64,000 nt of DNA from Chloroflexota bacterium (GCA_013112715.1 JABFGB010000002.1:1-64000); one strand, 5' to 3'. Positions 1 through 64,000 are shown, numbered from the stretch's first letter. A program made the numbers and translations. Notes: generated from the sequence alone by a model not told the origin.

Positions 1-128
1 CTAATCGTTTGCATCGCTCCTTGGATGAGTTGCAGGCTTCAGTTGATGCTTTTATGCACACCCAACAGAATGTTTGGCATCACCCTGATCGTCTCTTGTT
101 CGCTGATCACTTTCGACTAGTGGCTTAG
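1..128 (+). CDS. 3' end of an unidentified gene cut by the window edge
   Basis: A frame is open from base 3 to the TAG at 126-128 and gives 41 residues, including HRSLDELQASVDAFM and WHHPDRLLFADHF. I do not recognise the family with certainty. The basic and aromatic-rich tail, and the dispersed repeat that begins at the next base, would suit the C-terminus of a transposase or of another mobile-element protein, but this is inference. The start lies outside the window. Confidence 0.35.
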   Translation, partial: NRLHRSLDELQASVDAFMHTQQNVWHHPDRLLFADHFRLVA

Positions 129-157
129 ATTCAGCACGGCGGCTTTAGCCCCGTGTC
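129..157. repeat. Dispersed 29-bp repeat, copy 1
   Basis: The 29 bases beginning ATTCAGCACGGCGG match the segment at 1036-1064 at 25 of 29 positions, in the same orientation. The inner part carries GGCTTTAGCC, a small palindrome. Copy 1 starts right after the stop codon of the partial gene. Such short GC-rich elements are commonly dispersed (REP-like); the type is not established here. Confidence 0.6.
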
Positions 158-333
158 CCCATAACTCTGAGAATTCCTCTCCGTTACGGCCTTGTAACTC
201 CGCGTTCATAGTTTCCTTACACTTGGAGGGCATCATAGAAAACATCAGATCAAACACGCGCTGGGAGATAAATGGTGGAAAGTTCAAAACCAGCGCACGA
301 GCATCGACTCAAATTCTAAAGGAGAAGGAACTC

Positions 334-762
334 ATGCTCAAGGAACTCGCGCTACTCAGTATTGTCGCCCTCATGTTGGCCGTCGGGGTTGGTATGGCCT
401 CAGCCGATGGGGGTGGTATCAATGATGGTCGCATCAATACCTTTGATGTCGCCTCTGGGGTTGCCATCTACTACACCTATGGCGATGGTTATGTCACTGA
501 TGAGGATGGTAATCAGGTCTTGACCGAAATCATCACGGGTATCGAAGTGTGGTATGCCACCGAAGCAGGCAACGGGGTGAAGTTGTTTGAACTATCCGAC
601 AGTCAGATTGACAAAGCCGTGAATGCTTCTTCCAGCGCCACAGTGGGCATCGGTGGCGGACATGGCTACTATCTGGGGTATGATCGGGTCAACGAGGCAT
701 TCTATGTCTATGGCCCCAACTACCTGTTCCAATGGGAAGACCATTACGAAGTGGCGGGCTAA
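334..762 (+). CDS. Small secreted protein of unknown function
   Basis: 142 residues if started at the ATG at 334, which has the ribosome site AGGAGAAGG a few bases upstream; the frame stays open to 223 but lacks such a site there. The N-terminus MLKELALLSIVALMLAVGVG, followed by MASADGG, is a typical signal peptide with likely cleavage near Ala-Ser-Ala. The mature part is acidic and glycine-rich, with repeated Tyr and Gly (YYTYGDGYVTDEDGN, GGGHGYYLGYD) and no cysteine. I do not recognise a domain. It is probably exported or surface-exposed. It stands alone, with dispersed repeats on either side, so it may lie in a mobile or variable patch. Confidence 0.75.
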   Translation: MLKELALLSIVALMLAVGVGMASADGGGINDGRINTFDVASGVAIYYTYGDGYVTDEDGNQVLTEIITGIEVWYATEAGNGVKLFELSDSQIDKAVNASSSATVGIGGGHGYYLGYDRVNEAFYVYGPNYLFQWEDHYEVAG

Positions 763-937
763 ACAGAAAACCCCATCGGATTGCTGCGGGGCAATAGACG
801 GGGCTGTACACCACTCTGCTGAAAAGGTAGTGTAATCCAAGTATAACACGGATGTCAGGGAGGCATCCGTGTTTCCATTTCGTCCAGTATAAATAAGGAA
901 TCATGCAAATTTTCAAAAGGGCAGATATAACGTTTTC

Positions 938-964
938 GTAGGGGCGGGTCACCGTGCCCGCCCG
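938..964. repeat. Palindromic GTAGGG element, copy 1
   Basis: GTAGGGGCGGG pairs through a short loop with CCCGCCC, giving a strong hairpin. The context CGTTTTCGTAGGG is shared with the element at 31735-31788 (CGTTTTTCGTAGGG), so both seem to belong to one dispersed family. There is no T-run, so a terminator is unlikely. Confidence 0.5.
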
Positions 965-1035
965 TCTTCGGATAGTATTTTGAAACGGTGGCCTACAAAA
1001 ATTACACCATCTACGGCTAACCCTTGTAGACCTAA

Positions 1036-1064
1036 ATTCAGCGCGGCGGATTTATCCCCATGTC
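1036..1064. repeat. Dispersed 29-bp repeat, copy 2
   Basis: Direct repeat of 129-157 with four substitutions. The two copies flank the small secreted protein gene about 900 bp apart. Confidence 0.6.
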
Positions 1065-1093
1065 TTAAATTTATGCCTCTAGCTTGAATTCAA

Positions 1094-2227
1094 TTATTCA
1101 TACACCCACAAAATCGCCCCCGGTGAAAAAACAGGCGAGGCAAATCGTAAACCCGCCGGGCTGCTGCCATCCGCCGCAATCGAATAGATGCCCCCGCTCA
1201 ACGTTCCCGCGTCCATGTCGAACTGACTGCCGATGAAATAGATATTTTCCCCGTCTAACGACCAATAGGCGTCCGTCTCGGCAATTTCGGGTGTCTCGGT
1301 GAGTTGGCGCGGCGGGATATTGCCCAAAAGATCAACCACCCACAGATCGGTAGCGAGATTGCCATTCAAATCCTCCGTCTGCACCGCGATGACCGTTGCC
1401 TGCACCGTGGGCGAATAGGCCCCAAGCAAATCAATGACATCCTCACCCGAAAAGGTGGCAATGGGTTCGGCTTCGCAGGCTGGACCAAGCCCGATTACAC
1501 AGTCGGTTGAAAGCACGGTTAAGGCGGCGTTGTCTTCGGTGTGATACGCCACCAACACGCCTGACCCATCCGGTATCCATTCATATTCGTCGGCCAGTCC
1601 GAGATACCGACTCCAAAATGCACGCGGTTCAGCATCCGCCTCAACGGGAATACTATATAAAGCCGGGAAGGGGAGTTCATCGCTGGTGACATTGTAAATC
1701 AAGGCGCTGCCCCCCGGCGACCATTCCACGTCATAAATATTGGGATGGGTGATGATTTCGTGGAGAATCGTGCCCTGCATATCCGTCACGATCAGCGTTT
1801 GCCCGCCACCTATCTCTGGATTATTGCGCACCCACGCGATTTTATCCCCAGCGGGTGAAACCACCGGACAATTGAGGCCGTCAATGCCATTTAAGGTTTC
1901 GCGCACGCCCGTCTGGGTGTTGACACGATAGACATTCTCCGGGGCGGGAGGCTGGGCTTCGACCATTTCATAAATCAAGCCCGTGCCATCTTGGAAAACC
2001 GACGGGGGGCACACCGGACGGCTGGCGAAGGTGACCAGTGTATTTTCTGACCCATCCGCCAGATTAACCCGTGTGACCGGATAGCCCTCCCCGTTTAGGT
2101 CAACACCTGCTACCAAAAGAATCGGCCCTTCCTCATTTTGACGGGCATGGGTGATAGGAATCAAAATCCCCAATATCGAAACTAGCAGCACCCACACGAA
2201 AATCCGAACTAATTTACTCACATCCAC
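1094..2227 (-). CDS. Secreted WD40/TolB-like beta-propeller protein
   Basis: 377 residues. An N-terminal hydrophobic segment (about residues 7-26, FVWVLLVSILGILIPI) followed by THA-R is a signal peptide. The rest has repeating blades of the PD40/TolB type, seen as SPAGDKIAWVRN, WSPGGSALIYNV and WSLDGENIYFIGS, each joining a '(S)PDG/PGG' turn to an 'i.f' strand. Such propellers usually act as extracytoplasmic scaffolds or binding modules; no catalytic site is visible. It starts 5 nt after the beta-helix gene upstream and is the last gene of a three-gene minus-strand group with the amidase. Function beyond binding is not known. Confidence 0.8.
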   Translation of the reverse strand: MDVSKLVRIFVWVLLVSILGILIPITHARQNEEGPILLVAGVDLNGEGYPVTRVNLADGSENTLVTFASRPVCPPSVFQDGTGLIYEMVEAQPPAPENVYRVNTQTGVRETLNGIDGLNCPVVSPAGDKIAWVRNNPEIGGGQTLIVTDMQGTILHEIITHPNIYDVEWSPGGSALIYNVTSDELPFPALYSIPVEADAEPRAFWSRYLGLADEYEWIPDGSGVLVAYHTEDNAALTVLSTDCVIGLGPACEAEPIATFSGEDVIDLLGAYSPTVQATVIAVQTEDLNGNLATDLWVVDLLGNIPPRQLTETPEIAETDAYWSLDGENIYFIGSQFDMDAGTLSGGIYSIAADGSSPAGLRFASPVFSPGAILWVYE

Positions 2228-2232
2228 TTCCT

Positions 2233-3864
2233 TTATTGCTGCTGCCCGAAAGCACCAATTTCAGTGCCTCCACGGGGCTGTCCGGCCAAGTCCAGCACCG
2301 AGCGATAGTCGGGATTACCCCTCGTCAACAAAACCGAGCCAGCGATAGGGTGATAATCAGGCCGATTGGGATTCAGCACAGGCCATGCTCCATCTTCAAC
2401 AATCCATGCCTCAAAATTGGGATTGCTAAATTGCGCCAGACCCTCAGCCACCGTGAACCCGGTAATCGAATTGCTTTCGGGGGATGCTTCCGGAGATTCT
2501 TCATCATAGCGGGCCGAATAATAATTATTGCCGGATTGCAGACCCTCCCCCGCATGATTGGCGAGTTCGTAAGCGTCATCGCGCTCACGGATAATCACAT
2601 TATTAAACACGACCATGTTACGGGCATTGTTACTGAAAATCAGCGCCCCCCGTCCACCCGACTCATCCGCCATCGTGTTGTTCAGAATCCGGACATCTTG
2701 ACAGCCAAATGGGGATGGATCCAAACCCTTGTCTTCACCATAGGCATCGTCCCAACACGTAATCGCGGCGGCGTCATTGCCATAGATCAGATTGTTGCGA
2801 ATCACCGAATTGCGCACGGAGGCCAGATTGATGCCTGCGCCACCAGCCTCACCATTTCCGGTAATGATGTTCTGTTCAATAATGACGTTTTCGCTGATGC
2901 CATCCTCAAAAAACTCACCTAAATCTGGCAAACCCTGACTGTCGTAGCAAGCCTTGATATCCTCCCATGTGGCTGACCCACCAGAATCAATAGCTTCTTC
3001 GGACACGTCACACGTATCGCCCGTGGTTTCTTGCAGCCAATAGAACACATTCAACCCGGCACTGAGGGGGTCAGCATTGACCTGTACTCCTGCTGCTGTA
3101 TTGCCCTGAAGCACATTGCGTCGAATCACGACGTTATCCCCAGAGCCAGAAATATAGATGCCATGTTCTTCCTCAGAGTTGGTGAAGAACGAATCTTGAA
3201 TCAAGATGTAATTGGTTGCGGTGGTGTGAAGTCCCCATGATCCATTATCGTGGCTGTAGACATCCAACACCACAAAATGATGCGAAAAATGGCCTGTCGC
3301 CTCAAAATAGCCTGTGAAGAAAATGCCCGCCCGTTCTGCCCCCTCAAACGCCAAATTTTGGATGATATAGTGATGGGCATCCACAAAATAAAAATGATGC
3401 CGCAGATAGCCCTTGTCAGGGTCAGCAGGGGCATCAATCACCACCGAGCCGGGGTCGCCCCAACCGAGAAAATGGATATACGCCCCTTCATCCCCGCCGA
3501 TGCTGTCCACTTCCACCCCCGCATGATGACCGGGCATGATAATAATCAGATCACCTGCCTGTGCTGCATCCGACGCCGCTTGGATGGTGTCGAATGTTTG
3601 GCTAACGGGGTAATTTTGGTCGGCATTATTGCAGTCGGCGGTCAAGCACGGCACACGGGCGGTAATCTCGGTAGGGCAGGCCGTATCCCCCGCCACACAC
3701 AAGACTGCATGGTAACTGGTCTGCAAATGAAAATTCGCATGGATAAACGCGGCAGTGTCAGGTTCATCTGGGGGAATCGAGTCTTGCGCTTGGGGTTGGG
3801 CATGGACGGGCACACCCACCCATAAAAACACTCCGACGATCAGCATAATAAGGGTTCTTCGCAT
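2233..3864 (-). CDS. Secreted right-handed beta-helix protein
   Basis: 543 residues with a clear signal peptide (MRRTLIMLIVGVFLWVGVPVHAQ). From about residue 95 the protein shows the short repeated rungs of a parallel beta-helix: VVIRRNVLQGNTAAGV, VIIEQNIITGN, SVIRNNLIYGND and VRILNNTMAD. This is the NosD / pectate-lyase-like fold, often found in polysaccharide-active or surface-binding proteins. Cysteine pairs near the N-terminus (CVAGDTACP, CLTADC) may form disulfides. It lies 24 nt downstream of the penicillin-amidase-like gene and 5 nt upstream of the propeller gene. A lyase function is possible but I cannot place a catalytic residue. Confidence 0.8.
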   Translation of the reverse strand: MRRTLIMLIVGVFLWVGVPVHAQPQAQDSIPPDEPDTAAFIHANFHLQTSYHAVLCVAGDTACPTEITARVPCLTADCNNADQNYPVSQTFDTIQAASDAAQAGDLIIIMPGHHAGVEVDSIGGDEGAYIHFLGWGDPGSVVIDAPADPDKGYLRHHFYFVDAHHYIIQNLAFEGAERAGIFFTGYFEATGHFSHHFVVLDVYSHDNGSWGLHTTATNYILIQDSFFTNSEEEHGIYISGSGDNVVIRRNVLQGNTAAGVQVNADPLSAGLNVFYWLQETTGDTCDVSEEAIDSGGSATWEDIKACYDSQGLPDLGEFFEDGISENVIIEQNIITGNGEAGGAGINLASVRNSVIRNNLIYGNDAAAITCWDDAYGEDKGLDPSPFGCQDVRILNNTMADESGGRGALIFSNNARNMVVFNNVIIRERDDAYELANHAGEGLQSGNNYYSARYDEESPEASPESNSITGFTVAEGLAQFSNPNFEAWIVEDGAWPVLNPNRPDYHPIAGSVLLTRGNPDYRSVLDLAGQPRGGTEIGAFGQQQ

Positions 3865-3888
3865 GGGGCTATCCTGCTTTTCGATTGT

Positions 3889-6567
3889 CTATTCGTTTTC
3901 CGTTTCGTTGGAAGGCTGCAATTCAAGACGGTCTGCCGCGCTTTGCCGGATGATTTCCGCGTCCCAGCGCATATCGTGATATTCAATGGCCTGCCACGCC
4001 GGAATCATATCATCATAATGACCACTGGCCGGGTGTCCACTTTGTCCCGTGCTGTGCATGGCGCGACTGCTACCAAAATCATTCAAATCCATGATAATTC
4101 GCATGGATGGCAGGCTGGTAATTACCATGTCCAGTTCGGTTTCGGTCTCGACCAATGTAAAAGCCGTCAGGTTAACCGAGGCCGCGCCGCCGTTGACGGG
4201 TTGTGGTCCACGATTAATTGGGAATGGGCCGTTATCCAAAATGGTGCTAATGCCCAAAAATTCTTCCTGCCCAATTACCCGACTAACGAAGGTGACGGCG
4301 TGCAAATCCCCCCAGCGCCATTGGAGGCGATCTGGGCCGAGCCGTTCAATCAGCGTGTCATAGGCGCTTTGGAAGGCGGCGGCAAAAATATCGTCGCGGG
4401 TTTCGACGGTATACTCCGTGCGGATATCATCCCACCAGCGATGGTGCTTGTCTTTGGCAATCTGCGACAGCGACCACATCAACTGTTCATCCAATAACGG
4501 GTCTTCCCCCAATTCATCGGCATAGGTCAACTGCGCGACACGTGTCCAGAACAGGGCAAACAAGATGGCTTGTGGGCTGTCCATCTGATTTTGCAAATCC
4601 CATTCCTTTAGCCAACTCAGCGCGTCGGTCAGTTCCGGCGAGTCAAACGTGACATTCAGCAGATAAGGCATCAATTCTTGTGCAAAGATATTCTGGTTAT
4701 CGCCTTGTATCCGCGCAAATGTCTCAGGCGTGTGCCGTTCGATGGATTCAAGAATTGTTTCAATCCGAGCGGCGCGATACCCCACATTCCACTGTTGTCC
4801 GAACACCGTGTTCATCTGCTCAATGCGTCCAAACAAAGCCGGGTCATCCGCGTTCAGTTTTTGGGCCAACTCGCCGTAATAACTGAGCGGGACGGGTGCA
4901 TTATTGGCGCTGATAATCATGCCATCTGGTGGGTTATACACATTGGGCAGGGCCTCAAACGGAACAGTCCCCCGCCATTCATAGCGATCTTCCCACCCGG
5001 CAATGGGCACTTGTCCGGTATGCCCGACGCGGCGCACGGGCAACCGCCCCGCCACCTGAGCGCCAATGTTGCCCAGTGTATCCGCATACAGGAAATCCAT
5101 CGGGGTCGTCTGCCATCCTGTCAGTGCCGTGCGGAATTCTTCCCAATTTTGAGCACGGTTGATTTGTAAGACGACTCCAACCGGATCACTCGCTGTCTGT
5201 AGCCCCATCCAATGCAGCGCAATGGCTTGATGTGGACTCTTAAAAATCTTCGCATCCAGCAGGGCAGTATCCAAATCCGTGATGACTGGGCCAAAGCGGG
5301 TTTGATAAATGGGGTATTCGACGGGTTCAGCATCCCGTATCTCAATCTGGACGGTCTGCTGCTCCAGCGGTGTCCATTCGCCCTCAAATTCATATTGGCT
5401 GGGGTCTTCAGGGTTCAAGCGCAGCAAATAGAGGTCTTGCGTATCCGCCCCCAAACTCGACATGCCCCACGCGATTTGATCGTTATGTCCGATCAACACC
5501 CCCGGTACACCTGCGCTGGTAAAACCAAGCATGTTATAGGGGCATTCGGGGCCAAAAGCGATGCAGTGCAACCCCATTTCAAACCACGCCGAAGGGATTT
5601 CCGGTGCTTGCTGCCAATCATTGGCGATGAGGGGATAGCCACTTTCGGTGTGTGCCCCCTGAATGACCCAAGCACTCGACGCGGGACTGGTCGTAAAGCC
5701 AAGTATCGTCATCAACTCAGGCGATAGCCCTCCCACCAGCGGCATATCGAGTGCTCCCATCGGCCCTTCAAACGTCGTCTCATCGGGCAGAATAGGCGGC
5801 TTGGTCGGCGAGGGTGAATTAGCCGGAGTCAGTCCCAATTCGGCATTATTAAACACCGTCGGATGTAAATTGTAGGGATACCCGCCGTCATAACTTTCGA
5901 GGAGATTGGGTTCGAGCTTGCGGGAAAGTTCGGCCTGTTCAATTTCCGACCATAGGCTGCTGTCTTGTTCCCACGCCATCATTTTGAACCAAAGCAGCGA
6001 ATCAACGGGCTGCCACGCTTCCAATTCAAAATCGCCGCCCAAAATCCCCAGCACGGCATCCAACCCTAATAGGCTGTATTCAGTCGCAAGGTCTTTGGGA
6101 CTTTGGTCATGGATATAGGCATTGACCCCAGCACTGTAGGCGTCAAGAATGCCCAGCGTTTCGGGGGAGGTAGCTTCCAAATCCCGTTGAGCCGCGTCGT
6201 ACCATCCCAGTGTGCGAATCGCCCAATCTGCATTCTGGATCGTTTCATTGACCCCGACCAGTTCACTGAGTCGGCCCATCCCCAAATAGCGGCTGATTTC
6301 CATCTGCCACCAGCGGTCTTGGGCATGAACATACCCCTGCGCAAAAAACAGGTCGTGGGTGTTATCGGCATAAATATGGGGCACAGCCCAATTATCGCGG
6401 TAGATAACGACTTCACTTTGTAATCCGGCAACCCGAAGTGAGCCGTCGGTTTTGGGGATGGGGCTAAAGTAAAAGGAATAAGTGGCATACCCCGCCAACG
6501 CGCCTGATACTAGAACAATCACTGCCAGAATCGCCAGAATAACTCTGACTTTCCGTGAAAATCGCAT
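3889..6567 (-). CDS. Penicillin-amidase-like (Ntn-hydrolase) acylase
   Basis: 892 residues from the ATG at 6567; the frame reaches 6648 but the upstream residues are not membrane-like and overlap the terminator region. One N-terminal transmembrane helix (VILAILAVIVLVSGALAGY) tethers or exports it. The alpha-chain hallmarks RDNWAVPHIYADN and AQGYVHAQDRWWQME are present. The beta-chain start is the S-S-A-W motif, with Ser297 as the expected autocatalytic nucleophile, followed by SGYPLIANDWQ. The family hydrolyses amide bonds of acyl side chains, such as beta-lactams, acyl-homoserine lactones or other N-acyl compounds; the natural substrate is unknown. It leads a minus-strand unit with a beta-helix and a propeller protein. 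Confidence 0.92.
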   Translation of the reverse strand: MRFSRKVRVILAILAVIVLVSGALAGYATYSFYFSPIPKTDGSLRVAGLQSEVVIYRDNWAVPHIYADNTHDLFFAQGYVHAQDRWWQMEISRYLGMGRLSELVGVNETIQNADWAIRTLGWYDAAQRDLEATSPETLGILDAYSAGVNAYIHDQSPKDLATEYSLLGLDAVLGILGGDFELEAWQPVDSLLWFKMMAWEQDSSLWSEIEQAELSRKLEPNLLESYDGGYPYNLHPTVFNNAELGLTPANSPSPTKPPILPDETTFEGPMGALDMPLVGGLSPELMTILGFTTSPASSAWVIQGAHTESGYPLIANDWQQAPEIPSAWFEMGLHCIAFGPECPYNMLGFTSAGVPGVLIGHNDQIAWGMSSLGADTQDLYLLRLNPEDPSQYEFEGEWTPLEQQTVQIEIRDAEPVEYPIYQTRFGPVITDLDTALLDAKIFKSPHQAIALHWMGLQTASDPVGVVLQINRAQNWEEFRTALTGWQTTPMDFLYADTLGNIGAQVAGRLPVRRVGHTGQVPIAGWEDRYEWRGTVPFEALPNVYNPPDGMIISANNAPVPLSYYGELAQKLNADDPALFGRIEQMNTVFGQQWNVGYRAARIETILESIERHTPETFARIQGDNQNIFAQELMPYLLNVTFDSPELTDALSWLKEWDLQNQMDSPQAILFALFWTRVAQLTYADELGEDPLLDEQLMWSLSQIAKDKHHRWWDDIRTEYTVETRDDIFAAAFQSAYDTLIERLGPDRLQWRWGDLHAVTFVSRVIGQEEFLGISTILDNGPFPINRGPQPVNGGAASVNLTAFTLVETETELDMVITSLPSMRIIMDLNDFGSSRAMHSTGQSGHPASGHYDDMIPAWQAIEYHDMRWDAEIIRQSAADRLELQPSNETENE

Positions 6568-6626
6568 AAGGGACTTGCCCACTATTCTTTCAATTTTCAA
6601 TGAATTCCAAGCGACTTGAACTATAC

Positions 6627-6663
6627 AAAAAACAGACCGGGAAAACAACCTGTGTCCGGTCTG
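6627..6663 (-). terminator. Rho-independent terminator of the M50 protease operon
   Basis: On the minus strand, CAGACCGG (from 6663) pairs perfectly with CCGGTCTG (6640-6633) across a 15-nt loop, followed by T6 at 6632-6627. It lies 38 nt after the M50 stop and 60 nt before the amidase start, so the amidase should have its own promoter between. Confidence 0.8.
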
Positions 6664-6700
6664 CGTTTTGAAATTTTAAACTTCTCGCTCGTTATGAGAA

Positions 6701-7819
6701 TTAGATGCCGCGTGCCTGTTGTTCGGCAAAAGCGATCAATTCTCGCTGCGACAGTAACCCAATCGGCTGTTGGTTAGCTGTGATGAGCAAATAGGGTTCG
6801 CGCTGCAAATCTTCATTCCGCAGCGTGTCATATAAATCTTGATAGGCATCCACTGACCGCACGGTGTTAATCGGCGTCATCACGTTTTCAACCCGCACCC
6901 CGCCCCAGCCAATCCGGGGAATACGCCGTAGGACATCCAACGACAGATAACCTATCGTATGCCCGTCCCGGATCACCGGGGAGGAAGTGGCCGAGCCACC
7001 AATTGCCATCCGGTCAATCGCATACGCCAGCGGCCAATCAGGATTGAGCGGTTGCCCTTGTCGCACCAAACGCCCCAATGGAATTCCCCGCAGGCTCTCA
7101 CGCACCTGAGCGGTCTGCAAATGGCTCTTGGCTGCCCCTAACAAAAACCAACCTAACAGGATGCCCCACAAGCCGCTGCCCATCAACACTCGCCCCGTAA
7201 ACATCGAAAGCAGGCCGCTGAGAATGGCAAGATAAGCGATTCCCTGACTCAGATAGCTTGCCAAGCGGGTGGCGCGTAGATAATTTCTGCTGAAGAGCCA
7301 GAAAATGGCCCGAAATACTCGCCCTCCATCCAATGGAAAAGCCGGAATCATGTTGAAAACTGCCAACACGATATTGATCTCACCCAGCCAGAAAAACACC
7401 TCACCATAAATATCGTGATGTCCCAATGGCAGGAAGAGCGCGATAAAAATACCACCTAAAAATAGGCTACTCAATGGCCCAACCAGCGCAATCCAAAATT
7501 CCTGTGCTGGGGTGCGCGGCTCGTCCTCAATTTCTGCGACCCCACCCATAAAAAACAGCACAATCCGACGGACACGGACTTTAAAAAATCGAGCCATCAG
7601 CGCGTGGGCGAATTCATGCCAAAGGATGGAAAGGAAAAAGACCACCGCCGTCGCCATCCCGATTGCCCAATAGAATACTTCACTGTAGCCGGGGGCTTCA
7701 TTGGGCAAGACCAGACTAGAAATTTGGAATGTGACCAACGCGGCAATCAGCAACAGGCTATAGTTCAAGCCAACTTCAATCCCCAGAAATTTCCCTAACC
7801 GTATCGAAGAAGATGTCAT
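6701..7819 (-). CDS. Site-2 protease (M50) with C-terminal CBS domains
   Basis: 372 residues. Several membrane helices surround the zinc site: HEFAH at 68-72 (two His ligands and catalytic Glu) and [12 protein letters not shown] at 156-167, where Asp164 is the third ligand. The part after about residue 235 is soluble and shows a CBS pair ([34 protein letters not shown]). This is the SpoIVFB-like S2P group, which cleaves transmembrane segments of regulators, with CBS domains sensing nucleotides. It follows the GTPase-like and one-helix membrane genes closely (30 nt), so the short membrane protein could be a partner or substrate; that is inference. A terminator follows at once. Confidence 0.92.
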
Positions 7820-7849
7820 CCCAATACCACCTTTGTTAGAACCCTTACC

Positions 7850-8095
7850 CTATTCGTGATCGTGTTTCCCTAAATTATCTGGTGTCTTATGTGTCTCATG
7901 TGGGGGAGTGGGCTTGCCAAAAAAAGTTTGCCAAACTTGTCTAAGTACACTGGTTTCTTTGTCATCCGAAAGGCGGGCCATAATCAGCAAACTGACGCCA
8001 ATACACAGCCCAAATACCGCGAGGGCCAGAAAAAGAAAAAAGCCGATGGGGAAGCTATCCAATGATTGTTTTATCCCTCTATAACGACTGCACAC
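7850..8095 (-). CDS. Small single-helix membrane protein
   Basis: 81 residues from a GTG at 8095 that lies inside the end of the upstream gene (17-nt overlap), suggesting translational coupling. Residues 17-39 (IGFFLFLALAVFGLCIGVSLL) form one transmembrane helix, followed by a charged tail ending in GKHDHE. No known domain is visible. Its position between a GTPase-like gene and an intramembrane protease makes it a candidate membrane anchor or protease substrate. The ribosome site before the GTG is weak, so the exact start is uncertain. Confidence 0.6.
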   Translation of the reverse strand: MCSRYRGIKQSLDSFPIGFFLFLALAVFGLCIGVSLLIMARLSDDKETSVLRQVWQTFFGKPTPPHETHKTPDNLGKHDHE

Positions 8096-8666
8096 GCAAA
8101 ATGGCCTGTTCAGTCAATGACTCGGCTGGAAGCATCTGCAACAATTCTACCACTACCTTTTTTACGCTTTCCCTGTCCAATGCGTTGCAGACATTTATTT
8201 TGTCTATCCCCCAACGTTTCTGCATAGCCTCGATAGACTCATATTGGAAAGCAATATCTTCGTTGTCTCTTACATTAGCGACCACTAAGAATCGGATTTG
8301 GGTGTTTGCCACTACATCAATTTGAGATTTAGCCTCTCGAAAGGATGGAGGGAAAGAGGGGTCAAACAGAACAATTACGCAGGGTATAGATGGTGGGATA
8401 TTCCGTGTTTGCTCTGTTAACCATTCACTTGAGAATCGCTTTGCACTAGGATTATCAAAAAAGTAGAAAGATTTGCCATCGGTTATGCTGAAAGTTGGGT
8501 CGAAGGGCAACATAAGGGATTTGCCATCGGGCATTGTATCAAGATAATAGTTTTCTATTCGTCCACATAATGTATTTATAAACCGTGTCCTACCGGATGC
8601 AAAAGGGCCTATTACAAACAAGGCAATGGCACTAGCTGGAAGATTTGATTCATTTTCAGAGAGCAT
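8079..8666 (-). CDS. P-loop GTPase-like protein with altered motifs
   Basis: 195 residues. The order of elements is that of a small GTPase of the COG2229/SRPRB-like group: hydrophobic strand ALFVIG then G20-PFASG-R-T27 in the Walker A position, FFDNP at 71-75 in the switch II position, strand CVIVLFDPS, strand IRFLVVANVRD (131-135) in the NKxD position, and a C-terminal helix. The Walker A lysine is Arg26 and the NKxD lysine is Val133, so nucleotide binding may be altered. It is the first gene of an operon with a one-helix membrane protein and an M50 protease. The gene is AT-richer than its neighbours. Orthology to a named GTPase is not established. Confidence 0.7.
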   Translation of the reverse strand: MLSENESNLPASAIALFVIGPFASGRTRFINTLCGRIENYYLDTMPDGKSLMLPFDPTFSITDGKSFYFFDNPSAKRFSSEWLTEQTRNIPPSIPCVIVLFDPSFPPSFREAKSQIDVVANTQIRFLVVANVRDNEDIAFQYESIEAMQKRWGIDKINVCNALDRESVKKVVVELLQMLPAESLTEQAILRVQSL

Positions 8667-8682
8667 CGTTCATCCATTTCAA

Positions 8683-8735
8683 GATTCTTCTAAAGTATCG
8701 TAGCATAATATCGTTCGATGGACGTTAGAAGAATC
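8683..8735 (-). promoter_or_regulatory. Leader hairpin upstream of the GTPase-like gene
   Basis: GATTCTTCTAA at 8683-8693 and TTAGAAGAATC at 8725-8735 are perfect 11-bp complements around a 31-nt loop that contains a further palindrome ATCGTTCGAT. The structure ends 17 nt before the start codon at 8666 and would lie in the mRNA leader. It has no T-run, so translational or stability control is more likely than termination; the role is inferred. Confidence 0.45.
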
Positions 8736-8811
8736 CTAGAAATTGGGGTGAGCGACCCCTAGCACATTTTCTTGAGGTTTACGGCCAAATATAACCTACG
8801 TCCATATCAAG

Positions 8812-8842
8812 TGACACCACTTGACAAGTGCATCCCGTTTCA
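8812..8842 (-). repeat. 31-bp element, copy A
   Basis: Read toward the downstream minus-strand gene, this matches 31018-31048 at 30 of 31 bases. Its core CACTTGTCAAGTG is a perfect palindrome around one central base. The match ends sharply on both sides. It lies about 145 bp before the GTPase-like start. It may be a shared operator or promoter element, or a remnant end of a mobile element. Confidence 0.65.
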
Positions 8843-9055
8843 CAGCGCCTACTCCCACCTCTGTTTATTAGCCGGTATGAAACTCTCTACCTCTTTTTAA
8901 CCCTCTTTCATGCCTAAACCTCACTGAAAGCGTAACTGTTGTTACGAATTTCACCTCTGGCTTATATAACTCACAATCATAGGATGTGCATTCTAATTCT
9001 CAACAAAAAATATCTGGAACCCCTGCCTTTAAGCCAAAATGTCCCCGGTAGATGC

Positions 9056-10534
9056 CTAGCCCTTCATCCAACCGCGCTTGACTCGAATGGCGCTTTCATA
9101 CAGGTCAATGTACTGTTGGGCGCTCTTGTCCCACGCCCAATCTATCCGCATTCCGCGCTCCTGCATCCGCTCAAAAGCCTTGTGTTTATGCCGATAAGTG
9201 TCAATCGCCCAACGCAGCGTCCCCAAGACCGCTTCCGGCGTCTCCCACAAAAATGAAAATCCCGTCCCCACGCTACCAGAGCCATTGTCATAATTCGTCA
9301 CCGTATCTTTTAGCCCGCCTGTTTCCCGCACAATCGGCAGGCAGCCATAACGCAGGGCAATCATTTGGGATGTGCCACACGGCTCATAGCGGCTTGGCAT
9401 CAGCAAAAAGTCGCTCCCCGCGTAGATACGCTGTGCCAAAATGGGATCATAGGTTGTGTAGGCCCGCACTTTCCAATGAAAATCATTACTCAGTTTCCAG
9501 AGGGCAAATTGTAGCTTGTCCTCGCCCGACCCCAACGCGATAACCTGCACGTCCGAATCCACACACAACCAGCGCAGGGCATCTACCGCCAAATCAATGC
9601 CTTTTTGATCTACCAACCGTGATACCAAGCCAATCACCGGAATGTCGTCGCTGACAGGCAAGCCAACCAATTCTTGCAGACTGCGTTTGTTGTGAATGCG
9701 CTCGGTGCGGAAATTATCGGCGTCAAACTTTCGGAAGATACGGGGGTCAGTGGCGGGATTATAAAGTTCCATATCCAACCCATTCAAAATGCCGGAAAAA
9801 TCACGATCCCGTACCCAGATTAAAGTTTCAAGCCCTTCGCCAAAACGTGGATAATGCAGTTCGGTGGCATGATTCGGACTGACTGTATTCAATTTTTCAG
9901 CATAGGCCAAGCCAATCGCCAGCAAATCCCCGCCGTGATTGGTCATCTCTAGTGCCCAATGGTCGCGTGGCGGCACTCCAACGGCATCCAGCCAGATGCC
10001 CGCCATTTTGCCCTGATAGGCCATATTGTGAATCGAGATCACCGAGGCAATTTTGTTCCAGCCATCCACAAAGCGGGTGGTATGCAACAAAAAGGGGATG
10101 AGTCCGGTGTGCCAGTCATGTACATGAATGACATCCGGCCACCAATTGTCGCCATCCGCGCCATTCGCCAGTTCCCACACCGCCCCCATTGCTGCCTGTG
10201 AGAAAAAGATAAACCGCTGATTGTCCCAATTGGTGTCGGTATAAACGTAGCGTTCGCTAAAAAAAGGCCAGCTTCGCAAGAAATAAGTCGGCACACCCTT
10301 ATAGGTGGTTTTGCTGACGTAGACATCGGCTGTGCCCACCGCACGGGTATGCCGGAATTGAAAATTGTAAGTGAGGCCATATTTTTCGCCGTCAATCGTG
10401 CCATAATGCGGAATCAGCACCCGTGCATCAATGCCTAGTTTGCGAAGTGCGCCGGGTAAACTGCCCACCACATCGCCGAGACCGCCCGTTTTGGCAAAGG
10501 GGTCGGCTTCGGCGGCGATAAAAAGAACGTTCAT
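9056..10534 (-). CDS. glgA: Glycogen synthase (ADP-glucose type)
   Basis: 492 residues from the ATG at 10534, chosen because the family begins MNVLFIAAEADPF and GGAG lies just upstream; the frame extends to 10576 inside the previous gene. The ADP-glucose binding loop KTGGLGDV is at 15-22, and the C-terminal GT-B site SRYEPCGTSQ is intact, as is the nearby glycine-rich strand. It transfers glucose from ADP-glucose to the growing alpha-1,4-glucan in the cytoplasm. It is the last gene of a five-gene operon (prenyltransferase, methyltransferase, endonuclease, GT-C protein, glgA). Its partner genes glgC and glgP lie elsewhere in the window. Confidence 0.95.
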   Translation of the reverse strand: MNVLFIAAEADPFAKTGGLGDVVGSLPGALRKLGIDARVLIPHYGTIDGEKYGLTYNFQFRHTRAVGTADVYVSKTTYKGVPTYFLRSWPFFSERYVYTDTNWDNQRFIFFSQAAMGAVWELANGADGDNWWPDVIHVHDWHTGLIPFLLHTTRFVDGWNKIASVISIHNMAYQGKMAGIWLDAVGVPPRDHWALEMTNHGGDLLAIGLAYAEKLNTVSPNHATELHYPRFGEGLETLIWVRDRDFSGILNGLDMELYNPATDPRIFRKFDADNFRTERIHNKRSLQELVGLPVSDDIPVIGLVSRLVDQKGIDLAVDALRWLCVDSDVQVIALGSGEDKLQFALWKLSNDFHWKVRAYTTYDPILAQRIYAGSDFLLMPSRYEPCGTSQMIALRYGCLPIVRETGGLKDTVTNYDNGSGSVGTGFSFLWETPEAVLGTLRWAIDTYRHKHKAFERMQERGMRIDWAWDKSAQQYIDLYESAIRVKRGWMKG

Positions 10535-10547
10535 CTTTTTGCTCCAA

Positions 10548-12509
10548 TCAATAAGGGCTGGGCGGCGAAACCTCAATCTCTAGCTGCTGCATTCCGTCGC
10601 CCGTTGCAGTATGGCAAATGTGTAAAATAGCGCGGCGATTTTGACGGATAAACGGGTAGTCCACACACGCATTCTCCATAGGCTCGGGCAAGTTTTCTGG
10701 CTGCCATCCCCAACGATTCATTTGTTGTTGCAGCCATATGTTGACCTCTTCATTTTCGGAGATATTGAACTGCACCGCAAATGATTCGGTATCTGGATTG
10801 GCGGATTTTAAGTAGTCTCGTAGAGCGCGGCGTTCGTTCCATGTCGGGCTGGGCGTCCAAAGTTCATAATTGAAGCCGTTCATGGGGATGGCCTCGGTGA
10901 CGGCATAGGCGTCATAAATCGTTTCGAGGATGGGGGGAGGATAGAAACCCGCCCGTAGCACGATTAAGCCAAATTCGTGATTTTCCAGCATAGTGATTAG
11001 TTCGGTGGGGTCATACTTGCCCTGCTCATACAGATTTTTTAGCTGCACACCGTTGGTGATGACTTCCCGCCCGGCCTGAATGGTAAACCCCGCATCCTCC
11101 GAAATGACCAGACCTTCGGTGTGCCGGATACGATCTACGATTTTCCAGCCATTCGCCTCATCTTCGTCGCTGGTGAAATGGCCTGTCACGGCATAGCCAA
11201 CTGTCCAGCCCGCCGAATCATAGAGGGGATAGCGGTGTCCAAATTTCGGCTCGACCCCTAACGTATCGCTCAGTTTGCCAAAAATCGGGCCGCTGGTGGG
11301 CAATTTAATGACCGTTAGGCTATAAATCAGCACCAAACCAAGCGATACGAATCCTGCGGTGTGGGTTATGAGAGGGCGATTATTGGCGAGCGGTTTTTTT
11401 AAAAATCCCAACAGGCGGGTCAGATAATTTTCGGGGAATTCCCAATCACCTTGCAGCGTCTTGGCGACAAAAATCCCCGCGAGGATGCAGGCCGCCGCCA
11501 AACTGGTCACAAAATAGCTGTCGCCTGCCCCCCATTTCCCCGCGAGGGCCGTATTCGCCGTCGCCGCCAAAAACCACATGCTGTAGAGTGATAAGCGCGT
11601 GAAATAAAGCTCGTAGGCCACCATCAACCCCGCTAACATCAATATAGACCAGTGTAGCCGGAGATATTGTTTCATTAGGCCAGAAAACTGCCCCGGCACA
11701 AAGGGATTCACATTTGAGGCGATGATATTGGTGTACCAATAACCATCCGTGATGAGATAGAGAATGGCAAAAATCGCCCCGGCTGCCACAATCACCCCCA
11801 CACTATAGATGATGGCTCGGCGTGGATTGCGCAGGAACATCCACAAAAAGACCGCCACGACTGTCGCATAGGCAAGCTGTTTGGTATAGCCTGCCGCAAC
11901 GAGCAGCACGCAGCCGAGAATGAGCAAGCGCCGCCGTTTATGTTTTTCAGCGTCGGGGTATTCATGGGCTACCGTCACCAGCACAACGGCTAAAGTTTCC
12001 AGCATGACCATAAACAAGTGCTGTCGGAGCAGCGGGGCAATGTGATAGACATAATTGGAGGCTAGGAATGCCAAGCCTGCGATAAGGCCGACGGTTTTGT
12101 GTCGGGTTTGATGCTGTACGGCCCATCTAATCGCTCCTGCCGTGACCAATGTCCCCACAAACACAATCAGCCGTCCGTACCAATATTCCGGCCCAAAAAT
12201 CCACACGAAGGGTACCATTACCACATGATAAAAGGGGGGGTAGCCGCTTGCATAGAAGGGGAAGGTGTCGTTGTCGCAGTAGGGGCATTTACCGTCGGCG
12301 ATCAAAATGGCGTTGTTAAGCTCCATGCCCTCCGCTTGGTCATAGTCAAACGGGAATTGGATCAGGTTGATGCCAAAGGTGAGATAGATGAAGAGGTGGC
12401 CCGCAAAAATCAGTACGAGCAAAACGAGGAGGGCATTTTTAAGGATTTGCCACCTAGATTTATGTGAGATTTCTTGGGATACATCGGGAATCAAAGCAAC
12501 AGTTGTCAT
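10548..12509 (-). CDS. Polytopic GT-C-type glycosyltransferase-like protein
   Basis: 653 residues with about ten or more hydrophobic helices between residues 25 and 420 and a soluble C-terminal part of about 200 residues. The first loop holds DYDQAEGMELNN, the acidic loop-1 signature of GT-C enzymes of the ArnT/PMT type that use lipid-linked sugars. A second loop has CPYC and FYASGYPPFYH. The start overlaps the stop of the restriction endonuclease gene (ATGA), and glgA follows after 13 nt. It probably glycosylates a lipid or surface acceptor at the outer face of the membrane; donor and acceptor are unknown. Confidence 0.75.
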   Translation of the reverse strand: MTTVALIPDVSQEISHKSRWQILKNALLVLLVLIFAGHLFIYLTFGINLIQFPFDYDQAEGMELNNAILIADGKCPYCDNDTFPFYASGYPPFYHVVMVPFVWIFGPEYWYGRLIVFVGTLVTAGAIRWAVQHQTRHKTVGLIAGLAFLASNYVYHIAPLLRQHLFMVMLETLAVVLVTVAHEYPDAEKHKRRRLLILGCVLLVAAGYTKQLAYATVVAVFLWMFLRNPRRAIIYSVGVIVAAGAIFAILYLITDGYWYTNIIASNVNPFVPGQFSGLMKQYLRLHWSILMLAGLMVAYELYFTRLSLYSMWFLAATANTALAGKWGAGDSYFVTSLAAACILAGIFVAKTLQGDWEFPENYLTRLLGFLKKPLANNRPLITHTAGFVSLGLVLIYSLTVIKLPTSGPIFGKLSDTLGVEPKFGHRYPLYDSAGWTVGYAVTGHFTSDEDEANGWKIVDRIRHTEGLVISEDAGFTIQAGREVITNGVQLKNLYEQGKYDPTELITMLENHEFGLIVLRAGFYPPPILETIYDAYAVTEAIPMNGFNYELWTPSPTWNERRALRDYLKSANPDTESFAVQFNISENEEVNIWLQQQMNRWGWQPENLPEPMENACVDYPFIRQNRRAILHICHTATGDGMQQLEIEVSPPSPY

Positions 12510-13282
12510 TTAACGTTTCGCCATATCCAATATTCGCGCAGATTGTGATAAGGAACAATAGAATCAATGGCTCGTGCCATATCTTCTGTGAGATAGTTCA
12601 TCCAATAATCATCAAAAATAGGTTCCCCATAGACCGCAAAAGAGCCTTCGCCTTTGGCTAGGCCGTCAATATTGCGTATAGAGCCGATGTTTTTAGTATT
12701 GCCGCTACCGGGTCTATCACTCGCAATCTGCCATTTTTCTTGGAGAACGATGAGAAAGTCCTTCACCACCGAGTTGATGTGTGCTAAATCTTCGAGGGTG
12801 TAGATTTTTCTCTCATCATTGCCTTCGTCTAGGCGGCTGTAAATCACACCCAAAACAAAGTGAGCTTGGTAGGCTTCATAAGGGTACGTGATATTCTTGG
12901 TGGATTTCCGCTGTCTAAAATAACCTGTGAATGCGCCTAAAGTAAACCCATTGACAGTAGTGTGATCCAGACGATAGGTGCTTTTTAGGTCGAGGGTGAT
13001 TAGTGAATTATCCGTACCTATAAAAGTAATGTCCGGGTAGTGATTTTGATGACTACTCAATACCATCTGATAATCGTGGGAAGCCGCAAACTCGGAGAGG
13101 GTGGGGAATAACATCAATTCAATAATTTTGGAAACGATTTTGGTGTCTATCGAAAGGCTATAAATATTGCGATAGACATCAATCAGGCCTTTTACGACCC
13201 ATTCACCATCAGATGTGGCTAGGGTATTGGCAAATCTATTGAAATAGTTTGTCAATTGCTCTCTGAAAACCGTTTTCTGCAT
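12506..13282 (-). CDS. EcoRV-like type II restriction endonuclease
   Basis: 258 residues, close to EcoRV (245). Order and spacing of motifs match: Glu55 in the IIELM helix, QNHYPD with Asp84, then ITLDLKST with Asp98 and Lys100, the PD-(D/E)xK catalytic set of EcoRV (Glu45, Asp74, Asp90, Lys92). NITYPYEAYQAH matches EcoRV's NIVYPFDQYIAH. The recognition loop is nearly the same: GSGNTKNIGSI against GSGNTTNIGSI. Cleavage at GATATC is therefore likely, by inference. The methyltransferase gene lies 3 nt upstream, and the stop overlaps the next start (ATGA). Codon use is AT-richer than glgA, which suggests transfer of the pair into this operon. Confidence 0.93.
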   Translation of the reverse strand: MQKTVFREQLTNYFNRFANTLATSDGEWVVKGLIDVYRNIYSLSIDTKIVSKIIELMLFPTLSEFAASHDYQMVLSSHQNHYPDITFIGTDNSLITLDLKSTYRLDHTTVNGFTLGAFTGYFRQRKSTKNITYPYEAYQAHFVLGVIYSRLDEGNDERKIYTLEDLAHINSVVKDFLIVLQEKWQIASDRPGSGNTKNIGSIRNIDGLAKGEGSFAVYGEPIFDDYWMNYLTEDMARAIDSIVPYHNLREYWIWRNVK

Positions 13283-13285
13283 GGG

Positions 13286-14359
13286 TTATGTTCCAATAAG
13301 GAGAATTTCCTCAGAATTTACATTTTTCGAGAGTGCATATTGATATTGCCCAAAACGGCTTACCACCACATTGGATTTATACCGTTTCAATAAATCCACC
13401 AAAACAGACTCGGATGGAATGCCATCGCTGCGATAGGAGACCACTAGAATGCTGTTTTGAAAACGTTCAAATACCTCCTCAAATGCCGCTGTCATCGTAT
13501 TTTTATTGACCCACTGATTAGGGCGTGTTTTGAGACGCAGATGCTTGGATTTGCGGTCAATATGTTGACCCCACTCATTATATACGGTTAGGCCCTCCAA
13601 AAAATGGTAGAACCCCAAATAATCTGTTCCTGTGCCGTTGGGGTGGGTATAGGGCGGGTCAATGTAAACAAGGTCAAAATTACCCGGAACCTGACTTGCG
13701 TCGTAATGAATTGCGGAATTCTGCCGAGAATTGTCGAAGATGGCTTGGTTGGCTTCTTCGGCGAATATCCTAAACCATTCCTCAAACGGTTTATCCCAAC
13801 TGGTCTTGTTGCCAAAGGTACGTTCAACTTCTGCCAACCGGACATATAGATTTTTGCGATGAAATAGATTATAGGGTCGTTTCACAATGCAGGCTTGGCA
13901 TAGGGCAAAGAAAGCCAGCGCAAATTTATAGGGGTCTTGCAGTTGCCGAATGTTGCTGATTGTCCGGTCAAGCCACCCGTTTTCATCGTCGGTAAAGTAG
14001 ATGCCCGAAAAGTTTTGGCTGATGAAATCGGGATATTCGATATTGGTATGGAAGGTGAGTATCCATTCGATATCCGATTGTTCTAGGAAAGTGTGGCTGT
14101 TTTCGACGAGGGCAAGGCCAAAATAATAATTAAAGCGCAAAAGATCATTATAGGTCACTTGTTTATTGGCCTGTTTCAAGCGATAGGCAACTGCTCCTGT
14201 CCCGCCAAACGCATCTAAACAGGTGGTAAAGGGCAACTGTTCGATTTGCTGCCAAATCCAATCCGCCAACTTTGCCTTGCTCCCTTGATACCGAGTCGAA
14301 GGAAATTGGGTCGTGTATTCCGGGAAAAGTGCTGGTTGGCGGGAGGTGGGATTTTGCAT
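13286..14359 (-). CDS. N6-adenine DNA methyltransferase (D12 class), restriction partner
   Basis: 357 residues. The D12/Dam-like order is present: RYQGSKAKL (23-31) for the AdoMet-side motif, DAFGGTGAVAYRL (motif I, FGGTGA at 51-56), and IDPPYTH (motif IV, DPPY 234-237) for the catalytic site. It methylates adenine N6, presumably in the same site cut by the EcoRV-like nuclease encoded 3 nt downstream, so as to protect host DNA. It is placed before the nuclease, which favours modification being made first. It starts 13 nt after the prenyltransferase gene. Target specificity is inferred from the partner. Confidence 0.92.
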   Translation of the reverse strand: MQNPTSRQPALFPEYTTQFPSTRYQGSKAKLADWIWQQIEQLPFTTCLDAFGGTGAVAYRLKQANKQVTYNDLLRFNYYFGLALVENSHTFLEQSDIEWILTFHTNIEYPDFISQNFSGIYFTDDENGWLDRTISNIRQLQDPYKFALAFFALCQACIVKRPYNLFHRKNLYVRLAEVERTFGNKTSWDKPFEEWFRIFAEEANQAIFDNSRQNSAIHYDASQVPGNFDLVYIDPPYTHPNGTGTDYLGFYHFLEGLTVYNEWGQHIDRKSKHLRLKTRPNQWVNKNTMTAAFEEVFERFQNSILVVSYRSDGIPSESVLVDLLKRYKSNVVVSRFGQYQYALSKNVNSEEILLIGT

Positions 14360-14372
14360 TTCGATACGGCCC

Positions 14373-15284
14373 TTAATCTAAAATAACTCCGATCAACCAG
14401 CCGACGACATAGGTGATGCCAAACCAGCGATGCAGACGGGCGGTGCGAACAAACACTTGATGCAGTTCAGCGGGATTATCTTTGTGTTGGGCCATCACGC
14501 CGAGTACCCATGCTTCTGCCAGCAGGAAAATGATAATCAGGGTTGTTACCGGCGCGATATTGAGAATGACCAGAATAAGCGTCGAGATAAATGCCCCCGC
14601 CGTCAGGAATTGATATTCCAAGACCGCAAATTGCCGCCCAAAAATAACGGCTAGCGTGCGTTTATTTCTGGCTTGGTCAGCATCCAAGTCGCGCAGATTA
14701 TTGGCGTGCAGGATGTTGGCGACCAGAAAGGCGATGGGTAGCGAGGCCCAAATGGTGTCATTATTGACCTCCTCCGCCAGCGCATAATACGTGCCCAACA
14801 CAATCAGCGGCCCCATAAAAATAAAGACTGCCAGTTCGCCTAACCCAATATAGGCCAATGGCAGCGGGCCAGCTGTATATAAAATCACGACGACTGCTCC
14901 GGCAACCCCAATCCATAACACCAACGGCCCGGTGATAGCGACGAAATAGAGGCCAATTAAGCAGCCAAGCGCCAATGTGACCACACCACCGATCAAAACT
15001 TGGCGCGGGGTGAGGACGCCGCGTGCGATAATCATGCCGAGTCCGTGTGTTTTGCCTTCATCCGCACCCTTTTTATGGTCAAAATATTCGTTGAGCAAGT
15101 TGGCGCTGATTTGCAAAAACAGCACCCCGATTAGCGCCAATAAAAAGCGCAATGGATTAAATTGATCGTGTTCCCAAGCCATCACGCCGCCGAGCGCCAC
15201 CGGGATATAGGTCGCCGTCAGGCTGCGCGGACGGGCAGCTTGATACCAAATCGTCAATTGCTTTTGCCAAGTTGTGTTCGTCAT
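14373..15284 (-). CDS. menA: UbiA-family prenyltransferase, likely 1,4-dihydroxy-2-naphthoate type
   Basis: 303 residues with about eight or nine membrane helices. The first Asp-rich loop is NLLNEYFDHKKGAD (62-75) and the second is NNLRDLDADQARNKRT (near 195-210), which bind the Mg-prenyl diphosphate. The sequence ARPRSLTATYIPVALG near the start is typical of MenA. It attaches a polyprenyl tail to 1,4-dihydroxy-2-naphthoate in menaquinone synthesis, in the membrane. No other men gene lies in the window, so another UbiA-type substrate is not excluded. It leads the operon that runs through the restriction-modification pair to glgA, divergent from xthA. Confidence 0.85.
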   Translation of the reverse strand: MTNTTWQKQLTIWYQAARPRSLTATYIPVALGGVMAWEHDQFNPLRFLLALIGVLFLQISANLLNEYFDHKKGADEGKTHGLGMIIARGVLTPRQVLIGGVVTLALGCLIGLYFVAITGPLVLWIGVAGAVVVILYTAGPLPLAYIGLGELAVFIFMGPLIVLGTYYALAEEVNNDTIWASLPIAFLVANILHANNLRDLDADQARNKRTLAVIFGRQFAVLEYQFLTAGAFISTLILVILNIAPVTTLIIIFLLAEAWVLGVMAQHKDNPAELHQVFVRTARLHRWFGITYVVGWLIGVILD

Positions 15285-15420
15285 TGATTCTTCCGTTTCT
15301 GGTGCGTGTCATATTGTAACGAACCCATCCCACCCTAAGCAATATGCAAGCAAACAGGTGTTCGGTTTTTCGCAAATTTCTGCTAAAATGCGACAGTCCC
15401 TATTTGAAGGAGAAAATTCA

Positions 15421-16239
15421 ATGGCTGGCCCAACGACGAAACTACTTTCGTGGAATGTAAATGGGATTCGTGCGGTCTATAAAAAAGGTTTTTTAGCTTG
15501 GTTCACCTCGGTATCCCCGGATATTTTGGCATTGCAAGAAACCAAAGCCCATCCTGACCAATTAGAGGCTGCTCTGCGCGAGGTCACAGGCTATAAATCC
15601 TATTGGGTAGCAGCTGAGAAAAAAGGCTACAGTGGCTTGGCGGTCTACAGCAAGGTCGAACCGTTGGAAGTCTCGTATGGCATGGGCCTGTCTGAATTCG
15701 ATATTGAGGGGCGGGTACTGACGGTTGAATATCCGGCCTTTACGTTCATCAATGCCTATTTTCCCAGCGGCACGACTGGCCCGGAGCGTGTCGCCTTTAA
15801 GTTGGCATTCAGCGAGGCGTTTATTGGTTATTGCGAAAACTGCCGCACCAAAGGCAAGCCAGTGGTTTTTTGTGGAGACGTCAATATCGCCCACCAAGCA
15901 ATTGATTTGACCAATGCCAAGCAGAATGAGAAAAATTCTGGGTTCTTGCCAGAAGAACGGGCATGGCTGGACAAAGTGATTGGCACACTGGGCTATGTAG
16001 ACACCTTCCGTCACCTGTATCCCGATGCCACAGGGCGCTATTCATGGTGGACGGTGCGATCTGGCGCACGCGAAAAGAACATCGGCTGGCGGTTGGATTA
16101 TTTCATCATGTCCCCTGAACTGAAACCTGCCCTCAAAGATGCCGTCATTTTGGCGGACGTGATGGGATCGGATCACTGCCCGGTTGGGATTGAACTGGCG
16201 CTGGATTTAAACAAACCCTATTCAGGCAGTGGCAGTTGA
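15421..16239 (+). CDS. xthA: Exodeoxyribonuclease III / AP endonuclease
   Basis: 272 residues from the ATG at 15421, which follows the ribosome site GAAGGAG; the frame stays open further upstream without a better site. The EEP-fold motifs are in order: SWNVNGIRA near the start, LALQETK, YSGLAVYSK, GDVNIAH (catalytic Asp and Asn) and GSDHCPVG (catalytic Asp-His) near the end. It cleaves DNA at abasic sites and removes nucleotides from 3' ends in base-excision repair. The last 22 bp overlap the end of the convergent rnhB gene. A possible -10 TAAAAT lies at 15384-15389, with a poor -35. Confidence 0.95.
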   Translation: MAGPTTKLLSWNVNGIRAVYKKGFLAWFTSVSPDILALQETKAHPDQLEAALREVTGYKSYWVAAEKKGYSGLAVYSKVEPLEVSYGMGLSEFDIEGRVLTVEYPAFTFINAYFPSGTTGPERVAFKLAFSEAFIGYCENCRTKGKPVVFCGDVNIAHQAIDLTNAKQNEKNSGFLPEERAWLDKVIGTLGYVDTFRHLYPDATGRYSWWTVRSGAREKNIGWRLDYFIMSPELKPALKDAVILADVMGSDHCPVGIELALDLNKPYSGSGS

Positions 16240-16886
16240 CGGGCCTTTAGAATAAACGTTTTGCGGTGGTGGTCGGTGTGACCATATTTCCGAACCGCAT
16301 AAATATGGGCAGCTGTGCCATACCCGACATTGGTTTGTAGCTGATATACCTCGTCATATTGTTCGGCAAGCTGTCGCACCAAAATATCATGTTGAGTTTT
16401 GGCGAGGATGGCGGCACAGGCAATCGAAAGGCACAGCATATCGCCTTTGACAATTGCTTTGGCGGGGAGTGCGAGTTTTGATAAATTCATGCGACTGTCC
16501 GTCAACAAATAATCAATTTTTAGCGGGGTGTGGTTCTGCAAATCGGCATAGGCGCGATACCCCGCCTCCGACACCGCCGCTGTGATGCGGATTTTGTCCA
16601 CCTCTTGCGCCGAAGCCGCTCCTACGCCCCAACTGACCGCGACCTCTTTGATTTTTTCGGACAGCCGGTAGACCTTAGGCCGCGAGATTTTTTTGGAATC
16701 ACGCACCTCGTTTAATTCCTGTACCAAGTCATCCAAATTTTGCGAGGGCAGGACGACCATACCGACACAAACCGGGCCAAAGATGCTGCCGCGTCCGGCT
16801 TCATCTACTCCGGCAATAAATTGATACCCATCGGCATAGAGGGCACGTTCTTCGTCTAGGGTGGGCATAGGTGTTTTGTTTTTCAT
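16218..16886 (-). CDS. rnhB: Ribonuclease HII
   Basis: 222 residues if begun at the ATG at 16886 (MKNKTPMPTLDEE); the frame reaches 16943 and another ATG exists at 16868, and no start has a good ribosome site. GVDEAGRGSIFGPV holds the catalytic Asp-Glu pair. KGDMLCLSIACAAILAKTQHD holds the later acidic residues, though the usual AAASI-AKV-RD is changed to CAAILAKTQHD. The enzyme cuts RNA in RNA-DNA hybrids, including single ribonucleotides in DNA. It is convergent with xthA and overlaps it by 22 bp, and divergent from the thiolase gene. Confidence 0.93.
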   Translation of the reverse strand: MKNKTPMPTLDEERALYADGYQFIAGVDEAGRGSIFGPVCVGMVVLPSQNLDDLVQELNEVRDSKKISRPKVYRLSEKIKEVAVSWGVGAASAQEVDKIRITAAVSEAGYRAYADLQNHTPLKIDYLLTDSRMNLSKLALPAKAIVKGDMLCLSIACAAILAKTQHDILVRQLAEQYDEVYQLQTNVGYGTAAHIYAVRKYGHTDHHRKTFILKARQLPLPE

Positions 16887-16990
16887 CGGTGGGAGAGAAA
16901 CCTCTCGTAAAATCCACAATTTTTGGCGACCACTATAGTACATCGGTTATTATCGCTGACAAGGTAGAGCAAGCAAAGGAAGTGAATTTT

Positions 16991-18154
16991 ATGGCGCGTG
17001 AAGTGGTGATTGTTGACGCGGCTCGTACCCCAACAGGCAAACGTGATGGCGGGCTTAGTCGGCTCCATGCGGTTGCGTTGGGGGCGATTCCGGTCAAGGC
17101 GATATTTGACCGCACAGGGCTTGACCCATTGAAAATAGAGTTGGTGCTGTGGGGGTGTGTCTCACAGGCAGGCGAACAGGCCGTCAATGTGGGGCGTCAG
17201 GTGTGGTTGCACGCCGGACTGCCGATTGATGTCCCGGCTACGACGCTTGATACCCAATGCGGGTCGAGCCAAGAGGCGCTCAATCTGGCCTATGGCATGA
17301 TCGCCAGTGGTCAGGCCGACGTGATGGTAGTTGGCGGGGTGGAAAGCATGTCGCGTGTGCCGATGCTCTCGACCATCAAAAATGGGCCGGGATTTCCCTA
17401 TACACCCGAAATTTTGAATGTCTATCCGATTACGCATCAAGGCGATTCGGCGGAGATGATGGCGGAAAAATGGCATATCACACGCAATGAGGCCGATCAA
17501 TTTAGCCTGCAAAGCCATCAACGGGCAGCTCATGCCACGCAGCAGGGCTGGTTTTCGCGCGAGATTGTGCCCGTCGAAACGGTGGATGAAAACGGCAATC
17601 GCGTCACTATCTGCAATGATGAGGGCTTCCGCGCCAATGCCTCGCTAGAAAAAATGGCAACCCTGAAACCCGCCTTTAAAGAAAATGGCATTGTGACCGC
17701 CGGAAATTCCAGCCAGATTTCCGATGGGGCGGCAGCGCTTCTAGTGATGGATGCGGAATCGTCTAAAAAATTTGGCCTTAAACCCCGTGCTCGAATCGTA
17801 GCCCAAACGCTGGTGGGTGTTGACCCGGTATTGATGCTCAGTGGCCCTATCCCGGCGACACGCAAGGTGTTGGATCGGGCTAGGTTGACACTGAATGATA
17901 TTGACCTGATTGAAATCAATGAGGCGTTTGCGACAGTCGTGTTGGCGTGGGAGAAGGAATATCGCCCCGATATGAGCCGGGTGAATGCACATGGCGGGGC
18001 GATTGCGTTGGGGCATCCACTGGGAGCATCTGGTGCAAGATTGATGACGACACTGCTCCATTCTTTGGAGACCCATGACAAACGCTATGGCCTGCAAACC
18101 ATGTGCTGCGGAGGTGGTTTAGGGACAGGCACGATTATTGAGCGATTGAGTTGA
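16991..18154 (+). CDS. Acetyl-CoA acyltransferase (thiolase)
   Basis: 387 residues from the ATG at 16991, preceded by AAAGGAAGTG. The active-site residues are visible: Cys90 in DTQCGSSQEAL, His342 in ALGHPLGASGAR, and Cys373 in CCGGGLGTGT. The chain ends at the normal family length. It either condenses two acetyl-CoA or cleaves 3-ketoacyl-CoA; the sequence alone does not decide between the biosynthetic and the beta-oxidation type. It stands alone between rnhB (divergent) and the GH3 gene (convergent), with no adjacent hydratase or dehydrogenase. The acs gene elsewhere in the window gives it a source of acetyl-CoA. Confidence 0.94.
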   Translation: MAREVVIVDAARTPTGKRDGGLSRLHAVALGAIPVKAIFDRTGLDPLKIELVLWGCVSQAGEQAVNVGRQVWLHAGLPIDVPATTLDTQCGSSQEALNLAYGMIASGQADVMVVGGVESMSRVPMLSTIKNGPGFPYTPEILNVYPITHQGDSAEMMAEKWHITRNEADQFSLQSHQRAAHATQQGWFSREIVPVETVDENGNRVTICNDEGFRANASLEKMATLKPAFKENGIVTAGNSSQISDGAAALLVMDAESSKKFGLKPRARIVAQTLVGVDPVLMLSGPIPATRKVLDRARLTLNDIDLIEINEAFATVVLAWEKEYRPDMSRVNAHGGAIALGHPLGASGARLMTTLLHSLETHDKRYGLQTMCCGGGLGTGTIIERLS

Positions 18155-18198
18155 TAAATCTGGGGGAGGGGCGATGGATAGGAAATCACCCCTTCGAT

Positions 18199-20013
18199 TT
18201 ACGGGGTGGGCGTTATAACCATATCGCCTTGTGGAGTCGGATTGGAGGCGGTGCTGATGGGTTGAGCATCATACACCAAGCCTGAGCCGATATTAAAATC
18301 GGTCATGGTCAGGGGCAGCATTCCGCGTGTGGGCACGACACCCGCCAAGACTCGACAAACGGCTTGTTGGGCTTCGGGAATGTTGGCATATGCTGCTACA
18401 TAGCCACTTGGCCTGAACTCCGGTTTGATAAATTCCCAATCGTATGGGGTCGCCAGCGAAACCACTACTGTTTTTTCAGGGGGCAGGCGCTCAATCAGGG
18501 CGGCTTGCTCAGTGTTGACGTAGAGCGTCTCCACAAAAATGATAATTTTATCAGCCGACTCGCCCAATTTGCGGGTGCTGACGTATTCCCAATCGGCGAC
18601 GAAATAGGTATAGCCTAAAATCTCGGCATCGGGCAGATATTGGCTACACGTTTTGCCGATGTCGTTGTAGATAGCAGGGAAAATCAGCGCAACGTTATCG
18701 GTGGGGCGGAGGGGCAGCAGGCCATTTTTATCCTGCAAGACCGTAACCGCTGACTCAAATGCCTGTGTCATGACCGGGGACGTTAATTCCTGCTGGATGC
18801 GGGTGGCGGGGTCGGAGGAATCCAGGGGTTCCCAGTCCAATAAATGATGGCGGGCCTTTAACAATAAAATGCGTCGTACCGATTCATCAATGCGCCCTTC
18901 GGATAACTCGCCGCTGTTGACCGCTGTGACCACCGCTTCCATTGAAGATTTTTGTTTGGCGAAGGCCATGTTTGGCCCCATTGCCAAAATATCTGCCCCG
19001 GCGTCAATTGCCAAAAGTGCCGCATCCTCAGCATTATGATGATTGAGAATCGCACCCATGCCGAGGGCGTCGGTCATAATGACCCCATCAAATCCCAAAT
19101 CGTGGCGGAGAATGCCCATCATGGTAGGGGAGAGCGAGGCGGGTAAATTTTCGACGGGTTCAATCGCTGGATAATACAGATGGCCGACCATCACAACTTC
19201 CGCGCCATATTCAATTGCCAGTCGAAACGCCCGCAAATTACGTTCCTCAAAGGTCTGGCGGTCAATATCTACTACCGCTAAATCCGTATGGCTGTCAGTA
19301 CGGGTGGGGCTGTGACCGGGGAAATGTTTTACCACGCCAATCACGCCAGCATCGGCCATGCCACGTGCCAGCATCCCGGAAAGTTCACCCACTACAACCG
19401 GGTCTTCGCCCATCGTGCGCTGAAACAGCACGCTGGTGGGGGTGAGGTTATCAAAGCGGGTGGTTAAATCCACGACGGGGGCAAGATTCATATTGACGCC
19501 GACGCCCTTGATTTCGCGCCCCAACGCCTGTCCAACCGCATAGGCGATATTGGGATCAGCCGCCGCACCGAGATAGAGGGGTTCGGGGAAATGGGTAAAA
19601 CCATTGACCAGCCGCCATACCCGTCCCCCTTCTTGATCTACTGCGACCAACATCGGGATGCCGCTGGATTCGATGACGATTTGCTGCAACACATTGATGT
19701 AGTCGGTGGTTTCGGTGGTGGATTGATAGTCGAGGTTCGAGCCAAACAATGCAATCGCACCGGGTTGATATTGGCGCAGAAAACGCTCGTTGGGGTCAGA
19801 CATGCGGGTGCCATAGATGCTGACCATAAACATCTGCCCAACCTTTTGCTCCAACGTCATCTTGCGGATCAACTCGTCTACCCGCTGTTCAATGGAATCA
19901 TCGGCGTAGGCGGTGTGCTGGGTTGGGTGTTTTGTAATATTGGTAAAGGGACTGCTGACGAAAGCCAGCAACAGCATACTCATCAGCAGGTATTTCGAAA
20001 TCTGTCTCATCAT
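18199..20013 (-). CDS. Secreted GH3 glycosidase, NagZ-like (beta-N-acetylhexosaminidase type)
   Basis: 604 residues with a signal peptide (ISKYLLMSMLLLAFVSS). The NagZ signature KHFPGH (229-234) with Asp240-Ser-His242 supplies the catalytic His/Asp dyad particular to NagZ-type GH3 enzymes, and Asp315 in GVIMTDALG is the expected nucleophile. A further C-terminal domain of about 200 residues follows, as in longer two-domain members. It would remove terminal N-acetylglucosamine, for example from peptidoglycan fragments outside the membrane; the classical NagZ is cytoplasmic, so the signal peptide is notable. The start lies 2 nt after glgC, so the two are co-transcribed. Confidence 0.88.
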   Translation of the reverse strand: MMRQISKYLLMSMLLLAFVSSPFTNITKHPTQHTAYADDSIEQRVDELIRKMTLEQKVGQMFMVSIYGTRMSDPNERFLRQYQPGAIALFGSNLDYQSTTETTDYINVLQQIVIESSGIPMLVAVDQEGGRVWRLVNGFTHFPEPLYLGAAADPNIAYAVGQALGREIKGVGVNMNLAPVVDLTTRFDNLTPTSVLFQRTMGEDPVVVGELSGMLARGMADAGVIGVVKHFPGHSPTRTDSHTDLAVVDIDRQTFEERNLRAFRLAIEYGAEVVMVGHLYYPAIEPVENLPASLSPTMMGILRHDLGFDGVIMTDALGMGAILNHHNAEDAALLAIDAGADILAMGPNMAFAKQKSSMEAVVTAVNSGELSEGRIDESVRRILLLKARHHLLDWEPLDSSDPATRIQQELTSPVMTQAFESAVTVLQDKNGLLPLRPTDNVALIFPAIYNDIGKTCSQYLPDAEILGYTYFVADWEYVSTRKLGESADKIIIFVETLYVNTEQAALIERLPPEKTVVVSLATPYDWEFIKPEFRPSGYVAAYANIPEAQQAVCRVLAGVVPTRGMLPLTMTDFNIGSGLVYDAQPISTASNPTPQGDMVITPTP

Positions 20014-20015
20014 TA

Positions 20016-21290
20016 CTATTTATCTGGCCCCAGATAGCCTACTCGTGCGCCGTCTGGCACAATTCGGTCTGGGAATTTATCGAAGTCTTCAATGTCCACC
20101 TCACTGCCGATAATGACATTTGCTCCAATGGTGAAATTGGCGGGTACACGGGCGCTTTTGCCCACGCTGGTTAGCTGCAATTTTTCGGGGTTGGTTTCTT
20201 CGCTGCGGCGACCAATCCGGGTATTTTCGCCAATGACGGCCTGCTTATCAATAATGCAGCGTTCGACTACCGCGCCAGCTTCGATATAGGCATCTGTCAA
20301 AATAATGCTCTCACGGATAATTGCCCCCGGCCCCACCATTACCCCCGGCGAGAGGACGCTGCGTTCAACATAGGCACGGCTGGAAATTATTGAACCACTC
20401 GTGACCATACTGTCAATGAGTTCAACCCCGCGCTCCACTTTAACCGGGGGGCGTTCCTCGGAACGGGTGTGGATGACCCAACTGCGGTCATTCAAGTCAA
20501 GCAGTGGGGGATTACGCAGTAAGTCCATATGAGCTTCCCAATAAGCCCCCAAGGTTCCCACGTCTACCCAATAATCTTTGAAGGGGTAGGCGATGACCCG
20601 CAGTTTGTCGCTAATCATCTTGGGGATAATGTTTTTGCCAAAGTCGTGGTCGGAATTTTCATCGGCGTCGTCCTGCTGCAAATAATAATCTAGCACTGGG
20701 GTCTTAAAGACATATACCCCCATGTTGGCAAGATTGCCGGGGGGATTCTTGGGCTTTTCATAAAATTCCAGCACATTCATTTTGTCGTCGGTGAACATAA
20801 TCCCATAACGGCTGGCTTCGTGCATGGGGACCTCAATGACACAGATGGTAAGATCGGCGTCGTTGGATTCATGATAGTCAATCAGTTCGGAATAATCCAT
20901 TTTGTAGATGTGGTCGCCGGACAAAATCAAAATGTTATCAGGTGCGCCACGACGTACAAAATTTAGGTTTTGTGTCACCGCGTCAGCTGTGCCTTTGTAC
21001 CAGTCGGTGGATTTGCGGCCCTTGTAGGGTTGAAGCAACTGCACCCCGCCGGAGAAAGATCGGTCTAAGTCCCACGGCTCACCGCGTGCGATGTGTTCAT
21101 TGAGAGAGTGGGGGCGATATTGGGTCAGCACCAAAACATCAAAAATATTGGAATTAACGCAATTGGAGAGTACAAAGTCTAAAATGCGATATTTTCCGGC
21201 GAAAGGTACGGCAGGTTTGGCGCGTTTTGCGGTCAATACCCCCAAGCGTGTGCCTTCACCACCTGCCAACAATACAGCGCGAGTTCTCAT
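20016..21290 (-). CDS. glgC: Glucose-1-phosphate adenylyltransferase
   Basis: 424 residues, the usual length. The nucleotidyltransferase start [20 protein letters not shown], the GlgC-specific [31 protein letters not shown] and [10 protein letters not shown], and a C-terminal left-handed beta-helix region ([15 protein letters not shown]) are all present. It makes ADP-glucose from glucose-1-phosphate and ATP, the committed and allosterically controlled step of bacterial glycogen synthesis, feeding GlgA. It sits between the nuclease/phosphatase-fold gene (45 nt upstream) and the GH3 gene (2 nt downstream). Confidence 0.97.
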
Positions 21291-21335
21291 GTTTCAGAAC
21301 CTCCCAAGCTCGAAAACGACATAAAAAAGAAGCAA

Positions 21336-22217
21336 TCAAAAGAGTTGTAGTTTGACATACACCGGACGGTGATCTGACCCCCCGATAGATCCTTTTTGAA
21401 CGACCTGCACCGACCCCGGCACAATATACTGGGCGAGGGCAGGGGAAAGCAGCAAATAGTCTAGCTGACTATATTCCTTTTGGGCTTTCCAATAGTGTGT
21501 CCAGCGTTTAGAGGTATCTTGAACCAAATCTAGCACGTTAAATAAACGCAGTTGGGGGTCTCGTAAAAGAGGTGCAAGGGTGGCCGCATCGGGAGTGTCG
21601 TTTAGATCACCTGCGATGATAAAAAAGTCGTTAGGGTTGGGAAAACGCGCTTTGACTATTTGGGCAACGGCGGTGGCTTGTTTCCAACGCAGGCGGTCAT
21701 TTTCGGCTTGTTCTGCCGGACGATCAGCCGCTTTGACTTTAGGGTCAATAAATTTACTTTTGAAATGGTTGACAAAAATGGTGAACAGCCGCTGATAAGG
21801 ATTATCCGGGTGCATCACTTCGACTTCGAGTAAGTCACGCGAAAACAGTTTGCGTCCGGTGTCTTTGTCGCGGATAAATTGATAGGACACCACTTGACCG
21901 AGGGGCAGGGTGCTGGCAAGGGCCACATCAATGCCGCGTGGGTCATTCCCCGGAATCAGTGCCAAATCCTTAAAATGGCGTCCTAACTGGGCGACGTTAA
22001 ATTCATAAAGAACGCCTTTGTCCTCTACTTCTTGCATCGCCAATACGTCTGGCTCATCTTCACGTAGGCGTTGACCTAATTGGAATAACTGGTCAAGGTC
22101 TTTGGCTTTGGTGGCACGTGGACTCCATGTGTCATCACTATAACTATAGGGATCGTCAAAACGGTCAAACAGGTTATTGACATTATACGTGCCGACTGTA
22201 ATAGGGCGACTTGCCAT
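21336..22217 (-). CDS. Endonuclease/exonuclease/phosphatase-family protein
   Basis: 293 residues with the EEP-fold motifs in order: GTYNVNNLFD near residue 8, MQEVED (metal-binding Glu), FVNHFKSK, AGDLNDTPD (Asp-Asn) and SDHRPVYV (Asp-His). The closest general match is to the extracellular-nuclease-like branch with NVNNLFD and NHFKSK. No signal peptide is visible from the chosen start, so it may be cytoplasmic. Substrate (DNA or phosphoester) cannot be decided from sequence. It starts a minus-strand unit with glgC and the GH3 gene, divergent from the flippase-like gene. Confidence 0.88.
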   Translation of the reverse strand: MASRPITVGTYNVNNLFDRFDDPYSYSDDTWSPRATKAKDLDQLFQLGQRLREDEPDVLAMQEVEDKGVLYEFNVAQLGRHFKDLALIPGNDPRGIDVALASTLPLGQVVSYQFIRDKDTGRKLFSRDLLEVEVMHPDNPYQRLFTIFVNHFKSKFIDPKVKAADRPAEQAENDRLRWKQATAVAQIVKARFPNPNDFFIIAGDLNDTPDAATLAPLLRDPQLRLFNVLDLVQDTSKRWTHYWKAQKEYSQLDYLLLSPALAQYIVPGSVQVVQKGSIGGSDHRPVYVKLQLF

Positions 22218-22406
22218 GAATGACCAGACTCCTTACCCAAGAAAAATAATAGAAGGATAACACTCATTGGATGTCTAGTATGGCGAGAAATGGGCCTTTT
22301 CGCAACTTTCGATCTGGTTGCCTGAGAAGTTTAGACATTGACGCTTATACAGTAGGTCGTCTATGCTGATAAAGGCATCTATAGGCAAATATGCGAGTAT
22401 GCAAAA

Positions 22407-23504
22407 ATGCGAAAATATCGAAATCAAGTCATTGGCAGCCTCATTTTTATGCTGGCAGTGGTGGTTGGTGTGGTTGTTTTCTTCAATGCCCGTGATCTAG
22501 CAAAAAAACTAGGTGAATTTCCATTGTGGATATTCCTGCCTGTTATTGGCCTCAAATTTGTCAATTGGGTGCTGCGCTATTGTGAATGGCAGTATTTTTT
22601 GCGCGTCATTGGCGTTAAGGCGACGTTGCGTGGAAAAACACGACCCGCAACCGAAACACAACCTGCGACGGTAAAGCTACAGGACAGTTTCATTTTGTGG
22701 TTGGCAAGCCTGCCCCTCGCGTTGAGTCCGGGCAAGGCAGCCGAGGTTATCAAGGCGCTGGTGTTCAAAAATATGACTGGAGTACCCGCCACCCGTACCG
22801 TACCCATTATCGTCGCGGAACGGCTGGTGGATGGTATTGCAGTGGTGTTGTTGGTAATGGTTTCGGCGTTTGCTGGCGGCGGTGACTTATTTGAGTCGGA
22901 TGCTATCAGTCAGGGTTATGTGCAGGGTCTCATAGTATTTGCAATTGTCTTTATGGCACTGGTGATTGCAGTGGTGCAGGTGCGCCCTTTAGCGTTGACC
23001 CTTATCAAATGGATAGCCTACTTGCCCTTCATAGGCCGATTCCAGCAGTCGTTACACGTGATCTATGAGAGCAGCTATGAAATGGCTCGTCTGCGCCATA
23101 TCGCCCGGACGGTTGGATTTGGCGTCGGAGCCTACTTTTGCGACTGCGTGGGATTTTACTTGATGTTGCTAGGGCTGGGTGAAACAGCTTCGACGATGTT
23201 GTTTGTCCAAGCGGTGTTTATTCTCGGCTTTTCAGTGGTCGTGTCGGCGTTGAGTGCGTTGCCGGGTGGGGCTGGCGGACGCGAACTGACGGTTGGCGCG
23301 ATGTTGTCAGGGATTGTGGCGATGGAAAGAAGTGCGACGGGGGCTGCCGTCTTGATGATTGGTATTTTCCAAGTGTGGTTTGGGGTGATGGTCGGGATTG
23401 TTCTGGCGTTGATTTTTCGGAAGCGCCTCTTTCCGCCAAGTTTGGAGGCCGAAATTCAAGCATATGAACGACACAAAGAGGGGCAGTCGCCAGCACTGGC
23501 ATAA
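22407..23504 (+). CDS. Lysylphosphatidylglycerol-synthase-like membrane protein
   Basis: 365 residues with about eight hydrophobic helices. The motif LPLALSPGKAAEVIKA, then TVPIIVAERLVDGIAVVLL and ALSALPGGAGGRELTVGAM, are hallmarks of the UPF0104 / LPG-synthase transmembrane family (TIGR00374), here without the synthase domain. Members of this group are thought to move lipids or lipid-linked sugars; the substrate is unknown. The metallophosphoesterase gene follows after 16 nt on the same strand. Confidence 0.85.
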   Translation: MRKYRNQVIGSLIFMLAVVVGVVVFFNARDLAKKLGEFPLWIFLPVIGLKFVNWVLRYCEWQYFLRVIGVKATLRGKTRPATETQPATVKLQDSFILWLASLPLALSPGKAAEVIKALVFKNMTGVPATRTVPIIVAERLVDGIAVVLLVMVSAFAGGGDLFESDAISQGYVQGLIVFAIVFMALVIAVVQVRPLALTLIKWIAYLPFIGRFQQSLHVIYESSYEMARLRHIARTVGFGVGAYFCDCVGFYLMLLGLGETASTMLFVQAVFILGFSVVVSALSALPGGAGGRELTVGAMLSGIVAMERSATGAAVLMIGIFQVWFGVMVGIVLALIFRKRLFPPSLEAEIQAYERHKEGQSPALA

Positions 23505-23520
23505 TCTGAGGTGGATAGAT

Positions 23521-24297
23521 ATGGGAAATACGTATTTTGTGGGTGATGTGCATGGGCATTTAGACAAACTTACGACCCTGCTGCGAAATGCGAAATTGGT
23601 GGATGAAAAACTACGCTGGATAGGCCAAGAGGCGACCCTGTGTTTTATGGGGGATTTTGTAGATCGTGGGCCGGATGGCATTGGGGCAATTGATTTTGTA
23701 ATGCGCTTGCAGCACGAGGCGGCTGATGCAGGTGGGCAAGTATTGGCCGTATTAGGTAATCATGATCTGATCATGGTGGCCGTTCATTTTTTTCCGCAGG
23801 CAGTGCTGGCCTATGATGGCTCAACTTTTTTGGCAAATTGGCGGCGTAATGGCGGCAAGACCTCCGATTTGGAACGGCTAAGGGTTTCCCATATTGATTG
23901 GCTGATGCAGTTGCCTGCCATGCTGACGCTGGGTAAACTGCTGGTGGTTCATGCCGATGCGTGGTTTTATACCCGCTATGGCCGGACGATTGATGAAGTC
24001 AATTTTGTTTTCCATCAGTTGTTTGAAGATAAAGATACCGAAGGTCTCGATCGGCTTTTAGAGGATTTTGCCGAGCGATTTACCTTTCGGGATTTCAGCA
24101 GGGCCGCCGAGTTTATGCAGCGCTATGGAGACAGTCGTACCCGACAAATTATTCATGGGCATACCCCGATTACCAAAATGTCGGGGCAGGCATCGGAGAT
24201 GATCTCAACCCCCTATATTTATGCGGAAGGGTTGTGCATCAATATGGATGGGGGGATGTATTTGGGCAGCCCCGGCTTTGTATATCGGCCTGAGTAG
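23521..24297 (+). CDS. Calcineurin-like metallophosphoesterase
   Basis: 258 residues from the ATG at 23521, chosen because the first metal motif FVGDVHGH follows at residue 7 and GAGGTGG lies upstream; an in-frame ATG at 23464 overlaps the previous gene. All metallophosphoesterase motifs are present: GDVHGH, GDFVDRGPDG, GNHD, HAD and GHTPI. The layout resembles bacterial PPP-type Ser/Thr phosphatases and diadenosine tetraphosphatases; the exact substrate cannot be told. It shares a likely transcript with the upstream membrane protein. The tRNA gene follows 64 nt later. Confidence 0.9.
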   Translation: MGNTYFVGDVHGHLDKLTTLLRNAKLVDEKLRWIGQEATLCFMGDFVDRGPDGIGAIDFVMRLQHEAADAGGQVLAVLGNHDLIMVAVHFFPQAVLAYDGSTFLANWRRNGGKTSDLERLRVSHIDWLMQLPAMLTLGKLLVVHADAWFYTRYGRTIDEVNFVFHQLFEDKDTEGLDRLLEDFAERFTFRDFSRAAEFMQRYGDSRTRQIIHGHTPITKMSGQASEMISTPYIYAEGLCINMDGGMYLGSPGFVYRPE

Positions 24298-24361
24298 TCA
24301 TTGTTGAATACCCTTGTCAGTGGGGTCTGACCATGCTACAATGCGATTTACAACTAAATAG

Positions 24362-24433
24362 TGTGGGATAGTTTAATCGGCAGAACAGTGGACTCTGGAT
24401 CCATTAGTCCTGGTTCGAGTCCAGGTCCCACAG
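24362..24433 (+). tRNA. tRNA-Gln (anticodon CTG)
   Basis: The 7-bp acceptor stem TGTGGGA/TCCCACA is perfect. The anticodon arm GTGGA-CTCTGGA-TCCAT places CTG at 24395-24397, which reads CAG. The T arm holds GGTTCGAGTCC. The discriminator base is G and no CCA is encoded. Confidence 0.93.
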
Positions 24434-24445
24434 CTAAATAATAAG

Positions 24446-24466
24446 GAGCAGATAAATCCTCTGCTC
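24446..24466 (+). terminator. Possible terminator hairpin after tRNA-Gln
   Basis: GAGCAGA pairs with TCTGCTC across a 7-nt loop, 12 nt after the tRNA. It lacks a long T-run, so termination is only likely from position. Confidence 0.4.
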
Positions 24467-24597
24467 TATCAATAAACCCCCTCACAAAAATCCAGAAACT
24501 CCCAATCACTCAACATTTTTAGCCCAACAATAACCCACAAACCATCATTCTTGGTATAAATTCGCATTTGGATGGAAATCGGCAGAAGAGATGAATG

Positions 24598-24628
24598 AAG
24601 CCCACCGTTGCTAAGATGGGCTTGTTTT
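24598..24628. terminator. Possible terminator near the permease gene end
   Basis: AAGCCCA pairs with TGGGCTT around a 12-nt loop, followed on the plus strand by GTTTT. It lies just past the stop of the minus-strand permease gene. Direction is uncertain because the T-run is on the plus side. Confidence 0.4.
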
Positions 24629-24639
24629 AGGTGGATTAA

Positions 24640-26199
24640 TCAGCGGATGACCTGTTCCCACAGGTAAAGCAGGACTTGATTGACGATTAGGCACTCTACC
24701 GCCAATATGCCACCGGTTTTCCACCAGCTACCCCAGCTTGATTTGATTTTGGCATTGGCGATAATATTGGCCGTGCTGCCGATGGGGGTCAGATTGCCCG
24801 CCACGACTGCTGCGGATAGCAATGAGAACCACAAGCCATGCGTTTCAAACCCCCGATCTCCGAGTGCAATGATGATTGGCGCAATTACGGCAACAGCAAT
24901 TACGTTGTCCATAAAAGCTGTCACCAGTGCAGCAACCAACACAATCACCACTCTGACCGCAATTTCATTTGCCCCAAAGGTGGAATAAATTTGTTCTGCT
25001 GCCGATTCGGTTAGGCCACTGGTTTCTAGTCCATGCGCGATCCCGAATAAAAAGACGATGAAGAACAAGGTGTTCCACGGGAGTTCGCGTAGGACAAGTT
25101 CGGTATGCCGCCCGAAGTTGCTGCCAACGAACAGCGTGCCAGCGAAAAGGGCTAGAACAAAGATACCCAAGCCAGTCTCTGGGCTGTAGTTGAAAAAGTT
25201 GGAGACGGGAGTTGCCAGCACCAAACCAATGACCCCAATACCGAATAGACTGTGCAGAATTGGAATCGGTACGGCTTTATGCTCAACCGGATGGGTTGCG
25301 TTGCTCGTCGGCGTTTCCTCGTATTCAATGACTTCGTACTGATCCATATGTTCTTCTAATACTTCAAAATCAGAGTCTTCGACGGTGACGGATTTAAATT
25401 CCCAGATGAGGCTTCGGAATCTATAGCGAACTCGCAAGTTGAAATAGATGAGAGTCACGATTCCCGGTAACCATGCGTAGGTAATAAAGTCCACTGCTGA
25501 TAAGCCGGAAATGACCGAAATGGCAATGCCTACCGGATTCCCCAATGGCAAAAATTGTGAACCGATGTTGGTCGCACTTACCAACAAAATCACAATCGCT
25601 GTCCACGAAGCAGCTTTTAATTTTAGCTTCCCTTTGGGGGTAAAGCCGATAATCGCTTTGGTCACAAAGTACCACAGCACAATGGAGTTGACTTCATCAA
25701 TCAAAGCAGCAGAGAAGGCAGCCAATGTACATAAAAGGGCAATGAGGGGGAAACCATGCAGTTGGCGGGGTAAATAGCGTTCAATCAGGTGTTCAAAATA
25801 TTTGGTGTGGTTCAAAAAGTCTACCCATGTCAGCAAGGCCACAAGTTTGATAAACAGCACCCACTCCATGTTTTCAACAATACCGTGAAAATCACCGAGG
25901 CCACCTAATGGGAGCATCATTAAGCCCACAATAACCAATGGCATCCGCTCTTCACCAAACAGAATAGTGCCTGCAATGGCGGTAATGAGGGCAGTAAGGG
26001 CGACGGCCATTTCTCCGTTAGGAAGCATCATCGCCGCAAACAGCCCGGTGAAAATCACACTTGTTGCCCAGATGGTTAATTTCCTAGTGTAGGGGTTGTC
26101 GGGGAGCCACTTGGTAAGGGCTTCGGTTGGGATGGATTGCACATAACCCATCAGTAGATTCGCGGATGGTACTTTTTCAGGCTCTAAATAGTTTGACAT
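24640..26199 (-). CDS. Ion-transporter-superfamily permease (ArsB/NhaD/CitM-like)
   Basis: 519 residues from the ATG at 26199, which has AAGGTGGAG upstream; the frame extends to 26241 without a better site. About 12 hydrophobic helices are visible. The first half has DEVNSIVLWYFVTKAI and NIGSQFLPLGNPVGIA, the second AFMDNVIAVAVIAPIIIA and NLTPIGSTANIIANAK. The paired '(D)N..a....' and 'G(N/S)..PIG..' motifs are those of the NhaD / arsenite / citrate transporter superfamily. Transported ion is uncertain; Na+/H+ exchange of the NhaD kind is plausible from the double N-P-(V/I)-G / T-P-I-G motifs. A long palindrome-rich leader lies upstream. Confidence 0.82.
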   Translation of the reverse strand: MSNYLEPEKVPSANLLMGYVQSIPTEALTKWLPDNPYTRKLTIWATSVIFTGLFAAMMLPNGEMAVALTALITAIAGTILFGEERMPLVIVGLMMLPLGGLGDFHGIVENMEWVLFIKLVALLTWVDFLNHTKYFEHLIERYLPRQLHGFPLIALLCTLAAFSAALIDEVNSIVLWYFVTKAIIGFTPKGKLKLKAASWTAIVILLVSATNIGSQFLPLGNPVGIAISVISGLSAVDFITYAWLPGIVTLIYFNLRVRYRFRSLIWEFKSVTVEDSDFEVLEEHMDQYEVIEYEETPTSNATHPVEHKAVPIPILHSLFGIGVIGLVLATPVSNFFNYSPETGLGIFVLALFAGTLFVGSNFGRHTELVLRELPWNTLFFIVFLFGIAHGLETSGLTESAAEQIYSTFGANEIAVRVVIVLVAALVTAFMDNVIAVAVIAPIIIALGDRGFETHGLWFSLLSAAVVAGNLTPIGSTANIIANAKIKSSWGSWWKTGGILAVECLIVNQVLLYLWEQVIR

Positions 26200-26279
26200 G
26201 AGGCTCCACCTTACTATGTTCATCGGTCTGCAATGGCACAAAGGAATGGGTACAACAGTATAGCTTTGGGTGAGCGCCT

Positions 26280-26370
26280 AAAATGATCTTTTTAACCAAA
26301 TAACTTTGTTTGGCGCTGGTGTTAATTTTTTTTGATAGAAACATGGTAAAGAGATTTAAAAGATCATTTT
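26280..26370 (-). repeat. Inverted-repeat pair in the permease leader
   Basis: AAAATGATCTTTT (26280-26292) and AAAAGATCATTTT (26358-26370) are perfect 13-bp complements, 65 nt apart. They lie 80-170 nt upstream of the permease start and could fold in the leader RNA or bind a regulator. Confidence 0.45.
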
Positions 26371-26420
26371 TTGGCAAGATGCACAAATGACCCATACTTG
26401 ATTTGTCAATGTACACAAAT

Positions 26421-26436
26421 AATGTTGATCAACATT
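26421..26436. promoter_or_regulatory. 16-bp perfect palindrome, candidate operator of the permease gene
   Basis: AATGTTGATCAACATT is identical on both strands. It lies about 220 bp upstream of the permease start codon in an AT-rich region and has the shape of a dimeric regulator site. No regulator gene is adjacent, so the binding protein is unknown. Confidence 0.5.
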
Positions 26437-26583
26437 GAAGATTATATGACTGACAAGTCAATAGCGCCCTTGTATTTGTAAGGACATAGGAGATTTCACA
26501 TTGAATTTTTAAGACAATAGGCTCTTTGAGATTGGTATTAAAGGATTTTGCTATTTGTAGGCGTATATCGCTGGGCAGGGGAA

Positions 26584-26609
26584 ATAAAAACAACCTACGG
26601 AGAGGTTGT
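26584..26609 (-). terminator. Rho-independent terminator of the antiporter/PII unit
   Basis: On the minus strand ACAACCT (26609-26603) and AGGTTGT (26596-26590) form a perfect 7-bp stem with a 6-nt loop, followed by TTTTTATTT. It lies 47 nt past the stop of the PII-like gene. Confidence 0.8.
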
Positions 26610-26655
26610 CTATGATCAGATTATGAAGGTGGGTTATATAACCCGTTTGCCACTT

Positions 26656-27009
26656 TCAGTAGCGATTTATCCCGACAGTACGTTCCAGATTGATGACGAA
26701 GGCGATACCATTATTGGCTTGACGTAGATCACCCAGTATTTTTTCAGTCGTGTCAAGGATACGATCTACCAGCCAATCTTCGTCCAGCACCGTAAAAATA
26801 ATCAAGCTGCTGATATCTACCTGCCTAAAGACCTCAAGGAGTGAAAACGTGCCGGATAGAATTTCGGTGTGCTGGGTGGCTTCTTGGAGACGGCGCAGTC
26901 CGTGACCTTCGATTAGCGTTACTCCCGGTGCTCCGGCTTGCTGCCATGCCTCGCCAATCGTGTGACCTTCTTCAATCCGGGCGGTAATCAGAACTACCAG
27001 TTTGGACAT
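26656..27009 (-). CDS. PII-like signalling protein linked to the antiporter
   Basis: 117 residues. The beta-alpha-beta start SKLVVLITARIEEGHTIGEA, then GVTLIEGHGLRRL, then SLIIFTVLDEDWLVDRILDTTEKIL, is the ferredoxin-like order of GlnB/PII-like proteins. The canonical PII uridylylation tyrosine and T-loop are not visible, so this is a PII-like, not a classical nitrogen-regulator, protein. The first 38 bp overlap the end of the antiporter gene, which implies coupled translation. PII-like proteins in such operons are known to bind nucleotides and adjust transporter activity; the ligand here is unknown. Confidence 0.65.
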   Translation of the reverse strand: MSKLVVLITARIEEGHTIGEAWQQAGAPGVTLIEGHGLRRLQEATQHTEILSGTFSLLEVFRQVDISSLIIFTVLDEDWLVDRILDTTEKILGDLRQANNGIAFVINLERTVGINRY

Positions 27010-28297
27010 TTTTTCGATTGACCTCTCGAACGGGTGTGGATTCGTGAAACGAGCGACGTACCAGAGGAGGCGTCATCACAGTCGTCAGTATAATCACCAA
27101 AAATAGCGACGCAAACAGTGGATCATCAGCGATAAAAACTCCACTGCTTAAACCCAATGAAGCGATAATCAAGCCGACCTCGCCGCGTGAAACCATGCAT
27201 ACCCCTAAGCGCAGAGATTCTTGGCGCGTGAACCCTGTCAGGTTCGCCCCGACGCCGCACCCCAAGACTTTGGAGGCAACGGCTACGATTAAAAGTAGGA
27301 TGGCAAAGGGGAGGGCGCTCAATGGGAAGATGCTGAGATCGGTTTGAAGGCCGACGCTGATAAAAAAAACGGGTACTAAAAAGGCATAGGCAATGTTGGT
27401 GGTGGCGACATCTATCTGATGTTTGACGCTTTCATGGGCGCGACTAAGGCCTAAACCAGCGATAAATGCCCCGGTAATGCTTGCGATCCCACCCAAATAG
27501 GCCGCTGACCAGCCAAAAAAGAGCGCCAAAACCAATGCGATAGCTGGTATCCCATACGACGCCTTGATGTCAGGCCATTGATTGAGCCAGTTGATGAGAC
27601 GGGCAATACCGAACCATGCTACGACCAAAGCACCGACAAGATAAAGCACCATATGTAATACGATTTCGGCCAATTCTACCGCGTGGATTTGCCCACCACT
27701 GGTGAGGGGGATTGCCAATGACACCAGCAAAATAGCGACTATATCGTCTACCAATGCTGCCGCAAGCAGGGCATTACCTTCTTTGGTACGTAGGACGCCG
27801 ATTTCGAGCAGTACCTGCGCTGAAATGCTCACCGAAGTGGCGGATAATACAACCCCTGCAAGGATGGCAGGTTGCCATTTTTCGCCAAATGCCATTGCTA
27901 AAGGCACAGTCATTAGAACTGGCAGAATTGCGCCTACGAGACCTGCCACAATTGCCACATTGCCGACTTTGGCAAGTTCCTTTAGATGGACATCCAAGCC
28001 GACTTTGAACATCAGTAGCAGCACACCCAACTCAGCGAGTTGATGAATAGTCTCGCTGAGTTCGGCCTGTTTAAGATCGAATAGATTTAGATGGAGGAAG
28101 TCGAGCAGGGTCGGGCCAAGCAAAATGCCGACAATTAGCTCCCCTAAGACACGTGGTTGACGGAATCGGCGAGCCGATGTACCACCAATGCGAGAGGCGA
28201 TAATCATGATGCCGAGTACGAAAAACAGGGCAATAACTGGATTATCTTCCACGATCTCTGACTCCTCAAATTGGCGAGGCATCTCGTATTTTTCCAC
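26972..28297 (-). CDS. CPA2-family cation:proton antiporter (KefB-like membrane domain)
   Basis: 441 residues with about 12 helices. GELIVGILLGPTLLDFL, KVGLDVHLKEL, VLSATSVSISAQVL and a double aspartate in ALVDDIVAILL (184-185) are the standard CPA2 landmarks. RGEVGLIIASLG lies near the end. There is no TrkA-type nucleotide-binding domain at the C-terminus, unlike KefB/KefC. The chain starts with a GTG at 28297 or an ATG at 28282. It would exchange Na+ or K+ for protons across the membrane. The overlapping PII-like gene is the likely regulator and may replace the missing domain. It follows acs and a small membrane protein on the same strand. Confidence 0.9.
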   Translation of the reverse strand: MEKYEMPRQFEESEIVEDNPVIALFFVLGIMIIASRIGGTSARRFRQPRVLGELIVGILLGPTLLDFLHLNLFDLKQAELSETIHQLAELGVLLLMFKVGLDVHLKELAKVGNVAIVAGLVGAILPVLMTVPLAMAFGEKWQPAILAGVVLSATSVSISAQVLLEIGVLRTKEGNALLAAALVDDIVAILLVSLAIPLTSGGQIHAVELAEIVLHMVLYLVGALVVAWFGIARLINWLNQWPDIKASYGIPAIALVLALFFGWSAAYLGGIASITGAFIAGLGLSRAHESVKHQIDVATTNIAYAFLVPVFFISVGLQTDLSIFPLSALPFAILLLIVAVASKVLGCGVGANLTGFTRQESLRLGVCMVSRGEVGLIIASLGLSSGVFIADDPLFASLFLVIILTTVMTPPLVRRSFHESTPVREVNRKNVQTGSSDYRPD

Positions 28298-28324
28298 TTA
28301 GGGACTGGAAAAACGCGGAGGTGG

Positions 28325-28359
28325 CAATTTACCTGCAAGAAACTGATGCAGGGAAATTG
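28325..28359 (-). promoter_or_regulatory. Long hairpin in the antiporter leader
   Basis: CAATTT-A-CCTGCA pairs with TGCAGG-G-AAATTG (12 of 13 positions) around a 9-nt loop. It lies between the upstream stop at 28394 and the antiporter start. No T-run follows on the minus strand, so a leader or processing structure is likelier than a terminator. Confidence 0.45.
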
Positions 28360-28393
28360 TCACTTCTTTGATACCGTATTATGGAATCAAAGA

Positions 28394-28954
28394 TTAACGT
28401 TTTCTGTCGTCGCCCAAAATGCCGCCAAAGATATTGCCCAAGAGACCACCTGCCTCATTCATGGCGTTGTCCGGTGTGAGGTCGAGATTGATGAGGCGCA
28501 CGATGCCAAAGAGGACAAGTAACATGGTGCCCGCACTCGCAAAACACAAAAGCGTGCCAATGCAGGCCATCCCACCGATAAATTGATTACTGAAGGTGTC
28601 TTGGTCAATGCTTGAAAGGTAAATCGCACCACCAATGAGTGCAGCACTGGTGACGAGCAAAAGTGTTACCCGCTGGCAGCCTTTGCCGGGGAGGCAACCA
28701 TCACCATCCTTATTCCTAGCCCCGCGTGCCGCTGCCAATACGAGCAACCCTACAAACAGAATATCCTGCCAATTGAGGCTAAACCCGCCTCTCTTGTGGG
28801 CTGGACTTGACTCACTGTCGGCATAACGTGGATCGTCATAATCGTCTGGTGCTTCGTCGCGGCGCGGGTCACGATATGACTGTGAGGGACGTTTAGCAGG
28901 TGGTGAAGATTTGGGGGAACGGCTTGTCCGCCGTCCCCGATTTGGATCTTGCAT
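28394..28954 (-). CDS. Membrane protein of unknown function with basic disordered N-terminus
   Basis: 186 residues. The first 55 are rich in Arg, Ser, Pro and Asp (NRGRRTSRSPKSSPPAKR) and probably disordered. Three hydrophobic helices follow (about residues 63-78, 95-115 and 125-152), with CLPGKGCQR in the first loop. The tail GGLLGNIFGGILGDDRKR is glycine-rich. I do not recognise a family. It starts 5 nt after the acs stop and precedes the antiporter gene, so all may be co-transcribed. Confidence 0.75.
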   Translation of the reverse strand: MQDPNRGRRTSRSPKSSPPAKRPSQSYRDPRRDEAPDDYDDPRYADSESSPAHKRGGFSLNWQDILFVGLLVLAAARGARNKDGDGCLPGKGCQRVTLLLVTSAALIGGAIYLSSIDQDTFSNQFIGGMACIGTLLCFASAGTMLLVLFGIVRLINLDLTPDNAMNEAGGLLGNIFGGILGDDRKR

Positions 28955-28959
28955 GTAAA

Positions 28960-30861
28960 TTATTCCTCAAGTGTACTCAAATCACCTAACGGCAACCCTT
29001 GTGCCTGTGCTTTTAACACACGTCGCATAATTTTACCGCTGCGGGTCTTGGGAAGTTTATCCACAAATTCGATTTTGCTTGGGACAGCAATAGGGCCAAC
29101 CTCGTGGCGGATATGTTCTTTCAGCTTATCCACCAATTCGGCATTGGCTTCCCAACCCTGCCGCAGAATACAATAGGCATAAATGACGCTGCCTTTGATT
29201 TCATCTGGCACCCCAATTACAGCGGCTTCGGAGACAGCGGCGTGACTAACCAAACCGGATTCAATTTCGGCAGTGCCCAGACGATAGCCGCTGACTTTGA
29301 TCACGTCGTCAATACGCCCGATGATCCAGACATAGCCATCTTCGTCAAAACGGGCCGAGTCACCTGCGAGATACCAACCCTGTTTGGCATAGGCTTTCCA
29401 ATATTGATCCACGTAACGCTGGTCGTCCCCATAGACGGTACGCAACATACTGGGCCATGGTTTCTTAATAACCAGTTTACCATCCACACCGGGCGGGCAG
29501 GGATCGCCGTTATCGTCCACAATATCAATTTCGATACCGGGGAAGGGACGGGTAGCGCTGCCGGGTTTGAGGCCCACCGATGGTAAGGGAGTAATCATAA
29601 AACCGCCTGTTTCGGTTTGCCACCATGTATCCATAATCGGGCAGCGTTCCTTGCCGATGACGCGATGATACCATTTCCACGCTTCGGGGTTGATGGGTTC
29701 GCCCACTGACCCGAGCAAGCGCAAACTGCTGAGGTTATGACGATTGGGCCATGCTTCACCAAAACGCATCAAGCCGCGAATGGCGGTGGGAGCGGTGTAG
29801 AGGATGCTGATGCCGTAATATTCAATCATCTTCCACCAACGGTTGGGGTAGGGATGATTGGGGGCGCCTTCGTACAGGAAGCCTGTCGCGCCTAAAATCA
29901 GTGGCGCATAGACGATATAGCTGTGTCCGGTAATCCAACCGGGGTCGGCGGCGCACCAATAGCGGTCATCATCGTTCACGTCAAAGACCCATTTGAGGGT
30001 GGTGCTGGTGTAGACCTGATAGCCACCGTGCGTATGCAGAACGCCTTTGGGTTTGCCGGTTGTACCGCTGGTGTAAAGGATAAACAGGGGGTCTTCGGCG
30101 TCCATGACTTCGGTTTCATATTGGGTGCTGGCAATGGGCAGACCCATCAAATCATGCCACCAATAATCGCGGCCTTGTTCCATTTTGACGCCGTGCCCGG
30201 TGCGCTTAAAGACAATCACCGTTTCGACAATGGGCTGACGATGAACCGCTTCATCTACCACTTTTTTCAGTTCGACAATTTGACCACGCAACCACGAGCC
30301 GTCTTGGGTAACTACAACCCGACTTTGGGCGTCTTCGATACGATCCGCAAGAGCATGTTCACTGAATCCGCCATAGACGACGGAGTGAATCGCGCCGATT
30401 TTGGCACAGGCGAGCATGGCTATGACCAATTCGGGCACACGCCCCATGTAAATGGTGACCCGATCCCCTTTACGAACCCCCATGCTGCGGAGGACATTGG
30501 CAAACTTATTGGTTTCTTGCCACAAGCGCCAATAACTGTAGGTATGCTGATCGCCGGGTTCACCTTCCCAAATCAGCGCCAGTTTGTTTTTGCGCCATGT
30601 TTTGACATGCCGATCTAGGGCGTTGTAGGCGATGTTGGTTTTGCCACCCACGAACCATTTAAAAAAGGGCGGGTTGCTGGCGTCGAGGACTTTTTCCCAC
30701 GGGGCGAACCAATGGAGTTCGCTGGCACGTTCGGCCCAAAATGCTTCGGGGTCGGCGGCGGCACGTTTATAGGCTTCTTCGTAATCACGGATATGGGCGT
30801 TTTCGACGATGGAAGGGGCGGGATGATACCACTCATGGGTGTTGATGTTAAAGTCGCTCAT
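28960..30861 (-). CDS. acs: Acetyl-CoA synthetase
   Basis: 633 residues, the normal length. The AMP-binding motif ILYTSGTTGKPKGVLHTHGG is near residue 270, DTWWQTETGGFM supplies the aryl/acetate pocket Trp of acetate-specific members, and GDSARFDEDGYVWIIGRID marks the hinge. The C-terminal PKTRSGKIMRR carries Lys610, the catalytic lysine that is acetylated in Acs control. It activates acetate to acetyl-CoA with ATP in the cytoplasm. A GGAG lies 13 nt before the ATG. It leads a minus-strand group with a membrane protein, a cation antiporter and a PII-like protein. Confidence 0.97.
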   Translation of the reverse strand: MSDFNINTHEWYHPAPSIVENAHIRDYEEAYKRAAADPEAFWAERASELHWFAPWEKVLDASNPPFFKWFVGGKTNIAYNALDRHVKTWRKNKLALIWEGEPGDQHTYSYWRLWQETNKFANVLRSMGVRKGDRVTIYMGRVPELVIAMLACAKIGAIHSVVYGGFSEHALADRIEDAQSRVVVTQDGSWLRGQIVELKKVVDEAVHRQPIVETVIVFKRTGHGVKMEQGRDYWWHDLMGLPIASTQYETEVMDAEDPLFILYTSGTTGKPKGVLHTHGGYQVYTSTTLKWVFDVNDDDRYWCAADPGWITGHSYIVYAPLILGATGFLYEGAPNHPYPNRWWKMIEYYGISILYTAPTAIRGLMRFGEAWPNRHNLSSLRLLGSVGEPINPEAWKWYHRVIGKERCPIMDTWWQTETGGFMITPLPSVGLKPGSATRPFPGIEIDIVDDNGDPCPPGVDGKLVIKKPWPSMLRTVYGDDQRYVDQYWKAYAKQGWYLAGDSARFDEDGYVWIIGRIDDVIKVSGYRLGTAEIESGLVSHAAVSEAAVIGVPDEIKGSVIYAYCILRQGWEANAELVDKLKEHIRHEVGPIAVPSKIEFVDKLPKTRSGKIMRRVLKAQAQGLPLGDLSTLEE

Positions 30862-31017
30862 GGCGCGTCAAAAGCTCCTAAAAATCCTAGCGGGTAATTT
30901 TTTGAAAGTAATGCTCTACGGCAGGGGATATAGTGCATCAGATTGACGCGGAATGCAAATTCTGGGGATAGGGTGATCGTGTTAGTGCATATCGAAAAAG
31001 TGGATTAATATGGGGAA

Positions 31018-31048
31018 TGAAACGGTATGCACTTGTCAAGTGGTGTCA
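31018..31048 (+). repeat. 31-bp element, copy B
   Basis: Matches copy A (8812-8842) at 30 of 31 bases and has the same orientation relative to its downstream gene. The core CACTTGTCAAGTG is a perfect palindrome. It lies 61 bp before the ATG at 31110. The rest of the 30862-31109 intergenic region shows nothing further that I can identify. Confidence 0.65.
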
Positions 31049-31109
31049 TTGATTATGGGGGATAGCCATAATTGACCGTTAGGAATTTGAAAATGTGATA
31101 GGAGATCGT

Positions 31110-31673
31110 ATGATCGGTAAATGGCCTTTTATCCTGTTATTTCTTGGAACGATTCTCGTGATAGGTGGGGCATTCACCTCAGTCACATGTGTTGACTATC
31201 TGGAGTCCGATGGAATTGATACTTGCAAAGACAGTATAAATGACGGCGCTCTATTTGATTTTGAATCATTCAAGCAGAGCAAAAGTATCTATGGAGACGA
31301 TCCTACCTTTGCCGAAAGCCTAGCGGAGAATTTTTTGGGTATCAATATATTAATTGGGGCAGCAGTCGCTCTAATTGTTCTTATCGTACATCCCAAAGAG
31401 GCCATAAGTATTTGGATTGCGGCGTTCATCAATATTGGACTCGTAGCCAATACCTATTTGGAGATGTATCAGAGTTTCTACAATAATGACGTTAGTAGTT
31501 TTGCAAAACTATCTAAGGGGTCAGGCTGGTATTTGATGGCGGCGGGGGCGGGATTGATGTTATTGGCGGCGTTGTTCGCTACCTACAATTTACAAAAATC
31601 CCCGCTTGAGGAATTTGATGAAGAGATAGGCGAATATGATGATGAGGACGACGATGGGAATGAATCAGAATAG
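31110..31673 (+). CDS. Membrane protein of unknown function with acidic tail
   Basis: 187 residues from the ATG at 31110, with AGGAG 5 nt before it. Four hydrophobic helices are visible: about residues 5-23, 72-91, 96-115 and 143-165. A loop of about 45 residues between helices 1 and 2 carries two cysteines (SVTCVDYLE, IDTCKDS). The C-terminus is strongly acidic (EEFDEEIGEYDDEDDDGNE). No known family. The gene is AT-rich compared with acs and the peptidase gene on either side and carries the 31-bp element upstream, as the GTPase-like operon does. A GTAGGG palindromic repeat follows it. Confidence 0.75.
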   Translation: MIGKWPFILLFLGTILVIGGAFTSVTCVDYLESDGIDTCKDSINDGALFDFESFKQSKSIYGDDPTFAESLAENFLGINILIGAAVALIVLIVHPKEAISIWIAAFINIGLVANTYLEMYQSFYNNDVSSFAKLSKGSGWYLMAAGAGLMLLAALFATYNLQKSPLEEFDEEIGEYDDEDDDGNESE

Positions 31674-31734
31674 GGGTATATCGTTGGTGCAAATTTCCAA
31701 TTAAATGCGGATATAAAGTAGAAGCTCGTTTTTC

Positions 31735-31788
31735 GTAGGGACAGGTCATGACTGTCCAGTTTTGGAGGGGTCACAGACCCCTCCCTAC
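31735..31788. repeat. Palindromic GTAGGG element, copy 2 (nested hairpins)
   Basis: GTAGGG and CCCTAC close the element. Inside are two hairpins: GGACAG-GTCATGA-CTGTCC and the perfect 8-bp stem GGAGGGGT-CACAG-ACCCCTCC. Shares the left flank CGTTTT(T)CGTAGGG with 938-964. It lies between convergent genes. Confidence 0.65.
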
Positions 31789-31809
31789 GGAATGTTGAGA
31801 TGTGGGAAG

Positions 31810-33153
31810 CTATTGGCTTGCGGCAGTGGGGAAGATAAAGGGTGTTACGGTGGGTGGGAAGCGCATCTCGATGGTAGGTGTTGGAATCAGGGTGGGGGCT
31901 TCGGGGGATGCACCGAGCCATGTGCGCCAACGCCGTTCGATTTCGGCAATGGACAGACCCGTTACCTGTTCCAAGATTACATTAAATTCGTCGGATTCAT
32001 TGCGATAGACGCCTTCTTCGAGCAACTGCACGATTTGTAGATGGGCTTCCGGGCCATAGTTGTCAATTAGCCATTCGTTGAACGTATAGCCCATATCATA
32101 GCCCAAGCGTCCACGTTCATCGGGGCCGAGGTCGTTGGGGACGGGGCCAAGTCCTTGCAGCAGTGGGGGGATGTCGTAGAAGAAGGCAAGATCACGCACC
32201 CGCTGTTCATAATCGTAGCCTTTGGAGATTTCAAAGTAGGTCGCGTTGCCTTCGATCCACCACCCCGGCGCACGGAAATCGTAGAGATCGGCCTGATAGA
32301 GATGGGCGATTTCGTGGGGGACAGTGCCAAAGGTCATTTCTTCCAAATCCCCAAACAGGAAGGCTTGCACCGTCGCACCCCAATAATCAGTGGTCTGACC
32401 TGCGAGGATGGTGTTGTTGGTGTTGACGGTAACGCCGCGCCATTCTAGGAAGGTGTCATAATCGAAAAACAGGATGGCACGTGGTTTGTAAGCGAGTTGG
32501 CGACCAAAGAGGGCGATAAAGTCGGGACGGCGTTCCTCCATCGCGTCGAAGGTCATGTCAATCACTTCTTGGGTAAGGCCGTCTTCGATAAACACGATAA
32601 TGTCTTCGGATTCGGCGCGTGTCCATTGGCGGGTGTTGTCTTCATATTCCGCGCCCACAATCCACTCGGTTTGATAACTGTTGCCAGCGCTATCGGTAAA
32701 TGACCAGCGATAATTGACGGCGACCCATGGGGGTACGCGGTTGCTGGTGGCGTCCCAGATGGCAGTAGCGAGGCCATTGGCGTCTACCTCACCGATGGTG
32801 CGTGCCCGATCTGCATGGGGGTTATGTGACCACTGGACAGAGGCGGATACGACCGGGCCTTTGCTGCTGGTGGGTTTGGCGTGGAATTCAAAGCCATTGG
32901 GATAATTGCTTTGGAAGGTCAGATCGGTAAGTGTCCATTCCGCGTCACCAGAATATTCGGCGGGTTCATCATACGGATTGGTATCATCCGCGATGAGGGC
33001 GGTTGTTCCAGCACCACTGGGAGTGGCAGTGGAAGTTGGGCCAGATTGAGCCGTCGCTTGTAGGCCGACGGTACTGAGCATGATTGTCACCAATACCACA
33101 CTCAGGGTAATGGCGATTAGGCCGAAACGTGTAGGGAGTTGATTTGAGGGCAT
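31810..33153 (-). CDS. Secreted gluzincin (peptidase MA-like) metallopeptidase
   Basis: 447 residues. An N-terminal hydrophobic stretch (about residues 10-35, LIAITLSVVLVTIMLSTVG) then AQS suits a signal peptide. A beta-sandwich region follows to about residue 170. The catalytic part has VPHEIAHLYQ with His280, Glu281 and His284, and WWIEGNATYFE with Glu301 as the third zinc ligand, the gluzincin pattern of the peptidase MA group. The tail (PTPTIEMRFPPTVTPF) is rich in Pro and Thr. It is an extracytoplasmic protease of unknown substrate, divergent from the histidine kinase gene. Confidence 0.88.
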   Translation of the reverse strand: MPSNQLPTRFGLIAITLSVVLVTIMLSTVGLQATAQSGPTSTATPSGAGTTALIADDTNPYDEPAEYSGDAEWTLTDLTFQSNYPNGFEFHAKPTSSKGPVVSASVQWSHNPHADRARTIGEVDANGLATAIWDATSNRVPPWVAVNYRWSFTDSAGNSYQTEWIVGAEYEDNTRQWTRAESEDIIVFIEDGLTQEVIDMTFDAMEERRPDFIALFGRQLAYKPRAILFFDYDTFLEWRGVTVNTNNTILAGQTTDYWGATVQAFLFGDLEEMTFGTVPHEIAHLYQADLYDFRAPGWWIEGNATYFEISKGYDYEQRVRDLAFFYDIPPLLQGLGPVPNDLGPDERGRLGYDMGYTFNEWLIDNYGPEAHLQIVQLLEEGVYRNESDEFNVILEQVTGLSIAEIERRWRTWLGASPEAPTLIPTPTIEMRFPPTVTPFIFPTAASQ

Positions 33154-33328
33154 AATGATCCTTGTTTGAAAACTCTATCCATTGCATTTCTCACTATAAA
33201 GGACGTAGAGAGTAACCAAATAGTTTCATATGGGAAACCCATTGGTTAGAATGTTGTTGGGTGACTTGCAATCCGATGCTTCTTGGGGCATTCTTTAAGG
33301 TAAGCACAATTGTTCTGTGGGGCGATTT

Positions 33329-35728
33329 ATGGGGCGAAAAAATAAATCAATCGTGGTCGCGCGTGATTTTGAGAATGAAACGACCACGCCCATTATTCCT
33401 TTTCGCGCCAAGCCGATCCAGCCCTCTTCCGATTATGTGAGTTTACGCACCCGTTTGCTCGTCCCCCTGTTTGCCGTGATGCTGGTCATTGTGACCACCG
33501 GAGCCTATCTGGTATCACAAAATCTCATGCGCACACAGGAGGACGACGAGGTGCGGGATGTGCTGGTGCGAAGCCAGACCCTCTCCGCCCAAACCGCCCA
33601 AATTGGGGTGAAGATGCGGGAAGAAATCCGCCGTATCACGTTTACCAGCGGGGTACGGGAAAATGTTGCCGCACAGAACGGCCCAGCATTACAAACGTTG
33701 ATTGAACCCCTTGCCGAACTAGCAGCTTTAGACCTCGTGATCGTGACGGGAGCAGATTCACAAGAAATCCTCAGCCTACAGCGCGTCGAGATAGACGGGC
33801 TGGTGGATTATACGGTTGCGGAAAAGAGCGATGTTTCCGCCCTTGAACCCATTTTTCAAGCCTTGAGCCAGCAGCCGCGCAGTGGTTTTGTGCAGACCGG
33901 GGAAGGCGTGATACTGGTGACAAGTGGGCCGATTTTTAGCCCCACTGACCAGATGATGGGCATTGTGACGGTGGGTCGGCGGCTTGACCATGTGTTGACT
34001 TCGCTGGACAGCCCCTCAACCGAAAACTTGACGGTGTTCGCCGGGGATGGTCGTTTGTTGCGTACTACCCTGCCAGATAATGAGGCGGTTTTGAATGCGC
34101 TACATTTGCCACTGGAAACCGTAAACCAGACGTTGAATCTGGTGGGGCAGGTGCCAACAGAAAATATCACGCTCGATGGCGAACGCTATCAGGTGGCGTA
34201 TATCCCCTTTACCGTAGATACACAACCGATTGGGGTACTGGGGATTTATCAACCGACCTATGCCGCGTATAGCGGTGATATGGCCCGCCAATTGACCAGC
34301 CTCACCTTTGCAACCTTGACGGCAGCGATTCTGATTGTGTTCTATCTATTTACCGTGCGTCTGTTGAGTCGGGTTAATCGTGTTCGACGGACGGCGGAGG
34401 CGCTGGCAGCAGGTCAATTGGATGCTCGAAGCCGTTTGCGTGCCAATGATGAAATCGGGGTGTTGGGTGGGGCGCTGGACCATTTTGCGGATGTGATGGG
34501 GCAGCAGAACGATTTGATGGTTAAAAGTCTGCGGCGCGAACGACGTGAAAATGCACGACTGGCTGCGATTTTGGAAAGCCTGCCGGATGGCCTGATTGTC
34601 TTAGATAGTGATGGTCGGGTGTTGATGATGAATACGCAGGCGCGGAATCTGATTGGCGGCATCCGAACGTTACGCTCGGCATCGTTTCAGCAATTGACGG
34701 CGGCGACCACCGAGACGCTTGGGCCTGCCCTTGCCCCGGGGTTGTATGCGATGGGTCAGCCCGTGCCGGTACTGCATCAAGACCGCATTTTGGAGGCTCA
34801 GGTTGCCGCAATTGTGACCGTAACAGGGGGGCGGCTTGGAAAATTGGTCACGCTGCGGGACATTACTGAGACAGTGCAGCGAGAACAGCGGCATGAAGCA
34901 TTGGTCGAGAAATTGTCGGATGAGGTGCATCTACCCGTATCGCATGTGGCCCAAGACGCGGCTTTGCGGGCAGTGGATTTGCGCGGAACCCCGACGAGTG
35001 ATTCGCTGATGCTGTTTGCGCGGGAAATTGCACGGAACGCACGGGCGATGCAGCGGATTATTGGCGAACTGCGGGAATTGAATACGATTAATCGGCAGGA
35101 TTTGGAGCGGGGCCAAAGGGCGATTTTGTTGAGCGATTTGATCTGGCGGGTAGCGGCCCAATGGAAGAAGTCTGCAGCGGCAGCCGAGGTATTGCTAGAG
35201 GTTAAACTCCCTACGGAGACATGTTATGTCTTGGGGGATGAACGCCGACTGCGTTGGGCCATCGGGAATGTAGTAGATAACGCGATTAAGTATTCCCCAC
35301 CCAACAGCACCATTCAGATTACGGCGATTGAACAGGCTGAAAAAAGCACGGCGCTGATTCGGGTGGAAGATCAAGGGGTCGGTATTTTGGCTCAAGACCT
35401 GCCGAATATCTTTCAACGGTTTTATCGGGGAACCCCGACCCTGCCGGATGGCAAAGTTATTGAAACACCGGGGACGGGTCAGGGACTTTACCTGTCGCGC
35501 AAAATTGTGCGGACACATGGCGGTGAAATGACGCTCGAAAGCATTGCTGGGCAGGGCACGACTGTGGAAATGTCGCTGCCACTGACTTCGCCTGTGACAC
35601 TTGAGATGCCGGATGCCCATGAGATGACCGAGAAGCTCAAATTAGAGACCCGCGAGGTGGAACTGCTAAAAAAATGGAGCGCGGCGGAAAAGCGGGATGA
35701 AATAGAAAAAGTCGAACGGAACAAATAA
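33329..35728 (+). CDS. Membrane sensor histidine kinase with altered H-box
   Basis: 799 residues from the ATG at 33329; a GTG at 33317 adds four residues. The order is transmembrane helix (LFAVMLVIVTTGAYLVS), large extracytoplasmic sensor of about 270 residues, second helix (LTSLTFATLTAAILIVFYLF), HAMP, PAS-like segment (ILESLPDGLIVLDSDGRVLMM), dimerisation helices and an ATP-binding domain. The latter is complete: DNAIKYS (N box), EDQGVGI (G1), FQRFYRG (F box), GTGQGLYLS (G2). The H-box reads LSDEVHLPV where SHELRTPL is usual, so Asp531 replaces the phosphate-accepting His. It may lack normal autophosphorylation. No response regulator is adjacent; a TetR gene follows. Confidence 0.88.
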   Translation: MGRKNKSIVVARDFENETTTPIIPFRAKPIQPSSDYVSLRTRLLVPLFAVMLVIVTTGAYLVSQNLMRTQEDDEVRDVLVRSQTLSAQTAQIGVKMREEIRRITFTSGVRENVAAQNGPALQTLIEPLAELAALDLVIVTGADSQEILSLQRVEIDGLVDYTVAEKSDVSALEPIFQALSQQPRSGFVQTGEGVILVTSGPIFSPTDQMMGIVTVGRRLDHVLTSLDSPSTENLTVFAGDGRLLRTTLPDNEAVLNALHLPLETVNQTLNLVGQVPTENITLDGERYQVAYIPFTVDTQPIGVLGIYQPTYAAYSGDMARQLTSLTFATLTAAILIVFYLFTVRLLSRVNRVRRTAEALAAGQLDARSRLRANDEIGVLGGALDHFADVMGQQNDLMVKSLRRERRENARLAAILESLPDGLIVLDSDGRVLMMNTQARNLIGGIRTLRSASFQQLTAATTETLGPALAPGLYAMGQPVPVLHQDRILEAQVAAIVTVTGGRLGKLVTLRDITETVQREQRHEALVEKLSDEVHLPVSHVAQDAALRAVDLRGTPTSDSLMLFAREIARNARAMQRIIGELRELNTINRQDLERGQRAILLSDLIWRVAAQWKKSAAAAEVLLEVKLPTETCYVLGDERRLRWAIGNVVDNAIKYSPPNSTIQITAIEQAEKSTALIRVEDQGVGILAQDLPNIFQRFYRGTPTLPDGKVIETPGTGQGLYLSRKIVRTHGGEMTLESIAGQGTTVEMSLPLTSPVTLEMPDAHEMTEKLKLETREVELLKKWSAAEKRDEIEKVERNK

Positions 35729-35805
35729 GACTCTTATGACGTTGACTTATAATGATAGAATGATTCCATAACGGTAGACTAGCAATAATAACGTGAAACA
35801 CTCCT

Positions 35806-36390
35806 ATGAATAACCTACTGCTTCAGGAAGAATTACGCCCGACTCGTGCCGACGCGGTTAAGAACCGAGAACTGCTGCTTAAAACCGCCCGTCAGTTGTT
35901 TGCGGAACAAGGTGTCGAACATGTTTCGATGTCGGCTATTGCGGATGCGGCGGGGGTGGGCAAAGGGACACTGTATCGGCATTTCACGGATAAGGCAGAT
36001 TTGTGCCATGCCCTGCTGGATCATGAACAACGTGAATTGCAGGAACGGACGCTCATTCGATTGAGTGAGGGTGGCGACCCGGTAGAGGCGTTGTGCTGGT
36101 TTCTGGTCGAGGTGGCACAATTTGTCGAAGACAACGGGTCGCTGTTGTGCGAGGGAATGGGGCAAATGGAAGCGATGGGCTTGGGCCATCCGGCGCATCT
36201 GTGGTGGCGACAGACTATCCGCGCACTGCTCGTTCAAACAGGCCGCCCGATGGACGTAGACTACACAGCGGACATGCTGTATGTTATGTTAGATGTGCAT
36301 GTGGCGTATTTTCAGCGTAAGGTCATGGGGTACGGCTCGACCCAGATTATCAATGGCCTCCTCAATACCGTGATGCGGCTTTTGGCGTAA
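35806..36390 (+). CDS. TetR-family transcriptional regulator
   Basis: 194 residues. The N-terminal helix-turn-helix is typical: ELLLKTARQLFAEQG, then MSAIADAAGVGKGTLYRHF with the TLYRHF recognition end, then TDKADLCHALL. The C-terminal ligand domain (about residues 75-194) is helical and of the usual size, with WWRQTIRALL and MLYVMLDVHVAYF. The ligand is unknown. It lies 77 nt after the kinase gene and 130 nt before yceI, whose promoter carries palindromes with the shape of TetR-type operators, so it probably represses yceI and perhaps itself. Confidence 0.93.
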   Translation: MNNLLLQEELRPTRADAVKNRELLLKTARQLFAEQGVEHVSMSAIADAAGVGKGTLYRHFTDKADLCHALLDHEQRELQERTLIRLSEGGDPVEALCWFLVEVAQFVEDNGSLLCEGMGQMEAMGLGHPAHLWWRQTIRALLVQTGRPMDVDYTADMLYVMLDVHVAYFQRKVMGYGSTQIINGLLNTVMRLLA

Positions 36391-36423
36391 ACGGACTCCC
36401 GTCCTTTTCTAATGCGATTCTAA

Positions 36424-36475
36424 TTTACAATCCCCCAGTCGTATGGTATTCTTTATTTATTCGGACTACAGTCCG
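36424..36475 (+). promoter_or_regulatory. YceI promoter with palindromic operator
   Basis: TTTACA at 36424-36429 and TATTCT at 36447-36452 are 17 nt apart and suit a housekeeping promoter. CGGACT-AC-AGTCCG at 36462-36475 is a perfect palindrome placed at the expected start of transcription, where a repressor would block the polymerase. A similar site, GGAC-TCCC-GTCC, lies near 36390 at the end of the tetR gene. The TetR protein encoded just upstream is the obvious candidate binder. Confidence 0.6.
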
Positions 36476-36520
36476 TTTGATGATAAGAATAACGAGAGAA
36501 CGACTGGGGAGAGCTTTCCA

Positions 36521-37069
36521 ATGGCTAAGTGGAACATTGATCCTGCACATACCGGCATTAATTTTTCTGTCCGCCACATGATGGTGACTACTGTGCGCGG
36601 CTCCTTCCAAAATTTCAACGGCACGATTGAATTTGACCCAGCTAATCCGACGGCGGGGTCGGTAGAAGTTACGATTGATGCCAATAGCATCAACACTGGG
36701 GCAAGTGACCGCGATAACCACTTGCGGAGTGCCGATTTCTTTGATGTGGCTAATCATCCCAACATCACCTTCAAGAGTACCAAAGTCGAAGTCAAGGGCG
36801 ACAATACGGGCAAAATCTATGGCGATCTGACCATTCATGGTGTGACCCGTCCTGTTGTTTTGGACACGGAATTTTTGGGCGAAAACACGAATCCTTGGGG
36901 GGCGAAGGTCATTGGATTTAATGCCACCACTAAGATCAACCGTGAAGATTTCGGCCTGACATGGAACGTCGCACTGGAAACAGGTGGCGTGCTAGTTGGC
37001 AAGGAAATCAAGATTGAATTGGATGTCGAAGCGGCCTTAGTGGTTGAATCCGTAGCGGCGAATGCGTAG
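36521..37069 (+). CDS. YceI-family lipid-binding protein
   Basis: 182 residues from the ATG at 36521; the frame extends to 36443 across the promoter and operator. It begins AKWNIDPAHTGINFSVRHMM, and then shows FDPANPTAGSVEVTIDANSINT, RDNHLRSADFFDVANHPN and GDLTIHGVTRPVVLDTEF, all typical of the YceI lipocalin-like barrel, which binds isoprenoid chains in characterised members. There is no signal peptide, so it is likely cytoplasmic, unlike E. coli YceI. It follows a TetR gene and ends at a strong terminator. It may handle isoprenoid or quinone-like molecules; this is inference. Confidence 0.93.
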   Translation: MAKWNIDPAHTGINFSVRHMMVTTVRGSFQNFNGTIEFDPANPTAGSVEVTIDANSINTGASDRDNHLRSADFFDVANHPNITFKSTKVEVKGDNTGKIYGDLTIHGVTRPVVLDTEFLGENTNPWGAKVIGFNATTKINREDFGLTWNVALETGGVLVGKEIKIELDVEAALVVESVAANA

Positions 37070-37111
37070 TGTTATCCTCGGTTGAGATGTATTGGTAAAA
37101 ATGGGTAGATC

Positions 37112-37140
37112 AAAAGGAGGGTTTGATGGCCCTCCTTTTT
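37112..37140. terminator. Bidirectional terminator between yceI and glgP
   Basis: AAAAGGAGGG (37112-37121) and CCCTCCTTTT (37130-37139) form a perfect 10-bp stem with an 8-nt loop and T5 on the plus strand. On the minus strand the A-run becomes a T-run. It lies 42 nt past the yceI stop and 6 nt past the glgP stop. Confidence 0.9.
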
Positions 37141-37145
37141 GATTC

Positions 37146-39719
37146 TTATTCGCTGTCAGCCCAGTGGATGAGGCCGGTCAGAATGGGGTCGGCCAGATAG
37201 GTGTGTTTGGGCAGGACACGGACGGAAATACCCTGCTCACCCGTTTGGGTGTAATTGAGGGTAGCCTCGAAATGATAGAGCGAGCCTTGCGGTTTGCCAT
37301 TGGCTTCCATATCAACGGCGCTGCCACTTTGCAGCATACCTTTGCTGTCGAGGGAGCCAGAATAAAGCTGTACTACCACGTCATTGGGTTTGAGCGCCCC
37401 TAGATTGACCCATGCTTCCACCTTGAGGGCTTCACCAACGGTTACATGCTCGGCTGAGGCCTGCACTTTTTGAATGCGGATGTTGGGCCAAGCACGACGG
37501 ACATCAATTAGCCAGTCAGCGTACTGCTTGCCATCTTTGAGATTGTCTTTGGTCAGGGCTTGGATGCGGTCACGAGAAGGGAGATAGAATTTGGTCGTGT
37601 ATTCTTCGACCATACGATCCGTGTTAAAGAAGGGGGAGAGGGTTTTCATGCTGGCTTTGACCTTACGCATCCACTCACGCGGGAGATTGTCGCGCCCACG
37701 ATCATAGAACAGTGGAATCAGGTCTTTCTCCAACATGTTATAGAGGGCTTGGCTTTCGATGTAGTCTTGAAGCTCTTCTTGTTCGGTGTTGTATTCCTCA
37801 CCATTGCCGATGGCCCAGCCGACTTCGGGGCTGTAGGCTTCGGCCCACCACCCGTCCAAAATGCTACAATTCAGCCCTGCATTATAAATCACCTTCATAC
37901 CGCTGGTGCCGCTGGCTTCTTGAGGGCGACGGGGGTTGTTCAACCACACGTCCACGCCTTGAACCAGATAGTGCGCGACATTCATGTCGTAATTTTCAAG
38001 GAAAATGACAGAATGGCGAAATTCGGGTGCGCTGGCGAATTTGACCACCTGACGGATGAATTCTTTGCCGGGTTGGTCATGCGGGTGGGCTTTGCCAGCG
38101 AAGATGAACTGTACTGGCTGGTCAAAATTGTTCAGCATCCGTTCCAAGCGCACCGGGTCACGGAACAAGAGAGTAGCGCGTTTGTAGGTGGCAAAACGAC
38201 GCGCAAAGCCGATGGTCAAGGCTTCCGGGTTCAGCACTTCTTCGGCGGATTCGACCTCGGCTTGTGACATACCACGCCGCACTAATTGTTCTTTTAGGCG
38301 GGTACGGGCAAAGGCCACTAGGCGGGCACGGCGCCGTTCATGAACGCGCCAAATTTCAGTGTCGGGGATACGGTCAACCTCATTCCAGACATCTTCTTCG
38401 GCGGCGTTGGTGCGCCATGAGGGGTCAAGGTAGCGGTCAAAGAGACTTGCCATGTCGCGGCTGACCCATGTCTTGACGTGTACGCCATTGGTGACGTGTT
38501 GAATCGGGACTTCGGTCTGAGGCACTTCGGGGAAGAGCCACTGCCACATTTGTTGGGAGACATCACCATGTAGTTTGCTGACCGCGTTGGTGGCGGCGGA
38601 CATCTTCAGGGCCATGACGGGCATCGAGAACAGCGTATAAGTCCCCATGCGTTCGCGGCCTAGATCGTGGAACTGGTCACGGGTGAGGCCCAATTCCTGC
38701 CACAGCCATGTCAGATATTCGTCAATCAGATCGTAACCGAAGCGTTCCAGACCCGCCGACACGGGGGTATGGATAGTGTAGACGCTGGCGGTTGCCAAGA
38801 TATTGCGGGCTTCATCAAACGTGATGCCGGGATTTTCTTTCATGAAAATGCGGATACGTTCGAGGGCGCTAAAGGCACTATGGCCTTCGTTCATGTGGAT
38901 GACTTGGGGCCGCAGATTGAGGGCTTCTAACATACGGATGCCGCCGATGCCAAACAAGATTTCCTGCTGGATACGAGTGCGGCGATCCCCTCCATAGAGG
39001 CGGTCAGTCAGGTTATACAGGTCGCCTGAATTCAAAGGATGGTTGGCGTCGAGTAGGTAGAGATTGACCCGGCCCACCGCCACTTTCCAAACGTAGGCAT
39101 AGACGTTGACTTTGCCCAACGGTACGGAAATTTCAAGGCGTTTGCCATCGGCCCCCATCACGGGTCGAATGGGCAAATTGGCGTAGTCATTGATGGGATA
39201 GGATTCTTGCTGATAACCATCTTGATTGAGATACTGTTGGAAATAGCCCTCTTGATAAAGCATTCCAACACCGACCAATGGCAGCCCTAAGTCCGAGGCG
39301 CTCTTGAGATGGTCGCCTGCTAAGACACCGAGACCCCCGGAATAGGTTTGGAGGGCGGTGGTCAAGCCAAATTCCATACTGAAATAGGCGATATGGGGTT
39401 TTTCGGGTTTGCCATGCGTGCGCTCGTACCATGTATCGGCGCTTGTCATGTACTCATTAAAACTCTCAACGACCCGCTTGAGTTGATTCAGAAATGAGGT
39501 GTCGCGGGCAACCGCATCAAGAGTTTGTTGGGGAATCAGGCCCAACATCCAGACCGGGTTATAGTTAGAACGAATCCATAACTCACCATCAAGGCGACGG
39601 AAAAGTTCTACAGATTCATGATCCCAAGACCAACGTAAATTGTATGCTAAATCAAGGAGGGGTTTGAGTTCGGGCGGGAGTTTAGGAGAGACTTCTACTG
39701 TTGTAACAGGGCGAATCAT
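37146..39719 (-). CDS. glgP: Alpha-glucan phosphorylase
   Basis: 857 residues from the ATG at 39719; AGGAG lies 13 nt before it. A second start at 39767 would add 16 residues. The N-terminus LKPLLDLAYNLRWSWDHES and then FSMEFGLTTALQTYSGGLGV are the marks of the shorter, archaeal/bacterial-type glycogen phosphorylases (TIGR02094 group). The pyridoxal-phosphate site EASGTSGMKVIYNAGLNCS contains the cofactor lysine, followed by DGWWAEAY. It releases glucose-1-phosphate from alpha-1,4-glucan, the reverse side of the glgC/glgA pathway. A bidirectional terminator lies after it. Confidence 0.95.
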   Translation of the reverse strand: MIRPVTTVEVSPKLPPELKPLLDLAYNLRWSWDHESVELFRRLDGELWIRSNYNPVWMLGLIPQQTLDAVARDTSFLNQLKRVVESFNEYMTSADTWYERTHGKPEKPHIAYFSMEFGLTTALQTYSGGLGVLAGDHLKSASDLGLPLVGVGMLYQEGYFQQYLNQDGYQQESYPINDYANLPIRPVMGADGKRLEISVPLGKVNVYAYVWKVAVGRVNLYLLDANHPLNSGDLYNLTDRLYGGDRRTRIQQEILFGIGGIRMLEALNLRPQVIHMNEGHSAFSALERIRIFMKENPGITFDEARNILATASVYTIHTPVSAGLERFGYDLIDEYLTWLWQELGLTRDQFHDLGRERMGTYTLFSMPVMALKMSAATNAVSKLHGDVSQQMWQWLFPEVPQTEVPIQHVTNGVHVKTWVSRDMASLFDRYLDPSWRTNAAEEDVWNEVDRIPDTEIWRVHERRRARLVAFARTRLKEQLVRRGMSQAEVESAEEVLNPEALTIGFARRFATYKRATLLFRDPVRLERMLNNFDQPVQFIFAGKAHPHDQPGKEFIRQVVKFASAPEFRHSVIFLENYDMNVAHYLVQGVDVWLNNPRRPQEASGTSGMKVIYNAGLNCSILDGWWAEAYSPEVGWAIGNGEEYNTEQEELQDYIESQALYNMLEKDLIPLFYDRGRDNLPREWMRKVKASMKTLSPFFNTDRMVEEYTTKFYLPSRDRIQALTKDNLKDGKQYADWLIDVRRAWPNIRIQKVQASAEHVTVGEALKVEAWVNLGALKPNDVVVQLYSGSLDSKGMLQSGSAVDMEANGKPQGSLYHFEATLNYTQTGEQGISVRVLPKHTYLADPILTGLIHWADSE

Positions 39720-39930
39720 CGTCGTGAGGAACTCCTGTGTTTTATTTGCATAATAGAACCTGTTCAATAAAGCTACAAAGCTACCAAGATGCTAGAGACA
39801 CAAAAGACGCAGAGAAAATAGGCGTCACTCACCAGCATAAGCCGCGCCTAAAAAAAAGGCAACCTTGCAATATGGGCAATTTGGTTAAACCTGCCTGCGG
39901 TATACTTTAGATTATGGAGGCATTCCGGCC

Positions 39931-40548
39931 ATGCGCAAGTATTTTCGAGCGACCTATGCGATGCAATTTGTGGCGGCACTGAGTTTATTGGTTGCGCTAT
40001 TTTTGCCATGGCATGTGCGGGGTGGAACGGCTATTGATTTAATTGAGCGGATATTTGACAATTTTTACTTCCCCTACAGTTTGGTTTCGCCTTGGGCTTT
40101 GTTGGCAATACTGCCGATTACCGCAATGGTCAGCATGGTACGCGGGGTAATGGGGATTATGTTTTATGATGAGGTGTTGTGGTACAAATTGGCATGGCGC
40201 TTGGGGTTATTTGCCGTTATTTCGATGGCGTGGTTTTATGCGGCGTTTGGTGTGGACGATGACTTGGCATGGACGCAGGTCAGTAATTTGCGAGTGGGGT
40301 ATTGGCTTACGGGATCATCGCTGTTGCTGTTGGTGGTGGTGCTGATTTTGGAGCGGATCATCCCCAAAGAAGACCCGGTACTTCAGCGATTGTCACGGTT
40401 GCCTCTGAATGACCCGGAGCGAATCTTGAGCGGCTACTATCGGGCCTGCCCTAATTGCTTGTCGCCGAATGACCCTAAAGCGCGGCGCTGTGTCAACTGT
40501 GGGGTTCTTTTATTTCCAGATATTCCGGATGAGGAGAAGTCAGGGTGA
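39931..40548 (+). CDS. Membrane protein with C-terminal zinc ribbon
   Basis: 205 residues. Four hydrophobic helices lie at about 10-27, 51-70, 88-107 and 123-142. The C-terminus has a CxxC-x10-CxxC zinc ribbon: Cys173, Cys176, Cys187, Cys190 (CPNCLSPNDPKARRCVNCG). GGAGG lies 10 nt before the ATG. No named family recognised. It starts a four-gene operon whose members overlap by 4-8 nt and which ends in a TIR-TM-FHA protein. The helix-plus-ribbon layout suggests a membrane-bound adaptor. Confidence 0.8.
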   Translation: MRKYFRATYAMQFVAALSLLVALFLPWHVRGGTAIDLIERIFDNFYFPYSLVSPWALLAILPITAMVSMVRGVMGIMFYDEVLWYKLAWRLGLFAVISMAWFYAAFGVDDDLAWTQVSNLRVGYWLTGSSLLLLVVVLILERIIPKEDPVLQRLSRLPLNDPERILSGYYRACPNCLSPNDPKARRCVNCGVLLFPDIPDEEKSG

Positions 40549-40841
40549 GTGAAATTGAGAAAGACCCAACTCAAGAGCAAGTGGCTGAGGGCAATCCGCC
40601 AGCATCCAACCCACCACAGGTCATTGTGCAGCAGGCTGTTATCAAAGGCAGCATGTTGGGTGGGGTGCTGCTGGTGTTGTTTGTGATCGGGGCCATCTTG
40701 GTCTATTTGCTGACAGGGGTAGTGGGCTGGGATAATGATTCCATCCAGATTATCTCGGCCATGTGTGTGGGGCCACTGTTGGGTTTAGTGGTATTTGGGG
40801 CGTGGGTATTGATCCAGCGAGGCAAGTCAGCGCATGGGTGA
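40545..40841 (+). CDS. Small membrane protein of unknown function
   Basis: 98 residues from a GTG that overlaps the previous stop (GTGA). An N-terminal hydrophilic part of about 30 residues (SEIEKDPTQEQVAEGNPPAS) is followed by two helices, about 38-56 (VLLVLFVIGAILVYLLTGV) and 68-90. No domain is recognised. Tight coupling with its neighbours suggests a membrane partner of the first and last proteins of the operon. Confidence 0.75.
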   Translation: MSEIEKDPTQEQVAEGNPPASNPPQVIVQQAVIKGSMLGGVLLVLFVIGAILVYLLTGVVGWDNDSIQIISAMCVGPLLGLVVFGAWVLIQRGKSAHG

Positions 40842-41754
40842 TTCATATTCATATGGGAATGGCAATGGGTCAACCCCACCCCAGTTGACCCAAGAACGAC
40901 TCAAAAAACGTGGGGGCAATCATCTCTCTTTTTTGCGTTGCCCGGTGGATGGAAGTGCATTAATCCAGACGGGTAGTGGATTGGTATGCCAACAAGATAC
41001 GGGGCATGTCTATCCACTCCAAGACGGGGTGTATCGGCTGGTGACACCCGAACAGGCCGTTGTTTTTAGTCAGCAGTCGGCGGCGATGACCCAGCAGTTG
41101 CAATCACAGGGATGGCTGCCGCCAAATGTAGATACGTTTCGGCAGTTACCCCAAACAGGATTGGCGGGGTGGCCCGCACCCTATTGGCAGCGACGAGCAA
41201 ATGTCACGGCGGAATTTTGGCGTATTTTGGAAGCGGCGCGGCGGGATGCTGAAATGCTGCCGATTGGTTCGATGGGGTATGCGTTGGATATTTCGGACAG
41301 CACAGGTTGGTTCGCCTACTGCCTCGATGTATCGGGTTTTAATACCATTGGGATGAGTCAGCATATTGGGGTATATGGGTTGACCGCGTATCCCTATGCA
41401 CGGTATTTGCGAGTGCAGACGGCGTGGGAAAGCCTCTCATTTAAAACCGGGGTGTTTGATCTGGTGGTGTTTAGTTTTAGCCTAGAGAAGTATGCTCAAC
41501 CTGAACGGGCATTACGGCAGGCGGCTGAACTGCTGCAACTGGGCGGTCATCTGGTTGTTATGGTGGATTTGCTAGATGATGGGTCGAATGGCAAGCCAGA
41601 TTTGGTTAGCCTAGCGGAGAAGGTGATGCGCGAGGTGGGTCTTGAGGTGGAGCGCCGACGGGTGATGCCGATGGGGAACCCCGTCAACAAAATTGCCCAA
41701 ACATTGCGTCGTGCCGATACGCCTGCGCTGGTGGTGGGACGTTTGATCACATGA
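40834..41754 (+). CDS. SAM-methyltransferase-like protein with degenerate motif I and zinc-like N-terminus
   Basis: 306 residues, overlapping the previous gene by 8 nt. Residues 33-62 resemble a Trm112-type zinc domain (LRCPVDGSALIQ, VCQQDTGHVYPLQDG), but one of the usual four cysteines is Asp39. The main domain has the class I methyltransferase order: YALDISDSTGWFAYCL in place of motif I, FDLVVFSFSLEKYAQPERAL for motif IV, and LLQLGGHLVVMVDLLDD after it. The glycine-rich loop (DxGxGxG) is replaced by ISDSTG, so AdoMet binding may be lost. Within the operon, it may be a non-catalytic binding partner, or have an altered cofactor. Confidence 0.65.
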   Translation: MGDSYSYGNGNGSTPPQLTQERLKKRGGNHLSFLRCPVDGSALIQTGSGLVCQQDTGHVYPLQDGVYRLVTPEQAVVFSQQSAAMTQQLQSQGWLPPNVDTFRQLPQTGLAGWPAPYWQRRANVTAEFWRILEAARRDAEMLPIGSMGYALDISDSTGWFAYCLDVSGFNTIGMSQHIGVYGLTAYPYARYLRVQTAWESLSFKTGVFDLVVFSFSLEKYAQPERALRQAAELLQLGGHLVVMVDLLDDGSNGKPDLVSLAEKVMREVGLEVERRRVMPMGNPVNKIAQTLRRADTPALVVGRLIT

Positions 41755-42923
41755 CCAGTCCCAAATTATTTCTCCTTTATGCGCCGATTGACGCAGAATG
41801 GGCGCAAACGTTTTATCAACAACTGCGTGAGGTCGGGTATACGCTGTATATGGAACCGCCAGAGAGTGACCCTGAGGATGCCACATTGCAGCGCAAAACC
41901 ACCGCCGCGTTACAAAAAGCCACGCATTTGTTGGCAGTGGTCTCCAAAGAAAGCGCGTTGGGGGATTCCGCCGCTGCATTTGAGGCGTGGTGGCGGCCTT
42001 TTTTGCGAACAGGGCGTCCGGTCATTGCGTGCATAGTCCCTGATGCACCCCCCGGGGCGGAACATTGGATGCCGTTTGATTTACTGCGTCAACGACGGGC
42101 CGATTTTCGAGAGCCGGACGGCATAGCACAGTTACAAAAATGGATTGGGCCTGCGCCGAGTGCTGCTAATGAGGGGTTGCCGATTTCAGAGTCATTATCC
42201 TCGCGGGCGGATGCGGCAAGTCGGGCGGCACGGCCTGAACCGACACCGCGTCCAATCGCTACCACCCCTCGACGGCCTCCAGCGCCCGCCAAGTCGAAAG
42301 TGGTGGAAGAGCCTCTACCCCCTCGACCGAAGCCCTCATTTTTGCGGATGATCCTGAATACGATTGGAATATTGATTGGGTTGGTACTGGTGGTATTGCT
42401 GCTTTTTGCCGCCTCGCAATCGGGCGACTCTGCTACCAGTCGGATTTCTGCTGAAGCATGGTTAGTCAGTTTGTTGATTGTGGTGGTGGCAGTTGCATTG
42501 ATTGGGCGAATTGTGACCCGGCGACAGCGCCGACAATGGCGACTTGAACAGCGGCGCCAGATGGCCCAGACCCGTGCCAAAATTGAGGCTGAAGAGCCTG
42601 CTAAAACACCGGAAGTTTATTTGGAGGTCATTCAGAGCAAGGCTAAACGTGATGTGGGGCAGATTTGGCCGATGGATGATTTTGCACTGACGGTTGGACG
42701 GGGGGTAAAGGTGGATGTACCGCTGCGAGACAGGGCAATTGCTAGGCGTCAATGTATGGTGTTTTTTGATGACGAGACAGGCCGCTATTATCTGGAGAAT
42801 TTGGATGTCCGTGAACGCACAGTGTTTTACGATAAGCCTTTGCTGCCGGGTGAGGTTGTGCCGATTGAAAATGGGGACATAATCCGGTTGGGGAAGTCGG
42901 TGGTGCTTCAATTCCGAGCATAA
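41751..42923 (+). CDS. TIR-transmembrane-FHA fusion protein
   Basis: 390 residues; the ATG overlaps the previous stop (ATGA). Residues 1-130 look like a TIR domain: KLFLLYAPIDAEWAQTFYQQL for the first strand and helix, ATHLLAVVSKESALGDS for the fourth strand, and AAFEAWW with Glu78 where catalytic TIR domains carry glutamate. A Pro-rich linker (about 140-195) leads to two helices (197-221 and 236-255). Residues 290-390 form an FHA domain (LTVGRG at 313-318, RYYLENLDV, IENGDIIRLG), although the conserved SRxH is AIARRQ. A TIR signalling or NAD-consuming unit tied through the membrane to a phosphopeptide-type module is unusual. Function is unknown. Confidence 0.7.
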   Translation: MTSPKLFLLYAPIDAEWAQTFYQQLREVGYTLYMEPPESDPEDATLQRKTTAALQKATHLLAVVSKESALGDSAAAFEAWWRPFLRTGRPVIACIVPDAPPGAEHWMPFDLLRQRRADFREPDGIAQLQKWIGPAPSAANEGLPISESLSSRADAASRAARPEPTPRPIATTPRRPPAPAKSKVVEEPLPPRPKPSFLRMILNTIGILIGLVLVVLLLFAASQSGDSATSRISAEAWLVSLLIVVVAVALIGRIVTRRQRRQWRLEQRRQMAQTRAKIEAEEPAKTPEVYLEVIQSKAKRDVGQIWPMDDFALTVGRGVKVDVPLRDRAIARRQCMVFFDDETGRYYLENLDVRERTVFYDKPLLPGEVVPIENGDIIRLGKSVVLQFRA

Positions 42924-42926
42924 ACG

Positions 42927-42956
42927 AAAAGGCCTGAGAAAACACATATCTCAGGC
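42927..42956 (-). terminator. Terminator after the FmdB-like gene
   Basis: GCCTGAGA (42932-42939) and TCTCAGGC (42949-42956) form a perfect 8-bp stem with a 9-nt loop. On the minus strand it is followed by CTTTTCG, so it serves the FmdB-like gene, and perhaps the convergent TIR operon too. Confidence 0.6.
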
Positions 42957-42985
42957 AGCAAAATTCGACACGAGAATGGGTTGGG

Positions 42986-43282
42986 TTAGTCGGCGGCAGC
43001 CTCAGCGGGCTTGGCTTTGGTCTCAGCGGCGGTGCTGGTTTCGGTTGTCGTTGAAGCAGTACTATTGGACTTCGTGTTGCCCAACACGCTGTCTTTTTTG
43101 CCTTTGCTATCTGTAATATACCAACCAGAACCTTTGAAGACCACTCCGGCGGCTTGAATGACGCGGAAGACGGCGTTTTCGGTCTGGCAGTTGGGGCAAT
43201 CCGTCAACGGGGCATCATGAAAACTTTGGCGGGTTTCAAATTCATGGCCGCAAGTGCGACACTGATAGGTATATAAGGGCAT
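42986..43282 (-). CDS. FmdB-type zinc-ribbon protein
   Basis: 98 residues. It begins MPLYTYQCRTCGHEFETRQS and then has CPNCQ, the four-cysteine zinc ribbon of the FmdB/CxxC_CxxC_SSSS family. GSGWYITD near residue 55 is also typical. The C-terminal third is low-complexity Ser/Thr/Ala/Lys and probably disordered. The family is widespread and mostly uncharacterised; one member regulates formamidase genes. It is convergent with the TIR operon and lies 170 nt past the end of the Agl23/NHL gene. Confidence 0.92.
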   Translation of the reverse strand: MPLYTYQCRTCGHEFETRQSFHDAPLTDCPNCQTENAVFRVIQAAGVVFKGSGWYITDSKGKKDSVLGNTKSNSTASTTTETSTAAETKAKPAEAAAD

Positions 43283-43414
43283 AGGCGTTTCACCATCACT
43301 CTAACTAACCTGACGAGACATCACATGCACATGATACACCATAAAATTCTACAATTCTATTGAGATGTAATCAAGCAGGTGGTGGAAATTTTTGTGCAAA
43401 TTTTATGTTTGCAT

Positions 43415-43443
43415 AAAAAAGGACGCGGTTGGAAGCCTCGCCC
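43415..43443 (-). terminator. Terminator of the Agl23/NHL gene
   Basis: On the minus strand GGGCGAGG (43443-43436) pairs with CCGCGTCC (43428-43421) at six of eight positions around a 7-nt loop, followed by T6. It lies 10 nt past the stop. Confidence 0.65.
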
Positions 43444-43452
43444 TTACCAAAA

Positions 43453-46400
43453 TCAACCCCCACCGGGACGGAAAACAGGTCGTTCAGGACAGATATACCA
43501 GCCTGCGCCACTGCGCTGCATTTCAAGCGGTGCAACGGTGTTAATCGTTTCGACTTGTTCATTGCCAGAGCCGACGCCACGCACAATGTAGCCGCTCCAC
43601 CGGATGATGACTTTGCCATCCACGATTTCAGGCACTGAAACGGTTTGATCTACATTTACGCCTAAATAATTCTTGGCGATGGTGTTGAGGAAAGTGTCTC
43701 GATTCGGGATATAACTGAGCACTTCCGGGCAGAAGAGGGTCTTATAACCTTCGTAATCGCCCGTGCTGAGGATACGCCAATAGGATAGGCCAAACGCATC
43801 CAAAAATTCCATGTCGGCGGTGGTCAGGAAGGTTTCACCCTGCGTGGTTTCACTGCCTGTAGATGTGTTCTCGCCCGTGCCATAACTGGGGTCTTGAATG
43901 GGGGCAAGGTTGCCCGTGACACCCGTCGGGGGGAAGACGACAATCCGCGATGTGCCTGCGTCGGCAACATAAAGCTGCCCATTTTGACCAAAGGCCAAAC
44001 CACCCACAATCAAAACGCCTGCAATATTGCCATTCTGATCAAGATTATTTGCGTCTATGGCGAGGCCACCATTGAAGGCGATCATCGCTTGACCACTGAG
44101 ATCATAACCAACGATGCGCGGGCCACTGTTGCCGCCGCTGCTGTCCATATCGCCGACAAAAATGAGTGTGCCATCCGGTGAAATGGTTAGATAGGGACGG
44201 TTGGGGGAGAACTGGGTTCCCTCCCACATGTTGACATCCCAACTGCGGACATAGATGCCGTCGCGCTTAAAGACCGAGACACGCTGATTCCATGTTTCGG
44301 CGATGTAGAGTTCGCCGGAAATCGGGTGGATGGCGATGCCAACGGGTTCTTGAAGCTGCCCCGCGCCCGTACCCCGTGACCCGATGTCGCGGATGAAGTT
44401 CCAATTTTGGTCATAGACGCGGATACGGTGATTGCCCGTGTCAGCTACATAGATGAAACCGTTCTTATCAACGGCGACATCACGCGGACCATAGAAGCCT
44501 TCGATTGAATCTGTGCCATCGGCGATGACCCCGTTGCGTCCATAGGTATCAATCAATTCGCCTGCGGGGTTAAAGACGACAATGCGGTGATTCCAAGTGT
44601 CAGCGGCATAAATGTTGCCATTCACCGGACTGACCGCGACCCCCCACAGTTCATTGAGTTGGCCGACTCCCATTTCACGTAGGAATGTGCCGTCGGGGGA
44701 GTAGATGGCGATACGGCGATTCTTGTTATCCGCCACGACTAGATTACCATCGGCGTCTACTTCAATGTCGCGTGGCTCGGTTATTTCGCCTTGACCAAAC
44801 GCGGCACTGGGAACAACTTCGCGCTGCACTACATTTTCGGGATCGGGGACCAACCGTTCAGTGACACTTTGTCCATCAAGGCCGCTGTCCCAAATGGTGG
44901 CAACAAAGTCTTTGCGGACGTAGACATACAGTGCATCGGAGACGGGCCAGTTTTCAACGTTATAGCGGCTGTCGGCAGTACATTCGCCAGTAATACGCTG
45001 AATACAGGTTGGGTCATATTCGTCTTCGCTGCCTTCAATCAGGCATTGGCGCATATCTCGCTCAATACATTCAGCCTGTCCGTAGCCCTTGTAGTCGCGT
45101 GCCCACCAGATGTCCCAAATGGCCCGCCGATAATGGCTGGCGGCAGGATTGGTGGTGTCGGATTCAAAAAGATTGGCGATACGGTTGTAGTCCAAATTGA
45201 AATAGGCCTGCATGGGCCACCACAACCGGATGTAGTCGAAGCGATAATAATCTTTGCCGAGGATGCGCTCGACTTCGGCGTTTTTCTTGTTGCCAACGAT
45301 GACCACTTCTGCGCCGTCTAATTGAGCAGGGTTGCTACTGACAGTGGTGGCCTCGCCAACCATAAAGCCGTAATTGCGGAAATCGCGCAGATACCATGTG
45401 AAGGGCCATGAAGACTCGTCATCATAGACAATGCGCATGTTCATGCCGTCAGGGTGGCGTTCGGCTAGGTAATAGACATCTTCCATGACTGTCTTGACCG
45501 CTGGGCCGGAGTGGGCATAGACCATAAATTCAGTGGGGTAGTCGTAATTGATGTAGGCTGCAAGCCACGCCACCCGCGCCGTCAAAACCGCCAGTAGGAT
45601 CGTCGCAGAAATGAAGATGAGTTTGCGGGCCTGTTCAAACCCGGTCTGGATGGTCAACTGTACAATGAAGTAGCCTGTAATGATGACGCCGATGAGCGCG
45701 GCCAACCACTGTCCGGTGGCTTCCAATTCCATTTGAGAACGGCCCTGAAATGGCAAATCAGTTCCACCAGTGAAGGCTGGCATCAATAGCTGTTCAAGGG
45801 CAATGAGGAATACGGGTACGACGAGGGCCAACAATACCCAACCACTGGCTTTGACACTCGACCAGCGGATTTTATCAACAACGGTGCCCAAATAAGCGCC
45901 ACCAACAAAGATCAGTGGCACGCTGATATGGGTGGTCAGCCAAGGCATCTTTTCGCCCGCCATTGTGAGGGCAACAATAATCATCACGCTCCAATAGCCC
46001 ATAAATTGGAGGAAGGGGAAGCTGCCTAAATAGGTCGGGTCGCCATTGGTGCGTTTCGCCATTTCTTCGTCATGGTCATAGGGGCGTGCCCAATTTGGTA
46101 AACTGTAGTCGCCGTTTTCGCCATGCTCGGCCAACCAATCGCTTAAATCGGGCAGAGGGGAATTGTCTCCGTTTTCTGCTTCGGGAGGGGAGGCGGTGGT
46201 TGCTACATTGGTTGCGATGGTGGGAGACGCTAGCTGTGTCTCGCCAGCAGAATAGCTACGTTCGGCCATCTCAATCATTTCGGTTGAGATGCTAGTGAGT
46301 GTTTCGCCTTCGCTGCCGACCATTTCATAAAGGGAACGGGATTGTTCGGGAGTGAGGGCGGCTTCACTTTGCGCGACAGATTGGTCGTTTTGGTGATAGA

Positions 46401-48669
46401 CGGCCTCCCGGATATAGCGGTTGGCTTTTTGGCGGAATTCAAAGAGACTTGATAGACCTGCAAACCCCGCGATACTGGCAATGATGGTCGGCAAAAATTC
46501 ATAGACCGGGATTTCAAGGAAGGTGTAATAATATTGCGGTTGACTGCCGCGCCGCACCCCTTGTTGTTCTAGCCAGTAGCCAAGTGAGCCAATCAAGCCG
46601 GTGCCGACGCCATTGCCGTTGGTGAAAAAGGTCGTGAAGAAGACGACAAACAACAAGGCAAATACCGCCAGCGGAATAGGCCAGAGCCGATAATTCCATG
46701 CCAAGCCGACGGAAGCACTCACCAAGAAAAATGGAATGACGACCAAGATAGCGGCTTTAAAGGTGTCATCCGGGAGTGGGGCGGCGTCTAATGTGTAGCC
46801 TGCCCAAAACAGCGGGAAGGCTGCCAACCATGGAAAGGCCAATGTGCCGATCACGATCAAGACATCAAAGACAGGTTGGCGATTTAGGAAATCCCACCAG
46901 TTGGTGAACATGCGAGTCAGCAACACCCCTGCGGTAATAATTGTCCCAGCCAGCCATGAGAGCCATATATATTTGTTGGTGTGTTGAACATCCTGCTGAA
47001 TCTCAGCGGCGTTGGGGTCGGCGGCAAATTGCGATTGCTGTTCGCCCTCTTCGGTTTTCAAACTGCGGCGTTCGGCTACCAACAACACCCCAAAAAAGAT
47101 CGTGGCGACAAGGAAGATAATCAAGACATCTTGCCATGGGGGGCGCAGCAGGAAGGCCACCACCATGAGGTCAATTGGTAGTAAAATCCATAGGGCAGCT
47201 TTGGGGAGACCAAAATCTGGCCCGACGACATTCAAGAATAGGACGATGACGTTGAGGGCCACCCCGCCGATCACGACAGCCGCATCCCCCGGCGTAAATC
47301 GCAGGGAGGTGGGGGTTTTGAGGGCGGCAATTAGAATGGTTAGGAAACAGATCACACCAATGGGGACGAGCAACCACGTCGCCGCATGGCCGAGTTCGGT
47401 TTCATTGACACGAATATCAATGGCCTCCATTTTTTGACCGGGGCCGGGTAACTCATTGATAATATTCGGGTTGGTGGCGGCTTGTTCTTGGATGCGTTGG
47501 GCAAAGGTAAATTCTTCAAAGACGGTTTCGGGTTTGATGATGTCCAAAATGCTAAAGGCCCACAACGCCGAAACCCCACCGATGACGAGACCTGCTGTAA
47601 TCAAAATGATGGTGCTGCGAGCGTCGGCCAGCAAATTGACGACCATTTGACCAACATCCGAGGTGGATTGGGTTTTACCATCCAAGATGTTACGGATGGG
47701 CGGGAATAGCTCTGCCAAGAGGAAAAAGACCCCTGCGAATACCAGTGTGAAAAATCGGCCTTGTGTGAGGCTTAGAGGGCCAAGCAACATATTCCCCGGT
47801 TGTAGGGCTTCTGTAAAGACGCCAAACAAATGACCCGTGAGATACCCCAAAATGCCTGCAAAGGCGAGTGTGACCAGATGCCCAAACAATAATTGCCAGA
47901 GGGGGGTAGGGGTTTCAACAGGGGTAGCTTTGACTACCTCCTGTTCATCATCAATGATTGGGTTGGGCACATAAACATCATCAACCGGAATTTGGCGTTT
48001 GAAGTTCAGGTCTTGGATGATCCGCAAAATCCAATAGAGGGTAAAGAAGCTGCCAATAATGGCAATATACATAAAGGCGACTTCTTTGCTGGCAAGGGAG
48101 AGCAGCATCCCGCCACCAATCACCGCCAGCCAGACCGGACGACGGGGTTTTTCGCCATCTATGTACTGCATAATGCCATAGAACATCACCAACGTGAAGA
48201 AAACGGATGGGATGTCCTCACGAATATAACGGCTGTGAAACAAGATCATTGGTGAGATAATCAGGCCGATGCTGGTGATGATCGCCCCGGTTTTGCCGAT
48301 CCAACGCTTAAACAACAGCGGGAACATGACCAACAGGACCCCCAGCACCGCCGGGTAGACACGGGCGCTGAAATCGCTGGGGCCAAACAGCCAATAGAAA
48401 AACGCGACCATATGGAAAATCACTGGTCCGTGCATCAGGGGGGTATGTTGAAAATCGCCTGCATCGTAGAGCTTCCACGAATAGTAGGTGTGGAGACTTT
48501 CGTCGTGGCTCATGACACGGGCGCCGACATCCCAAAACCGACTGATGACCGCCACCGCAAAGATGATGAGGTAGGCAATGGTTTCGAAGTTGAGCGTATA
48601 GAGTCGCTGAAGGGCTTTTTCTAAGACTGGTGGCCCGTCGTTTTGGGCCGTTGGGTTTAATGTTGCCAT
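43453..48669 (-). CDS. Agl23/TIGR03663-type membrane protein fused to an NHL propeller
   Basis: 1738 residues. The first part (about residues 30-250) matches the TIGR03663 GT-C-like family: FWDVGARVMSHDESLHTYYS, HTPLMHGPVIFH and HSRYIREDIP. Many more helices continue to about residue 1060, with a soluble linker near 760-850. From about 1290 to 1620 there are NHL-type blades (VADNKNRRIAIYSPDG, AADTWNHRIVVFNP, VADTGNHRIRVYD, IAETWNQRVSVFK), then a small C-terminal domain. The family is said to co-occur with Chlor_Arch_YYY proteins, and two lie upstream here. It may act on lipid-linked glycans at the outer face; the NHL part would bind partners or glycans. Confidence 0.85.
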   Translation of the reverse strand: MATLNPTAQNDGPPVLEKALQRLYTLNFETIAYLIIFAVAVISRFWDVGARVMSHDESLHTYYSWKLYDAGDFQHTPLMHGPVIFHMVAFFYWLFGPSDFSARVYPAVLGVLLVMFPLLFKRWIGKTGAIITSIGLIISPMILFHSRYIREDIPSVFFTLVMFYGIMQYIDGEKPRRPVWLAVIGGGMLLSLASKEVAFMYIAIIGSFFTLYWILRIIQDLNFKRQIPVDDVYVPNPIIDDEQEVVKATPVETPTPLWQLLFGHLVTLAFAGILGYLTGHLFGVFTEALQPGNMLLGPLSLTQGRFFTLVFAGVFFLLAELFPPIRNILDGKTQSTSDVGQMVVNLLADARSTIILITAGLVIGGVSALWAFSILDIIKPETVFEEFTFAQRIQEQAATNPNIINELPGPGQKMEAIDIRVNETELGHAATWLLVPIGVICFLTILIAALKTPTSLRFTPGDAAVVIGGVALNVIVLFLNVVGPDFGLPKAALWILLPIDLMVVAFLLRPPWQDVLIIFLVATIFFGVLLVAERRSLKTEEGEQQSQFAADPNAAEIQQDVQHTNKYIWLSWLAGTIITAGVLLTRMFTNWWDFLNRQPVFDVLIVIGTLAFPWLAAFPLFWAGYTLDAAPLPDDTFKAAILVVIPFFLVSASVGLAWNYRLWPIPLAVFALLFVVFFTTFFTNGNGVGTGLIGSLGYWLEQQGVRRGSQPQYYYTFLEIPVYEFLPTIIASIAGFAGLSSLFEFRQKANRYIREAVYHQNDQSVAQSEAALTPEQSRSLYEMVGSEGETLTSISTEMIEMAERSYSAGETQLASPTIATNVATTASPPEAENGDNSPLPDLSDWLAEHGENGDYSLPNWARPYDHDEEMAKRTNGDPTYLGSFPFLQFMGYWSVMIIVALTMAGEKMPWLTTHISVPLIFVGGAYLGTVVDKIRWSSVKASGWVLLALVVPVFLIALEQLLMPAFTGGTDLPFQGRSQMELEATGQWLAALIGVIITGYFIVQLTIQTGFEQARKLIFISATILLAVLTARVAWLAAYINYDYPTEFMVYAHSGPAVKTVMEDVYYLAERHPDGMNMRIVYDDESSWPFTWYLRDFRNYGFMVGEATTVSSNPAQLDGAEVVIVGNKKNAEVERILGKDYYRFDYIRLWWPMQAYFNLDYNRIANLFESDTTNPAASHYRRAIWDIWWARDYKGYGQAECIERDMRQCLIEGSEDEYDPTCIQRITGECTADSRYNVENWPVSDALYVYVRKDFVATIWDSGLDGQSVTERLVPDPENVVQREVVPSAAFGQGEITEPRDIEVDADGNLVVADNKNRRIAIYSPDGTFLREMGVGQLNELWGVAVSPVNGNIYAADTWNHRIVVFNPAGELIDTYGRNGVIADGTDSIEGFYGPRDVAVDKNGFIYVADTGNHRIRVYDQNWNFIRDIGSRGTGAGQLQEPVGIAIHPISGELYIAETWNQRVSVFKRDGIYVRSWDVNMWEGTQFSPNRPYLTISPDGTLIFVGDMDSSGGNSGPRIVGYDLSGQAMIAFNGGLAIDANNLDQNGNIAGVLIVGGLAFGQNGQLYVADAGTSRIVVFPPTGVTGNLAPIQDPSYGTGENTSTGSETTQGETFLTTADMEFLDAFGLSYWRILSTGDYEGYKTLFCPEVLSYIPNRDTFLNTIAKNYLGVNVDQTVSVPEIVDGKVIIRWSGYIVRGVGSGNEQVETINTVAPLEMQRSGAGWYICPERPVFRPGGG

Positions 48670-48737
48670 AAGTCGAAAATTGTTCTTCTCTGGTCTGGTA
48701 TAAGATGGTCGTCCAAGTATAGCAGATTTAAAACGAA

Positions 48738-49373
48738 TTACTGACGAGTTTCAAGGGCGGCCTCGCGGCTTGGTTCAAGTGTCGAACCGGGTACAGGAGC
48801 AGGGGTCAACCCAACCACCCGGACATCCGAGCGGGTGCGGGATGAAATGGGCAAAAAGAGGCCGGTGCGTATGTCACAATATTGAAAATCCGCTTGGATG
48901 CGATAGGCCACTGCTTCGACCACATTCGCCCCGCTGGACGAAGCGACCACTGCACGCGGCACCTCCAGCGTACTGACCCGAATGGCGACGGGGGTATTGG
49001 TGGTCGCTGGAATATTTTTGAGGTTGGTCGAAGCCAAAACCGCTGTTTGGGCTTTAATCAAGATGGGTACCATCATCAACATGACAGCGATCATACACAA
49101 CAGCATTCCGCCTTGTGTCCAATCCACCTTTTCACGGAGGCGGGAAGGCTGTTTGGATTTTTCCAATATATCCGGTAACAGCGCGGTTAATTGCTTGTGC
49201 GTGGGACAGCCAAACGCTGGCATTTCGCGCTTGAGTTGGGATTGGGAATATTGGATGGCCTCTAGCTCGGCCTGCCATTGACGCGAGGTAGCCAAACGCC
49301 GCACGACCTCGCGCCGTTGGGCCGGGGTGAGAGTCCCTTCCAGATAGGCTAAGAGTTGCTCCTTGATGTCCAC
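48738..49373 (-). CDS. Membrane anti-sigma factor
   Basis: 211 residues, starting 2 nt after the sigma gene stop. The N-terminal 70 residues are the cytoplasmic sigma-binding part (LLAYLEGTLTPAQRREVVRR), one helix (about 88-108, GGMLLCMIAVMLMMVPILI) spans the membrane, and about 100 residues lie outside. The zinc motif HxxxCxxC of zinc anti-sigma proteins is absent. By position it holds the ECF sigma factor inactive until an extracytoplasmic signal, as in other sigma/anti-sigma pairs. Confidence 0.8.
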   Translation of the reverse strand: MDIKEQLLAYLEGTLTPAQRREVVRRLATSRQWQAELEAIQYSQSQLKREMPAFGCPTHKQLTALLPDILEKSKQPSRLREKVDWTQGGMLLCMIAVMLMMVPILIKAQTAVLASTNLKNIPATTNTPVAIRVSTLEVPRAVVASSSGANVVEAVAYRIQADFQYCDIRTGLFLPISSRTRSDVRVVGLTPAPVPGSTLEPSREAALETRQ

Positions 49374-49375
49374 TG

Positions 49376-49975
49376 CTATCCTAAAAATTCCTCTAGTAAT
49401 GCAATATCATTCGGTTGCATCGCACTGCGGAGGGCTTCATGGGCCAAACGAATACGCGACTCGGCGGTTTTGGGCGGGATGTTCAAAATCTCACCCATTT
49501 CACGATAGGTCAACCCCTGCCCATAACGCAAAGCAACAGCCTCACGCAGACGGGATGAAAGCGTTTTGAGGGCTTGGCCTAAGACGCGATTGGCGTCCTC
49601 CCGCAGACTGGCGGTCTCTGGATTTTCGCTTTCTGGCCCGTGTGGTTCAAGGCCGAGTAATAACAAATCGCTGAGGGCAACGGTGGGCAGCATTTTGCGG
49701 CGGCGGGCATTGCGGCAGCGACTGATGGTAATTGTATAAAGCCATGTGCGGAATTGACCCCGATTGGGATCATACAGTTTGAGATTGCGAAAGACATAGA
49801 CGAACACTTCTTGTACTACATCTTCGGCATCCTGACGATGCAGCAAGACGCTATAGGCCAAGCGATAAACACCCGGCGCGTATAGGTCATACAGGTCGGT
49901 GCAGGCCGTTTGATCGCCGCGTTGAATGCGGGTCATCAACGGATTGAGAATTGGGTCGTCGTGTTTTGTGTCCAT
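49376..49975 (-). CDS. ECF sigma-70 factor
   Basis: 199 residues from the ATG at 49975 (MDTKHDDPI) with AGGA just upstream; the frame reaches 50047 but enters the previous gene. Region 2 is clear (HRQDAEDVVQEVFVYVF, then GQFRTWLYTITISRCRN), and so is region 4 (LRYGQGLTYREMGEILNIP, then KTAESRIRLAHEALR). It directs RNA polymerase to a special set of promoters. It lies between a GT-C gene and its anti-sigma gene, in the same direction, so the unit may control the surrounding surface-glycan genes. The target promoters are not identified. Confidence 0.95.
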   Translation of the reverse strand: MDTKHDDPILNPLMTRIQRGDQTACTDLYDLYAPGVYRLAYSVLLHRQDAEDVVQEVFVYVFRNLKLYDPNRGQFRTWLYTITISRCRNARRRKMLPTVALSDLLLLGLEPHGPESENPETASLREDANRVLGQALKTLSSRLREAVALRYGQGLTYREMGEILNIPPKTAESRIRLAHEALRSAMQPNDIALLEEFLG

Positions 49976-50009
49976 AAATCCTATACTACACAGTGGAGCG
50001 CTGAATCCC

Positions 50010-52310
50010 TCACTGGCTGATCGGGACTTCATCCACTCCATACACATCTTTACGTACCCATAACATCATCTTTTGATCTGGCACGGTCGGATAACGGGTT
50101 TCGCGTAGGGTTAGCCAACCGAGGGCATCCACCCAACTCAGCCAACTGAGTTCGTAATGGCGGGTTAGAATGACATCTTGACCCACGTAATCCGCGCCGA
50201 TATCCAACGGTTGCCCGGTTGGAGTGGGGGGCGCGATGACAACGGCGGAGTTGATTTCGATACCTATCCCTTCGACGAACTGGGTGCGCTCAAAATTACG
50301 CAGTGCCCATGCCAATGCACCATCATCCGGCGCTTGGGCGGTGATGTCAATACGATATTCTTCGCCGTTATCCTGACGCGACATAAATTTCAAGGTGTTC
50401 ACCATTGCGTCATAATTCTCGGCAGTGTCGCGGCTTTGCCAAAGTTCGCGTGGGTCATCGGCAAAGGTCACGCTTGCTTGCCAGCCCAACCCAATACCGT
50501 ACAAACTAAAATAGGCCAACATGCCGAAACCTAAGCCACGCCACGCGGCCCGGCTACCCCACAAGCTGCCCACCAAGAAAAATAGAATAATCAGCAGGAG
50601 GAGCGAGAACAACAACACCAGCGGCGCGGTGACGGGCAGGGGGGGATTGGCCTGTAAAATGCGGAATGTGGCAAGGATATAGGGAATATCCAAGTAGAAG
50701 CTGTCCCGTTCTTTGTAATCGGCGGGATACGTCATGACCAGATATTGCCCACGTTCGTTTAAGGTCTCAGCGGAAGGCGTGACATTTAAGAAATAATTGC
50801 CTGTCGGTAAATCTAAACGTTCCACAATGCCCTTGCCGCTGTCGGCGGGATAGGCGAATGGGCCATAGATGACCTGCTGGTTTTCGTCGAGAACGGTTAG
50901 TTGGGGGGCGATGTTGCCATCGAGACGCCAAATCTGCACTACCAGCGCGGTTGGCTGAACGGTGACATACAGCGGGAAAGTGCTGAGAGAGTTTTGCGGA
51001 TCGTAAAATGATCCAATGCGTGCGCCAGAAGTCAGTGTCCCCTGTGATTTTTCGGTGGCAGTAAAATTGATGGGCTTGTAATTGCCGGGGAAGGCTTCGC
51101 GCTGCAAGGCCCGACCTACGACCAAGCCATTCACCGAGAGGGCCGTTAGTAAGAGAGCGACTCCGACAGCATGGGCCGGGATGCCCCAATTCGGCACGAT
51201 CCAATAGCCTGTTTGGGCACTATGGCACATGCGGGTGATGATAAATGCACCCAAGCCAGCGGCGGGCATGGTAATCCACAGGGCGGCATCAGGTGTCGCG
51301 CCGGGGTAGAGGATGGCGGCGAGGATGGCCCACATAAACCAGCCCGCAAAAAAGCGGGTTAGGAAATTGCCCTCACTCAAGGCGAAATAGAGGCCGACCA
51401 AGCCAAACAGCACGAGGCCGAGATCATAACGGAGGCTGACGACAAAAGCATAAGGGTAGGGGACTCCCGCCGTGCGCTGGTTGATGCCGTCAATAAATTG
51501 GCTAATGGTGTTACCCGCCGCGGTCAAGCCGGATGGAGCGAAAAATAGGGCCGTACCGACCACCAACACTAAGGCTAATGCGCCCATCAGCCCTTCGACC
51601 AAAGGCCATGATTTGGAAATTTCGCGCAGGGTCTCGGCGGGGGTTTTGGCGTCGGTTTCGGAAATTAGGTTGCGGGATGACCACAGGGCCAGCGCCAAAC
51701 CACAGGCAAGGCCGATAGCCGTGATGATGCCTGTCGTCTCGGTCAGCAGCAGAATTGCGCTGGCGGCCATCGTGGCGCTGATGGCATAGGCTTTATTGCG
51801 AGTTTGGATATATTGCCAGAGACACCAGCCGCCGACAAACACTACTGCCATCGTCCATGTCGCTGCGCCCATGGTGCGGGAAGCCGCCATTGCAACAGGC
51901 GAGAAGGTCAATAACAGGGCGAAACTTAAGGCCGTAACGCGCCCCAAGAAACCACGCCACAACAGTGGGCCTAAGACTAATAATGTGCCGACGATGGCTG
52001 TACCCAAGCGTGCCACGCTGTCGGCATTGCCCAAAAAGATAAACAGGAGCATGTTGACAAAGGCCATCATGGGGCTGTCGGCGACGACGGCATCCCCCGG
52101 TACATGGGTATTGACCAAGCGCAGTGCAGCAAGGGCTTCGTGGGCCTCACGGTTGGTCAATGGGGCGTGATCGAGCGAGATCAGGCGTAACGCACCCGCC
52201 AAGATCAGCAGGGCGAGATAAGCTAGCACTTCGCCGGAAATATTGAGCCGCAGCCTGCCGATTTCATCAGCAGGACGACGTGCAGTTTGTATATCCAATG
52301 GTAAATCCAT
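50010..52310 (-). CDS. Polytopic GT-C-like glycosyltransferase
   Basis: 766 residues from the ATG at 52310, with AGGA upstream. The first helix ends in ALRLISLDHAPLTNREAHEA, the loop-1 acidic signature of GT-C transferases of the ArnT/PMT39 type. About 12 helices follow to residue 430, then a soluble beta-rich part (about 430-600), two helices and a C-terminal domain. It is likely to use a polyprenyl-linked sugar at the outer membrane face. It precedes the sigma/anti-sigma pair and the Agl23/NHL gene on the same strand. Confidence 0.78.
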   Translation of the reverse strand: MDLPLDIQTARRPADEIGRLRLNISGEVLAYLALLILAGALRLISLDHAPLTNREAHEALAALRLVNTHVPGDAVVADSPMMAFVNMLLFIFLGNADSVARLGTAIVGTLLVLGPLLWRGFLGRVTALSFALLLTFSPVAMAASRTMGAATWTMAVVFVGGWCLWQYIQTRNKAYAISATMAASAILLLTETTGIITAIGLACGLALALWSSRNLISETDAKTPAETLREISKSWPLVEGLMGALALVLVVGTALFFAPSGLTAAGNTISQFIDGINQRTAGVPYPYAFVVSLRYDLGLVLFGLVGLYFALSEGNFLTRFFAGWFMWAILAAILYPGATPDAALWITMPAAGLGAFIITRMCHSAQTGYWIVPNWGIPAHAVGVALLLTALSVNGLVVGRALQREAFPGNYKPINFTATEKSQGTLTSGARIGSFYDPQNSLSTFPLYVTVQPTALVVQIWRLDGNIAPQLTVLDENQQVIYGPFAYPADSGKGIVERLDLPTGNYFLNVTPSAETLNERGQYLVMTYPADYKERDSFYLDIPYILATFRILQANPPLPVTAPLVLLFSLLLLIILFFLVGSLWGSRAAWRGLGFGMLAYFSLYGIGLGWQASVTFADDPRELWQSRDTAENYDAMVNTLKFMSRQDNGEEYRIDITAQAPDDGALAWALRNFERTQFVEGIGIEINSAVVIAPPTPTGQPLDIGADYVGQDVILTRHYELSWLSWVDALGWLTLRETRYPTVPDQKMMLWVRKDVYGVDEVPISQ

Positions 52311-52558
52311 AAATATCCTATTCTGTATTTTCTTTAAAAATACCATCTCATATGCTACCGCAACAGGGTTTTCTTATATACAGCACAAGCTACTGAAAGC
52401 CTCACCTATTGACCTTATTTAGTGGAAAAGCTTTTGCCTGACAAAATCCTCCGTTTTCTATACGATTTGAATGTAATAGTGTGCTTACTTATCTAAATTG
52501 TGTTATTAATGTTGCTTGAGATTTTAAAAGCATCAATTATTGAATAGGAGCAGATAAG

Positions 52559-53296
52559 GTGGAAAAGGATAACACGTCTTCTACGAACGGTGGGGGCCGC
52601 GTTCACATAATTTTGGGGTTTGTGGTCTTCTTATTATTGTTGCAAGTAATTCTATCTACCTTTCTGATCAATCGAGTAAACAGTATTGATAGCACAGTTT
52701 CTCAATTGAAGGATGAGAACCGTTCTTTACAAGCCGCTCTAAATCCAAATAATGAATTGGATTTACCCAGTTATGTTGAAAATGTCTCAATAGACGATGA
52801 TCCTTCGATTGGTACTCAGGGTGCCCCTATCACGATCGTTGAGTTTGCAGACTACCAATGCCCCTATTGTTCTCAAATGGTTTCTCAAGTTGAGGATTTG
52901 CTCTCAGATTATGAGGGACAAATCCTTTTTGTCTATCGAGATTTTCCACTTGAGGATATCCACGCTGATGCTTTTAAGGCGGCAGAGGCGGCAAATTGTG
53001 CTAACGACCAAGATAAATATTGGGAAATGCACAATCTTTTATTTGCCAATCAAGCCAAATTAGACATTGAGAGCGTGAGAGACTATGCTGCTTCACTCGG
53101 ATTGAATTTAGAAGATTTTGACGCATGTTTATCTTCAGATAAGTATGTTGAGGAAATTCGTAACGATATATCGGATGGTCTTTCGTATCAAGTTAGAGGT
53201 ACACCGACATATTTCGTCAATGGATACCGTGTTCCGGGTGCGTCCATTGAACTTTTGACGAATGCAATTGAAAACGCATTAGATCGGGAGGGATGA
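52559..53296 (+). CDS. Membrane-anchored DsbA-like thiol-disulfide oxidoreductase
   Basis: 245 residues from a GTG at 52559; AGGAG lies 8 nt before it. One N-terminal helix (VHIILGFVVFLLLLQVILS) anchors it outside the cell membrane, followed by a coiled linker (VSQLKDENRSLQAAL). The thioredoxin-like domain starts near residue 85: ITIVEFADYQCPYCSQM with the CPYC active site, then FVYRDFPLEDIH, and the cis-proline segment RGTPTYFVNGYRV. This is the DsbA_4 / BdbD-like group that forms disulfides in exported proteins. The gene is AT-rich, on the opposite strand from its neighbours, and is followed by a ten-cysteine secreted protein. Confidence 0.92.
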   Translation: MEKDNTSSTNGGGRVHIILGFVVFLLLLQVILSTFLINRVNSIDSTVSQLKDENRSLQAALNPNNELDLPSYVENVSIDDDPSIGTQGAPITIVEFADYQCPYCSQMVSQVEDLLSDYEGQILFVYRDFPLEDIHADAFKAAEAANCANDQDKYWEMHNLLFANQAKLDIESVRDYAASLGLNLEDFDACLSSDKYVEEIRNDISDGLSYQVRGTPTYFVNGYRVPGASIELLTNAIENALDREG

Positions 53297-53358
53297 GGGG
53301 AATTAGTATCTATAAACACCATCTTTTAATCTGATTTACGCGCTAAGGAGAAAATCAC

Positions 53359-53721
53359 ATGTTTTTTAGAAAAGTTGCAATACCAACCATGCTGGCTGTT
53401 GCAATTGCTTTTTCTATCGTATCTCTGGCAAGTGTTATATTGCCTCAACCTTCCGCCTCAGCCTCCATTGGTCCTTTGTGTACTAGTGGCCCCTGCGGTT
53501 GTTATCACTCAATCACCTGTGTGCAAAATTGTGTCGTGTATGCAACTGGCGATTGTAATAATGATGGGGTCTTCAACGAGCGTTTTTACTATTGCGATAA
53601 GTATGTATTCTGGCAATATTTCCAACAACCGGGTAGGGGGGATACACGGGCTTTGATCCAAAATGGCGCTAGTTACAATGATTGTGGTTATATACCACCA
53701 TCGTGCATAGACAACTGCTAG
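53359..53721 (+). CDS. Secreted ten-cysteine protein of unknown function
   Basis: 120 residues with AAGGAG before the ATG. A signal peptide (AIPTMLAVAIAFSIVSLASV, then LPQPSASA) is followed by about 85 residues carrying ten cysteines: CTSGPCGC, TCVQNC, GDCNN, YYCD, NDCG and PSCIDNC. This is a candidate disulfide-stabilised peptide such as a bacteriocin, toxin or adhesive, or a structural surface protein. The DsbA-like gene 62 nt upstream would supply the disulfides. No immunity, exporter or modification gene is visible. A strong terminator ends the cassette. Confidence 0.75.
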   Translation: MFFRKVAIPTMLAVAIAFSIVSLASVILPQPSASASIGPLCTSGPCGCYHSITCVQNCVVYATGDCNNDGVFNERFYYCDKYVFWQYFQQPGRGDTRALIQNGASYNDCGYIPPSCIDNC

Positions 53722-53727
53722 AAATTG

Positions 53728-53769
53728 AAGAACGGATTATAAATTGTTTTATATAATCCGTTCTTTTTT
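53728..53769 (+). terminator. Rho-independent terminator of the DsbA cassette
   Basis: AAGAACGGATTATA (53728-53741) pairs perfectly with TATAATCCGTTCTT (53752-53765) around a 10-nt loop, followed by T-rich sequence. It lies between convergent genes and its end touches the stop of the Chlor_Arch_YYY gene. Confidence 0.92.
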
Positions 53770-56700
53770 AATTGGGACTAACTCTATAAACTGCCGCATT
53801 TCCTACAGCGCATATAGGATCTAAAAGGGCAGAAAATTTTGCCAAGCCTCTACTATTACTGTAGGAATTTAACTCCGAATTTCCTACAACTATATAGTTT
53901 ATTTTATATTTATTTATGATATCTTGAGCTATCTGCCAGTCAGTAGTATTGTAGAATAAATCTATATCCTGCAATCGATTCCCTACAATTTCTTCATAGG
54001 TATTTCCTCTCCATTGTCGTTCATGATTATCCCAACCAAGAAGTGTAGGAATTCCGGTAAGCATACTAAAGCGCCCAAAATTGGCGTGGTAAGCGCTATA
54101 TGATCCTCCGCCATACTCTATAAGAATAGAGTCGTTCTTGGGGGGGTCAAGTTTCCAAAAGCACTCGTTAATTAGTTTCCATTCGTCATCGCCAATTGTC
54201 TGCGCCATAGTGGGGCCAGCATCTAGCGAGATTTCAGGAATGCTGGGGCAATCGGTTGCACCTGTGGATTGGCAGGCCTCAATCATCGCCAATTGATTGT
54301 CCAGATTGGTTTCGTATAGTGCCCGTGAACGCACTGCATAATACGGATACAGCGTTCCAGCCCACAAAAGATAGAGCAGTCCTACCACATAGACCCCACG
54401 CAACACGAAAACAGATACCGGGGCGATGCGATTTTCCTCATCGGCTCGATTGGGAGCGCCGTTCAAAACGGCAAAGATCGCGTAGGCCGCGCCGATGCTG
54501 AACAAAGCCCAACTTTGATAATAGAGCTTAAAGATGGTGTTCATGCGGTTGCCGAAGTTGTCAATTAGGTAGATGACATCCGGCACAAACGTCACGACTA
54601 CCCCCATCGCAATCAGCAAGAGGGCTACCCCAGTGCCGGGGCTGTAGTTGATGACAGATACTGGTTTATCTTCGTCCCGTGCATTCGGATTGCGGGCAAA
54701 CAGGCGCATGACGATAATGGCGGCGATGGTCAACAGCACTATTTGACCAATCAACGCTCCGAGGCGGCGTTGATAGACGGTGTAGAGCGTCAAGCGTGTT
54801 TTGGAAAGTTCGCCTAAATCCTGCCCCAAAAGTTTGACTTGGCGGACTTCAGTATCGTCGCGTAGCTCGCCGAACAGCCGGAAACGTGCTTGGCAGTTGG
54901 AACGGGCGGGTTCGGCAAGTCCTACAATAAGACCTTCTTGGCCTTTTTGCAGAGGGCAGGTGCGACTATCCACAATATAAGCAGAGAACAACGGGACGCC
55001 GATGGCAAAGATCAAACCGAGCAAGATTAACCCGATCACCGCGCCGTACCGAATACGCCGTCCGGCCCGTCCCATTTGCTGGAGAACGAAGGGCAAAATC
55101 ATCAGGCCAAAAATGCCGAATTGCAGAAATAGCTGCTGCGAACGGGTGGGATATATCAAATTAACGGACATGCCCTGTGATTGACTGGTGAAACTGACCA
55201 GCCACGGCAGATAGAACAGGACAAACAAAATCATCAGTGAGCCACCGAGCCGAACCACTGATCCCCAATCGTTATCATCTAAGGCCCAATTGACAATCAG
55301 GGTAACGGGGGCGACCAATATCAGGCCGATGAGAATTTCACCGATGGATAAGCCATCGCCTAAGGTATCAGAGGGGGCGAAAAACAACAGCAGGACGATG
55401 AACACTGGCCCAAGCAGATAGAGATTTTGTTTGCGGCGGGTCTCAAGGGTAATGACACGGCCTAATTCGCCGAAGCCATTTAATCTGCCATTGTGCATCA
55501 GACGACGCAGTGCCTCGGCCCCAACTAGCAGACCTAGATAGAGGGCATCCCACGCATTCATGAAGATAATGCCGCCGAAAAATACACCATACACGACGAT
55601 TTCCCAGTTGGCGAGTTTAGTGGGCCGCATGGCAAGGCTGGCGGCTAGGCCAATGATTAGGAGGGTGAAGGGCAGGGCCAAGACATGCGGGTGATTATCG
55701 CCCAAGATAAAGCTGAACTGCGGAAATTCGGTAATGGCTTCTTCATAACCGCCATTGAATTTTTTGTCGTGGACGAGGCGGCTTTGTTTAAACCACCACC
55801 AGTATTCCCAGTGATTGCCTGCTTCTTCCAATTCGGCATCATCGGTATCATCCCAATTGGGAATACCATCACGGTCTTCATCCGGGGCAAAAACGTAATT
55901 CTGTGTTATGGGGTCTTCAGGGCTGACATAGGTATCGGTATCCAATAGATGCACGGCAGGCAGTCCTGTTTGGGGATCGGTGACGTTTTGCACCATAAAT
56001 GGCCCGGTGCGATCTCGCACATCCCAAAAATCGAAATAATCGGCGTTTACAATGTCTTTGATAATCGGGGTTTCGGCGGTGTATCCGCGATAGGGCATTT
56101 CAACCAACAGTGTGCCTAGATTGCCCATGATGGTAATGAAAAACGCGGCTAATAGGCCCGTCGCAAGGGCGGCATGACGATTACCCACCCGCCAATTACG
56201 CAAATGCCCCCCCGCCCGAACGAGATTATAGGTGATGCCTAAAATGCCCGTGAGGGTCATGGCAAATAGTAGCGGATTGACCAGTTTAAAGGCGATTCCC
56301 GTAGTCACGCCACTTAAATCGGCAAGCGAGGCAGTGATGACATAACCAAAATAGTAGTAGCTGATGGCATACCCCGCCATCCAAGGGTCTTTGGGTGGGA
56401 AGGTGGCAGAGTTGCGGACGCCGTTGATAAAAGCCATCTCCATCGGTTTTTCGGTGGAGGTAATTTCGGGGTTATGGGCTTGGACAAAAGCCCAGATAAT
56501 CATCGCGCCGAGGAACAAGACTTCCGTGAAAATAATCAGCGGCAGATGTTCGCGTAGCCAAGCGCCTAATTCCGCACCGGAAGGCCGATCTGACCCGCGA
56601 AACCATGCAACTAAACTTAAGATAATGACCACAATCCATGCAAAGGCCATCCCGCCGACCTCGTTACGGAGGACGCCGATACTGGCAAGAAACCAGAAAA

Positions 56701-57040
56701 TATAACCAATCAGCATCAAACCAGCGGCCCGCGCCAACGTATAGCCCCTATCGGAGAGGCCCGACATGAGGCGGAACATTAAGGGGAACACCGCCGCGCC
56801 AGCTAATGTCACCAGCAGCCACCAGACCAGCACATCATCGAGTTCACGTCCGGCCCAATTGGTGAATAATTCCCAGCGCAGGCTGTCAAATTTAGGAATG
56901 ACGCCATCGAAATAGAACCAGCCAAAATAGTTGGCGATAGACACGATTACTGCCGCTGCCGGAATGAGCCATAACAGCCAAAGTGGGTTGAATAGGTTGG
57001 AATTGCGGCGCGGTGAAGTTGATTGCTGAATTTGTGCCAT
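53768..57040 (-). CDS. Chlor_Arch_YYY (DUF2298) membrane protein, single-domain form
   Basis: 1090 residues from the ATG at 57040, which is 2 nt after the upstream stop; the frame reaches 57154 inside that gene. Around 20 hydrophobic helices. The family marker YYYxG is seen in AISYYYFGYVI near residue 230, after EKPMEMAFINGV. The C-terminus has GIPTLLGWDNHERQWR, FYNTTDW and KINYIVVGNSE, which also appear in the upstream giant gene, so the two are paralogues. The last 130 or so codons (53768 to about 54200) are much AT-richer than the rest and match the composition of the adjacent DsbA cassette. Role is unknown; a glycan or lipid function is inferred from context. Confidence 0.88.
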   Translation of the reverse strand: MAQIQQSTSPRRNSNLFNPLWLLWLIPAAAVIVSIANYFGWFYFDGVIPKFDSLRWELFTNWAGRELDDVLVWWLLVTLAGAAVFPLMFRLMSGLSDRGYTLARAAGLMLIGYIFWFLASIGVLRNEVGGMAFAWIVVIILSLVAWFRGSDRPSGAELGAWLREHLPLIIFTEVLFLGAMIIWAFVQAHNPEITSTEKPMEMAFINGVRNSATFPPKDPWMAGYAISYYYFGYVITASLADLSGVTTGIAFKLVNPLLFAMTLTGILGITYNLVRAGGHLRNWRVGNRHAALATGLLAAFFITIMGNLGTLLVEMPYRGYTAETPIIKDIVNADYFDFWDVRDRTGPFMVQNVTDPQTGLPAVHLLDTDTYVSPEDPITQNYVFAPDEDRDGIPNWDDTDDAELEEAGNHWEYWWWFKQSRLVHDKKFNGGYEEAITEFPQFSFILGDNHPHVLALPFTLLIIGLAASLAMRPTKLANWEIVVYGVFFGGIIFMNAWDALYLGLLVGAEALRRLMHNGRLNGFGELGRVITLETRRKQNLYLLGPVFIVLLLFFAPSDTLGDGLSIGEILIGLILVAPVTLIVNWALDDNDWGSVVRLGGSLMILFVLFYLPWLVSFTSQSQGMSVNLIYPTRSQQLFLQFGIFGLMILPFVLQQMGRAGRRIRYGAVIGLILLGLIFAIGVPLFSAYIVDSRTCPLQKGQEGLIVGLAEPARSNCQARFRLFGELRDDTEVRQVKLLGQDLGELSKTRLTLYTVYQRRLGALIGQIVLLTIAAIIVMRLFARNPNARDEDKPVSVINYSPGTGVALLLIAMGVVVTFVPDVIYLIDNFGNRMNTIFKLYYQSWALFSIGAAYAIFAVLNGAPNRADEENRIAPVSVFVLRGVYVVGLLYLLWAGTLYPYYAVRSRALYETNLDNQLAMIEACQSTGATDCPSIPEISLDAGPTMAQTIGDDEWKLINECFWKLDPPKNDSILIEYGGGSYSAYHANFGRFSMLTGIPTLLGWDNHERQWRGNTYEEIVGNRLQDIDLFYNTTDWQIAQDIINKYKINYIVVGNSELNSYSNSRGLAKFSALLDPICAVGNAAVYRVSPN

Positions 57041-57042
57041 TT

Positions 57043-60000
57043 TTAGGGTGTGACCTTGCCAAAAATTTGTTGATTGGCGGGTAAATCCAAAACAGTGCGA
57101 ACGTCGGATATGACGCGATAGATTTTGTCGGTGCTGATGCGTTCCGGCGGACATTTTTCAACGTCTCGAATATCGGGCATGACACACACCGGATTTTCAT
57201 AAACGACTTCGAGTAGGCCCATTTCTACCATTGTGTCAAACTTGGCAATCCCCGGCGCTTGATGTTGCTGGAAGGTGCCATCAGGGTCGGTGCGGAAGTC
57301 GCGGTATTGAATGCGCTCCAATGTACCGACCACAATATACTCGGCTTTATAGAAGCGAATTAAATCCCACGCGGTTTGAATGTCGGTAGTGGTATAAAAC
57401 GCCTGCACATTGTTGGCACGATTCCAGACCATGTTGTTGAGCAGGTTGATGTTGCGCTGTTGCCGTTGGTGGAAATTCCAGCCCAAGATGGTGGGGAGGC
57501 CTGTATAGATGCTGACACGACTGCCCCAACGATATTCGCTGAGTTGCGCTTCGATAACGGTGGGCGTGCCCTGTACGTTATCCTGCATCCAGCGAATCAA
57601 TTTGTAATCGCCGCTGAGATTAAACCAAACGCTGGTGGTTTGGTCATTTGGATCAGCGTATTCGCCATGTGGGGCGACTTCCATATAGGCCATGCCATCA
57701 AGGGTGAACGGGGTTTCCTGCGCGTTCATGCGGTCAAGGAAACGGGCTTGGGTCGCCATAATGGGATAGAGCAGGGCGATACTTAACAAGGTAGCCGTCG
57801 CCGTTTGCCAGACCCCCCGTGTCGGAATACTCCATTGTTCGGCGGCCCGGACGAGCCATGCCAATCCAACCCCGCAGGCAATGCTGAATAACAGCCATGC
57901 TTGAATGTAGAATTTAAAGACGGTGTTCTGACGGCCAATATCGCCTTCAAGCACCACGAGTTCGACGGCCATTGTTAAGGCGAGGGCGAGGGCAGCAATG
58001 GTGTAAATGGCCCGTTCGACAGCACTTTGTCCCGGCAGCAGGAATAGGAAAATGCACCATGCAAAGAGGGGCAGGGCGGCGATCAAGACACGATATTCCC
58101 CAAAGACGCCCATGACCAATGTTACCAGTAGAACGGCAGGTAGGAAGAACAAACCTCCGAGTGCGGCGACTCCATATTGGCGCAGTTCACCGACTTTATG
58201 AGATTTAAGCCAGCGAATGGTCTGCCACGTCAGCAAGGAGAATACGATAAATAGGAAGACGCCGTGAATATCCATGTAGGCCCACAGTGGGGTCTTATCA
58301 CTTTCCCACGGCAGGATTTTGCCATAAGCGGTGGCGAAGAAACGTTCATAGGGGTAGATGGCAATCAGGCTGAATGAGCCAAAAGCCACCAATGACCCGA
58401 TCCAACTGAGGATGCCACGCCGATCAAAGCGGTTGCCCATCAAGACCATCGCGGCGATATAGAGCACGATGACAAGACCTACCGCGCCAACTCCCCACAT
58501 GGCAATGCTGTTGATGGTAATCTCTGGTTTCAAGAGACCATCACAAGTAGGGGGGATTTGGGATTGCAGAATATCTTCGGGCAGGTTCTGGCAATAGGTC
58601 GGGATGAGGTTCTGGTGTAGTTTATTGTCGTAACTACGGTTTTGATAAAGATATAGGCCGCTACGGAGCATCATGCCCATTGGGATGACCAAGATCAAAG
58701 GCCACAGCGACAACATATTGCGTAAGTCAAGCAGGCGGCGTAGGCGATAATAGAATGCGACAGGCTCACCCTCACCGCGCAAACGACCCTGACCCAGCCA
58801 TGCCGCAAAGGTCAGACCCGCGACGGTAATCCCCATATAGGTGGGCCAATCCCATGTATTGGTGGGCTTTAGTAGGCCGACGACAAGGCCAAGTAACAAC
58901 ATGGCAAAAATTGAGGTGATCGGCCCGCGCAAACCCCGCCCCGCACCAAAAATCTCACCTAAGACCAGCAACAGCACTAACAGCGTCATGGGCATGGCAA
59001 CCATATGGGCGTGCAGGTCAGCGTAAAGGAAGGTGAAATAGGGCATTTCGTTGATAGCGTTATGACCACGCTGTTCAGGGATATCCCCAATCACACGGGT
59101 CGGTCCCCAATACCAGCGATTGGACGCCATTGGCAGCGGCTTGCCATCGAGTATGTCAGGTAGGCCCTCTTGGAAACCGTCTAACCATGACGAAGCCTTG
59201 TCGAATTCAAATTTGATCTCATCCAGCAAATTGTAATTGTTGGCGGCTTCGCGCAGGTCTTTGTCTTCTTCAGGATCGGGGAGGCGGCCATTTTCTTCCT
59301 CAAATTCGCTGACAGCCTTATTATAACGCACGGTACTGAGAATTTGCGGGCCTTTCCAACCGCCTTGCTGCGCCACAGCGTTGCCAAATACACGCACGGT
59401 ATCCAGATTGCCCAGAAGGACGGTTAACATTAAGGCAGTAACCCCGGCGATGTAGGCGTTCCCTAATGGGCCATGTGCCTCACGTGATTTGGGTTCTTGA
59501 CGGTGGCGTTCGTTGTTCCACTGCACAAGGTTGTAGGCAACACTGAACGCGCCGATACCCGTCATAGCAAAGATGGTGGGGACGGCAAAATTATAGCCAA
59601 TGCTGGGAACGATGCCGAGGGCTTTGATTGGCGCACCAACCAGCACCCACCCCCAATAATAGTAGTTGATGTAGCCACCCGTAAACCAAGGATCGATCGG
59701 GGGGAAGGTGGTACTGCGGAGGATGCCATTAAGGTAGGCAAAGTCCATCGGCTTTTCACCACCGAGATTTTGATGCCACAGGTCAGGGTTGCCGAGGCGT
59801 ACCCCAACCAGCAGTAGGAATAGGGCCAGCGAAATGCCTTCGACAATCAGCAGGTGGCGGCGGCGTTCGCGGATGAATTCAAGCAGATCACGCCGTTTCC
59901 AGACAGCAATCCCCGCATTGATAAGCGCCAAAATGAGCAGCAAGGCCAGCAAGCCGCTTTGATTCCACATTCTGATGCCAAGCGAACTGGTGAACCATGA

Positions 60001-63000
60001 GGCCCATGCCACCAATATCCAGCCGAGCAGTTTGCCCGCGCCAAAGCCGCGATCTGGTAGACCGGGGAACAGCAACGCCAACATGGGCAGAACCATCCAC
60101 CCAACCGCGACCATCAACAGCCACCAAGCGATCAACCCGACCACCTGATATCTGTTCAGAATGGAGTCACGGTTAAACATCTCCGACCATGTGCCGCCCT
60201 CACGCTGGGTTTCCTGTTGGAACTGCGGAATTTGGAGGGCCGTTGGGCTTTGGGTGGCGTCGAAGGCGTCCCATTTGATGATATTGATGGGTTCGGCATC
60301 GGTCAGCAATGCACCATAGGCTTGGTCGGCGCGACGTAGCTCAACATCCAAGATTTCCGCGGCTTTTTCCGGTGAATACTCGGACGTTTTGCGGAAAATA
60401 AAAACGGCGGGGTGGTCATAAACATGGAAGGCTTCTTCGGCCTCAAATTCGTTGTGCCAATTGGGGGGCCAAGTGTTCTCGGTGGGCAGCACCTCGTCGG
60501 GCCATTCAAACGGGCCAACTTGGGCATAGGACGTAAACGACTCGACCAATTCCAAGCCCAGTTCGCCGGAGAACAATGCTTCATAGTAGCGGTTGGTCAT
60601 GGGCCAGCGCGAGGGGATGCGGGATAGGGTGTCATAGAAACGGTTGCTGGAAATGGTGAAATAGTCGCCGATGTTGAGGTAGTGCAGCAGCAAGTCCCGT
60701 TTTTGTTCCACATCATCCCATTCGCCGATGTGGGTTTCGACGCCGAGATAATGGGAGCCATAGGGGTCAATGCCCGCGTCGGTAATGTCACACAACCCGG
60801 AAGCGTTGTCTTTTGAGAACTCTATGTCGGAAGCCAGAGGGCAGACTTTGGTGGGTACAGGGTCGTCCCATGGGAGTTCGGTCACGACCACCTGACCGAA
60901 TATACCTAAGAAATCATCGGGCATGACTACCAGTTTGTAGACATTGCCTTTCACCACCGGGAAGGGTTCAGCGAATTCGATGGTAGCAGGGGCGCCAAAG
61001 GTGCGGAGGCCGTCTTGTACCATGTTGAAATCGCCTGTGACCTGTCCACCCGTTTGTAGGCCGGTCAAATCATCCACCAGCAACACTCGCATGGTTTCGG
61101 GGTCAGGGTCAGCAATCGGGTCTCCGACATGCGGCATCTCAATGCGGTCAATCACACCAGTCGAATTGGAGATAAAACTATATTCCTGACGCGACCCGGC
61201 AGTGAAATAGGCCACATTTGAAAGCTCATCCAACACGGGCAAATCCAGTTCTTGCACCGTCAGGCTGTCGGCAATGGGGTCACGCAGGTACATCGAAATA
61301 TGCGATGGATTGATCGGCAGAAGGGGATCGGAAATGTTGGCCGAAAGCATGATCGGGCCACCCTGTTCCGCCGTAATCACCACCTCATAGGTAATGGGGG
61401 TGACAGAATCCAACGTGGCGGCTAAGATGAGGGGCGGGTTAAATTCCAAGCTGTATTCTGTCCCGAAATCACCTCCTGCCGCATTCAGGTCGGCATTGAT
61501 GGTCTTTTCGCCCAACAAGACACGACCTTGCACTGTATCCTTTGACCAAATCTGTACCGAGATCAACTCGGGGTCTGGGTCACGATTTGGGTCGCCCAAA
61601 CGATGCAGCACCACACTTACCAATTCCGAATTGGTTTCGGGAGCAACTTCAACTGTCATGGATTCCCCATCGGCGATATGGGCGATCTGGGGAAAGAGGG
61701 CGGTTGGATAAATCCCGACGTTAATCATGCGCTCCGAGCCGTCACTGCGCTTGACCCACAGACCAAAATCGCCGGGGACAAATTCTTGGAAATACTGCGA
61801 GGCGGCAACGCGGGTGAGTTGATGGCGATAGATACTGGTGAACGCATAACCATAGACTGCGGTGTAGCCCGTGACAACGGCAAGGGTGAGCGTCGCAAGG
61901 CCAAAAACAAGACGACGTTGCGTCGTTGGTTTGATTTTAAGGCGGCGATAGGAAATGGTGATGGCTTCCCACAGCGCCCAACTTGCCATCAGGGTCAATA
62001 CCGCGTAAATGGGTAAGAAATAGCGCATGGTTGTGACCCAATTTTTGCCAAAGTAGGCAAAATAGACGACGGCCCATGCAACCGGAATGGCAACTCGTGT
62101 CCAATCGGGTTGGCGGCGCAATATATTGACCACCGCCCATATCACGCCCACGACGGCAGATAACCCAAGCAATACCCCTAGACCATAGAGGACAATGTTT
62201 TGCAGGGGGAATAGGTAGGGCACACGATTGGCCCATTGGTGATTGGGGGGCGAGTCACTTTTACCTGATACCTGACCTCTGACTTCGGACAGGTCATCCT
62301 GCCAATAGCTGTTGATGCTCAGGTTGTAAATATGCGGGCCGCTGAAGGCATGGGGTTGCAAGACGCGGAAGGCCGCAATCGTCAATACGGCGGCGATAAT
62401 CAGGCCGACCATCAAACGGGCGATTTGCTGTTGGCGTTCAAAATGGAGGGCACGACGGTCAATGGTAAACAAGCCCCGAATGATGACGGCCAGTAATACC
62501 AACCCAAGCAGGGGTGCGACATTGACACGTCCGGCTAGGGATGCCCCAAACGCCAAGCCGAACCCAGCATAATCTTGCAAGCCTGCCACATTCGCCCCGG
62601 CGATAATCGTACCCAACACCAGAGAGGCGAAAAAGCCCTCGACGGAAATCGTGCCATCAATCAACGCAGCGGCACTCCACACCGCCAGCAGAATCAGCAG
62701 GAATATGATGATGACAAGGTGGGTGGGGTATTGGGTTGAGGTTGGTTTTAGCTGGCGGATAATTGAGCTAATAAATGCTAGAATCACGAAAAAGACCAGA
62801 TAGACGGCGAGTGGGGTGAGCGTGGGTTGGTCATAATGGGCCAAGCCATCAAATACCCACAGGCCATAGGCCGCCGCTATCCAAGTCCAAAAGCCTGTGT
62901 AGCCGCCCAAAGTGTGTAATCCGCTAATCCAGAGTAGCATGAGGACAAGCGCGACAAAGGCCGTCGCAATCGCCCCGAACCAGCCGATTATCCCAGAAGC

Positions 63001-64000
63001 AGCCAAGATGAACAGCAGAATCACGCTAATGGCAAAGGTGGCTGCCTCAAGTCCGGTGCGGCGCTGTTCGGCGGCAAGACTGCTGACAAATCCCATCACA
63101 AGCAGAACGGCCACATAGACCAACAAGGGGACGTAAAACTCGGTGTCGTAGCGGACGAGCGCATCTATACCTTTAATATTCGCTTGTTGATTGACAATCT
63201 CCCAAATCCAGATCGTAATCCCGCCAACGACCCAAGGAAGGGCCACAAACCGCTGGCGATAGGCGCTGCTGTTGTCCATGACCAATACGGCGAAATAGAT
63301 GGTCAGCACCACCCAGAAGGACGTGAAAACATCGGCTGTCCAGAAGTGGCTTTGCTGAATAGGGAAGGCAGCGAAGGCATAAAAACCCGCCGCGAACAGA
63401 CCCACCCAGCGATTAAATAACCGTGCCCCGATCAAGAAGATGAGCAAGATCGTTAGCGTGTCGGCAACGGAACTGGCGGCCCGTCCAACCAACTGGATGG
63501 CGTTATAACTTGTCCACCAGCTTTCTCCCGTGAGGTCATTATAAATTTCGGCCCAAATGCGCGTGTTGAAGGTCGGGAATTCGCCATAGACATAAAAACC
63601 ATAACCCACGTTATGCGGGTTGAGGTTGGAACAGGCGGTATCGAAGTAACCCCCTTTGCCTGCGTCGGCATAGGCCTCGGCTTGATCGGCGGGGGACATG
63701 GCATTCAAGACATCCGCTGGGGGCAGGGGGTATTTTTTGTCACAGGTGGCTTTGGCGGCAATCGTATCGCCTTGACTGAGACGCAGGGGAGAATCGGAAT
63801 GGATTTCGCTGGCGACCTGTGTTAGAAAGCGTTCATCGGGGTGGAGGTGGGTATAGTCGTCCCAGTTACGCCCAACCGAACGCATCCAATAGCCACCTGC
63901 CATTAATGCGACCAAGACCAACGCACAGAACACATCTACCCAAGGGATTTTGGCGATTCCCCATTCATAGCGACGGGCAAGGGCCGCTTTTTCAGCAGCA
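57043..64000 (-). CDS. Giant GT-C / Chlor_Arch_YYY fusion protein, N-terminus beyond the window
   Basis: At least 2318 residues are encoded: the frame stays open through the right edge, so the GTG at 63933 is not the start. The N-terminal third is a GT-C-like domain (DDYTHLHPDERFLTQ, then FWTADVFTSFWVVL), with helices to about residue 680. Residues 700-1200 form soluble beta-rich domains (DPNRDPDPELISVQ, DPIADPDPETMRVLL). The last 1000 residues are a Chlor_Arch_YYY domain, with INYYYWGWVLVG near 1425 and GLPTILGWNFHQRQQR near the end. The downstream gene is a paralogue of this part. Fusions of a GT-C part with this domain are in line with the family. The substrate is unknown. Confidence 0.88.
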   Translation of the reverse strand, partial: AAEKAALARRYEWGIAKIPWVDVFCALVLVALMAGGYWMRSVGRNWDDYTHLHPDERFLTQVASEIHSDSPLRLSQGDTIAAKATCDKKYPLPPADVLNAMSPADQAEAYADAGKGGYFDTACSNLNPHNVGYGFYVYGEFPTFNTRIWAEIYNDLTGESWWTSYNAIQLVGRAASSVADTLTILLIFLIGARLFNRWVGLFAAGFYAFAAFPIQQSHFWTADVFTSFWVVLTIYFAVLVMDNSSAYRQRFVALPWVVGGITIWIWEIVNQQANIKGIDALVRYDTEFYVPLLVYVAVLLVMGFVSSLAAEQRRTGLEAATFAISVILLFILAASGIIGWFGAIATAFVALVLMLLWISGLHTLGGYTGFWTWIAAAYGLWVFDGLAHYDQPTLTPLAVYLVFFVILAFISSIIRQLKPTSTQYPTHLVIIIFLLILLAVWSAAALIDGTISVEGFFASLVLGTIIAGANVAGLQDYAGFGLAFGASLAGRVNVAPLLGLVLLAVIIRGLFTIDRRALHFERQQQIARLMVGLIIAAVLTIAAFRVLQPHAFSGPHIYNLSINSYWQDDLSEVRGQVSGKSDSPPNHQWANRVPYLFPLQNIVLYGLGVLLGLSAVVGVIWAVVNILRRQPDWTRVAIPVAWAVVYFAYFGKNWVTTMRYFLPIYAVLTLMASWALWEAITISYRRLKIKPTTQRRLVFGLATLTLAVVTGYTAVYGYAFTSIYRHQLTRVAASQYFQEFVPGDFGLWVKRSDGSERMINVGIYPTALFPQIAHIADGESMTVEVAPETNSELVSVVLHRLGDPNRDPDPELISVQIWSKDTVQGRVLLGEKTINADLNAAGGDFGTEYSLEFNPPLILAATLDSVTPITYEVVITAEQGGPIMLSANISDPLLPINPSHISMYLRDPIADSLTVQELDLPVLDELSNVAYFTAGSRQEYSFISNSTGVIDRIEMPHVGDPIADPDPETMRVLLVDDLTGLQTGGQVTGDFNMVQDGLRTFGAPATIEFAEPFPVVKGNVYKLVVMPDDFLGIFGQVVVTELPWDDPVPTKVCPLASDIEFSKDNASGLCDITDAGIDPYGSHYLGVETHIGEWDDVEQKRDLLLHYLNIGDYFTISSNRFYDTLSRIPSRWPMTNRYYEALFSGELGLELVESFTSYAQVGPFEWPDEVLPTENTWPPNWHNEFEAEEAFHVYDHPAVFIFRKTSEYSPEKAAEILDVELRRADQAYGALLTDAEPINIIKWDAFDATQSPTALQIPQFQQETQREGGTWSEMFNRDSILNRYQVVGLIAWWLLMVAVGWMVLPMLALLFPGLPDRGFGAGKLLGWILVAWASWFTSSLGIRMWNQSGLLALLLILALINAGIAVWKRRDLLEFIRERRRHLLIVEGISLALFLLLVGVRLGNPDLWHQNLGGEKPMDFAYLNGILRSTTFPPIDPWFTGGYINYYYWGWVLVGAPIKALGIVPSIGYNFAVPTIFAMTGIGAFSVAYNLVQWNNERHRQEPKSREAHGPLGNAYIAGVTALMLTVLLGNLDTVRVFGNAVAQQGGWKGPQILSTVRYNKAVSEFEEENGRLPDPEEDKDLREAANNYNLLDEIKFEFDKASSWLDGFQEGLPDILDGKPLPMASNRWYWGPTRVIGDIPEQRGHNAINEMPYFTFLYADLHAHMVAMPMTLLVLLLVLGEIFGAGRGLRGPITSIFAMLLLGLVVGLLKPTNTWDWPTYMGITVAGLTFAAWLGQGRLRGEGEPVAFYYRLRRLLDLRNMLSLWPLILVIPMGMMLRSGLYLYQNRSYDNKLHQNLIPTYCQNLPEDILQSQIPPTCDGLLKPEITINSIAMWGVGAVGLVIVLYIAAMVLMGNRFDRRGILSWIGSLVAFGSFSLIAIYPYERFFATAYGKILPWESDKTPLWAYMDIHGVFLFIVFSLLTWQTIRWLKSHKVGELRQYGVAALGGLFFLPAVLLVTLVMGVFGEYRVLIAALPLFAWCIFLFLLPGQSAVERAIYTIAALALALTMAVELVVLEGDIGRQNTVFKFYIQAWLLFSIACGVGLAWLVRAAEQWSIPTRGVWQTATATLLSIALLYPIMATQARFLDRMNAQETPFTLDGMAYMEVAPHGEYADPNDQTTSVWFNLSGDYKLIRWMQDNVQGTPTVIEAQLSEYRWGSRVSIYTGLPTILGWNFHQRQQRNINLLNNMVWNRANNVQAFYTTTDIQTAWDLIRFYKAEYIVVGTLERIQYRDFRTDPDGTFQQHQAPGIAKFDTMVEMGLLEVVYENPVCVMPDIRDVEKCPPERISTDKIYRVISDVRTVLDLPANQQIFGKVTP

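Follow-up and report, generated by a model that had tools for sequence, protein, structure and literature searches.

The window analysed in this study is a 64,000-nucleotide stretch of a Chloroflexota bacterium (GCA_013112715.1, JABFGB010000002.1:1-64000), whose genome (G000) comprises 5.55 Mb in 76 contigs and holds 28 TIR_2 and 30 FHA matches. At 39931-42923 the plus strand carries four genes with successive overlaps of 4, 8 and 4 nt (Table 1), and three of the four products are membrane proteins. The four overlapping reading frames listed in a preliminary description of this DNA are present as claimed, and the domains assigned there are borne out by Pfam matches and hydropathy for all four products; the zinc-ribbon profile matches of gene 1 stay below threshold, with its cysteine pattern intact. 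The operon is flanked on one side by a gene for glycogen (alpha-glucan) phosphorylase and on the other by one encoding an FmdB-type zinc ribbon, both on the opposite strand, the latter followed by a gene for a large PMT/NHL membrane protein. A promoter and terminator scan of the operon gave no convincing candidate. Gene 4 is followed by a perfect 8-bp inverted repeat (42932-42939 / 42949-42956) that may serve the FmdB gene, because its T run lies on the minus strand.

Table 1 Genes, domains and diagnostic residues of the operon, in window coordinates.
Feature	Position	Strand	Description	Evidence
Gene 1	39931-40548	+	205 aa; about four TM helices, C-terminal zinc ribbon CPNC...CVNC	Pfam, hydropathy, orthologues
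Gene 2	40545-40841	+	98 aa, GTG start; small two-TM protein	hydropathy
Gene 3	40834-41754	+	306 aa; Trm112-like half-ribbon and class I methyltransferase-like fold	profiles, alignment
Gene 3 motif I	41287-41307	+	D152-I-S-D-S-T-G158 (canonical D/E-x-G-x-G-x-G); first and second Gly replaced by Ser	comparison with L091
Gene 3 Ser175	41356-41358	+	stands where canonical relatives have a beta-2 acidic residue for binding the AdoMet ribose	alignment
Gene 4	41751-42923	+	390 aa; TIR, proline-rich linker, 2TM hairpin, FHA	Pfam, hydropathy
Gene 4 TIR domain	41763-42134	+	residues 5-128	Pfam, alignment, dN/dS
Gene 4 Glu78-Ala79-Trp80	41982-41990	+	Trp80 placed in the NADase glutamate column, Glu78 two residues before	hmmsearch, hhalign
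Gene 4 membrane hairpin	42351-42518	+	two helices, residues 201-219 and 238-256	hydropathy, charge
Gene 4 FHA domain	42690-42893	+	residues 314-381	Pfam
Gene 4 Ala331-Arg-Arg-Gln334	42741-42752	+	replaces FHA S-x-x-H; RAQER here, Ser and His in the other FHAs of the genome	

Across 154 genomes of the order, the complete four-gene unit is found with the same flanks in all five species of genus g1, to which the window belongs, and four of the five retain the overlaps of 4, 8 and 4 nt. Neighbourhoods across the order showed no other genus with all four genes in this arrangement. The preliminary description had named a conserved order as support and genes lying apart in related genomes as grounds for rejection: the order stands within g1, and in g2, g4, g5 and family f2 the unit is broken and only parts of it are seen, which counts in part against its reading. 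In g2 (G028 and G029), genes 2, 3 and 4 occupy the same site and gene 1 is missing, and in G028 an opposite-strand peroxiredoxin-like gene lies between genes 3 and 4. The g4 genome (G031) lacks gene 4 and has genes 1-2-3 clustered at a different site. In g5 (G032) gene 1 is still beside the phosphorylase gene and genes 2 and 3 are gone; a short TIR-FHA gene (L076), from which the membrane hairpin and thus all TM helices are missing, lies at a separate site. Absences in g3, g4 and g5 weigh less, because these genomes are incomplete (69%, 80% and 81%, respectively).

Gene 1 orthologues, present in all five g1 species, are scattered and unlinked in other genera. Full-length relatives of gene 4 occur only in g1 and g2, both belonging to family f1, and none was found outside this family in 396 genomes of the class. 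In family f2 only genes 2 and 3 are linked, gene 1 homologues being unlinked; about thirteen f2 genomes carry a small two-TM protein, an intact class I methyltransferase and the gene 3 homologue, in that order, and locus L082 yielded a recognisable gene 3 homologue and neither of the other two. In both f1 and f2 a gene 2 homologue precedes gene 3, either immediately or with one gene between them, and genes 2 and 3 are the older core of the operon, reaching a second family. In the gene 3 tree f1 and f2 form two well-supported groups, which fits vertical descent. Viral contigs and plasmids were searched and yielded no relative of the operon genes.

Selection was estimated between the window and four congeners, saturated comparisons with L012 being omitted. 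The dN/dS ratio was 0.06-0.14 for gene 1, 0.22-0.34 for gene 2, 0.10-0.12 for gene 3 (0.07-0.13 in its core) and 0.07-0.12 for gene 4, within which it was 0.03-0.06 in the FHA domain, 0.06-0.09 in the TIR domain and 0.13-0.24 in the linker. All four genes are under purifying selection, and such low ratios mean that they are not decaying.

Gene 4 matches TIR_2 at 34.3 bits (cut-off 28), all eight gene 4 members match it at E <= 0.01, and a profile built from 16 TIR domains, half of them from the same genome and half from relatives chosen for likeness to the gene 4 TIR, scores 48 bits. Glu78 had been placed in the TIR active site; both hmmsearch and hhalign instead put Trp80 in the catalytic-glutamate column, which would be occupied by Trp in every full-length orthologue. 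In this register W81-R-P-F-L-R-T-G-R-P-V aligns without a gap to E-W-x-x-F-L-x-x-x-K/R-P-V/I. Furthermore, the F-I-S-Y-S motif reads F-L-L-Y-A in gene 4, and all full-length orthologues share F-E-x-W-W, Glu78 being conserved throughout. As a control, the catalytic column was read in all 28 TIRs of this genome: 19 have Glu there, and two of the nine without it (L008 and L167) may be misaligned. The gene 4 TIR is thus probably unable to cleave NAD; the conserved Glu78 could in principle stand in for the lost catalytic residue. Among the loci compared, the top-scoring relative of this TIR from another family is found in a 308-aa protein (L034:877-1803:-, G013); it is degenerate in much the same way, reading HQAW around the Glu position, and the protein has a membrane helix at its C-terminus.

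FHA domains possess five typical residues, among which Ser, Arg and Asn contact the phosphothreonine peptide and His plays a supporting role (PMC4037201). The gene 4 domain (40.5 bits, cut-off 20.7) keeps G316 and R317 and has A331 for Ser, Q334 for His and E355 for Asn, which confirms the altered SRxH site (AIARRQ) reported earlier; in the alignment of the genome's FHAs it is also listed as lacking Gly, beyond Ser, His and Asn. It is the only one of the 30 FHA matches of the genome without Ser and His, and Arg317 is His or Lys in g2. Phosphothreonine recognition has therefore probably been lost. The loop between the two membrane helices is 18 residues long, and two helices with so short a loop would leave TIR and FHA on one side. 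By hydropathy and charge this would be the cytoplasmic side for both domains, at variance with the initial view that they are joined across the membrane.

Gene 3 scores above cut-off against Methyltransf_11 (28.7 bits, cut-off 21.2) and Methyltransf_23, and weakly, under the cut-off of 22, against Trm112p (20.0 bits). The "broken glycine loop" described for this methyltransferase-like protein is confirmed: motif I reads ALDISDSTG in the window, ALDISDGMG in L012, AVDLSDGMG in g2 and AVEFTGEMG in g4, compared with VVDLGAGNG in the distant, canonical L091 and mostly AVIGAGMG in f2. The first Gly is lost in g1 and g2, and the second in four of the five g1 species. After beta-2, L091 has AVDLL, f2 AIDSR and f1 GMSQH or VVSED (GMS / VVS / IVG), so that the beta-2 acid is lost throughout f1. 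The Trm112-like cysteines are partly lost in g2; gene 3 still has Asp152 and the last Gly of motif I as well as the beta-4 region. Loss of the motif-I Gly and the beta-2 acid makes AdoMet binding by f1 gene 3 doubtful, and the protein is probably a pseudo-methyltransferase. Moreover, the intact methyltransferase adjoining the gene 3 homologue in f2 suggests that gene 3 could be a non-catalytic partner; the best matches to this enzyme in f1 were only 25-31% identical, and no counterpart was assigned among them. The f2 loci L077-L090 (e.g. L086:11134-13303) offer a candidate enzyme/pseudo-enzyme methyltransferase pair with a two-TM protein. The f2 gene 3 loci also adjoin large secreted PPC/laminin-G-like proteins, some with an L,D-transpeptidase-like gene, and at L079, L081, L083, L085 and L088-L090 the gene 3 homologue is succeeded by a tandem run of about four to ten related genes that are acetyltransferase-like.

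AlphaFold2 models were poor (pLDDT 45 for gene 3, 43 for gene 4) because the alignment, made of five closely related sequences, was shallow, and the residue losses are therefore read from sequence alignment. Foldseek with the low-confidence gene 4 model gave a best E of 0.49, and a sequence search of the PDB returned only weak FHA and general methyltransferase matches. In PADLOC-DB genes 1, 2 and 4 had no match and gene 3 a single one at chance level (E 0.047). The window also encodes, at 33317-35728, a protein of 803 aa whose match to a PADLOC candidate (PDC-M43B, 30 bits) is weak and unrelated to the operon. TIR and FHA are mentioned, each on its own, among the effector domains of vWA conflict systems (PMC7159879). 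In the literature covered, no description of the operon or of TIR-TM-FHA proteins was found.

Joining TIR and FHA across a membrane segment had been called unusual; the pairing as such is not unusual in this order, in which FHA-FHA-TIR and FHA-TIR proteins are widespread: both domains occur in one chain in at least about 45 of 154 genomes, counted by eye from rows spanning both. Among 33 distinct proteins of this kind that were fetched, in most of which the TIR comes after two FHA domains (L190-L217 among the examples), only four have the catalytic Glu, the other 29 showing Ala, Gln, Ser, Met or His. The four of 33 with Glu contrast strongly with 19 of 26 among the TIRs of the window's genome that lack FHA (Fisher p ~2e-6, a value that overstates the contrast because the sequences are related), and the 29 of 33 TIRs without Glu point to non-enzymatic TIRs in the company of FHA. 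As judged from their sequences, these proteins, whose FHA domains are mostly canonical-looking, probably make up a class of TIR adaptors without enzymatic activity. One of them (G000:C1:51852-52910, L184; 353 aa, FHA then TIR) is encoded in the same genome, unlinked to the operon, and has full-length relatives in eight of the ten f1 genomes, the same eight as gene 3. The TIRs of these FHA-TIR proteins are not the nearest relatives of the gene 4 TIR, whose fusion to FHA is therefore probably separate in origin.

On balance we consider it fairly probable that the operon encodes a complex of pseudo-domains, anchored in the membrane and passed on by vertical descent, that serves as a scaffold or adaptor and not as an NADase. 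Beside the gene order, domain content, residue losses, purifying selection and phylogenetic range observed here, we infer that catalysis and ligand binding have been lost and that the products assemble into one complex. Gene 4 would be anchored by its two-helix hairpin with TIR and FHA in the cytoplasm, where the two domains would act as protein-protein docking surfaces without NAD cleavage or phosphothreonine reading. The gene 3 product, as a probable pseudo-methyltransferase, would dock to the gene 4 complex, in keeping with the intact methyltransferase encoded beside its f2 homologue, and genes 1 and 2 could contribute further membrane and zinc-ribbon parts. Precedent for such an assembly role comes from the membrane-bound FHA domain of PrgH/YscD, which has no working phosphothreonine site and functions in assembly (PMC3635987). 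The peroxiredoxin gene that splits genes 3 and 4 in G028 leaves some doubt about a physical association of the four proteins.

Other readings of the locus deserve consideration. Gene 3 might encode an active methyltransferase whose AdoMet pocket deviates from the norm, genes 1, 2 and 4 merely placing it at the membrane. We regard this as unlikely: the Methyltransf_11 match above cut-off, the retained Asp152, last motif-I Gly and beta-4 region, and the core dN/dS of 0.07-0.13 would suit an enzyme, but they have to be set against the change of the first motif-I Gly to Ser in g1 and g2, the loss of the second in four of the five g1 species and of the beta-2 acid in all f1, the eroded Trm112-like cysteines of g2 and the intact f2 neighbour, which suggests that gene 3 is non-catalytic. 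It appears distinctly unlikely that the four genes are functionally unrelated and share a promoter through a genus-level accident of adjacency. Four of the five g1 species retain the overlaps, linkage of genes 2 and 3 extends across two families, and three of the four products are membrane proteins, even though the set disperses outside g1 and genes 1 and 4 are gained and lost independently.

An active membrane TIR NADase, gated by the FHA domain, triggered by stress or phage and using Glu78 as a catalytic residue displaced by a local insertion, is disfavoured, and we hold its probability to be low indeed. The hmmsearch and hhalign results, obtained with 16 neighbouring TIRs, leave Trp80 in the catalytic column, and WxxFLxxGRPV is gapless in that register; Glu78 falls in the column only in one MAFFT alignment, with two mis-oriented rows. 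The TIR_2 match above cut-off, the conservation of Glu78 in all full-length orthologues and the abundance of TIRs in the genome (28) agree with a NADase, but the altered F-I-S-Y-S motif does not. Furthermore, the phage-defence role once suggested finds no PADLOC model and no viral or plasmid relative in its support, and the housekeeping-type flanks and vertical inheritance are unlike those of typical defence genes.

Bacterial TIR domains are now usually taken as NAD-consuming enzymes. The strong selection on the operon domains, together with the loss of the catalytic Glu from most of the wider TIR+FHA set, argues for a non-enzymatic, adaptor-like bacterial TIR, of whose use the scaffold proposed here would be a compact membrane example; it also cautions that not every TIR operon is a defence system. 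A far more speculative extension, to which we give very little credence at present, is a bacterial network of non-enzymatic TIR adaptors, in which soluble FHA-pseudo-TIR proteins such as G000:C1:51852-52910 would read phosphothreonine and dock by TIR-TIR contacts onto gene 4, in the manner of animal adaptors on their receptors, with the gene 3 pseudo-enzyme in the complex. The idea stems from the occurrence of this FHA-TIR protein in the same eight of ten f1 genomes as gene 3.

Compared with known systems, gene 4 shares a TIR domain, recognised by sequence, with bacterial TIR NADases (Thoeris ThsB, SpbK and others), from which it differs by the Trp assigned to the catalytic-glutamate column and by an operon devoid of defence partners. 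Like the FHA-FHA-TIR and FHA-TIR proteins of the order, it has both domains in one chain, and theirs is a TIR mostly without Glu; in those proteins, however, the domain order is reversed, no membrane hairpin was seen and the FHA domain is canonical in those read. Gene 3 resembles Trm112-type and RlmA-like class I methyltransferases, with an N-terminal half zinc ribbon preceding the methyltransferase fold, but has lost the AdoMet-binding residues in its f1 branch. A membrane segment followed by a C-terminal FHA domain recalls FhaB/FipA (NCBIfam NF049868), although residues 239-385 of gene 4 score only 28.2 bits, far under the 125 bits of the equivalog cut-off; in FhaB a TIR is missing and the phosphothreonine site is retained. 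With regard to PrgH/YscD, secretion genes are absent from the operon and the Yop-YscD_cpl match is weak (five of eight gene 4 members, best E 6e-5, the window protein below cut-off), but gene 4 has in common with these proteins a membrane-anchored FHA fold whose phosphothreonine site has, to judge from its residues, been lost.
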